This document shows positions 1 to 33,817 of a stretch of DNA of 33,817 nucleotides, piece after piece. The notes under the pieces are model-generated. The model was not told the DNA's origin and searched no databases. It saw only the letters and a program-made list of their open reading frames with translations. A program made the position numbers and the translations under genes. Source of the DNA: Phycisphaerales bacterium (GTDB lineage Bacteria > Planctomycetota > Phycisphaerae > Phycisphaerales > SM1A02); assembly GCA_020427695.1 (NCBI GenBank), contig JAGQOG010000521.1, positions 1 to 33,817 of the forward strand, written 5' to 3'. Each line of letters opens with the position of its first letter. The first letter of the stretch is position 1.

Positions 1-197
1 ACTCCCGTTCCACCGGCCAGGCCGGCGCGGAATTCGATCCCGGCCGCCTGGAGCTCGCGCTGCACGACCTCGCTCGTGCGGCGCTCTTCGTATCCGAGTT
101 CGGGGTGGGCATGGAGATCGTGGCGCAGTTCGACCAGCGAGGCCAACTCCTCGTCGATCAGCGCCCGGATCTTCTCGGCAGACAGCGTGGCAGGCAT
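1..197 (-). CDS. M20 family amidohydrolase/peptidase, N-terminal fragment
   Basis: The 5' end of a minus-strand gene that runs off the left edge; 65 codons are visible. The protein starts MPATLSAEKIRALIDEE and continues with LRHDLHAHPELGYEE, the N-terminal signature of M20 amidohydrolases (hippurate hydrolase / N-acyl-amino-acid amidohydrolase type), which remove acyl groups from amino acids with a di-metal site. The metal ligands lie beyond the window, so the substrate cannot be judged. The ATG at 197-195 is chosen because a TACCAT box ends exactly 6 nt upstream (209-204), suggesting a leaderless transcript; no Shine-Dalgarno sequence is seen. The family call is fairly safe; the specific activity is not. 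Confidence 0.75.
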   Translation of the reverse strand, partial: MPATLSAEKIRALIDEELASLVELRHDLHAHPELGYEERRTSEVVQRELQAAGIEFRAGLAGGTG

Positions 198-203
198 GGC
201 CAC

Positions 204-209
204 ATGGTA
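204..209 (-). promoter_or_regulatory. -10-like box, leaderless arrangement (M20 gene)
   Basis: TACCAT on the minus strand, separated by 6 nt from the ATG at 197. Transcription starting about 7 nt after the box would begin on or next to the A of ATG. No good -35 is visible. It is supported mainly by the same arrangement before other genes in this window. Confidence 0.4.
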
Positions 210-323
210 CGGTCGGCCTCACGCCGGGTGCAGCGGGCAAGGGGCGCATATGGACCTCCGGCGCGACGGGGGTCGCCGGAAACCGCCGGAATTCGGGCGA
301 GCATGCCGCGAATCGCCGCCGTC

Positions 324-878
324 TCAGCGCAGCCGGGGCAGGCCGCGCCGCTCGCGTCCCTCGTTCACCATCGAGAAGGCGTGCTTCTGGTGGCGGATGA
401 GGCGCGCGAGTTGGGACATGGTGATGCCGAGAATCCCGGCCGAACCGGCCACGTCGTAGCCGCGGGCCACGACGACGTCGAGCGCTTCGGCGAGGAGGGC
501 CGGATAGTCCGCATGCTCCGGATTGACGGACATCTTCTCGCCTTGTCGGCGCGACACCCAAAGCTCGCTCGGGCGGTGCCCGTCGCGGCGGGTCCACGTC
601 CGGACCTTCCAAGCGAGCTTGAGCCGGAGGCGGAAGATCGCGACGTGTCGATTCTGTCCCTGGCTGCGCCGCTCCGTGGCGTGCGTATCGACGGCGGTCG
701 GTCGATGGGCGATGTACACCGCGGTTTCGACCTTGTTCCGGTTCTGCCCGCCGGGCCCGGCCACACGTCCGAACTCGATCGAGCAGTGCTTGAGCAGCTC
801 GTCTTCGGCCAGCGTCGATGGGTGCGGCGCGTCGCAGTAGATGAGGTTCGGATCGTGGTGGGCGGGTCGGTAGGTCAC
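324..878 (-). CDS. peptide chain release factor-like protein (GGQ domain)
   Basis: 184 aa. Residues about 30-65 (FGRVAGPGGQNRNKVETAV) carry the GGQ motif (43-45) of class-I release factors, which promotes hydrolysis of peptidyl-tRNA in the ribosomal A site. The long codon-recognition domains of RF1/RF2 are missing, so this is a short, stand-alone GGQ protein like the ArfB/PrfH-type proteins involved in ribosome rescue. The C-terminal half (ALDVVVARGYDVAGSAGILGITMSQLARLIRHQKHAFSMVNE, given here only as positions about 130-172) looks helical and ends in a basic tail, which would suit ribosome contact. The start is a GTG at 878; no SD sequence is evident. It lies 63 nt downstream of tsaD on the same strand. 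A role in rescue is inference from the family. Confidence 0.8.
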   Translation of the reverse strand: MTYRPAHHDPNLIYCDAPHPSTLAEDELLKHCSIEFGRVAGPGGQNRNKVETAVYIAHRPTAVDTHATERRSQGQNRHVAIFRLRLKLAWKVRTWTRRDGHRPSELWVSRRQGEKMSVNPEHADYPALLAEALDVVVARGYDVAGSAGILGITMSQLARLIRHQKHAFSMVNEGRERRGLPRLR

Positions 879-941
879 GGCGGGATCGGCGTGTGGAGAG
901 CGTGAGGAACGGGAGTCGAAGGGCGGCGCGTGGGCCGGGTC

Positions 942-1976
942 TCAGGCGATGGCACTGCTGGTCGAGGTCGAGAGATCCAGCGCGTCGCAAGCGCCGTCCA
1001 CGAGACGGGCATGGGCGGCGCCCGCAATCATGGCGGCGTTGTCGAGGCAGTATTGGATCGGCGGAAGCCGCAGGTCGAGGCGATCCGCGGCGAGTTCCTC
1101 CAGTTCCCGGCGCAGTCGGCTGTTCGCGCTGACGCCGCCGCCGACCAGGAGCGTGGGCACGTCGAAGGCGTCGAGGGCGAGCCGCACCTTGCGCACGATC
1201 GCCGCCACCGCGGCCCGCTGGAAGCTGGCGGCGATGTCCGCGGCGCGGCCGGGTGCCATCGAGGGCGGTGCTGGCGGCAGCGCCGAGGCGCCCGGCGCGG
1301 GTCGCCCGCGCACGGTGTAGAGCACCGCCGTCTTGAGCCCGCTGAAGGAGAAGTCGAGGTTGTCGCGCTGGGGAAGAGCGATCGGGAAGTCGAAGGTGCG
1401 ATCGTTCCCCTCGTTCGCCAGGCGATCGACCTTCGGTCCGCCTGGATGGGCAAGGCCGAGCATGGTGGCGACCTTGTCGTACGCCTCGCCGACCGCATCG
1501 TCGAGCGTGCGGCCGAGGAGCCGCGGTTGGCGGGCGGATTCGAGAAGGAAGAGACTGGTATGGCCCCCCGACACCACCAGGCCCAGCGCGGGCCAGCGCA
1601 CGGGCGGTGCATCGAGCAGTCCGGCGTGGAGATGGGCCGCGACGTGATCGATGCCGATGAGCGGGACGCCGAGCCGCCAGGACAATGCCTTGGCGGCGCT
1701 GACACCCACGAGCAGCGATCCGATCAGGCCCGGTCGATGTCCCACCGCCACCGCATCGAGGTCGTCGAACGACGCCCCGCCGATCCGCAGCGACTCGCGC
1801 AGCACTGGAAGCAGCCGCTCCAGGTGGGCACGGCTCGCGATCTCGGGCACCACTCCGGCGTAGGGAGCGTGAAGCTCGTGCTGTGACGCCACGATGCTGC
1901 TGCGCACGCGCGTCCCGTCCTGCACGACCGCGGCGGCGGTTTCGTCGCAGGAGGTTTCGAGTCCGAGGATCAACAT
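942..1976 (-). CDS. tsaD: tRNA N6-adenosine threonylcarbamoyltransferase TsaD
   Basis: 344 aa, the usual bacterial length. TsaD transfers the threonylcarbamoyl group from TC-AMP to A37 of ANN-decoding tRNAs, with TsaB and TsaE (neither is in this window). It starts MLILGLETSCDETAAAVV, the classic N-terminal ASKHA phosphate loop. The metal-binding pair H111/H115 is in IDHVAAHLHA, VSGGHTSLF is present, and the C-terminal block CLDNAAMIAG supplies the conserved Asp. The longer open frame upstream of 1976 has no TsaD-like sequence, so the ATG at 1976 is the start. It follows the zinc-ribbon gene by 32 nt and is probably cotranscribed with it. Confidence 0.97.
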   Translation of the reverse strand: MLILGLETSCDETAAAVVQDGTRVRSSIVASQHELHAPYAGVVPEIASRAHLERLLPVLRESLRIGGASFDDLDAVAVGHRPGLIGSLLVGVSAAKALSWRLGVPLIGIDHVAAHLHAGLLDAPPVRWPALGLVVSGGHTSLFLLESARQPRLLGRTLDDAVGEAYDKVATMLGLAHPGGPKVDRLANEGNDRTFDFPIALPQRDNLDFSFSGLKTAVLYTVRGRPAPGASALPPAPPSMAPGRAADIAASFQRAAVAAIVRKVRLALDAFDVPTLLVGGGVSANSRLRRELEELAADRLDLRLPPIQYCLDNAAMIAGAAHARLVDGACDALDLSTSTSSAIA

Positions 1977-2008
1977 GTGCAGCGGCGCACCGCCATCCGC
2001 CGACCCGA

Positions 2009-2785
2009 CTACTTCTTGGCCAGCGCGCCGCGGACCTCTTCCTGGAGATAGAGGATTCGCTGGCAGACGCCGCACTGGACGACTTCGGCGGAGCTGGACG
2101 TCAGCCGCGACACCGACTCGAACGGGATCTGCATGTTGCACGCGCTGCAGGAGTAGTCGCGCGAGCGACGGTCGATCTCCTCGATCTGCGCCATGGCCTC
2201 GCCCTCGTAGCGGTCGGCCATCCGATTGAAGAGGGCGATCGCCTGCTCCGGAATCACCGACGCCGCCACATCCCGTTCCCGCTGGAGCTCGGCCAGCCGC
2301 TCGCTGATCTCCGCCTCGCGCTCGGCGAGTTCCTTCTCGGCGATCTGCCGCACCTTCTCGCGCTCCGCCAGCGCCTCGTCCAGGTTCGCGATCTCGGTCG
2401 CGAGCTTCTCGGTGCGCTCCATCTCCGCCAGGGCCTTCTCGTCCACCTCGGTTCGCTTGTTCTTCAGCCCATTCACCTCCGAGAGGATGGCGGCGTACTG
2501 CTTCTGCGTCTGGGAGGCGTTGAGATCCGACCGGAGGCGCTCCACGCGCTCCTCCATCGCCTTCGCCTCGACCTCGAGGTTGACCGTTCGAGCCTGGGCC
2601 TGCTTGCGCTGTCCTTCGAGCTCTTGCCGTTGCACGCGAAGGGCGCCGATGCTGCGATCCTGAGCCGTGACCTGACGCTGGGCAGCATCCAGTCGCGTGC
2701 GAAGACCTCGGAGTTGTCCGTCGACTCGGTGCAGTTTCAGCAGCTGTTCCATCAAGCTCATGGCGGCGTTCCAATGGTCGGCCAT
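2009..2785 (-). CDS. C4-type zinc-ribbon coiled-coil protein (COG1579-like)
   Basis: About 258 aa from the ATG at 2785; a second ATG at 2761 (MSLMEQLLKLHRVD) is equally possible. The body is a long coiled coil rich in Glu, Arg, Lys and Leu with heptad character. The C-terminus carries a zinc ribbon with two CxxC pairs, CSAC and CGVC, separated by about 20 residues. Proteins of this architecture are widespread but their role is not settled; a nucleic-acid or scaffold function is often suggested. The upstream open frame extends to 2977 and overlaps cdsA, but that part is Arg-rich and shadow-like. A TACACT box at 2870-2865 could give a transcript with a leader of about 75 nt. Upstream of tsaD on the same strand. 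Confidence 0.8.
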   Translation of the reverse strand: MADHWNAAMSLMEQLLKLHRVDGQLRGLRTRLDAAQRQVTAQDRSIGALRVQRQELEGQRKQAQARTVNLEVEAKAMEERVERLRSDLNASQTQKQYAAILSEVNGLKNKRTEVDEKALAEMERTEKLATEIANLDEALAEREKVRQIAEKELAEREAEISERLAELQRERDVAASVIPEQAIALFNRMADRYEGEAMAQIEEIDRRSRDYSCSACNMQIPFESVSRLTSSSAEVVQCGVCQRILYLQEEVRGALAKK

Positions 2786-2864
2786 GCGGTCGCCGGCCGA
2801 GCGCTGCCTCGTTCTCCAGAGGGCGAGCACGGCCTCGGTCCGACCGCGAAAGGCGGAAGGAATG

Positions 2865-2870
2865 AGTGTA
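2865..2870 (-). promoter_or_regulatory. -10-like box upstream of zinc-ribbon gene / tsaD
   Basis: TACACT on the minus strand in the 152-nt gap between the cdsA stop and the zinc-ribbon gene. No convincing -35. It would give a leader of roughly 75 nt, so it differs from the leaderless-type sites. Confidence 0.3.
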
Positions 2871-2937
2871 GCCTCGATTCCCGGTCGGGGTGAGCGGGCG
2901 CACCACGCTCTTCCCGACCTCGACGCCCCTCGACGCC

Positions 2938-3849
2938 TCACGAAGCTGACGAGGAGGCCAGAAGGAGTAGCCACCACGCCACCGGTGCGGCAAAAAGCAG
3001 CGAATCGATCACGTCGAGCACGCCGCCCATCCCCGGGAGGAGCGTGCCTGAATCCTTCGCGCCCGCCGTCCGCTTCAAGAGGCTCTCCGCCAGGTCACCG
3101 AGCTGGCCGACCACTGCCAGGAGCGCGCCGCCCACGGCGCCGAGCCACACCGGCACGCGACCGGTCCCCGCGGCGCCCCCGGTGGCGAGGGCGAGAAGGC
3201 CGCCGACCACCGCCGCGGTGATCACGCCGCCGACCAGCCCCTCCCAGGTCTTGCCGGGGCTGAGCCAAGGAATCAGCTTGTTTCGACCCAGGCTGCGTCC
3301 TGCGAAATAGGCCCCGATGTCGCTCGACTTGATCGTCAGCACGATTCCCACCACGACCCACCCCGACCAGACTTGGCGAATCGCGATGAGGAACGCAGGC
3401 AGGACGCCCAGGTACACCGCGACCAGAAGCGTTCCGGCGGCGCCGGGCACGACCCCGGCCACGCTCCGATGCCGCGAGAGAATCAGGAGCGACAGGCCCA
3501 GCACGGCGACGACGACCGTTGGGACGACCGCGGAAGCGATTGGCCAAGGCGGCTGCATGAAGATCACGGCAACCGAGAGCAGGGCCGCGACCGAGGAGCC
3601 GATGGCCAGCGGGGTCGGCACGGGGAGGCCGCTGTCGCGCAGCAGCCGAGCCGCTTCTGCGGCGGCCAGGGGAACGATGGCGAGCGCTGCCGCGGTCAAG
3701 AGCAGCAGCGCCCGCGGCGGGTCGGACCATCCTGCGAAGGCCCCGCTGGCGTGGGACCGGAGCCACGCGTCGAAACGCTCGTCGCCCCACATCAGCGCGA
3801 GAAGGGCGAGGATCAGCAAGGGACCCGTGATGAGGCGCAGGCGGAGCAT
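2938..3849 (-). CDS. cdsA: phosphatidate cytidylyltransferase
   Basis: 303 aa, polytopic membrane protein with at least seven hydrophobic segments. It converts phosphatidate and CTP to CDP-diacylglycerol, the branch point for phospholipids. The C-terminal signature is present: SLLKRTAGAKDSG, then GMGGVLDVIDSLL. Two positions differ from the standard signature: the His of HGG is Met and the Arg of DR is Val; the Asp residues and the KR...KD part are kept. Earlier conserved blocks SSDIGAYFAGRSLGRNK and SPGKTWEG are intact. The start ATG at 3849 lies 19 nt after the rhodanese stop, so the two are likely cotranscribed. Function is probable, though the substitutions deserve notice. Confidence 0.92.
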   Translation of the reverse strand: MLRLRLITGPLLILALLALMWGDERFDAWLRSHASGAFAGWSDPPRALLLLTAAALAIVPLAAAEAARLLRDSGLPVPTPLAIGSSVAALLSVAVIFMQPPWPIASAVVPTVVVAVLGLSLLILSRHRSVAGVVPGAAGTLLVAVYLGVLPAFLIAIRQVWSGWVVVGIVLTIKSSDIGAYFAGRSLGRNKLIPWLSPGKTWEGLVGGVITAAVVGGLLALATGGAAGTGRVPVWLGAVGGALLAVVGQLGDLAESLLKRTAGAKDSGTLLPGMGGVLDVIDSLLFAAPVAWWLLLLASSSAS

Positions 3850-3868
3850 CGAGGATGGCGGCCGTTGA

Positions 3869-4243
3869 TCAGTAGAGCGGCACGCGGGGATCGATCGTTC
3901 GCGCCCACTGCTCGATGCCCCCGGCCATCGAACGCACATCCTCGAAGCCGGCCCGTCGCAGGGCGGCGGTGACCAGCAGCGATCGGCGTCCGCGATGGCA
4001 GTACACGACCATGGGCCGGGCCTCGTGCTCCCGGAGGTCGTCCAGACGAAGATGCAGATCGTGCATCGGCAGGTGGAACGAGCCGTCGATCCGGGCGAGA
4101 TCGACCTCCTGGTCCGTGCGAACATCAAGCAGGAAGAGCTTCTCGCCCCGGTCGAGCCGCGTTCGAACCTCCTGGGGGGAGACTTCCCAATCGGGGTTGA
4201 TGTCGGGCGTCGGCGACGTGGGAGACTCGGGTCGGGCGCTCAT
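3869..4243 (-). CDS. rhodanese-domain protein
   Basis: 124 aa, a single rhodanese domain. LLDVRTDQEVDLARIDGSFHLP is the CH2A-type block (about 38-60) and VVYCHRGRRS carries the active-site Cys82, which would hold a persulfide. A C-terminal FEDVRSMAGGIEQW block completes the fold. Such single-domain cytoplasmic proteins act in sulfur transfer or small-molecule sulfur metabolism; the partner cannot be told here. It ends in PLY, lies between a lipoprotein gene (61 nt upstream) and cdsA (19 nt downstream), and has no signal peptide. No strong SD sequence was seen at the ATG. Confidence 0.9.
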   Translation of the reverse strand: MSARPESPTSPTPDINPDWEVSPQEVRTRLDRGEKLFLLDVRTDQEVDLARIDGSFHLPMHDLHLRLDDLREHEARPMVVYCHRGRRSLLVTAALRRAGFEDVRSMAGGIEQWARTIDPRVPLY

Positions 4244-4304
4244 GCGGGTGGTGCTCTTCGGTCGAACCCCCCCGCGAACCGGCGAGGGGGAGTGGGAACC
4301 GGCC

Positions 4305-4913
4305 TCAGTTCGAGGTTGGGGGCGATTCGGTGTCTGCCGCCGGCACGGTCGGCGTCGATCCCGGGGGCTCGACCCATGCCCACGGGTTGACCGTGGGCAC
4401 CGGAGGCATGCGGCGGTAGCCGCCGGGGCCCCGTTCGATCGAGTCGGGCGGCGTCTGCACCATGCGGATCGGCGAGATCAGGAGCAGCCAGCCGTTGTAG
4501 GGAATTGTCGCAATGGCCTGCCAGGCCAGCGCCTCGGACGAGCCGGTCTCTTCGAGCATCGTGGCGAAGGAGGGATAGTCGCCGCGGTTGCGAGCGGTCG
4601 TGTCGTCGACGAGCACCGGTTCGACATAGGTCGGGTTGAACTCGACCTGCGCCGGCGGCGAGGTCACCCGTTGCACCGGCCAGTTGCGGCGGTCCAGTCC
4701 GAGGAGACTGGGCTGATCGGGCGCCATCGCGTCGGTGCCGGCGACCGCGGTCTCCGTCACCACGGGATCGCCGCCGATCAGATCGTCGGAGGTGTTCAGG
4801 TTTCCCGTGCATCCGGCAACCGCAAGCAGGAGAATCGGGGCCGCAACGAGTGCCGCACGATCCGTGCTGGCGATCGGGCGGAGGGTGCTGGTTCGAATCT
4901 GGTCCATGGACAT
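4305..4913 (-). CDS. lipoprotein of unknown function
   Basis: 202 aa. A basic/polar N-region, a hydrophobic core (AALVAAPILLLAVAG) and lipobox LAVAGC with Cys35 indicate export and lipid anchoring. The mature part is rich in Pro, Thr and Asp at both ends and has one hydrophobic stretch in the middle (about 138-155, WQAIATIPYNGWLLLISPIR). I do not recognise a family. The ATG at 4913 is chosen because GGAG lies 5-6 nt upstream and it gives a normal signal peptide; a longer frame to 4979 would overlap the recX stop. It sits in the recX-lipoprotein-rhodanese-cdsA run. Confidence 0.75.
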   Translation of the reverse strand: MSMDQIRTSTLRPIASTDRAALVAAPILLLAVAGCTGNLNTSDDLIGGDPVVTETAVAGTDAMAPDQPSLLGLDRRNWPVQRVTSPPAQVEFNPTYVEPVLVDDTTARNRGDYPSFATMLEETGSSEALAWQAIATIPYNGWLLLISPIRMVQTPPDSIERGPGGYRRMPPVPTVNPWAWVEPPGSTPTVPAADTESPPTSN

Positions 4914-4975
4914 GCCTCTCCACCCGCTTTCGGCGAGGTCGCAGGAACGACCCGCGCCGCCGGGCAGTTGGGGTC

Positions 4976-5662
4976 TCATCCGTCGGAGTCCACCGGGAGA
5001 TCCGAACGGCGAAGCGCGGCAGCGATCGTACCATCGTCGAAGCCCCGTCGCGCAAGTGTCGCGGCGAGACGGCGGGCGATCTGGAGGGGTGTCCCACGCT
5101 GGCGTGGAAGGAGCTTCTGCACCAGCGCGGCGGCCTCGTCGGTGCCGGAGACGCCATGACGCTCGGCTGCCGCCTGCGCCACCTTCGGCGCGACGCCACG
5201 TTCACGCAGGCGTGCGGCCAGCACGGATGGCGCGATCGGTCCCCGCCGACGGGCCGAAGCCGCCACGGAATCGGCGAATGCGGCGTCGTCGAGCCAGCCC
5301 TGCTCCAGGAGCGTTTCGAGCACCCTGCGGACCAGGGGCGCGGCGTGGCCGCGGGCGGTCAGCCGCTCGCCCAGTCGGGAGGAGGACATGGCCGATCGAC
5401 TCAAGAGGCGCATGGCCTCGCGATGGGCTGCCAACTCGGCGGCCGCGCCGTCCACTCGCTCGGCCAGCCGCAGCGTCCAACGCTGGCCGATGCGCAAGCC
5501 AAGCGCTTCGATCGTGGGCGCCGGAAGGCGGGCCACCGTGCGCCGGCCGACGCGCACGCGTCGGGTGTTGGGGTCGGACGGCAGGGGGTCGATCGAGGCG
5601 ATGACCTGCTCGGTCGGAGGCAGGCCGTCCGAACTCGTCGAGGTCGTGCGACGCTTGGTCAT
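4976..5662 (-). CDS. recX: regulatory protein RecX
   Basis: 228 aa. RecX binds RecA filaments and blocks their growth. The three-helix repeats are recognisable: AMRLLSRSAMSSSRLGERL (first), VLETLLEQGWLDDAAFADS (second, the best-conserved block), and RRLAATLARRGFDDGTIAAAL (third). The N-terminal 80 residues resemble the beta-rich extension found in longer RecX proteins. recA is not in this window. It begins 24 nt after the TPR gene, on the same strand, and is followed by the lipoprotein. Confidence 0.88.
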   Translation of the reverse strand: MTKRRTTSTSSDGLPPTEQVIASIDPLPSDPNTRRVRVGRRTVARLPAPTIEALGLRIGQRWTLRLAERVDGAAAELAAHREAMRLLSRSAMSSSRLGERLTARGHAAPLVRRVLETLLEQGWLDDAAFADSVAASARRRGPIAPSVLAARLRERGVAPKVAQAAAERHGVSGTDEAAALVQKLLPRQRGTPLQIARRLAATLARRGFDDGTIAAALRRSDLPVDSDG

Positions 5663-5686
5663 GTGGAGGATTCCGGTTCGCTTGAC

Positions 5687-6007
5687 TCAGGTGAGCTCGT
5701 CGAGGTAGCCGGCGATTTCGTTCGTCGCCTTGGCGTCGTTCGCGCGCCTGGCGGCCTCGAGTCCGGCCCGCAGCGTCGCCACGGCGCCGTCGATGTCGTC
5801 CGCCTCCTGGAGGACCCGCGCCTTGTGGAAGTAGGCGTAGCTCATGTCGGGATCGGCGGCGATGGCGCGGTCGTACCACTGCACGGCGCTTGTCGAATCG
5901 CCCCGCCGGGCGTACTCCTGGCCGAGCCCGTAGAGGCAGAAGGCGTCGTTGGGCTCCTTGTCCAGCAGCCGCCGAAGCTGCTCGATCCGACCACCGGCAG
6001 TGCTCAC
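5687..6007 (-). CDS. TPR-repeat protein
   Basis: 106 aa from a GTG start at 6007. Two or three tetratricopeptide repeats are visible: NDAFCLYGLGQEYARRGDS, MSYAYFHKARVLQEADD and a C-terminal helix pair. No signal peptide, so probably cytoplasmic, acting by protein contact. The start is fixed by context: the GTG overlaps the TGA of the upstream lipoprotein gene as GTGA, and AAGGAG lies just upstream within that gene. Translational coupling with the lipoprotein is therefore likely. The partner is unknown. Confidence 0.85.
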   Translation of the reverse strand: MSTAGGRIEQLRRLLDKEPNDAFCLYGLGQEYARRGDSTSAVQWYDRAIAADPDMSYAYFHKARVLQEADDIDGAVATLRAGLEAARRANDAKATNEIAGYLDELT

Positions 6008-7593
6008 TTCGACTTCTCCTTCTGCTGGGCCGCCGCGCGAGCGGCCCGTTCCTGTGCCGCTTGATTCGCCGCGGCGATCTCCTCCGGCGTCATCGGCCGC
6101 TCGACGAACTCGACGGTGCCGAATCCGCCGAACTCGCTCACGAACACGCCGCCACCGTCCCATTTCGGGAACAGCCACCGCACCAGGCCCTCGAATTGCA
6201 CACTCCCGATCCGGGTGGTGCCGTCGGGCCCCTGCCCGACGACGTCGATTCCGAACTCGTGGCCGATCCAGAGATCGCCGTCGATGTCGCGCACGCAGCC
6301 GATCAGCGGATCGCCCTCGGGAACGTACAGCGTCTCGACGCCGTTGGCGAGCACCCGGACGCCGTGGTCGTCCTTGCCGATGGCAGCGCTTCCCCAAGAC
6401 GTGGTCGCGGTGCGGGCCGGAACCGTCGTGAAGTCGAGCGCGCGATCGGTGAGTTCGGCCCGGTCGCCGATCAGGTAGATCCAGTTGCCCTCGTCGCCTC
6501 CGGCGAGCACGCGTCGGCGGTCGGAGATCGCCTTCGAGAGGCCGCTGGCTTCGCGATGGGCGTTGAAGAAGGTGTCGCCGGGCTCCGTTCCCTCCGGTTC
6601 GATGCGATACATCGCGCGTCCGAACGTGCCCGACACCGCGAGGATGTTCGGCGCCAACGGAGCCACGTCGCGGGCGCCGCGCACGCGGAAGGGCTGCTCG
6701 TCCGTCAGCGTGTCGTTGGCGATGGCGAAGCTCGTGATCTCGGTGTCGGAAACCGTCCACAGCCGACCGTCGAAGGTGCGGAGGCTGCGCAGGGCACCGG
6801 GGACGGCCGCCGACGCGACTTCGCGCAGGTCGGCGTCGAGAAGTCCGATCTGCGCACCGCTGGCGGCCTGGCGGGCAAAGATGTAGCGGGCGGCGCTCGG
6901 GGCCGGCGCTGCCGGCAACTCGACCACCTCGATCGCCGACCCGACGAAGGCACCGTCGTCGAGTCGCACGATGTCGCGGCCGATGCACGTCACCGGACCA
7001 CGTGTCGAGCCCACGACGCTGCCGCACGGTCCCTGGCCGGGCAGGAACACGCGCCGGTCGCTCCACCGCACGACACCCGTCGCACCGGAGACGTAGAGGT
7101 CGTCGCCGACGACCGACACCCGCCGCGGAAGGATCCCCAGCGACTCCGGCGTGTGCAGGGCGACCAGCCGAGGCTCGCGCGGCTCGGCGAGATCGAACTC
7201 GGCCAGGCCCGTGCGGGCCAGCACGACCCAGAGCCGACCGCGGGCGAACGCGAGATCGGTTGCCGGTCCGCCCTTCCCGAAGGGCGTGATGTCGATCTGT
7301 GCCGCGGCGCGGGTGCTCCGCGGATCGATGGCGAGGAGTTGGTTGCTGAAGGTCTGGTACCAGTAGCCGTCTCGCACCAGGATCCGGTGGTTCGTTCCTC
7401 CGTCGTGATCCCGCACGCGGAGGTCGCGCACCATGGGCACCGTGCCTTCGGGGATCCCGTCCTTCGCGCCGGACGAACTGGACGCGCAGGCCGAGGCCAA
7501 CAGGCACACGAGGGCCGCGGTCGCGAGCGCGGCGGATCTCCCGGGGGAGTCGACGGACACCGTTCGGGGCAGCAGGGAGGAGCGGGAAGGCAT
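6004..7593 (-). CDS. beta-propeller-like lipoprotein
   Basis: 529 aa. The hydrophobic N-terminal stretch ending LLASAC with Cys36 is a lipobox, so it is likely an envelope lipoprotein. The mature protein is made of short beta-strand-rich blocks with recurring LWVV, LYVSG, LWTVSD, NWIYLIG and DLWIGHEFG segments about 40-60 residues apart, which suggests a beta-propeller. The last 35 residues are Ala/Glu/Gln/Lys-rich and helical, ending KEKSK. No catalytic motif is seen. The ATG at 7593 has a TACGCT box 6 nt upstream and no SD. The downstream TPR gene overlaps it by 4 nt. Confidence 0.7.
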   Translation of the reverse strand: MPSRSSLLPRTVSVDSPGRSAALATAALVCLLASACASSSSGAKDGIPEGTVPMVRDLRVRDHDGGTNHRILVRDGYWYQTFSNQLLAIDPRSTRAAAQIDITPFGKGGPATDLAFARGRLWVVLARTGLAEFDLAEPREPRLVALHTPESLGILPRRVSVVGDDLYVSGATGVVRWSDRRVFLPGQGPCGSVVGSTRGPVTCIGRDIVRLDDGAFVGSAIEVVELPAAPAPSAARYIFARQAASGAQIGLLDADLREVASAAVPGALRSLRTFDGRLWTVSDTEITSFAIANDTLTDEQPFRVRGARDVAPLAPNILAVSGTFGRAMYRIEPEGTEPGDTFFNAHREASGLSKAISDRRRVLAGGDEGNWIYLIGDRAELTDRALDFTTVPARTATTSWGSAAIGKDDHGVRVLANGVETLYVPEGDPLIGCVRDIDGDLWIGHEFGIDVVGQGPDGTTRIGSVQFEGLVRWLFPKWDGGGVFVSEFGGFGTVEFVERPMTPEEIAAANQAAQERAARAAAQQKEKSK

Positions 7594-7599
7594 CGCCTC

Positions 7600-7605
7600 A
7601 GCGTA
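7600..7605 (-). promoter_or_regulatory. -10-like box, leaderless arrangement (lipoprotein gene)
   Basis: TACGCT (preceded by GA) on the minus strand, 6 nt before the ATG at 7593 and directly after the nth stop codon. No SD and no clear -35. If real, lipoprotein-TPR can be transcribed separately from nth. Confidence 0.4.
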
Positions 7606-8415
7606 TCACGGTCGCGCCCGGCGTCGTGACGAAGCAGCGCTCCCGCGGGTCGCGGCCGCCTTTCGGGCCCGCCCTGCCCTCGAGGCCGGCTGCTTCTTCG
7701 GCGCCGCCTTGGCGTTGCTGCAGAAGCGCTGGCAGATGGGATCGCTTCCGCAGGTGCCCCCTCGCGCCTTGCAGACGCGCCGGCCGTGCCAGATCAGGAG
7801 GTGGCTGGCCATGCCCCAATGGGGCCGGGGGAGGAGCGCCATGAGGTCGCGCTCGATCCGCGCCGGATCGGCGTGGCGCGACAGGCCGAACCGCTTGGCC
7901 AAGCGCATCACGTGCGTATCCACCACGACGCCGACGTTGATGCCGAAGGCGTTGCTGAGCACGACGTTGGCGGTCTTTCTCGCCACGCCACGGAGCGTGA
8001 GCAGTTCCTCCATGGTGCGCGGCACCTTCCCGCCGTACGCATCGGCGACGCGGGTCATCGCGGTGTGGACCGCGAGCGCCTTGTTCCGGAAGAATCCCAG
8101 CGACCTGACGAACGGCTCGATCTCCGCGGCTGTGGCGGCGGCGTAGGCCGCTGGCGTAGGGAACGCCTCGAAGAGTGCGGGCGTCGCCTTGTTGACCGCG
8201 ACGTCGGTGGCTTGCGCGGAAAGGATCGTCGCCACCAGCAGCTCGTGCGGGGAACGGTAGTCGAGCTCGCAATGGGCGTCCGGGTAGCGCTCGTACAGCG
8301 CCGCGAGGATCGCCTCCGCCCGCGCGATCGCGTCCGCCGATTTCCGTGGCAGCTCGAACCCGGCCTTGCTTTCCTGGCCGGGCTGGACCGGCACCGGAGG
8401 GGCGGGGAGGGTCAT
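7606..8415 (-). CDS. nth: endonuclease III (DNA glycosylase/AP lyase)
   Basis: 269 aa with a 25-residue N-terminal and a 35-residue basic C-terminal extension. It removes oxidised pyrimidines and cleaves abasic sites. The helix-hairpin-helix LRGVARKTANVVLSNAFG holds the catalytic Lys147, and VDTHVMR holds Asp166. The iron-sulfur region is unusual: the cysteines are at 215, 222, 228 and 232 (spacing 6-5-3) instead of the standard CX6CX2CX5C; the usual third position is Asp. The start ATG overlaps the stop of the DUF4149-like gene (ATGA), giving a coupled moaE-DUF4149-nth unit. Confidence 0.95.
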   Translation of the reverse strand: MTLPAPPVPVQPGQESKAGFELPRKSADAIARAEAILAALYERYPDAHCELDYRSPHELLVATILSAQATDVAVNKATPALFEAFPTPAAYAAATAAEIEPFVRSLGFFRNKALAVHTAMTRVADAYGGKVPRTMEELLTLRGVARKTANVVLSNAFGINVGVVVDTHVMRLAKRFGLSRHADPARIERDLMALLPRPHWGMASHLLIWHGRRVCKARGGTCGSDPICQRFCSNAKAAPKKQPASRAGRARKAAATRGSAASSRRRARP

Positions 8416-9044
8416 GCGTTGCGGGCCAGTCGCGGATTCTGGAGTTCGCTGCCGTTGGCGGCGCGCGGTGGAACGCCGGCCACCGCCGTGCAGCCGACGG
8501 CGACCACCAGCAGTCCGAGCCGGATGCGGAAGAGGCGATCGGCCAGAACGTGCTTCTCGTTGAACGCGGCACGGTGCGCGTCGGCGCCATCGAGATTCAA
8601 GCGGGCCTCCGTCCACCAGTCGCGCAACGAGGAGTTCATGGAAGGCGCCATCGCGATGGTGTGGAACGAAACCAGGCCGGTCGCAACGATCACACAGAAC
8701 GCGCGGATGGCGTTCGACGGGCGACGGAGGGGCCAGCGACTCTGGAACGCCGTGACCTGCACCCCGAGCGTGGCGATGGCGATGGCCGCCAAGGCGATCT
8801 GGGCGAAGTCGGTGGCCGTGAACACCGGCTCCATCATCATCCCCGCGGCGATGCGGCCGGACTCGGTGGTCATGTTGCCCTTGTTGGTTTCCACGTAGTT
8901 CCGGAACGCGGGCATCTGAATGCCGATCCGGGGAAGGGTCGAGAACGCGCCCATCGCGGCGACGCCCGCGGCGACCAGCGCCGCCGTCCACAAGGTGATG
9001 GCGAGCCAATGTGCCGTATCGACCAGTACTGCCAAGGGCCTCAT
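8412..9044 (-). CDS. four-helix membrane protein (DUF4149-like)
   Basis: 210 aa. Four hydrophobic segments can be seen: about 9-31, 75-100, 115-137 and 172-193, with a conserved-looking PVFTATDFAQIALAA block and MAPSMNSSLRDWW before the last part. This resembles DUF4149/TMEM205-type membrane proteins, whose function is not established. It is sandwiched between moaE and nth with ATGA overlaps at both ends, so it is cotranslated with them, although no functional link to either is known. Family assignment is by general layout only. Confidence 0.6.
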   Translation of the reverse strand: MRPLAVLVDTAHWLAITLWTAALVAAGVAAMGAFSTLPRIGIQMPAFRNYVETNKGNMTTESGRIAAGMMMEPVFTATDFAQIALAAIAIATLGVQVTAFQSRWPLRRPSNAIRAFCVIVATGLVSFHTIAMAPSMNSSLRDWWTEARLNLDGADAHRAAFNEKHVLADRLFRIRLGLLVVAVGCTAVAGVPPRAANGSELQNPRLARNA

Positions 9045-9565
9045 GCGCTTGGTTCCTTCGCCTTCGCGTGCGGCGCCGACCCGCCTGCCGGTGGCGCCGA
9101 TGTCGGGGGCTGCGTCCGGAGGGTACCACCGCCGGGCGGGGACTGCCCCGGAGCCCAAGTGGTTCCGTCCGCCCAGACCTCCCGCTTCCAGATGGGTGTG
9201 CTCGACTTCAACGCGTCGATCAACCATCGGCACGACGCGAAGGCGGCATCGCGATGGCCGCATACGGCCTGCACCAGCACGCTCGCCTGGCCGACCGCTA
9301 CGGGACCCAAGGCATGATGGAGGCGCACGAACAGGCACCCGTGTTGCGCGACCGCCTGCCGAGCGAGTTCATGCAGCACCGATTCCGCCATCGACTCGTA
9401 GGCGTGGTAGTCGAGGGACGCCAAGTCGCCATGCACGGGATGCGTCTCGGCGCGGGTGCGGCCGAGGAACACACACTCTGCGCCGGCGGGGGAGGGAAAC
9501 GACTCCAGCGCGGCGTAGCGTACGGGCCCTCGGACCACGCGGATGTCGAGCGTTGCGAGAGGCAT
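9041..9565 (-). CDS. moaE: molybdopterin synthase catalytic subunit
   Basis: 174 aa. MoaE, with the thiocarboxylated MoaD, inserts two sulfurs into cPMP to make molybdopterin. Conserved blocks: VFLGRTRAETH, LDYHAYESMAE, CGHRDAAFASCRWLIDALK and PIWKREVW; Lys120 and Lys127 match the catalytic lysines of the family. The last 38 residues (Pro/Gly/Ala-rich, ending KAKEPSA) extend beyond the usual end. moaD, moaA and moaC are not in the window. The ATG at 9565 has TAGGAT 8 nt upstream and no SD. It is the first gene of the moaE-DUF4149-nth run. Confidence 0.95.
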   Translation of the reverse strand: MPLATLDIRVVRGPVRYAALESFPSPAGAECVFLGRTRAETHPVHGDLASLDYHAYESMAESVLHELARQAVAQHGCLFVRLHHALGPVAVGQASVLVQAVCGHRDAAFASCRWLIDALKSSTPIWKREVWADGTTWAPGQSPPGGGTLRTQPPTSAPPAGGSAPHAKAKEPSA

Positions 9566-9573
9566 GGCACTCG

Positions 9574-9579
9574 ATCCTA
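9574..9579 (-). promoter_or_regulatory. -10-like box, near-leaderless arrangement (moaE)
   Basis: TAGGAT on the minus strand, 8 nt before the moaE ATG, in the 36-nt gap after the upstream TIM-barrel gene. No -35 consensus. Confidence 0.4.
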
Positions 9580-9601
9580 CGGGCGCCCGGTCGCGATCGG
9601 C

Positions 9602-10552
9602 TCAGGCGAACGCGCGTCGCAGGAGGTCCAAGCTCCGAGGCACACCTGTTTCCGCCGGGTCCTTCCCCTCGAACTCCAACGACACGTAGCCCTTGAAGCC
9701 CGCCTCGCGGAGGATGCGTGCGACCAACGGGTAGTCGATCTCGAGCGTGTACCACTCGCCGCCGCCGTAGTAGGTCTTGGCCTGCACCAGCACCGCTCGC
9801 GGCGCCATCTGCCGGATCTGCGGCTCCCAGTTCTCCAGGAAGTTGCCCGTGTCGAGGGTGACCTGGAGCCAAGGCGAGTTCACCGCCTCGACAATGCGCA
9901 TGACGCCGGCGGCGGTGCGTCCGAGCCCCCAGTGGTTCTCGAGTCCCATGCAGACGCCGCACTTCTCCGCATGGGGGATCAGCCGCTGGATCGAGTCGAT
10001 GCACCACTTGAAGCCCTCGTCCTCGGTGTGGCCGGGGAGGATCGGTTCCACGCCCTTGTTGGCCATCAGCTCGTCGAAGTCGGCGATCGTGCGCCAGCGC
10101 CCGGTGTTCAGGCGCAGCGTCGGAATGCCCAGCGCGTACGCCAGCTCGATGCAGCGGATCGTGTGGTCGATGTTGCGCTGCCGCTCGTCGGCGTCGGGCG
10201 TGACGAAGCCCTGGTGGATCGAGAATCCCATGAGGTCGAGGCCGTTGACGAACGCGCGGTGCTTGAGCTCCTGCAGGTAGGCGTTGTCCTCCGTGGGCAT
10301 CATCATGTGGAGAATCTCGACGCCATCGAAGCCCATCGCGCCGGCCTGGTCGATCACCGTCCGGAGATCCGGCGGATCTCCGCGGAAGTGCCAGAACGAG
10401 TAGGTGGACACGCCGATGCGCAACGGGCGCCGCGGCGAAGTCGGCGACGATGGCGCTCCGTGGTCGTCGGCATGAGCGGGCAGGGCGAGGAGGCCGGAGG
10501 CTCCGGCGGCCGTGGCGGCGTGGGCGAGGAATGTGCGGCGATCGAGGCTCAT
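9602..10552 (-). CDS. TAT-exported sugar phosphate isomerase/epimerase-like protein
   Basis: 316 aa. It begins MSLDRRTFLAHAATAAGASG, a twin-arginine signal peptide (DRRTFLA), with likely cleavage after ALPAHA, so it should act outside the cytoplasm. The rest is an AP-endonuclease-2-type TIM barrel: IGVSTYSFW, GFDGVEILHM, LGIPTLRLNTG, MGLENHWGLG, LQVTLDTGNF, LVQAKTYY and YVSLEFEG, with Glu, Asp, His and Glu positions that could bind a divalent metal. The substrate is unknown; such exported barrels are abundant in planctomycetes, where a role in sugar breakdown is supposed. GGGAG lies upstream of the ATG at 10552. It diverges from the next gene, also a TIM barrel. Confidence 0.88.
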   Translation of the reverse strand: MSLDRRTFLAHAATAAGASGLLALPAHADDHGAPSSPTSPRRPLRIGVSTYSFWHFRGDPPDLRTVIDQAGAMGFDGVEILHMMMPTEDNAYLQELKHRAFVNGLDLMGFSIHQGFVTPDADERQRNIDHTIRCIELAYALGIPTLRLNTGRWRTIADFDELMANKGVEPILPGHTEDEGFKWCIDSIQRLIPHAEKCGVCMGLENHWGLGRTAAGVMRIVEAVNSPWLQVTLDTGNFLENWEPQIRQMAPRAVLVQAKTYYGGGEWYTLEIDYPLVARILREAGFKGYVSLEFEGKDPAETGVPRSLDLLRRAFA

Positions 10553-10634
10553 GGACGCTCTCCCGGTTCGATGAGGGGAACCACGGCATAGCGTCGCTTC
10601 CGCCGGGCGCCGCGTCCACCCTTGCGGGCCGCCG

Positions 10635-10640
10635 TACGAT
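10635..10640 (+). promoter_or_regulatory. -10-like box before TIM-barrel gene
   Basis: TACGAT, overlapping the first possible ATG (10639) and lying 10 nt before the second (10651). If it is a -10, translation would start at 10651 with a leader of a few nucleotides. Confidence 0.3.
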
Positions 10641-11424
10641 GCCTGCCGCCATGACCGGCTCTCCCGCTCCACTGTCCGCCACGCTGGGTCCCTTGGAGGG
10701 CGACCCGCGCGAGTCGCTGGCTCGCCTGGGCCGACTCGGCTGCCGCCATGTGCAGTTGAGTGCCACGCAGCCCGGTCTGCGACCGCGCGATCTGGACGCC
10801 GGGTCCCGGCGCGGACTCCGGCAGCGTCTCCAGCAGCTTGAGCTCCTGCCGAGTGGACTGGACCTCTGGATCCCGCCGGCGCATTACACCGATCCCGCCC
10901 ACTGCGACCGGGCGCTGGCGGCGGTCCTGGAAGCGATCGAGTTGGCCGCGGACCTCGGGCGGGTGCCGGTGAGTGTGCTGCTGCCGCCGCACGACGGTGC
11001 CCAACATGAATTCTCCGATCTCTTGGCGACCATGCTCGCTCGTGCCGAGCGGCATGGGGTCGACCTCGCCGACCATGCGATCGAGCCGACGGCCGCGGAG
11101 GGCGGCAACGGCCATCGCCTCCGGATCGGGATCGATCCCGCGGCGCTGATGGCCAACGCCCGCGAACCGGAGGCCGCGGTGATCGATGCCGGAGGGCGGC
11201 TCTGCTCCGCCCGGCTCTGCGACCTGACCGTTTCCGGGATGCGGGCGCCGGTGGCGCGTGCCCCGAATGTCGACTCGGACGCCCAGCTCGACGTCGAACG
11301 CTACGCGGCGGCGCTCTCGATCGTGGGGTATGCGAGGCCCGTCGTGATCGACGCCCGGCAGTGGATCGATCCCTGGGCAGGGATGGCCCAATCGATGTCG
11401 GCGTGGGCCGCGGTTGCGCGCTGA
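10639..11424 (+). CDS. TIM-barrel protein, sugar phosphate isomerase/epimerase-like
   Basis: 261 aa from 10639; an in-frame ATG at 10651 (MTGSPAPLS) may be the true start because a TACGAT box overlaps the first one. The pattern follows the xylose-isomerase-like barrel: ESLARLGRLGCRHVQLSAT, LDLWIPPAHYTDP, AADLGRVPVSVLLPP, LADHAIEPT, LRIGIDPAALMAN, SARLCDLTVSGMR and ARPVVIDARQW. It is shorter and the usual metal-binding Glu/Asp/His set is less clear than in the neighbouring TAT-exported protein, so it may be a degenerate or non-catalytic relative. No signal peptide. It ends 8 nt from the convergent moaB. Confidence 0.65.
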   Translation: MPAAMTGSPAPLSATLGPLEGDPRESLARLGRLGCRHVQLSATQPGLRPRDLDAGSRRGLRQRLQQLELLPSGLDLWIPPAHYTDPAHCDRALAAVLEAIELAADLGRVPVSVLLPPHDGAQHEFSDLLATMLARAERHGVDLADHAIEPTAAEGGNGHRLRIGIDPAALMANAREPEAAVIDAGGRLCSARLCDLTVSGMRAPVARAPNVDSDAQLDVERYAAALSIVGYARPVVIDARQWIDPWAGMAQSMSAWAAVAR

Positions 11425-11432
11425 CGGCAACG

Positions 11433-11966
11433 CTACCGCCGTCGCTCCCACACGAGATGCGCCAACTGGGGCAGGATCAGGCGCGACATCGCGGTTTCGA
11501 CCGCGTTCACGGAGCCGGGCATGGCGAAGAGGAACGTTTCGCCGCCGGCATCGGCGTCGCGAACGACGAGACCGCCGACGGCTCGGCTGAGCATGGCGGC
11601 GGCACCGACCTGGGCGAAGCTCAGTGTCCGAAACAGCTCCCCGTAGCCCTCGAGCTCCGCGGTGAGGAGGCGCCGGACGACCTCGATGGTCGTGTCCCGG
11701 CGTGCGATCCCGGTTCCGCCGGTCACGAGCACCGCTTGGATCGAGGGATTCGCGAGCCAATCCTGGAGCTTCGGCTCGATCTGTCCCGGCTCGTCAGGAA
11801 CCAACGCCCGATCGGCCACGGTGTGGCTGGCTTGGGCCAGGAGGCGGACGATCATCGCGCCGCCGGCATCGGTCTCGATCGTGCGGGTGTCCGAAACGGT
11901 CAGCACCGCGCAAGAGACGGGACCCTGCCGCGCCGACTCCGCCATCCGTTCGTGCTCGGTGGGCAT
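11433..11966 (-). CDS. moaB: molybdenum cofactor biosynthesis protein MoaB/MogA family
   Basis: 177 aa. Conserved blocks: CAVLTVSDTRTIETDAGG, LVTGGTGIARRDTTIEVV, LEGYGELFRTLSF, AMLSRAVGG and FAMPGSVNAVETAM. These are the molybdopterin-binding fold residues used in adenylylation of molybdopterin. MoaB and MogA cannot be separated safely from sequence alone. The ATG at 11966 (MPTEHER) has TACACT 6 nt upstream; a second ATG lies at 11945. Directly upstream is a six-copy octanucleotide array. moaE is 2.4 kb away on the same strand but in another transcription unit. Confidence 0.92.
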   Translation of the reverse strand: MPTEHERMAESARQGPVSCAVLTVSDTRTIETDAGGAMIVRLLAQASHTVADRALVPDEPGQIEPKLQDWLANPSIQAVLVTGGTGIARRDTTIEVVRRLLTAELEGYGELFRTLSFAQVGAAAMLSRAVGGLVVRDADAGGETFLFAMPGSVNAVETAMSRLILPQLAHLVWERRR

Positions 11967-11972
11967 GGCCGG

Positions 11973-11978
11973 AGTGTA
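11973..11978 (-). promoter_or_regulatory. -10-like box, leaderless arrangement (moaB)
   Basis: TACACT on the minus strand, 6 nt before the ATG at 11966. The -35 position falls inside the TTCGTCCC array at 11982-12029. Confidence 0.45.
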
Positions 11979-11981
11979 CGC

Positions 11982-12029
11982 TTCGTCCCTTCGTCCCTTC
12001 GTCCCTTCGTCCCTTCGTCCCTTCGTCCC
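11982..12029. repeat. six perfect tandem copies of TTCGTCCC
   Basis: 48 nt made of six identical 8-bp units (GGGACGAA on the minus strand), 4 nt upstream of the moaB -10-like box. The same unit recurs at 27464. Confidence 0.98.
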
Positions 12030-12240
12030 GGCACACAGCACGCTACGCTCGCCCCGGATCCGTGTCAGGTGATCACCGGAGGTCCCCGTCGGCTCGTGCG
12101 GAGACGAGTGAATTGTTGCGGCCGGTTGCCCGCCGGGCGGTATCGGGACGTTGACAGTCGTGGTGATTCTGCGACTGTTCCTTCGGCGGCTGGACCATGG
12201 TGGCGACGGCTGCCTTTGCGCACGACTTGGGAGCACCGAC

Positions 12241-12924
12241 ATGAAGCGAGGACTTTTGCTGGGTGGGTTCGTCATGGGTTTTGCAGCGGCCGCAGCGCTT
12301 GGTCTGGCTCCGCAGAAGGCGGGCGATTCCCACGGAACGGGAGGCAAGTCGAACGAGCACGGTGCCGCCGGGGGCGCGGCCGGACAGCATGACGGCGCAC
12401 CGCCAATGAGTCCGGAGCAGGCCGCGATGATGCAGGCTTGGACGGAGTACATGACGCCGGGCGACGAACACGCCCGTCTCGCGAAGATGGCTGGGAACTG
12501 GGAGTGCGATGTCAAGATGTTCATGGCTCCTGGCGAACCGCCGACGGAGTCGAAGGCGACCGCGAAGTACACCATGGGCATGGGTGGCCGATACCTGATC
12601 GAGCACGTCGATGGCGACTTCATGGGTTCGCCGTTCGAGGGCATGGGCATTACCGGCTACGACAACGCCGCCAAGCAGTACGTCTTCGCGTGGATCGACA
12701 GCGTCGGCACCGGAATCATGCGCGGGACGGGCACCTACGACGCCGACCACAAGGTGCTCAACACGCAGTCCTGGACCGTCGATCCGATGACCGGCAAGGA
12801 GAAGAAGGCCCGCGGGCGCGAGACCTACGTGGACGCCGACACGAAGATCGCCGAGATGTGGGACACCCTGCCGGATGGCACGGAGTTCAAGATGATGGAG
12901 ATCACGTATCGCCGGAAGAAGTGA
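12241..12924 (+). CDS. DUF1579 family protein, probably exported
   Basis: 227 aa. The N-terminus MKRGLLLGGFVMGFAAAAALGLA is a likely signal peptide, followed by a Gly/His/Ala-rich linker to about residue 58. From about 75 the DUF1579 pattern is clear: HARLAKMAGNWECDVKMF, GMGGRYLIEHVDGDFMG, FEGMGITGYDNAAKQYVFAWIDS, MRGTGTYDADHK, then a TWTVDP-like strand and MMEITYRRK. The fold is probably a lipocalin-like barrel; no activity is established. GGGAG lies 7 nt before the ATG. Convergent with the squalene-cyclase-like gene. Confidence 0.88.
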   Translation: MKRGLLLGGFVMGFAAAAALGLAPQKAGDSHGTGGKSNEHGAAGGAAGQHDGAPPMSPEQAAMMQAWTEYMTPGDEHARLAKMAGNWECDVKMFMAPGEPPTESKATAKYTMGMGGRYLIEHVDGDFMGSPFEGMGITGYDNAAKQYVFAWIDSVGTGIMRGTGTYDADHKVLNTQSWTVDPMTGKEKKARGRETYVDADTKIAEMWDTLPDGTEFKMMEITYRRKK

Positions 12925-12947
12925 GGGGGAGTAGGGATCGCGATCCA

Positions 12948-12982
12948 GGCATCGAGGCAACAAGGCATCAGGGGATCGAGGG
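12948..12982. repeat. 8-bp-period degenerate repeat, left arm
   Basis: Units GGCATCGA, GGCAACAA, GGCATCAG, GGGATCGA, GGG follow each other with period 8. Positions 12951-12970 are an exact inverted copy of 13108-13127. Confidence 0.9.
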
Positions 12983-13021
12983 TTGTGCTGCGTTGCCTTG
13001 GGGCCGATGAACGACGCGACG

Positions 13022-13053
13022 CACTGGTTGGCCGGGTCTGCGGCCAGCCAGTG
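13022..13053. terminator. hairpin in convergent intergenic region
   Basis: 12-bp stem CACTGGTTGGCC / GGCCAGCCAGTG with one G-T wobble and an 8-nt loop, centred between two convergent genes and between the inverted octamer repeats. No T-run, so a bidirectional or Rho-type stop signal at best. Confidence 0.4.
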
Positions 13054-13098
13054 GGCTTCGTCTGCGCGAGGCAGCCCACGCGTCCAATCGAACACCCC

Positions 13099-13130
13099 TT
13101 GATGCCTTGATGCCTTGTTGCCTCGATCCC
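13099..13130. repeat. 8-bp-period degenerate repeat, right arm
   Basis: Units TTGATGCC, TTGATGCC, TTGTTGCC, TCGATCCC with period 8; the inverted partner of the array at 12948-12982. Confidence 0.9.
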
Positions 13131-13131
13131 T

Positions 13132-13148
13132 CGCCGGCAAAGCCGGCG
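13132..13148 (-). terminator. short perfect hairpin after squalene-cyclase-like gene
   Basis: CGCCGGC-AAA-GCCGGCG, a perfect 7-bp stem 31 nt past the minus-strand stop at 13179. No T-run follows, so terminator function is uncertain. Confidence 0.35.
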
Positions 13149-13178
13149 CCATAGGGTTGCCGGCCGCCCGCATCCCGG

Positions 13179-14669
13179 TCACCGTTTGGGCGCTGGCTTC
13201 TCGGCGGCCGGCGCTTCCTTCAGCACCTCCTCCAGCGCCAGGGCCGCGTAGATCGTGCACAGCTCGGGGTTCCCCTCCAGCCACCGATCGGCGGTGTTCA
13301 GCCAACTGCCGTCGTCGCGCTGCCGCTCGAGGAGGGATTCGACGAGCACCAGCCGCCAGTTCTGCGGCGTGCCCTCCTTGACGGCGTCCGTTCCGTCCGC
13401 GGCCGGAACCAGAGGGATGATCGTGGGCTGCTGTGCCGCCACCAGGGCGCGGGCCATCGCGTGGTAGTAGTAGTAGAGGCCCTCCTGGCCCATGCCGGGA
13501 TTCTCGTGGAAGCTGAAGTGGCGGCGGATCCAGTCGTAGGCCGCGCGCACGCGCAGGTCGTCGGGTGCGAGACCGCAATACAGGAGGCTCTTGAATCCCG
13601 CATAGGTCATGGAGCCGTAGCTGCGCAGGCTTCGCTTTGCCTGGTCGGGAAGGAGTTCGCCGTACCGGCCCTCGCCCGCCGCCTGGCTGGCCATGCTCTC
13701 GCCGCCATTGGCGGGTGTGTAGACGAATCCGCCGTCGTCCGGACCCGCCTGCGCCCATGTCGCGGAGTTGGTGGACTTGAGGTTCTGCGCTCGGACAACG
13801 AACGCGAGCGCCCGCTGCACCGCGGGATCGTCGGGCGAGACGCCCGCGTCGTGCAGGGCGTCGAGCATCAACTGCGTGTTCGAGAGATCGGGCCGGCCGT
13901 TGTGGCCGTATCCCACGCCGCCGAACCAGTCCTGTCGCGCGGACACGCCCTCGCCCTGATCCCACTGGAGGGCGATCAGCGTTCGCAGCGCCTGCTGGAG
14001 TCGATCGGTCATGCGTGCATCCTGAAGGCTGGCGAGGCCGGCCACCACGCACGAATGCACGTAGCTGGACATGCCGCCATCGTCGAACGTCCCGTCGGGT
14101 CGCTGGGCCGACGCGATGAATCCGGCGGCTCGCTCGATCGCGGGATCGTCCGCCGGCGCCGTCGCGGTCGCCTGGGCCAACGCCTTGAGCGCCAGCGCCG
14201 TGACCGCCACCGCGACCGGTGCGGGTCGCGCCGAGTCGTTGCTCGGAGCGGCGCTGGCCGTCTCCATCCACCCGCCGTTCGGCGCCTGCTTGGCGCGGAG
14301 GTAGTCGAGGCCCTTGGTCAAGGCCGCCCTGGCGCGTTCCTGGAGAGCGGGCGGCAGCGGTACTTGCGCCGGGTCGGTGGCGATGCGGAGCGAGGCGGCG
14401 AGCGGCTGATGGAGCTCCGCAGGGAGCGCGGGGGGATCGCTCTCGGTGATCCGATCCGACTTGATCCGCGGATCGAGCGGCACCGTGGGAGGCACGAAGG
14501 CCGGACGCTCGGCGCTGGATGGTCCGGCGGGAGCCGCATCCTGGTGCGGGGACCGGACCGATGATCCCGAGTCGGGCGGAACCGGACTCGCATCCGAAGC
14601 ATTCGCCACGACCGCGGTTGAGGCAGCGAGCAGCATGGCGAGCGATAGGAGTGTGCGTCGAGTAGGCAT
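13179..14669 (-). CDS. exported squalene-cyclase/prenyltransferase-repeat protein
   Basis: 496 aa. MPTRRTLLSLAMLLAASTAVVANA is a signal peptide; a Pro-rich stretch runs to about residue 80. The body is an alpha-toroid of repeats with QW-like motifs: NGGWMET, DGTFDDGG, FGGVGYGHNG, GGFVYTPANGGES, DGSWLN and a final helix pair. The DxDD acid motif of squalene-hopene cyclase is absent, so it is not expected to cyclise squalene. Proteins of this type are common secreted proteins of planctomycetes, with no known activity. The start at 14669 gives a proper signal peptide; a TAGAAT box lies at 14737-14732. Divergent from the RNA-binding protein gene. Confidence 0.82.
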   Translation of the reverse strand: MPTRRTLLSLAMLLAASTAVVANASDASPVPPDSGSSVRSPHQDAAPAGPSSAERPAFVPPTVPLDPRIKSDRITESDPPALPAELHQPLAASLRIATDPAQVPLPPALQERARAALTKGLDYLRAKQAPNGGWMETASAAPSNDSARPAPVAVAVTALALKALAQATATAPADDPAIERAAGFIASAQRPDGTFDDGGMSSYVHSCVVAGLASLQDARMTDRLQQALRTLIALQWDQGEGVSARQDWFGGVGYGHNGRPDLSNTQLMLDALHDAGVSPDDPAVQRALAFVVRAQNLKSTNSATWAQAGPDDGGFVYTPANGGESMASQAAGEGRYGELLPDQAKRSLRSYGSMTYAGFKSLLYCGLAPDDLRVRAAYDWIRRHFSFHENPGMGQEGLYYYYHAMARALVAAQQPTIIPLVPAADGTDAVKEGTPQNWRLVLVESLLERQRDDGSWLNTADRWLEGNPELCTIYAALALEEVLKEAPAAEKPAPKR

Positions 14670-14731
14670 GAGGGCGACCCGGGGGCGGGGGCGAAGACGT
14701 CGTTTCTCCGACGATGGAGAAGGATCCGCCG

Positions 14732-14737
14732 ATTCTA
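14732..14737 (-). promoter_or_regulatory. -10-like box for squalene-cyclase-like gene
   Basis: TAGAAT on the minus strand, about 63 nt before the ATG at 14669; no good -35. Confidence 0.3.
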
Positions 14738-14806
14738 CGAACGGTCGTTGCCGCCGGACCTCGTCGAACCGCACCGATCCGCACCGCCCCTTCCGGAAGG
14801 CGGATG

Positions 14807-14812
14807 TATACT
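14807..14812 (+). promoter_or_regulatory. -10 box upstream of RNA-binding protein gene
   Basis: TATACT directly preceded by TG, one of the AT-richest hexamers in the window. It would give a leader of about 140 nt before the GTG at 14962. No -35 match at 16-18 nt. Confidence 0.4.
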
Positions 14813-14961
14813 CCGGCCACACCGCCGGCGAGCGGGATGCGGATTCGGCGACATGCCACGCCGCGCACGACGGGTTCGACCCGTGACGACCTTTCTCCCG
14901 TGTGGCTTCGGTGTCGCCTCGGGGCGAACGAATCCGCCGGATCGGCCTTGGAGATGACGCC

Positions 14962-15486
14962 GTGTTCAAGCTGTACGTGGGGAACATTCGTTTCTCGGCG
15001 GACGAGCAAGCGTTGCGCGACCTCTTCGCGCCGTTCGGTGAAGTGACCGACGTCCACATCGCGATGAGCCGCGAGACCGGCAAGCCCCGCGGCTTTGCCT
15101 TCGTGACCTTGGCGGACAAGGCGGCCGGCGAGGCCGCGATGCAGGCGCTCAACGGCAAGGAGATCGACGGTCGAACCCTGGTGGTCAACGAAGCACAGCC
15201 GAAGGGTGCGCGACCCGATCGGCCTTTCGATCGTGGCGGAGGACCACCGCGGGGAGGTCGCCCGTTCGAGTCGCGGCGGCCCGACCGTTCGGGCGGGTCG
15301 GGCGGATACCGCGGCGGCGGCGGTGGCGGTGGCGGTGGCGGTTCCCGTTCCGAGTGGCGATCGTCCGGCGGTCCTGGAGGCCGGAAGGACCCGGAAGGCG
15401 AGGGTGGCCGAGGGGGTCGCCGCGAACGGCGCGAGGACAAGGACCGCGATCGCAAGCGCTACGACCGCGAGGACGACTGGAACTGA
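14962..15486 (+). CDS. RNA-binding protein with one RRM and a Gly/Arg-rich tail
   Basis: 174 aa from the GTG at 14962, with GGAG 8-11 nt upstream; the ATG at 14902 would add 20 residues with no RRM character. Residues 1-80 are a complete RRM: RNP2 LYVGNI and RNP1 KPRGFAFV, followed by AMQALNGKEIDGRTLVVNEA. The tail is low complexity: GGGPPRGG, a run of ten glycines and then Arg/Asp/Glu/Lys-rich sequence ending DDWN. Small RRM proteins of this form in cyanobacteria and other bacteria bind RNA and are often cold-induced. A 5' leader of about 140 nt upstream is compatible with post-transcriptional control, which is inference. Confidence 0.9.
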   Translation: MFKLYVGNIRFSADEQALRDLFAPFGEVTDVHIAMSRETGKPRGFAFVTLADKAAGEAAMQALNGKEIDGRTLVVNEAQPKGARPDRPFDRGGGPPRGGRPFESRRPDRSGGSGGYRGGGGGGGGGGSRSEWRSSGGPGGRKDPEGEGGRGGRRERREDKDRDRKRYDREDDWN

Positions 15487-15582
15487 GGTCGTTCCGAGCA
15501 CGCGCGGGATCGCCCGCGAGGTGCGCTGCGCGAACCGTTGACGAGGCGGGCTGCAATCGCTGCGCTGGCCACGTCACGGGAT

Positions 15583-15588
15583 TATGAT
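15583..15588 (+). promoter_or_regulatory. -10-like box before unknown/phosphatase pair
   Basis: TATGAT, about 20 nt before the ATG at 15609, with AGGAGG in between, so a short leader with SD is likely. Confidence 0.45.
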
Positions 15589-15608
15589 CCGTGGAGGAGG
15601 CTCTCCCC

Positions 15609-16325
15609 ATGCAACCGACCCAGCCGGTCCCATCCCTTGATCAGCCCCAGGTCTACGACGAGGACGGCGACCGCCTGCTCCAGGCGGACAGCCGCGCCGA
15701 TCGGATCGTGCTGCTTCCGGCCGGCGACCCGCGTCGTGCCCGCGGGGGCCGCGATCGAATCCGGATCCAGTGGGGACAGCACCTGCTTGCAGACGTCGCG
15801 GCCGGGCGCTACCGAACCCTCGTCTGCGGTGTGAACGCCCGTGACAACAGCCACGGCATCATCGCCCAGCTTGCAGCGCTTATTCCGGCGAGCCAGTGGA
15901 ACACGAACTCGATCACGCACTACGCCGAGGGCTTCGCCCGATCGATCGGTCCCGACGAAGTGCTGGTGCTCAAGTACGACCTCGACCTGGTCGAGGTGCT
16001 GGCGCTCCTCCGTCCGATCAACCGCGATCACTTCACCGTCGACGACCTGGCGCGAGGATTCCGCAAGGCGGCTGAGATGCTGGAGGGACGGCGCGATCGA
16101 CTGCCGTCCGCCTCGGTGAGCTTCCTCGGTGCGAAGTCCAACCGGCTTCTGGGGCCGGACGGCGGGGAGCCCACGTTGGAGACCGTTCTTCGCACGGCCT
16201 ACGATGCGGGCTTCCGCGGCGATCTGTATCCGCCGCTGACCATGTGGCGGGTGGCACCGACGGGCGTGTTCGCCAGCTATCCCTTCCCCGAAGGACTGGA
16301 AGACATGCGGCAGGGCAGTTCGTGA
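15609..16325 (+). CDS. unrecognised protein upstream of tyrosine phosphatase
   Basis: 238 aa from the ATG at 15609, preceded by GGAGG; a GTG at 15591 is also in frame but overlaps the SD. I do not recognise the family. Residues about 30-100 look alpha/beta: DRIVLLPAG, RIRIQWGQHLLADVAAGRYRTLVCGVNARDNSHGI and LAALIPASQW (quoted as separate blocks). Later blocks are LVLKYDLDLVEVLALLRP and LTMWRVAPTGVFASYPFPEGLEDMRQG. No signal peptide or membrane segment, so cytoplasmic. The stop overlaps the phosphatase start as GTGA, so the two are translationally coupled and may work together. Confidence 0.75.
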   Translation: MQPTQPVPSLDQPQVYDEDGDRLLQADSRADRIVLLPAGDPRRARGGRDRIRIQWGQHLLADVAAGRYRTLVCGVNARDNSHGIIAQLAALIPASQWNTNSITHYAEGFARSIGPDEVLVLKYDLDLVEVLALLRPINRDHFTVDDLARGFRKAAEMLEGRRDRLPSASVSFLGAKSNRLLGPDGGEPTLETVLRTAYDAGFRGDLYPPLTMWRVAPTGVFASYPFPEGLEDMRQGSS

Positions 16326-16969
16326 GCGAACGAGCACACTCCCGGTTGGTCGTGGCGGCGATCGTCGCCGCGTCGATTGGAGTTGGCGCGTGGAGCTGGC
16401 GTGAATTCGCCCGCGACCGCGTCGTGCCGAAACGGCTCGGCACCGTCGTCGAGGGCCAGGTCTATCGCAGTGGCCAGCTTCATCCAGCGCTCATCGGGCA
16501 CACGCTCGAGACGCTGGGCATCAAGACCATTGTGGCGCTGAACGCCGATGATCCCCCGACGGAGGCCGCGACGGCGGAGGCGGCCGCGGCGAAGCGTCTC
16601 GGCATCGACCGCGAGGTGTTTCCGCTCGAAGGCGACGGCCGCGGCGACATCGAGTCGTATGCGCTCGCCATCGCGTCGATCGACGGCGCCGTGCGAGGCG
16701 GTGGCCCGGTGCTCGTCCACTGCTCGGCCGGAACGTACCGCACGGGCGGCGTGATCGCGGCGTACCGCATGCTGGTGCAGGGGTGGTCGGCCGAGGAGGC
16801 CCGTCGGGAGATGGTCCGGTTCGACTGGGAGAACGACGACACGGTGCTCCCCGCCTACTTGGACGAGAACATGCCGCGGCTGGCCAAGCGCCTGGTGGAA
16901 TTGGGGGTGATCAAGCAGGTGCCACAGCCCCTCCCGAACCTGGAGGCGACCGCGCCGGACGCGCCGTAG
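16322..16969 (+). CDS. membrane-anchored dual-specificity/tyrosine phosphatase-like protein
   Basis: 215 aa from the GTG at 16322. One N-terminal membrane segment (about 9-25), then a DSP-type domain beginning GQVYRSGQLHP, as in the DUF442/DSP-PTPase group. The P-loop HCSAGTYRTG contains Cys134 and Arg140 (CX5R), and a possible general acid is in the EGDGRGD region (about 103-109). It should dephosphorylate phosphotyrosine or a small phosphate ester on the inner face or outside of the membrane; topology is not decided. The 4-nt overlap with the upstream gene indicates coupling. Confidence 0.85.
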   Translation: MSERAHSRLVVAAIVAASIGVGAWSWREFARDRVVPKRLGTVVEGQVYRSGQLHPALIGHTLETLGIKTIVALNADDPPTEAATAEAAAAKRLGIDREVFPLEGDGRGDIESYALAIASIDGAVRGGGPVLVHCSAGTYRTGGVIAAYRMLVQGWSAEEARREMVRFDWENDDTVLPAYLDENMPRLAKRLVELGVIKQVPQPLPNLEATAPDAP

Positions 16970-16989
16970 CTCCGCGCCGACGTGCGGGT

Positions 16990-17017
16990 TTGTCCACGTC
17001 CGCCAACCCCGTATGCT
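16990..17017 (+). promoter_or_regulatory. candidate promoter of the FHA-GspE gene
   Basis: TTGTCC, 16-nt spacer, TATGCT (17012-17017). The leader would be about 60 nt. Confidence 0.4.
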
Positions 17018-17082
17018 GTTGCTCGGGAGGGTCCGACCGGCTCCGGACCGTCCGTTTCGTTCCTCACCGAGACCGATCCGCG

Positions 17083-18798
17083 ATGCCGTTCCTCGAAATC
17101 AAGTCCGCCCAAGGCATGAAGCGCATCGAGCTCACCGAGGGACCGGTGACGGTGGGGCGACTTCCCGACAACAGCCTGGCCCTGCCGGACGATCTTCTCA
17201 GCCGGCGGCATTGCGTGATCGAGCCGTACGGGAAGGGCTTTCGCGTCCGCGACCTCGGATCGCGCAACGGGACCAAGCTCAACAGCCTGCGGGTCAGCGA
17301 GGAGCTGCTCGACAACGGCGACGTCATCACGGTCGGAAACACCGAGCTGCGGTTCATCGATCCGGAACAGGCGGCGCCCCGCAAGCAGCGGAACGTGCCG
17401 GACTTCGCGGGTGCCCTGGAAGAGGATGGCCGCCGGGTGCACAACGCGGCCACGCTCGACATCGATCCCTCGCCGGAGGTCGGCGACATCCAGACCGAGT
17501 ACGAGAAGAAGCTCCGCGAGATCATCGACGCGGCCATCGAGAAGCCCTTCGGCGAGAACGACATCAGCCTGGTCGACAATCGCGGCGTGACGGTGCACCA
17601 GGCCACCGCGGACGGCATTGTCAGCGGAAGCGACGAGGACGCCGGCGAGTCGATCCGCGCCTTCCGGCTGCTCCTCCTGGCGTGCTTCCGCGCCCGGGCG
17701 ACCGACCTGCACATGGAGCCGCGCGTGGACAACGCGTCGATCCGGCTGCGCGTCGACGGGTTCATGATCTCGGCGGTCGAGCTGTCGACCCCGATCTTCA
17801 AGCGCATTCTGGGCGTGGTGAAGATCCTCTGTCAGATCGACACCACCCAGCGCAACCAGGTGCAGGACGGGCACTTCTCCGTTCAGGTCAAGGGCCGCCG
17901 GGTCGACTTCCGCGTGAGCCTCACGCCGGCGGTGCACGGCCAGAAGATGGTGATCCGGATCCTCGACTCCTCCAACGCTCCCAGCCGCCTTCACGAGCTC
18001 GGCCTGCTGCCTTGGATGTACGAGAAGCTGCGGGCCATGGCGATCAAGGACGCCGGCATGCTCCTGGCGTGCGGCCCGACCGGCTCGGGAAAGACCACCA
18101 CGCTCTATTCGTGCATTCGCGAGATCGACGTCGAGCAGCGCAACGCGATCACCATCGAGGATCCCGTCGAGTACTACCTCGACGGCTGCACCCAGATCCC
18201 GATCGACGCCAAGGTGGGCAACACCTTCGGTTCGATCCTCCGGTCGGTGCTGCGGCAGGATCCGGACGTCATCTTCGTCGGCGAGATCCGCGACATCGAG
18301 ACCGCGACCGTTGCCATGCAGGCCTCCATGACCGGGCATCTCGTGTACAGCACGGTGCACGCCAAGGACACGATCGGATCGATCTTCCGCCTGCTCGATC
18401 TCGGCGTGGAGGCGTACCTCGTGGCGAACGCCCTGAACATGGTCCTGGCCCAGCGCCTGGTGCGCATGCTCTGCGACTCGTGCAAGCGGCCGGTCCGCCC
18501 GACGCCGGCCCAGAACATGAAGATGGGGCAGCTCCTGGGCGGCGTTCCGCGCATCTACGTGCCCGTCGGTTGCCGCATGTGCTTGGGAACGGGGTTCCAT
18601 GGGCGACGAGCGCTGTTCGAACTCCTCGAGTTCAACGACATGCTCCGGGACGTGGTCCTGAAGACCCCCGCCATCCAGGCCATCCGCGAGGTGCTCGGGC
18701 AAGGGCTGTTCACAAGCCTGCAGCAATACGGCTACCACCTCGTGTCGCAAGGCGCGACGAGCATGGACGAAGTCGATCGCGTCGCAACCTCCGAATAG
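17083..18798 (+). CDS. FHA-domain/type II secretion (type IV pilus) ATPase fusion, GspE/PilB family
   Basis: 571 aa. Residues 1-95 are an FHA domain (GRLPDNSLALPDDLLSRRH, then DLGSRNGTKLN), which binds phosphothreonine peptides. Residues about 135-571 are a GspE/PilB-type hexameric ATPase: ARATDLHMEP, Walker A GPTGSGKTT (331-339), Asp box TIEDPVEY, Walker B DPDVIFVGEIRD, His box TGHLVYSTVHAKDT, and a C-terminal zinc site CDSC (464-467) and CRMC (497-500). The FHA domain takes the place of the usual N-terminal domain. No other pilus or secretion genes lie nearby, so it is an orphan ATPase. The ATG at 17083 begins the FHA strand directly; upstream frame is not FHA-like. Confidence 0.93.
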   Translation: MPFLEIKSAQGMKRIELTEGPVTVGRLPDNSLALPDDLLSRRHCVIEPYGKGFRVRDLGSRNGTKLNSLRVSEELLDNGDVITVGNTELRFIDPEQAAPRKQRNVPDFAGALEEDGRRVHNAATLDIDPSPEVGDIQTEYEKKLREIIDAAIEKPFGENDISLVDNRGVTVHQATADGIVSGSDEDAGESIRAFRLLLLACFRARATDLHMEPRVDNASIRLRVDGFMISAVELSTPIFKRILGVVKILCQIDTTQRNQVQDGHFSVQVKGRRVDFRVSLTPAVHGQKMVIRILDSSNAPSRLHELGLLPWMYEKLRAMAIKDAGMLLACGPTGSGKTTTLYSCIREIDVEQRNAITIEDPVEYYLDGCTQIPIDAKVGNTFGSILRSVLRQDPDVIFVGEIRDIETATVAMQASMTGHLVYSTVHAKDTIGSIFRLLDLGVEAYLVANALNMVLAQRLVRMLCDSCKRPVRPTPAQNMKMGQLLGGVPRIYVPVGCRMCLGTGFHGRRALFELLEFNDMLRDVVLKTPAIQAIREVLGQGLFTSLQQYGYHLVSQGATSMDEVDRVATSE

Positions 18799-18810
18799 GG
18801 ATCCGTCGTC

Positions 18811-19308
18811 ATGGCCGACGCTCCGAGGACCGCTGCCGCCGGAACTGCGGCGGGGTCGATCGAGCGCTGCCCGTCGTGCGCCTACGACCTCAGCGGGCGA
18901 AGCTCCGAGCGTTGTCCGGAGTGTGGTGCGGAGATCTCGGCGGCGCGCGCTGCGGCCGCGCGGCGGGCGCTGCGCCGCCGTCGGATCTGGTCGGCGGCGA
19001 TGGTCCTGTTCGTCGCGTACGCGCCGTACGCGTGGATCCTCTTCGTTGACGAGCCCTGGAACGCCTACCGTCGTCTCTGGCTCGCGAGATGGCCGATCAT
19101 GCCGATGATGTTGGGCACGCACATCCTTCTGCCCGCGACCCCGAACTGGGCGAAGCTCGCGGCCGCCGGTGCCGGAACCGCGTTGATCCTCGCGCTGGCG
19201 ATCGCCCTGGCATGGCGTTCCGGGCGCTGGCTCGCAGGCGTGGCGACGGTTGTGCTTGGCCTCTCCGCGCTGAACGCCCTGGGCCTGTACGCGGCGTTCC
19301 GCATGTAG
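18811..19308 (+). CDS. zinc-ribbon membrane protein
   Basis: 165 aa. CPSCAYDLSG and CPECGAEI (about 20-43) form a zinc ribbon, followed by an Arg-rich linker and three or four hydrophobic segments (about 61-78, 92-106, 112-130, 136-160). The layout, CPxCxYDLxG...CPECG then helices, is a recurrent planctomycete pattern with no known role. It starts 12 nt after the FHA-GspE stop and is probably cotranscribed; whether it helps that ATPase is unknown. Confidence 0.78.
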   Translation: MADAPRTAAAGTAAGSIERCPSCAYDLSGRSSERCPECGAEISAARAAAARRALRRRRIWSAAMVLFVAYAPYAWILFVDEPWNAYRRLWLARWPIMPMMLGTHILLPATPNWAKLAAAGAGTALILALAIALAWRSGRWLAGVATVVLGLSALNALGLYAAFRM

Positions 19309-19424
19309 GGACCTGCGGACGTTGGGTGGCCTGGGGCGGGCCCTCGGCGATCCGTGGGCCATCCCGAGTCCCCTCGGCTCCGAACAGGATCACCCCGACC
19401 CATCCTCCCTCGCACGGCCAAGAC

Positions 19425-19889
19425 ATGCTCACCGTCCGAACCGCCACCACCGCCGACTGGCCGCACTTCCCTCGTCTGGCGCGTCTCGCCACCAGCATCG
19501 CGGGGGTGGTTCACGTGGTCGAGGACGACCAGGTTCCGGTCGCCGGGGCCATCCTCGATCTCGAGGGCCGTTCGACCGAGCCCGGCGTGCCGCGGATCGA
19601 GATCGAGCTGGCGAGCCGCCGCACGCTTGCGGATTCCGAGGCTGCCGTCAGCGAGCTCCTGGCGACGATCTGGTCCACGGCGCGGGGGTTCGGGGCCCAA
19701 CGGGTGGTCTTGCCGTGGGACACCATGGACCAGGCCGGCCAGGCGGCGTTGGCCCGGATGGGGTTCCGCCCCGCCGGCACCTGGCCCTACTTCGACCTCG
19801 GGGGAGGGGCCATCGAGCACGTCATGGGTTATCGCGACCCCGTCGGGTCGGTTGTGGACCTCGTTCGGGACGCTGAGGGAGCGGGATAG
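19425..19889 (+). CDS. possible GNAT-like acetyltransferase
   Basis: 154 aa. It starts MLTVRTATTADWPHFPRLA, as many GNAT proteins do, and has RIEIELASRR, a helix ELLATIWSTARGFGAQRVVL and QAALARMGFRPAGTWPYFDLGG, the usual late GNAT pattern. The acetyl-CoA loop (Q/R-x-x-G-x-G/A) is not obvious, so activity is doubtful. It lies 116 nt after the zinc-ribbon membrane protein. Substrate unknown. Confidence 0.5.
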   Translation: MLTVRTATTADWPHFPRLARLATSIAGVVHVVEDDQVPVAGAILDLEGRSTEPGVPRIEIELASRRTLADSEAAVSELLATIWSTARGFGAQRVVLPWDTMDQAGQAALARMGFRPAGTWPYFDLGGGAIEHVMGYRDPVGSVVDLVRDAEGAG

Positions 19890-19907
19890 GCCACCGGTCC
19901 CGCCGGC

Positions 19908-19936
19908 TTGGCACCCCCGGTTGCCCCTGCTACACT
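19908..19936 (+). promoter_or_regulatory. sigma-70-type promoter of the small basic protein
   Basis: TTGGCA (19908-19913), 17-nt spacer, TACACT (19931-19936). This is the best -35/-10 pair in the window. Transcription would start near 19943, about 23 nt before the ATG, and GGAG lies at 19956-19959. Confidence 0.7.
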
Positions 19937-19965
19937 GCCCGGCTCGACTTCGGACGGAGTGTGCC

Positions 19966-20286
19966 ATGGCCGACGCGATCGCCCCCAACAAGACCTACAC
20001 CTTTACGATCACGAGCCTGCCGGCGAGCGTCTCGGGGCAGAAGACGATCTTCCGCCTGATGCGCATGCAGCCCGAGGTGCAGCGCACCCTGACCCGGCTC
20101 TCGTCCCGTCGTCGGCGCTTCGACAACGACGTGCATCAGCGTGGTGGCCGCATGTGGACCTCGCGCGCGAAGGCCACCAAGGTGGTCCAAGTCAAGGTCG
20201 GCGAGTCGTTCACCCTGCGGGTCACGCCGCAAATCGTGCCCGACCTGGCGAGCGTCTCGAAGCACCTGGCCGCCAACGCCAACTGA
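19966..20286 (+). CDS. small basic protein of unknown function
   Basis: 106 aa. Not recognised. It is rich in Arg/Lys, with a basic core TRLSSRRRRFDNDVHQRGGRMWTSRAKATKVV (about 44-76, positions given for orientation) flanked by beta-strand-like ends (TYTFTITSLP and VVQVKVGESFTLRVTPQIVP). No signal peptide or membrane segment. The start is firm: GGAG 6 nt upstream and its own promoter. A strong promoter, a strong SD, a following hairpin repeat and a basic composition suggest an abundant nucleic-acid- or ribosome-associated protein, but that is inference. Confidence 0.75.
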   Translation: MADAIAPNKTYTFTITSLPASVSGQKTIFRLMRMQPEVQRTLTRLSSRRRRFDNDVHQRGGRMWTSRAKATKVVQVKVGESFTLRVTPQIVPDLASVSKHLAANAN

Positions 20287-20289
20287 TCC

Positions 20290-20412
20290 GCGCGTGTCAC
20301 CGGTCCCACGGGTGCCACGGCCATCTTGGCCGTGCCGACGTTGACGTGATTCCGCACGTGTCACCGGTCCCACCGGTCCCACGGGTGCCACGGCCATCTT
20401 GGCCGTGCCGAT
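20290..20412. repeat. two tandem copies of a hairpin-bearing repeat, likely terminator region
   Basis: Copy 1 (20290-20338) and copy 2 (20355-20412) share GTGTCACCGGTCCCACGGGTGCCACGG-type sequence ending in the hairpin CACGGCCA-TCT-TGGCCGTG; copy 2 has an extra ACCGGTCCC insertion. They lie between two convergent genes, so the hairpins may end transcription on both sides, although there is no T-run. Confidence 0.8.
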
Positions 20413-20481
20413 CGTCACCCCACGGACTTCTCTCGATCGTCCCGATCGTGTCCCCCCAGGCACCCGTCCGCGACACCCCGC

Positions 20482-21690
20482 TCACCGGCTCGCGCCGACC
20501 AACGCAACCGCCACCAGGCGTTCCCCGCTGTCCGTGCCGGTCGCAGGAAGTTCGAGAACGCCTCCGCCTTGGGCGCCGGTCACCAGGGTGCCACGCACCG
20601 ACGACTCCTGTCCGTCGCGCCGGACCTTCACCGAGAGATCAAGGCTGAACCGACCCAACGCAGGATCGAATCGGCGCACCGTTTCCACGTGCACCGCGAG
20701 CGCACCGTCCAAGGTCTCGGCGCTGCTGGTGGCGCCCGCCGTGGCAACCGTCCGCGTTCGCCAGACGATGGAATCGGGACCGAGTTCGAGCAGGGCGGCC
20801 GCCAACGCCGCCGAACCGGGTTGCAGTCGCCGCTCGAGCAGTTCCAGCGGTGCGGCATCGATGGCGATCACCGCGATCTCCAGCGGCACCGAGTCCGACT
20901 GGAGCTGCTGAAGCTGCTCGATCAGCCGTTCGAGCGCCAAATGGAGTCGGGGCGTGGCCGTGACCATGAGCAAGCCCGCGCGTTCATCCATGCGGGCCCG
21001 CACGCCCCCGAGGCCGATCCAGGCATCGGGATCGATGTGGTCCATCATGAGGCGGACCAGGGGCGGCAGGTCGTCCGATTCCGGTTCGTCCGGCAGCTCA
21101 AGCGGCGGGATCTCGAAGTCCGGCCTCCGTCGTTCGCCGGGGATCAACGGCACGTCCCGTTTCGGCGCGACCGGCTCCTCGACCTGGCTCGGCTCGCTGG
21201 TGTCTGGCGGCGGCGGTGGAAGCGGATCCTGCCGATCCCGGAGGCTCTGGCGCACGGCGTCCGTGGCGGTCGCCGCGCGCGACGCATCGGAGAGCAGCGA
21301 GCGGATGTCGTAGACGCGTGTGAATCGCAGCGCCGCCGCGCCGCGCGTGCTGGTGAGGACCACACGGCCTTCGTCCGCCTCGACGACGGGGTGATTCTCC
21401 TCGTCGCCGAGCGAGAGTGCGACGGCCTGGAGTGCCGCCCGCGCCGGCACTGCTCGCAGCCGGAGCGTGATCTCGTCATCGCGACCGATGCCGATGCCGC
21501 GCAGCGCCTCCCAATCGGCCCAGATGGCCACGCCCGATTGCGTCGAGATGTCTTGGATCGCCGTCTCGGCGGCCACACCCTCGTAGTCCGCCGCCACGGT
21601 CCGGTCCTCCAGTTCGCGGAGCCGATCGAGGCTGTCGCCGGGACCGACTGCGGCAACGGCGAGGACGAGGAGCACCGGGGCGATCGGCAT
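20482..21690 (-). CDS. exported STN/secretin-N-like domain protein
   Basis: 402 aa. The N-terminus MPIAPVLLVLAVAAVG is a signal peptide. The part at about 35-110 (ETAIQDISTQSGVAIWADWEAL, then ITLRLRAVPARAALQAVALSL) follows the STN (secretin/TonB short N-terminal) pattern. A Pro/Glu-rich linker runs to about 220. Then comes HIDPDAWIGLGGVRARMDERAGLLMVTATPRLHLALERLIEQLQQ (about 235-280), a secretin N-domain-like unit frequent in planctomycetes. The secretin beta-barrel itself is absent, so it is not an outer-membrane pore. Convergent with the small basic protein. Confidence 0.65.
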   Translation of the reverse strand: MPIAPVLLVLAVAAVGPGDSLDRLRELEDRTVAADYEGVAAETAIQDISTQSGVAIWADWEALRGIGIGRDDEITLRLRAVPARAALQAVALSLGDEENHPVVEADEGRVVLTSTRGAAALRFTRVYDIRSLLSDASRAATATDAVRQSLRDRQDPLPPPPPDTSEPSQVEEPVAPKRDVPLIPGERRRPDFEIPPLELPDEPESDDLPPLVRLMMDHIDPDAWIGLGGVRARMDERAGLLMVTATPRLHLALERLIEQLQQLQSDSVPLEIAVIAIDAAPLELLERRLQPGSAALAAALLELGPDSIVWRTRTVATAGATSSAETLDGALAVHVETVRRFDPALGRFSLDLSVKVRRDGQESSVRGTLVTGAQGGGVLELPATGTDSGERLVAVALVGASR

Positions 21691-21825
21691 GTGGATCGGA
21701 TCCGAAGCGGGGTTCAAGGAGGGGTGGCAATCGGGGCCCCTTCGACGAGCTCCGGGCAGGCAAGGGGGGAGCCGGCCAATGGTGCCGGTCCAAGTTGTAT
21801 GCCAACCGGGCACGCTCGTTGCGGA

Positions 21826-22620
21826 TCAGCTGCGCGCCTTCCCGCTCGACAGGTCTCGACAGAGGTCGGCCAGCTCGGCGGCCGATGGGGCGGACAGGTC
21901 GCGCATCGACTCCCGATCGTTGAAGTGGTGCAGGATCCAGGTCAGCCCGCGCTGCTTGTAGAGGTCGACGAACGCTCCGACGGCCTCGGGCCAGTACCAG
22001 GTGCCGGCCCGTTCGCGCAACTCCTCGAGGGCTCGCTGCGCCGCCTGCTCGCCGACCTCCTCCCGGTAGGGACGGAGCGAGGTCATGGCATCGAAGGTGT
22101 CGATGACGGCGAACAGGCGGGCGGCGACGGGGATCGCATGGCCGACGAGCCCGTCGGGATACCCCGAGCCGTCCAGCCGCTCGTGATGGGAGCGGACGAG
22201 GTCGAGGACCACCGGATCGCGCTCGCCCATCTCGAGCAGCCGACGGTGGCCGAGCACGGTGTGCGTCTTCATCACCTCGAACTCCTCGGGCGTCAGGCGG
22301 CCGGGTTTGGCGAGGATCGTCGAGGGGATGTCGATCTTCCCGATGTCGTGCACGATCGCCGCGGCCACGACACGCTCGACCTGTTCGACGGCCAGCCCGA
22401 GGCTCTCTGCGACCGCTTGGGAGTAGAGGGCGACCCGAGCCGTGTGCGCGGCGGTGGAGGCGTCCTTCAACTCGACGGCGCGGTTCAGCTTCTCGAGCGT
22501 GTCCCAGTTCATGGCGGTCGTGAGATCTTGCGTGCAGCGAAGCGCCGAGGCGCTGCAAATCCGATGGATTCCGAAGTCGATCCGCTGCGCGGCGACTTCT
22601 CGGACGGCCGGCGCCCGCAT
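21826..22620 (-). CDS. HD-GYP domain protein (putative c-di-GMP phosphodiesterase)
   Basis: 264 aa from the ATG at 22620, which overlaps the TGA of the upstream gene (TGATG). Residues about 55-185 are an HD-GYP domain: HD at 91-92 in IVHDIGK, SHHERLDGSGYPDGL with GYP at 153-155, and AVIDTFDAMTSLRPYR. These proteins hydrolyse c-di-GMP to GMP or pGpG with a di- or tri-metal centre. There is no sensory domain. The first 36 residues come from a GC-rich palindromic stretch (22533-22557) and look non-conserved, so ATG 22512 (MNWDTLEKL) may be the real start. It may act with the unrecognised protein encoded just upstream. Confidence 0.88.
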   Translation of the reverse strand: MRAPAVREVAAQRIDFGIHRICSASALRCTQDLTTAMNWDTLEKLNRAVELKDASTAAHTARVALYSQAVAESLGLAVEQVERVVAAAIVHDIGKIDIPSTILAKPGRLTPEEFEVMKTHTVLGHRRLLEMGERDPVVLDLVRSHHERLDGSGYPDGLVGHAIPVAARLFAVIDTFDAMTSLRPYREEVGEQAAQRALEELRERAGTWYWPEAVGAFVDLYKQRGLTWILHHFNDRESMRDLSAPSAAELADLCRDLSSGKARS

Positions 22621-23357
22621 CAGCCGCCGGTCACGATCGCCTCGCGGATGGGCACGACGATGTGCGGAATCACCCGCTGTTCCGCCAAGCGCTCTGCATG
22701 TCCGGCCAAGGCGGCGAACGCCGTCGTGAAGTCCTCGATGGCCCGCAGCGTGCCGAGGTGGCGAACCGTGAGGTAGATGCTGATCGGCTCGGCGTTCGGT
22801 CCGCCGCCGGCCTCGTTGGGGCGGCCGCGGGTCTTGATCTCGAGAAACGCCTGGGTGTGGCGGTCCTCGTCGAGCGCGATGCCGATCAGCGGCTGCGCCT
22901 CGAGAACGGTCTCGCTGGCGCTGTCCACCAGCGCCGCCAACGGCGTGTCGGCCAGGAGCGCGTTGAACACGATGGCGTCGCGATTGCGCTCGGCCTCGAA
23001 GTCGAAGCCGAACACGAGCTCCAAGTGGTCGACGTCAAGCGGGCTGATCGAGAGGAAGTACGGCGCCGTCTCGAGGATCAGGCGGTGCAGGCGATACGCC
23101 TGCACGAGCGACTCGGGATTCACCCACCCGCTGCGCACGCTGGTCTGCCGCAGCGCCGCCCAGCAGTAGGAGCGTTCCTCGTCGGGCGACTCGAGCGCCA
23201 GCTCGCCTTCGTACCGGCGAAAGCGATCCATCTGCGGCAACTCGCGCCGGATCCGATCGAACATGTCCAGCACGGTCTCCCGCGCGCCGGGAAGGTCGAG
23301 CTTCAGGGCGATCTTCTGGTTGACGTAGAAATCGGAGCAGAGGGCGCCGTAGCTCAT
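22620..23357 (-). CDS. unrecognised soluble protein coupled to HD-GYP gene
   Basis: 245 aa, not recognised. It starts MSYGALCSDFYVNQKIALKLDLP and has conserved-looking blocks DRIRRELPQMDRFRRYEGELALES, ERSYCWAALRQTSVRSGWVNP and LHRLILETAPYFLSISPLDVDHLELVFGFDFEA, plus a late IVVPIREAIV. No signal peptide or membrane helix. Its stop overlaps the HD-GYP start (TGATG), so translation is coupled. A TACAGT box at 23388-23383 gives a short leader of about 20 nt. The coupling hints at a role in the same signalling pathway, which is inference. Confidence 0.75.
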   Translation of the reverse strand: MSYGALCSDFYVNQKIALKLDLPGARETVLDMFDRIRRELPQMDRFRRYEGELALESPDEERSYCWAALRQTSVRSGWVNPESLVQAYRLHRLILETAPYFLSISPLDVDHLELVFGFDFEAERNRDAIVFNALLADTPLAALVDSASETVLEAQPLIGIALDEDRHTQAFLEIKTRGRPNEAGGGPNAEPISIYLTVRHLGTLRAIEDFTTAFAALAGHAERLAEQRVIPHIVVPIREAIVTGG

Positions 23358-23378
23358 GCGGGGCTCGGGTGCGGACGG

Positions 23379-24689
23379 TCAGACTGTAGCGGAGGCGACT
23401 GCTCTCCGCAGGGCGGGCGGGTGGAGATAGGTCAGGGTGCGCCAGACCCACTCGGCCGGACCCATGCGGAAGCGCCGGAGCCAGAGCATGGCGAACGCCG
23501 CTTCCGCAACGTAGATGCCGATCGCCACCAGGATCATCGACGCACGTCCAAGGGAGCCGAACCAGCCCAATCCCCACCAGTAGAACAGCGCGGTCGCCAG
23601 CACCGTCTGCAGGAGGTAGCACGTCAGGGCCATCCTTCCCAAGGAGGACAGCACTCCCACGCCGGCCGGCCGACGATCCCGGTTCGCCCACGCCGCGATC
23701 AGGCCGGCGTAGCCCAGGCAGAGGACCACGCTCCCGACGGCATGAAGGGGTGTCGCCGCGGCATGGAGCCACCCGGTCGCCTGTCCCTGGCTCAGCATCA
23801 GGATGGACGCGCCGAGTTCGATCGGCAAGCCGATGGCGATCCCGATCCGGGCGAAGCGAACCTGTCGGGAGCGCTGCTCGCGACCAAAGAAGCCCGTCTT
23901 CATCATGGCCGCGCCAAGCACGAACAGTGCCAGCACGTGCCACCCGAATCCGAAGACCGCCGACAGGATCGTGTAGAGCCACGTCACGGCCCGGAACACG
24001 AGCGCGTCGACGAACGGCCCCTCGCGGTACGCGGCGGTCTCCCCGGCGACCCAGACCGGAGTCGCCGGATCGCCGCCCGAGGCGCGCAGCGCCTCCACGC
24101 CCCGCAGGGCCAGCTCGGCCTCGGAGGACTCGGCGGTCGCGGCCGTTCCATTGGCGGTGGAAGCGAACGCCGCTTCGAGCACCGCAACGCCCGTCGCCAA
24201 GGCGAACGCGACGGCCAACAGGACCACGGCCAAGATGACGAGTCCACGTGGGGACAGATTCCGCACCAGAAGGAGGACGGTGCCCAGCACCGCATAGATG
24301 AAGAGGATGTCGCCGTACCAGAGGAGCAGCGCATGGACGAGGCCAATGAGTCCGAGGACCAGGAGCCGGCGCAGGTACGTGGGAGCAACCGATCGGCCCG
24401 CGCTTGCCGCCCGCGCGGCCTGGACCATGAAGCCGGCGCCGAAGAGCAGCGAGAAGAGCGAGATGAACTTGTAGTTGACCAGGGACTGCACGAGCAGCCA
24501 CGCTGCGGCGTCCCACGGGGCAAGGCGTTCCGTCGTCGGCCCGCCAACCACCTGGAGGAACGGCAGCGAGAAGAACGGCAGGTTCGCCATGACGATGCCG
24601 AAGAGCGCCGCGCCGCGCAGCACGTCGAGGGCGACGATGCGCTCGCCTTCTCCCACGGGTGCAAGCGGCGCGGCGCCGAGGTCGGTCAT
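23379..24689 (-). CDS. DUF418 family membrane protein
   Basis: 436 aa, polytopic. It begins with the DUF418 signature ALDVLRGAALFGIVMANLPFF and has about ten hydrophobic segments. The C-terminal domain is also typical: GRMALTCYLLQTVLATALFYWWGLG and MGPAEWVWRTLTY. A Ser/Thr/Glu-rich loop lies around 180-235. The family is related to acyltransferase-like membrane proteins; its role is not known. The ATG at 24689 has GGAGG 7 nt upstream, and it follows the HAD gene by 19 nt, so the two are likely in one operon. Confidence 0.9.
   Translation of the reverse strand: MTDLGAAPLAPVGEGERIVALDVLRGAALFGIVMANLPFFSLPFLQVVGGPTTERLAPWDAAAWLLVQSLVNYKFISLFSLLFGAGFMVQAARAASAGRSVAPTYLRRLLVLGLIGLVHALLLWYGDILFIYAVLGTVLLLVRNLSPRGLVILAVVLLAVAFALATGVAVLEAAFASTANGTAATAESSEAELALRGVEALRASGGDPATPVWVAGETAAYREGPFVDALVFRAVTWLYTILSAVFGFGWHVLALFVLGAAMMKTGFFGREQRSRQVRFARIGIAIGLPIELGASILMLSQGQATGWLHAAATPLHAVGSVVLCLGYAGLIAAWANRDRRPAGVGVLSSLGRMALTCYLLQTVLATALFYWWGLGWFGSLGRASMILVAIGIYVAEAAFAMLWLRRFRMGPAEWVWRTLTYLHPPALRRAVASATV
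23383..23388 (-). promoter_or_regulatory. -10-like box for unknown/HD-GYP pair
   Basis: TACAGT on the minus strand, overlapping the 3' end of the DUF418 gene, 25 nt before the ATG at 23357. No clear -35. Confidence 0.3.
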
Positions 24690-24708
24690 GGCGGATCCTC
24701 CGGTCGGC

Positions 24709-25410
24709 TCAGCTCGTCGGCGCCGCGCGGAAACCGAGGATCCACGACGCGAGGTCGTCGGTCGCGGCGAGCGACTCCACGGTTCGCGTGGCCCCGGCGG
24801 CGTCCAATTCGGCGACGGTGAACGCGCCGGTCGCGACGGCGAGGCACCGGCATCCATGATGGCGAGCGCAATCGACGTCGTGAGGCGTGTCGCCGATGAT
24901 CACCACCTGTTCCGGCCGAACCGCACGTCCCGACAGGACCTGGCAACGGGACATGGCCACGGGAGGAAGGTCACGACGCGTGGGACCGTCGATTCCCCAC
25001 GCGGCCACGCCAAATCGGTCGGGGTCGATGCCGGCCGAACGGATCTTTTCGCGACCCGTCTCCGGATAGTTTCCGGTGAGGAGGCCGAGCGTGACTCCCG
25101 CCGAGGACGCCATGCGGTCGATGAGATCGACCACCCCGGGGAGCGGCGTCGCGCGGTGCGTGTCGCGCAGCTTGCGGGCGAGGTGCGTGCCGTAGGTCGC
25201 GCGGAAGCGGGCGTGGTTCGCCTCGGTGGCGTCGATGTTGTTCCGTCGGGCCAGATCCGACCAGATCAGCGCGTCCAGGCGACCCGCGACTTCGATGCCG
25301 TCGAAGGAGAAGGCCGTGCCGAAGAGCTCGCGCCCCGCGTCCAGCATCGCCGCGACGCCTGCCCGCTCGGTGAGCAGCATCGTGCCGTCGATGTCGAAGA
25401 GGACCAGCAT
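24709..25410 (-). CDS. HAD-superfamily hydrolase, phosphoglycolate-phosphatase-like
   Basis: 233 aa. Motif I FDIDGTMLLTE (nucleophile Asp), motif II LLTGNYPETGREK, and motif III-IV VVIIGDTPHDVDCA are present, with a helical cap between. The domain layout matches phosphoglycolate phosphatase-like HADs (hydrolysis of small phosphate esters); the substrate is not decided by sequence. It lies 44 nt after sucC and 19 nt before the DUF418 gene on the same strand. Confidence 0.92.
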   Translation of the reverse strand: MLVLFDIDGTMLLTERAGVAAMLDAGRELFGTAFSFDGIEVAGRLDALIWSDLARRNNIDATEANHARFRATYGTHLARKLRDTHRATPLPGVVDLIDRMASSAGVTLGLLTGNYPETGREKIRSAGIDPDRFGVAAWGIDGPTRRDLPPVAMSRCQVLSGRAVRPEQVVIIGDTPHDVDCARHHGCRCLAVATGAFTVAELDAAGATRTVESLAATDDLASWILGFRAAPTS

Positions 25411-25454
25411 GCGTCGTGCGCCAATGGGTGGGGTTCGGGGCGGGAAGGGGCGGT

Positions 25455-26651
25455 TCAGGCGACCGCGGCGCAGACCCGCTTCGCGGCGTCGGTCAGGTCG
25501 CTTGCGGACTGCATCGAGGGGATCTCCTTCCGCGCCTCCTCCAGGATGGCACGGGCCGCGTCCACGTTCGTGCCTTCCAGGCGCACGACGAGCGGCACCT
25601 GGAAGCCCACTTCCTTCGCCGCGGAGGAGATGGCCCGAGCGATTCGATCGCACTGCATGATGCCGCCGAAGATGTTCACCAGAACGCCCTTGACGGCCGT
25701 GTCCGCCAGGATGATGCGAAACGCCTCCGTCACCGCCTCCTCGGAGGCGCTGCCGCCGACGTCGAGGAAGTTCGCAGGCTCGCCTCCATGGAGCTTGATG
25801 ATGTCCATGGTGCTCATGGCCAACCCGGCGCCGTTCACCAGGCATCCGATGTTGCCGTCGAGGGCGACGTAGGAGAGTCCGGCGGCGTTGGCCCGCAGCT
25901 CCGCGGGGTTCTCCTCCGTCGGATCGAACATCTCCGCGATGCGCTTCTGGCGGAAGAGCGCGTTGTCGTCGAAGCTGAACTTGGCGTCGATCGCCAGCAC
26001 CTGTCCGTCGGGATGCGCCTCCGTGGGCGGCGTGACGACGAGCGGGTTGATCTCGACCAGCGAGGCGTCGGTGTTGTGGAAGACGCGGGTCAGGCGCTGC
26101 ATGATGTCCGCGGCCTGGCCCACCTGGCGCCCGCTGAAGCCCAAGGCGTAGGCCAGCTTGCGGGCCTGGTACGGCTGGAGACCGGCGAGCGGATGAAGCG
26201 GTTCCTTGAGGATGGCGGCGGGGTTGCGCTCCGCCACCGCCTCGATCTCGACGCCGCCCTCCGCCGACGCGATGAGCGTGGCCGTTCGGCGAGCGCGATC
26301 CACTGCCACCGCGAGGTAGTACTCCTTCGCGATCTCGACGCCCGCGGCCACCAGCAGCCGCTTCACCTCCAGCCCCTCCGGCGGCGTCTGGGGTGAGATC
26401 ATGCGGTGGCTGAGCATGAAGGCGGCGGCCTCCCGCACCTCTTCGGCGGTTCGCACCACCTTGACGAAACCTGCCTTGCCGCGCCCGCCGGCGTGCACCT
26501 GGGCCTTGACCACCACCATCGGCGCGCCGCCGTTGAGAATCGCCTTGGCTTGGGCGACGGCGTCGTCGATGTTCTGAACCATCGCCCCCGGGGGGACCGC
26601 AATGCCGGCGTCGGCGAGGAGCTGTCGAGCCTGGTACTCGTGAATGCGCAT
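25455..26651 (-). CDS. sucC: succinate-CoA ligase (ADP-forming) beta subunit
   Basis: 398 aa, full length. An N-terminal ATP-grasp domain (MRIHEYQARQLLADAGI, VVVKAQVHAGGRGKAGFVK) and a C-terminal flavodoxin-like domain (NGAGLAMSTMDIIKLHGG, NFLDVGGSAS, VNIFGGIMQCDRIA) are complete. It catalyses succinyl-CoA + ADP + Pi to succinate + CoA + ATP in the TCA cycle with SucD. sucD does not follow; a HAD phosphatase gene does. The ATG at 26651 has a TATCCT box 8 nt upstream and no SD. Confidence 0.97.
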   Translation of the reverse strand: MRIHEYQARQLLADAGIAVPPGAMVQNIDDAVAQAKAILNGGAPMVVVKAQVHAGGRGKAGFVKVVRTAEEVREAAAFMLSHRMISPQTPPEGLEVKRLLVAAGVEIAKEYYLAVAVDRARRTATLIASAEGGVEIEAVAERNPAAILKEPLHPLAGLQPYQARKLAYALGFSGRQVGQAADIMQRLTRVFHNTDASLVEINPLVVTPPTEAHPDGQVLAIDAKFSFDDNALFRQKRIAEMFDPTEENPAELRANAAGLSYVALDGNIGCLVNGAGLAMSTMDIIKLHGGEPANFLDVGGSASEEAVTEAFRIILADTAVKGVLVNIFGGIMQCDRIARAISSAAKEVGFQVPLVVRLEGTNVDAARAILEEARKEIPSMQSASDLTDAAKRVCAAVA

Positions 26652-26659
26652 GGGAGCGG

Positions 26660-26665
26660 AGGATA
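26660..26665 (-). promoter_or_regulatory. -10-like box, near-leaderless arrangement (sucC)
   Basis: TATCCT on the minus strand, 8 nt before the sucC ATG. The box-to-ATG sequence resembles that of purD (CCGCTCCC against CCGCTTCC). Confidence 0.45.
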
Positions 26666-26705
26666 GCAGCGCCGCCGGCGCCACGGGCGCCCATGCGCGA
26701 AGCCG

Positions 26706-27422
26706 TCAGCCCAAGCGGTACTGGTCGATCGTCTGCTTCACGCGGTAGGGGTGCGGGATGTTCGAGACCTCGATCTCGACCCCGCTCCGGGTGCCGTCCC
26801 GGCCCGATTCGCCACCCATGCCGGCGGTGTCGAGGCCGATGTAGCCCACATCCAGCACGCGATCGAGGAAGCCCTGCTCGATGACCACATTGGTGACGTG
26901 CTTGTGCAGAACCTCGGACGTGCGGCGCATCACGATGCCCTCGCGCCGGATGGTGCGCTTGGTGGTCACGATCAGCTTGATCCAGCGGTGCGGTGCCGCC
27001 CACCAGATCATCCACCACAATCCGGCGGCGATCAGCATGCCCAGTCCGATCCAGCCCAAGGGGAGCGTGACCGTGCCGATCGCTCCCACCACGGCCATCA
27101 CGAGCCCGCCGAGCCCCATCAGCACCATGAGCCCGTACCAGAACGGATGGGCGCGGAACATCGCCTGCTGGACGATCAGGAGCACCCGCTCGTCCGCGTC
27201 GGCATCGACCGGTCCCGAGTCGAGTCCCAAGGCCGTACGGCCGTCGTCGCGCGTCGGCGAAGCTCGGACGGGATTCGGCGTCGAACTCGGGATCGGTGCC
27301 GAGCCCGTGTCGGCCGGAACGCGGTTGATGTCTCCGCAGAAGGGACAGGCGACCTTGGGTCCCGACTTCGCGAGATCGATCTCGAACGACTTGTCGCAGC
27401 GATCGCAGGTGAGGGTGGGCAT
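26706..27422 (-). CDS. zinc-ribbon and bacterial PH-domain membrane protein
   Basis: 238 aa. The N-terminus has two CxxC pairs (CDRC about 6-9, CPFC about 26-29), a zinc ribbon. A Ser/Pro-rich linker follows to about 75, then two membrane segments (about 95-120 and 126-146) and a bPH_2 domain: IVTTKRTIRREGIVMRRTSEVLHKHVTNVVIEQG, with IEVSNIPHPYRVKQTIDQY at the end. The layout is that of YdbT/YdbS-type membrane proteins with an added zinc ribbon. Function unknown. The ATG at 27422 is chosen because the ribbon starts there; the frame extends to 27509 only through an octamer repeat. Confidence 0.85.
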   Translation of the reverse strand: MPTLTCDRCDKSFEIDLAKSGPKVACPFCGDINRVPADTGSAPIPSSTPNPVRASPTRDDGRTALGLDSGPVDADADERVLLIVQQAMFRAHPFWYGLMVLMGLGGLVMAVVGAIGTVTLPLGWIGLGMLIAAGLWWMIWWAAPHRWIKLIVTTKRTIRREGIVMRRTSEVLHKHVTNVVIEQGFLDRVLDVGYIGLDTAGMGGESGRDGTRSGVEIEVSNIPHPYRVKQTIDQYRLG

Positions 27423-27463
27423 GTCAAAGGGATCCCAGGTGAAGACCGATTGCGTTGCTTCCA

Positions 27464-27493
27464 GGGACGAAGGGACGTAGGGACGCAGGGACA
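27464..27493. repeat. 8-bp-period repeat GGGACG(AA/TA/CA)
   Basis: Units GGGACGAA, GGGACGTA, GGGACGCA and a partial GGGACA; same unit as the moaB-upstream array. Confidence 0.92.
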
Positions 27494-27620
27494 CGGGGGC
27501 CGCCAACATGATCCAGGTGGTCGCCCGCGCAGTGGGACCCAGCGAACACGCTCGTCAGCATTCCCTTCCTCCCTCCGGCTCTCCGCCGAGGGCGCCCGAG
27601 ATCGAACGGGGACCCCTATC

Positions 27621-27648
27621 AGTGCATTGTTGGCAGTGCATTGTTGGG
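27621..27648. repeat. tandem 14-bp duplication
   Basis: AGTGCATTGTTGGC followed directly by AGTGCATTGTTGGG; one mismatch, at the last base. Confidence 0.95.
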
Positions 27649-27770
27649 AGGACGGCTGGAATCTGTTCCGCCGGCCGGTGGAGACTCAACGAGTTCGGTG
27701 CAATCGCCACACAGCAGCATCCAGCCGACCCGGACGACGCTTGGCATGCCGATCATCCATCACCCCCGAA

Positions 27771-27800
27771 ACGAAAACGGCCCGCCGAAAGGGCGGGCCG
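27771..27800 (-). terminator. intrinsic terminator of tRNA-Ser
   Basis: Stem CGGCCCGCC / GGCGGGCCG (27778-27800), 9 bp with a short loop, followed on the minus strand by TTTTCGTTTC. It begins 14 nt past the 3' end of the tRNA. Confidence 0.85.
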
Positions 27801-27813
27801 CACGGAAAACAAG

Positions 27814-27904
27814 CGGACAGGGCGGGATTCGAACCCGCGATACCAGGAATACCCAGTATGTCGGTTTAGCAAACCGGTGCCTTCAGCCGCTCGGCCACCT
27901 GTCC
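27814..27904 (-). tRNA. tRNA-Ser (anticodon GCT)
   Basis: 91 nt, a class-II tRNA with a long variable arm. Acceptor stem GGACAGG (27904-27898) pairs with CCTGTCC (27821-27815), discriminator G. The anticodon loop is TTTGCTAAA, so it reads AGC/AGT serine codons. The T-arm GGGTTCGAATCCC is standard. CCA is not encoded; CTT follows. It has its own promoter and terminator. Confidence 0.97.
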
Positions 27905-27919
27905 CGTGAAGGTCGGATG

Positions 27920-27948
27920 ATGATGGCAGCCGCAGCGGGCGCAGTCAA
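27920..27948 (-). promoter_or_regulatory. promoter of tRNA-Ser
   Basis: TTGACT (27948-27943), 17-nt spacer, CATCAT (27925-27920). The -10 ends 15 nt before the mature tRNA, so a start near 27913 fits a short 5' leader. Confidence 0.65.
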
Positions 27949-27974
27949 CTGAGGATCGATCGCCGGCTCGGGCC

Positions 27975-28418
27975 TCATGGATCTCCGGTCGGGCGGAGCG
28001 TCCCCACGGGCGGGTCGTAGGTTCCGCCGCCAAGACCAGCGATGGCGGGAAGCGAGCTGCGGACGTACACCGTCCGATCGCCTTTGACCAGCACCGAGAA
28101 GAGGGGCTCGGCCGGTGGCTCGATCGCGGCATGGAGGTCCAGCTGGACCGCCGATCCGAGATCGGTGAGCCTGCCGGCGACGATCAATCCGTCGAGGAGC
28201 GTCGTGCTGCGATCGACAAACTCAAGCCGCGAGGAGGCCCGCCACGCGCCATCCTCCGATTCGACCGCTTCGAACACGAGCTGCCCTTCGGCGAGGGAAT
28301 CGACCGTCGAGTGCTCCGCCAGGCTCGTTGGCGACACCGAGACCGTCCACGACACGGCGAGTCGAAGGGGAGCGGCCACCTGGGGGGCATGCGGCCGGGT
28401 TTGGTTGACGACGGTCAT
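27975..28418 (-). CDS. hypothetical beta-rich protein
   Basis: 147 aa, not recognised. The sequence alternates short hydrophobic strands (LRLAVSWTVSVS, GQLVFEAVES, LLDGLIVAGRLTDLGSAVQLDLHAAI, LFSVLVKGDRTVYVRSSLP) and ends in a Gly/Pro-rich tail. There is no signal peptide. AAGGCAGG lies upstream of the ATG. It follows the GbsR-type regulator by 61 nt on the same strand and may be cotranscribed and under its control; that is inference. Confidence 0.6.
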   Translation of the reverse strand: MTVVNQTRPHAPQVAAPLRLAVSWTVSVSPTSLAEHSTVDSLAEGQLVFEAVESEDGAWRASSRLEFVDRSTTLLDGLIVAGRLTDLGSAVQLDLHAAIEPPAEPLFSVLVKGDRTVYVRSSLPAIAGLGGGTYDPPVGTLRPTGDP

Positions 28419-28479
28419 GGGTCGCCTGCCTTCGCGGTGGTGGATTCGTCGAGAATGTGGGCCGCCAACCCGGACACGA

Positions 28480-29046
28480 CTAGGACACCTTGGCTAAGAG
28501 CTTGGCGGCGGTCCGGAATCCGATGCCGCCCTGGGAGATGACGCGCTCGCTGAGGGAGTCGAGCGTCCGGACCAGCCCCAGCATCTCGTCCAACCGGCGG
28601 TGATGCGCCTCCAGGTCCGCCGACTGCGGGTCGATGCGGCGCTTGCCGCCGGCGGATGGCTGCTCGGTCATCGTTCGGCAGGCCCGCAAGGCGTCGAGCA
28701 AGGGATCGAACTCGCGCCGTTTCCGTTCGCGAACGATGGTGGCAAAGAGCTTCCAGACGTCCTGCTCGGCGCGGAAGTACTCCTTGCGATCGCCACGGTT
28801 GTGCACACGGCTGACGATTCCCCACTCGCACAGTGTGCGCAGCGTCATGGAGGCGTTGCCGCGGCTGATGCGGAGACGCGCCATCACGTCGTCGGTGTTC
28901 ATGGGCTCGCCGGAGATGTAGAGCAGGGCATGCACCTCGGCCATGGTGCGCGGAATGCCCCATGCCGAGCCCATTTCCCCCCACAGGCCGATGAACCGAT
29001 CCTGGGCCTCGGGGAGCCCGATCGGTGTCGATTCCTCGGTCGTCAT
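28480..29046 (-). CDS. GbsR/MarR-family transcriptional regulator
   Basis: 188 aa. The winged-helix domain has the GbsR layout: QDRFIGLWGEMGSAWGIPRTMAEVHALLYIS, then MNTDDVMARLRISRGNASMTLRTLCEWGIVSRVHNRGDRKEYF (helix-turn-helix and wing, about 52-92). The last 90 residues are helical and probably dimerise. GbsR-type proteins often repress osmoprotectant or envelope genes, but the ligand here is unknown. AAGGAGG lies 5 nt before the ATG. An AT-rich palindrome 70-90 nt upstream is a likely operator, so autoregulation is plausible. Confidence 0.88.
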   Translation of the reverse strand: MTTEESTPIGLPEAQDRFIGLWGEMGSAWGIPRTMAEVHALLYISGEPMNTDDVMARLRISRGNASMTLRTLCEWGIVSRVHNRGDRKEYFRAEQDVWKLFATIVRERKRREFDPLLDALRACRTMTEQPSAGGKRRIDPQSADLEAHHRRLDEMLGLVRTLDSLSERVISQGGIGFRTAAKLLAKVS

Positions 29047-29084
29047 GCATGCCTCCTTGCCGTTGGACCGCCTGCCGTTGTCGA

Positions 29085-29090
29085 ATCGTA
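29085..29090 (-). promoter_or_regulatory. -10-like box of GbsR-type gene
   Basis: TACGAT on the minus strand, about 39 nt before the ATG at 29046; the leader would contain the AAGGAGG SD. A second candidate, TATGTT, lies at the upstream edge of the palindrome (about 29142-29137). Confidence 0.4.
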
Positions 29091-29117
29091 CGAGGATTCG
29101 GGGCGGTTGGACGTGTC

Positions 29118-29137
29118 TTTTCAGAAGATTCTGAAAA
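29118..29137. promoter_or_regulatory. palindromic operator candidate
   Basis: TTTTCAGAA-GA-TTCTGAAAA: 9-nt perfect arms around a 2-nt centre. It is strikingly AT-rich in this GC-rich window and lies upstream of the GbsR-type gene, in the position of an autoregulatory site. Confidence 0.75.
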
Positions 29138-29211
29138 CATAGGATCTGGAGATCTCGCCCGTCACGAGTGCGGCGTGGGCGGAACCGGCGCTTGACCCCC
29201 GAGGATCGGCA

Positions 29212-29243
29212 AAGAAAAAGCTCCCCGGCCATCGCCGGGGAGC
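29212..29243 (-). terminator. intrinsic terminator of S8 protease gene
   Basis: 10-bp stem GCTCCCCGGC / GCCGGGGAGC with a 4-nt loop (29220-29243), followed on the minus strand by TTTTTCTTT. It begins about 38 nt past the protease stop. Confidence 0.92.
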
Positions 29244-29281
29244 GGGGAGTCATGTGGGAACGATCCGATCCGGGGGACCGA

Positions 29282-31966
29282 TCAGCCGCCGAACGGATCG
29301 AACGTCGGATCCGGGGAAAGCAGGATCGTGATGTAGTCGTGGCGGGTGTTGTACTGCGGCACGGCACCGAGCCCGCAGGTCCACACCCGGACATAGATCA
29401 CGCCGTCCGTGCTGACGTGGGACTCGGGCTTGTTCACCAGATTCTGGAGATCGATCCCGGCTGGTCCGGTGAAGTCGATCGTGGGAAGCAGCGTCCACCG
29501 GTTCGAGTCCCAGTTGTAGACGTACTGCGCCACGAGGACGAAGTCCTGGGTGGTGTTGGAGATCGATTCCACCCCCAGCACCGAGACCTGGGCCGGTTCC
29601 AGCGTGGTGAACATCGTCACCTCGATGTCGGTGGTGTATCCGCCAACGAGGTAGGTGATCGGCGGGCCGTAGCCCTGACCCGTTCCGCCCGAGCCGAGTT
29701 GCCGCGCCTTGATGACGAGGAACTGGTTGTCCGGGGCCTTGATGCTGTTGAGGTTGCCGGACAACTGCGTGCCGGTGACGACCTTGTAGTCCACGGCCGG
29801 CGATGCGGAGAAGAAGTTGCCGGCGATCACGCCGATGCCGCCCTCGAACGCCTGCGGGAACCCGCCGATCAGGCGGGCGGGAGCGTCGGGGTTGAAGTCG
29901 CCGCCGCACTGGAAGGGCTCCTCGGAGCCCGGCAGGGCGCCCGCTGGAACCTCGCACTGCGGGAAGACGTTTCCGGAGATCACGTTGCGCAGCGACTCGG
30001 GTGTCAGCGAAGTGCCGTAGAACTGCTTGGCGAGTCCCTGGAGGCACGCCGCCAATCCGGAGATGATCGGGGCGGCCGACGACGTGCCGTTGAAGGTGCC
30101 GGTGTACGTTCGGGCGTGGTCGATCTCGGGCGGGTTGCTGCCCGGGATCGGCGGCGCGAACAGGTCGCCGCCACCGCACGTCGTGACGTCAATGCCCCAC
30201 GCCGACACGTGCACCAGGCTCGTCGGATCGCACGCCTGGCAGTGGTTCGAGAACCCGAGGCGGCAGTAGCGGCCCAGGCCGAGGGGCGGGGTTGCCGGTG
30301 CGCCCGGCCAGCAGGCGCCGACGATGATGGCCCCGCTGTCCTGACCGTTCGCCTGGCCGTTGTCGTCGAGGTTGAAGCAATCGTTGCCGGCCGAGATGCA
30401 CGACGTGATGCCGAGGTCGGAGCCGAGCCGGATCAGAATCCACGGTCCCTCCTGGCTGACGAGCGTTCCGCCGCCGCCCGGTCCGATCGAGTAGTTCAGC
30501 ACGTCGCCGGCGTCGAAGGTCTGCATCGCGGTGGCGATCGCGTTCAGGGTTCGTCCGCCTTCCTCCACCGACACGATGGGGAAGAAGTAGCCCTGGGCAT
30601 CGCGGGCGATGCCGGTGACGCCGAAGCCGTTGTCCGCGGCCACGATTTCTCCCAGCGTCGCGGTGCCGTGGTCGGGATTCAGGACACCGCCAGAGATCGT
30701 GATGATCGTCTGGTTCGGCTCCGGGATGACGTCTTCGAGGTCTTCGTGCCAGAGCGTGCCGCCCTCGGAGACCTTCGGTCCCGTGACGTACGCCGTGTGT
30801 TCGACGACGCCGACCTTGATCCCGAGGCCGCGGGCGCCGTTGGCCTCGCCGGCGCCGTACTGGTCGAGCAGGGTCTGACCCAGTTCCTCCAACTCGGCGA
30901 GAGAGAGTCCCTCGCCCGTGAAGCCGTAGGTGTCGAAGAACGCGTCGCCCTCCACAGAGGTCTCGGGCGTCGTGTACTTCTGGAGGCGGTTCTCCACCGT
31001 CGCGGAGGTCATCGAGAAGTCGGGCGACGGACCATCGCCGGGATTCAGGCAGTTCGCCTGGGCCAGGATGACGCAGGGATCGTCCCAGACAAGCTGACAG
31101 CACACCGGGGAGATGTCGCAAACGGCGTTGCAGCAGTCCTCCGTGGCGCAGCCAGGCGAGTTGTGGGCGTCGAAGCAGCCGCCCGCGACGGAGTTCGCCG
31201 CGCACCGGTCGCCGTCCATGCAGTAGAGATTCGCCAGATCGGTGCAGAGCTGGTCCCACTCGCCGAAGTCGTCGGTGCAGAAGGGATCGATCGAGCCCAC
31301 CAGCTCGCAGCAGTTCGCGTCACTGCAGTTCGGCGCTCCGGGGGGATTGTCCGGATCGAAGGTGTAGCAGTCCTGCGCCGCCTCGCCGCACGCGGGCGGC
31401 GTTCCGCCGAGGAGCATCGGTGCTGGCGCGGGTGCCGGCATCGGGGAGGGCGCAGGCAGCCGGTGCGTGATCATCTCCTCTTCGAAGTAGACGAACTCGA
31501 CCGATGGCAACTCGTTCAACTCGCGTGAAGCGTCCAACAGCGCCTCGAGCGGGCCCTGCACGAACATCAGGCCCGCGAGATCGGGTTGCGCCCGCTGGCT
31601 GTGGGCCACGGCCCGCTGCTGGAGTTGGGCGAGGGCCGAGGCTTCCTTGTTGATCGCCTGGCGAATCGTGAGGCCGTGCTCGGCGAGGATCTCGTCCACG
31701 CCGCTCATGTTCTCGCGACTCAGCGAGCTGACGTGCTTGGCGCCGGCTCGCGGTGCACGAGCGCGAACGCTGTCGTTGAACTTCACCACGAGATTGCCCG
31801 TCGCCACCACTCGGCCCGTCGCATCGACGGGGATCCGGAGGCTGGCCGTCGGCCGCTTCCGAAGGGGCGTGCGAGGCGTGATGTCGCCGGCATCGGCGCC
31901 GAATGCGGGGAACGTGGCTGCCGACGCGATCAGCAGTGACGTTCCGATGACCACCCGAATGAGCAT
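29282..31966 (-). CDS. secreted subtilisin-like (S8) serine protease with Cys-rich insert
   Basis: 894 aa. The N-terminus MLIRVVIGTSLLIASAATFPAFGA is a signal peptide; residues 40-165 look like an inhibitor-type prodomain. Residues 193-306 are a Cys-rich block with two related units (214-249 and 264-306). The S8 domain (about 380-660) has His433 in DHGTATLGEIVA, the oxyanion Asn528 in ISAGND and Ser629 in NGTSSAAPIISG. Where the catalytic Asp is expected (VGVVEHTAYV) there is Glu389. The C-terminal 250 residues are beta-rich. The ATG at 31966 has GGAG upstream; the frame extends to 32008 without signal-peptide character. A strong terminator follows. Confidence 0.88.
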   Translation of the reverse strand: MLIRVVIGTSLLIASAATFPAFGADAGDITPRTPLRKRPTASLRIPVDATGRVVATGNLVVKFNDSVRARAPRAGAKHVSSLSRENMSGVDEILAEHGLTIRQAINKEASALAQLQQRAVAHSQRAQPDLAGLMFVQGPLEALLDASRELNELPSVEFVYFEEEMITHRLPAPSPMPAPAPAPMLLGGTPPACGEAAQDCYTFDPDNPPGAPNCSDANCCELVGSIDPFCTDDFGEWDQLCTDLANLYCMDGDRCAANSVAGGCFDAHNSPGCATEDCCNAVCDISPVCCQLVWDDPCVILAQANCLNPGDGPSPDFSMTSATVENRLQKYTTPETSVEGDAFFDTYGFTGEGLSLAELEELGQTLLDQYGAGEANGARGLGIKVGVVEHTAYVTGPKVSEGGTLWHEDLEDVIPEPNQTIITISGGVLNPDHGTATLGEIVAADNGFGVTGIARDAQGYFFPIVSVEEGGRTLNAIATAMQTFDAGDVLNYSIGPGGGGTLVSQEGPWILIRLGSDLGITSCISAGNDCFNLDDNGQANGQDSGAIIVGACWPGAPATPPLGLGRYCRLGFSNHCQACDPTSLVHVSAWGIDVTTCGGGDLFAPPIPGSNPPEIDHARTYTGTFNGTSSAAPIISGLAACLQGLAKQFYGTSLTPESLRNVISGNVFPQCEVPAGALPGSEEPFQCGGDFNPDAPARLIGGFPQAFEGGIGVIAGNFFSASPAVDYKVVTGTQLSGNLNSIKAPDNQFLVIKARQLGSGGTGQGYGPPITYLVGGYTTDIEVTMFTTLEPAQVSVLGVESISNTTQDFVLVAQYVYNWDSNRWTLLPTIDFTGPAGIDLQNLVNKPESHVSTDGVIYVRVWTCGLGAVPQYNTRHDYITILLSPDPTFDPFGG

Positions 31967-32057
31967 GCTCGGAATCTCCGGTTGGAGGCCAAAGGGCGTG
32001 GGCGGCACCGCCGTTGCGACAAGGGTGCGGGCTTGGTGGAGTCCGCATCCGAGTCCT

Positions 32058-32082
32058 GACCGGACCTGTTCAGGGTCCGGTC
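32058..32082. other. hairpin in the leader of the S8 protease gene
   Basis: GACCGGACC / GGTCCGGTC, a perfect 9-bp stem with a 7-nt loop, between the purD stop (32188) and the protease ATG (31966). No T-run. It could weaken read-through from purD or shape the protease leader. Confidence 0.5.
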
Positions 32083-32097
32083 GGCACCGCTGGTTCT

Positions 32098-32103
32098 ATC
32101 GTA
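32098..32103 (-). promoter_or_regulatory. -10-like box for the S8 protease gene
   Basis: TACGAT on the minus strand in a locally AT-rich patch; the leader would be about 125 nt and would contain the hairpin at 32058-32082. The -35 match is weak (TTGTGC with a 16-nt spacer). Confidence 0.4.
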
Positions 32104-32187
32104 TCAGCATCGGTTGGATGCACAACAAGTGCCGCTGTTCCCGGAGGTTCCGTGCCGCGGGCGGAACGGTTGCCGAATTCCCGACGG

Positions 32188-33546
32188 TCAACTCGATTCG
32201 GTCGGAAGTTCGTTCGGGCGCCCCGCGGCCGGCGCGGCCTTCGCCCCGATGTCCCGGCGGAAGTGTGCGCCGGGGAACGCGATGCGGTCGCATCCTCGAT
32301 TGGCCAGGTCTCGAGCGGCCTCGAGGGTGCCCGCCATGGCGGTGACGCCCAGCACCCGTCCGCCGCTGGTCACGATCGATCCGTCGGGTCCGCGGGCGGT
32401 CCCGGCGTGAAACACCACGATCTCCTCGCCCTCGCCGGCCAGTTCGCCCACCTTGTCCAAACCCTCGATCGGTGCACCCTTTTCGACCGCACCCGGGTAG
32501 CCGGCCGAGCACATCACCACGCAGCAGGCGGGACGAGGATCGAACCGCACCTCCGCCTCGTCGAGCGCGCCGGTGCAGGTTGCCCACAGCAGTTCAACCA
32601 GGTCGGACCGGAGGCGGAGCATCAGCGGCTGGCACTCCGGATCGCCGAAACGACAGTTGAACTCGAGGACCTTCGGTCCGGCAGGGGTGAGCATGATCCC
32701 GGCGTACAGGACGCCCCGGTAGACCACGCCGTCGCGGCGAAGCGCGTCGACCGTGGGCACGAGGATCTCCCGCTCCACGATCGTCAGGGTCCGATCGTCG
32801 ATCACGGGCGTCGGGCAGTACGCGCCCATGCCTCCCGTGTTGGGTCCGGTATCGCCCTCGCCGACGCGCTTGTGGTCCTGGCAGGGATCCATGACCCAGA
32901 TCGTCCGACCGTCAACGAACGCCAGCACGCTGACCTCCGGTCCGGACATTCGTTCTTCGATCATGACCGTCCGCCCCGCGTCGCCGAACTCGGCACGAAC
33001 CATCATCCGATCAATGGCCCCGAGCGCTTCCTCGAGATCGTCGCACACCACGACGCCCTTGCCCGCACAGAGTCCGGTGGCCTTGACGACGAACGGCTCG
33101 TCGCGTGCCTCCACGTAGCGCCGGGCGGCGGAGGGATCCGTGAACACCCGTGCCTCGGCGGTCGGAATCGCCGCGTGACGCATCACCTGCTTTGCGAAGG
33201 CCTTGTCCGCCTCGAGGCGAGCGGCCTCGCGGGTCGGTCCGAACACCTGACGGTGCGGGGCCGCCAGGGCATCGACGATGCCGGCCGCCAAGGGACCTTC
33301 CGGACCGACCACGACAAGGTGGATGTCGTTCCGATCGCACCAGCGCTTCATCTGGAACGCGTTCTTGAGATCCATCGGCTCGGGGCACGCACGCCCGAGC
33401 GCGTCGAGTCCGGCGTTCCCGGGGTTCGCCAGCCACAACGCGCCCAGTCGAGGCGACTGCCGCAGTCGCCATGCCAACGCATGCTCGCGGCCTCCGTTGC
33501 CAAGAAGCAGCACGTTGCATGGGGAGGGACAGGACGGGTTGGGCAT
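32188..33546 (-). CDS. purD: phosphoribosylamine-glycine ligase
   Basis: 452 aa, full length. It joins glycine to 5-phosphoribosylamine with ATP, the second step of purine synthesis. The N-domain VLLLGNGGREHALAWRL, the linker VVGPEGPLAAGIVDAL, the ATP-grasp part FVVKATGLCAGKGVVV and MIEERMSGPEVSVLAF, the substrate block GDTGPNTGGMGAYCP and the metal block EFNCRFGDPECQ are all present. The start at 33546 has TAGGCT 8 nt upstream; the frame extends 12 codons further without support. Other pur genes are not in the window. Confidence 0.97.
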   Translation of the reverse strand: MPNPSCPSPCNVLLLGNGGREHALAWRLRQSPRLGALWLANPGNAGLDALGRACPEPMDLKNAFQMKRWCDRNDIHLVVVGPEGPLAAGIVDALAAPHRQVFGPTREAARLEADKAFAKQVMRHAAIPTAEARVFTDPSAARRYVEARDEPFVVKATGLCAGKGVVVCDDLEEALGAIDRMMVRAEFGDAGRTVMIEERMSGPEVSVLAFVDGRTIWVMDPCQDHKRVGEGDTGPNTGGMGAYCPTPVIDDRTLTIVEREILVPTVDALRRDGVVYRGVLYAGIMLTPAGPKVLEFNCRFGDPECQPLMLRLRSDLVELLWATCTGALDEAEVRFDPRPACCVVMCSAGYPGAVEKGAPIEGLDKVGELAGEGEEIVVFHAGTARGPDGSIVTSGGRVLGVTAMAGTLEAARDLANRGCDRIAFPGAHFRRDIGAKAAPAAGRPNELPTESS

Positions 33547-33554
33547 GGAAGCGG

Positions 33555-33560
33555 AGCCTA
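33555..33560 (-). promoter_or_regulatory. -10-like box, near-leaderless arrangement (purD)
   Basis: TAGGCT (preceded by GA) on the minus strand, 8 nt before the purD ATG. A weak -35, TTGCAT, lies 16 nt upstream at 33582-33577. Confidence 0.45.
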
Positions 33561-33605
33561 TCGGGTGAGGCGAGGGATGCAAGACACCTGGCCGATGGCC
33601 GGTGG

Positions 33606-33630
33606 GGTGGACCGAGTGGACCGAATGGAC
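33606..33630. repeat. short 9-bp-period repeat
   Basis: GTGGACCGA, GTGGACCGA, ATGGAC between purD and the upstream gene. Confidence 0.8.
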
Positions 33631-33633
33631 ATC

Positions 33634-33651
33634 GCGCGGGTGTCCCCGCGC
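33634..33651 (-). terminator. hairpin downstream of the partial dehydrogenase gene
   Basis: GCGCGGG / CCCGCGC, a 7-bp stem with a 4-nt loop, 47 nt past the stop at 33698. No T-run. Confidence 0.4.
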
Positions 33652-33697
33652 ACGTGGATTGCCGTGACACCCACGGTACGAGCGCCCGATCCCTTCG

Positions 33698-33817
33698 TCA
33701 GACGGTCAACGGCTCGAACTGGAGCTCATGGGCGTCCGCCACGGCCTGGTTCGTCAGGACTCCGCGGTTCATGTTCACCGCGTTGGCGAAGTGCCGGTTC
33801 GTACGGGCGAGCTTGTC
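33698..33817 (-). CDS. probable alanine dehydrogenase, C-terminal fragment
   Basis: The last 39 residues of a minus-strand gene entering from the right edge. The tail GVLTNQAVADAHELQFEPL, preceded by NRHFANAVNMN, resembles the C-terminus of alanine dehydrogenases (…KGLNTYKGKVTYKAVAEAH), NAD-dependent enzymes that interconvert alanine with pyruvate and ammonia. The catalytic part is outside the window, so the call rests on a short C-terminal match. Confidence 0.55.
   Translation of the reverse strand, partial: DKLARTNRHFANAVNMNRGVLTNQAVADAHELQFEPLTV

Follow-up and report, generated by a model that had tools for sequence, protein, structure and literature searches.

CydE of Alishewanella sp. 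WH16-1 is a GbsR-type repressor of cytochrome bd that lies next to the cydAB operon, acts on its own promoter and is tied to quinol-dependent respiration; its DNase I footprint protects TATTTCAGAAATTTCTGAAAGTTCA (PMC6096048). CioR of Chromobacterium violaceum is a GbsR-type repressor of cioRAB with an adjacent cytochrome bd operon (PMC11837568). The choline and osmoprotectant regulators GbsR, OpcR, OpuAR and CudC, members of the kind that gives the family its name, have adjacent glycine betaine genes and choline-type inducers (PMC6207618).

We analysed a 33,817-nucleotide stretch from a Phycisphaerales bacterium (contig JAGQOG010000521.1, positions 1 to 33,817; hereafter the window), in which a GbsR/MarR-type gene is preceded by an AT-rich palindrome. 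The features concerned are as follows:

29118–29137, no strand assigned: putative operator palindrome TTTTCAGAA-GA-TTCTGAAAA (conservation; CydE footprint; 34.1 bits to the orthologue matrix)
29085–29090, minus strand: predicted −10 hexamer TACGAT, 27 nt after the palindrome (spacing conserved in regulator promoters)
29053–29059, minus strand: ribosome-binding sequence AAGGAGG, 6 nt before the ATG (read from the sequence)
28480–29046, minus strand: gene for a 188-aa regulator of the GbsR/MarR type, with its ATG at 29046 (an orthologue in 42 of 61 related genomes; profile; fold)
27975–28418, minus strand: small ORF of 147 aa, uncharacterised, which follows the regulator gene (same-strand counterpart in most orthologue loci)
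29220–29243, minus strand: intrinsic terminator of the upstream subtilase gene (terminator scan of the window)
29282–32008, minus strand: subtilase gene (Pfam PF00082)

The letters at 29118–29137 read exactly TTTTCAGAAGATTCTGAAAA, so the 9-nt perfect arms and 2-nt centre described in a first-pass annotation of the window are as reported. That annotation had counted the site among the most AT-rich stretches of the window and placed it between the protease terminator and the regulator, and both statements are accurate: 15 of its 20 positions are A or T, no 20-base stretch of the window (68.6% GC) has 16 or more, and the palindrome lies between the subtilase terminator and the regulator's start codon, which follows its end by 71 nt. 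The further statement that −10 candidates occur on both sides stood for the regulator side, where TACGAT has a spacing conserved among orthologues, and was not supported for the other, where there is no divergent gene to serve. Because both flanking genes are on the minus strand, the palindrome serves one promoter, and the terminator upstream isolates the regulator as its own transcription unit. Perfect 9-nt inverted repeats with gaps of 0–4 occur seven times in the window, a frequency that speaks for a chance palindrome without function; against this, the repeat at 29118–29137 is the only one of the seven with at least seven A/T per arm, its like never arose in 60 local shuffles, and it is conserved before orthologues. 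Conservation already refutes chance, an explanation that we reject and to which we attach practically no probability.

The regulator scored above the cut-off of the Pfam model MarR_2 and shows the marks of its family: an alignment-based AlphaFold model (mean pLDDT 85) has a MarR-type winged helix and long C-terminal helices, and the best PDB match, both by profile (E 3.7e-22) and by fold, is MJ223 of Methanocaldococcus jannaschii (1ku9), its best solved relative. The MarR subfamily and overall fold are shared with the choline and osmoprotectant regulators (PMC6207618), but the protein falls far below the NCBIfam CudC equivalog model (59.9 bits, cut-off 218), and its identity as a regulator of that kind is not supported. 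Invariant residues cluster in the N-terminal and winged-helix part; none is a cysteine, which makes simple thiol sensing unlikely. The two-fold symmetry of the palindrome would fit a dimer of such a protein.

Unlike CydE and CioR, the window regulator is flanked by the subtilase gene and the small ORF, and no cytochrome bd operon was recognised beside it or its orthologues (PMC6096048; PMC11837568). For this reason we describe it as predicted to work like CydE and do not class it as CydE. The CydE footprint contains the same palindrome, as ATTTCAGAAATTTCTGAAAG (PMC6096048), and that footprint scores 34.7 bits with the planctomycete matrix; an operator of the CydE/CioR type, TTTCAGAA-n2-TTCTGAAA, is thus present in the regulator's own promoter. 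Plasmid-borne proteobacterial homologues, 36–40% identical to the regulator, carry TTTTCAGAAATTTCTGAAAT, ATTTCAGAAAATTCTGAAAT and ATTTCAGTAATTACTGAAAT next to cydDC or cydAB. For three other homologues, from unannotated records, the palindromes end in GACAGAAAT, and two have the form TTTCTGT-n4-ACAGAAA.

Orthologues of the regulator were taken from 61 related genomes, and the upstream stretches of the best 30 were scanned. TTTCA-n8-TGAAA was intact within 300 nt upstream in 29 of these 30 closest orthologues, with matrix scores of 20.5–36.4 bits; when these stretches were shuffled 1800 times, no score exceeded 7.0. The site was present in 72 of 80 named loci, most of which carry the label Phycisphaerales or Planctomycetota and some of which also belong to the set of 30; across the order, the strict motif occurred in 104 of 301 genomes and the reversed pattern in five. 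In a sister family (f2), 23 of 30 orthologues had an autoregulatory site above 10 bits, and seven had no good site. The first-pass annotation had proposed the palindrome as a strong operator candidate for autoregulation of the GbsR/MarR gene, a proposal staked on conservation before orthologues; these counts, together with the footprint of a GbsR-type homologue on the same sequence, support it. From conservation, promoter geometry and the footprinted homologue, we hold with high confidence that the palindrome is the putative operator of the adjacent regulator, which, by analogy with its relative, very probably binds it.

The genome to which the window belongs is a draft (82.6% complete), in which the palindrome with up to three mismatches occurs at one other place and the reversed control pattern nowhere. 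This site, TTTTCAGGAATATCTGAAAG (G000:C129:581-600, 27.5 bits), is the only other strong one; an MqnC-like gene, belonging to the futalosine route of menaquinone synthesis, has its predicted ATG 22 nt further on. A plain 3-mismatch search of this genome, of the kind that had been suggested as a way to obtain the regulon, gave 10 hits against 5 for the control and was near control level beyond two strong and two paralogue-type sites. The mqnE-like gene of this genome has no site, and nothing matching the motif was reported close to its dxs. The MqnC and MqnE assignments lie slightly below the NCBIfam cut-offs (404 vs 428 and 402 vs 435 bits).

Related genomes extend this picture unevenly. The closest relative (G026) has sites at the regulator, mqnC (29.4) and mqnE (24.4), and in another genome (G027) the regulator, the small ORF and an MqnC homologue are consecutive on one strand. 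Most of the genomes scanned in families f1 and f4 have no site at mqnC or mqnE and show the autoregulatory site only, and in the f1 genomes scanned dxs has no site upstream. We therefore do not claim a wide regulon for the whole order: in f1 the quinone link exists in a patchy form, and in f2 it is systematic. Three genomes (G025, G031 and G041) had no match to the MqnC family, and in two of them, G025 and G031, the regulator is present; the gene may be missing from the assembly, or quinone may be made by a different route. Motif matches in AT-rich genomes such as G102 lay within coding sequence and were put down to chance.

The CodY box of Firmicutes has a half similar to the arm TTTTCAGAA, a likeness that counts towards the palindrome belonging to a different transcription factor, with the GbsR gene as no more than its target. 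The part of that box which defines it is central, and this part is not conserved at these sites. Moreover, the site accompanies the regulator gene from genus to genus, is not seen at mqnC in the six genomes that have no regulator orthologue, and coincides with the footprint of a GbsR-type homologue, all of which leaves control by another factor very improbable.

We examined the quinone link in f2 using a matrix trained on regulator promoters only, applied to the upstream stretches of four genes in 31 genomes of 30 genera, with sites counted above 10 bits and with gene bodies or stretches about 690–1100 nt upstream as controls. Non-autoregulatory f2 sites had first been seen before dxs, MqnE and MqnC genes; sites were found at mqnE in 23 of 29, at mqnC in 24 of 29 and at dxs in 20 of 30, as compared to one in 236 control windows. 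In 16 f2 genomes TTTCA-n8-TGAAA occurred 67 times and its reversed pattern twice. Beyond mqnC, mqnE and dxs, sites in single or few cases each preceded genes for polyprenyl diphosphate synthase (L397, L398, L405), SdhA (L395, L403), SCO1 in a cytochrome oxidase cluster (L107), a small gene like the neighbour of that SCO1 gene (L396), a TIGR01777 oxidoreductase (L119, L132/L407) and, opposite a sigma-70 factor, an Fe/Mn superoxide dismutase (L399); some of the naming of oxidase and small genes in these clusters comes from reading the sequences. Since the motif was tested on genes outside its training set, we consider the predicted quinone and respiration regulon very likely in f2. Operator-like sites of 29.6 (L399) and 23.5 bits (L389) were also seen before sigma-70 family factors, one of them divergent from the Fe/Mn superoxide dismutase gene, which possibly connects the regulon with oxidative stress.

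The position of the site within promoters bears on how it acts. For 19 of 29 and 16 of 21 regulator promoters, the operator is followed at a distance of 26–29 nt by the start of the best −10. In the window TACGAT stands at exactly 27 nt, by which the operator would span about −59 to −40 and transcription would start near 29078. The palindrome, lying upstream of the conserved −10, would thus be outside the regulator transcript. As a perfect and intergenic inverted repeat it has the outline of an RNA hairpin, attenuator or second terminator, but its centre is only 2 nt and it is AT-rich; it is also located past the subtilase terminator, the one element (29220–29243) that the scan reports. The same motif also occurs at varied positions relative to the start in dxs and mqnC. 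We reject an RNA element on the terminator scan and the position upstream of the −10, and consider it exceedingly improbable.

At target genes the operator is placed differently. A TACACT-like −10 directly adjoins the operator in 12 of 20 f2 dxs promoters, so that the start site would be covered by it, and at the MqnC-like gene of the same genome as the window TACGAT lies 6 nt before the operator. These positions favour repression, and at the regulator's own promoter either sign would be possible. Activation from the operator, at least at that promoter, draws on its nearly fixed position directly upstream of the −35 region in regulator promoters and on the weak −35 in the window. We think it unlikely, given that the operator overlaps the start or −35 at dxs, the MqnC-like gene and part of the mqnE set, and that the characterised relatives CydE and CioR repress their own operons. 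We infer that the regulator is probably a repressor in the main.

Together, these observations suggest a CydE-like GbsR/MarR dimer that most likely binds TTTCA-n8-TGAAA at its own promoter and, when bound, would control transcription of its own gene and of the small ORF behind it. The same regulator would bind over the predicted start region of the MqnC-like gene and repress there. In f2 the regulon is predicted to extend to mqnC, mqnE and dxs, and in few cases to the further genes named above, and the regulator may in this way match menaquinone supply to respiratory state. Acting on its own promoter and tied to quinol-dependent respiration, it would resemble CydE (PMC6096048), and would differ from it in that its predicted targets are distant genes for the synthesis of menaquinone and isoprenoids. 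As a whole, this reading, of an autoregulated CydE-like regulator, probably a repressor, that would coordinate menaquinone synthesis with respiration, seems to us highly likely. Whether the protein might be a master regulator dedicated to the menaquinone pool of Phycisphaerales, jointly controlling mqnC/mqnE, dxs/polyprenyl synthase for isoprenoid supply, and the menaquinone-using succinate dehydrogenase and SCO1/cytochrome oxidase cluster, possibly sensing a quinone or precursor and with the conserved small ORF as partner, we judge to be evenly balanced.

The operator type is already known from CydE. In the open-licence literature we found no report of the futalosine menaquinone pathway under transcriptional control by such a regulator, nor of this kind of regulon in Phycisphaerales; as far as found there, neither the regulon nor its occurrence in this phylum has been described. 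The same site before menaquinone and isoprenoid-precursor genes suggests an undescribed control circuit of the respiratory chain, and suggests a broader role in quinone-based respiration for the CydE-like GbsR branch, in contrast to the osmoprotectant members. With its clear motif, and with a relative from another phylum already footprinted, the regulon is directly testable.

The small ORF at 27975–28418 is probably co-transcribed with the regulator. It matched no model in Pfam or NCBIfam; its counterparts, same-strand and 3′ of the regulator in most orthologue loci, evolve fast and are poorly conserved, and share a recurring C-terminal motif like YARSxLxxxxGLxGGxY.

The same genome has a second GbsR-type paralogue (L087, 44% identical), with different palindromes of its own on either side, TTTCTGTCATTACAGAAA and TTTCTGTTGTTTCAGAAT (G000:C489:9642-9659 and 10240-10257). 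It adjoins a small gene for a predicted membrane protein, and the same gene neighbours a homologue in another genome (L094 of G057). In nine proteins (the window regulator, P0001, residues 60–67; L087; L094; L488–L493) the recognition helix tracks operator type: ...NxSM goes with TTTCAG palindromes, and ...NVST or ...NVSN with TTTCTGT-like palindromes. In this small sample of nine, the correlation is possibly a specificity code.
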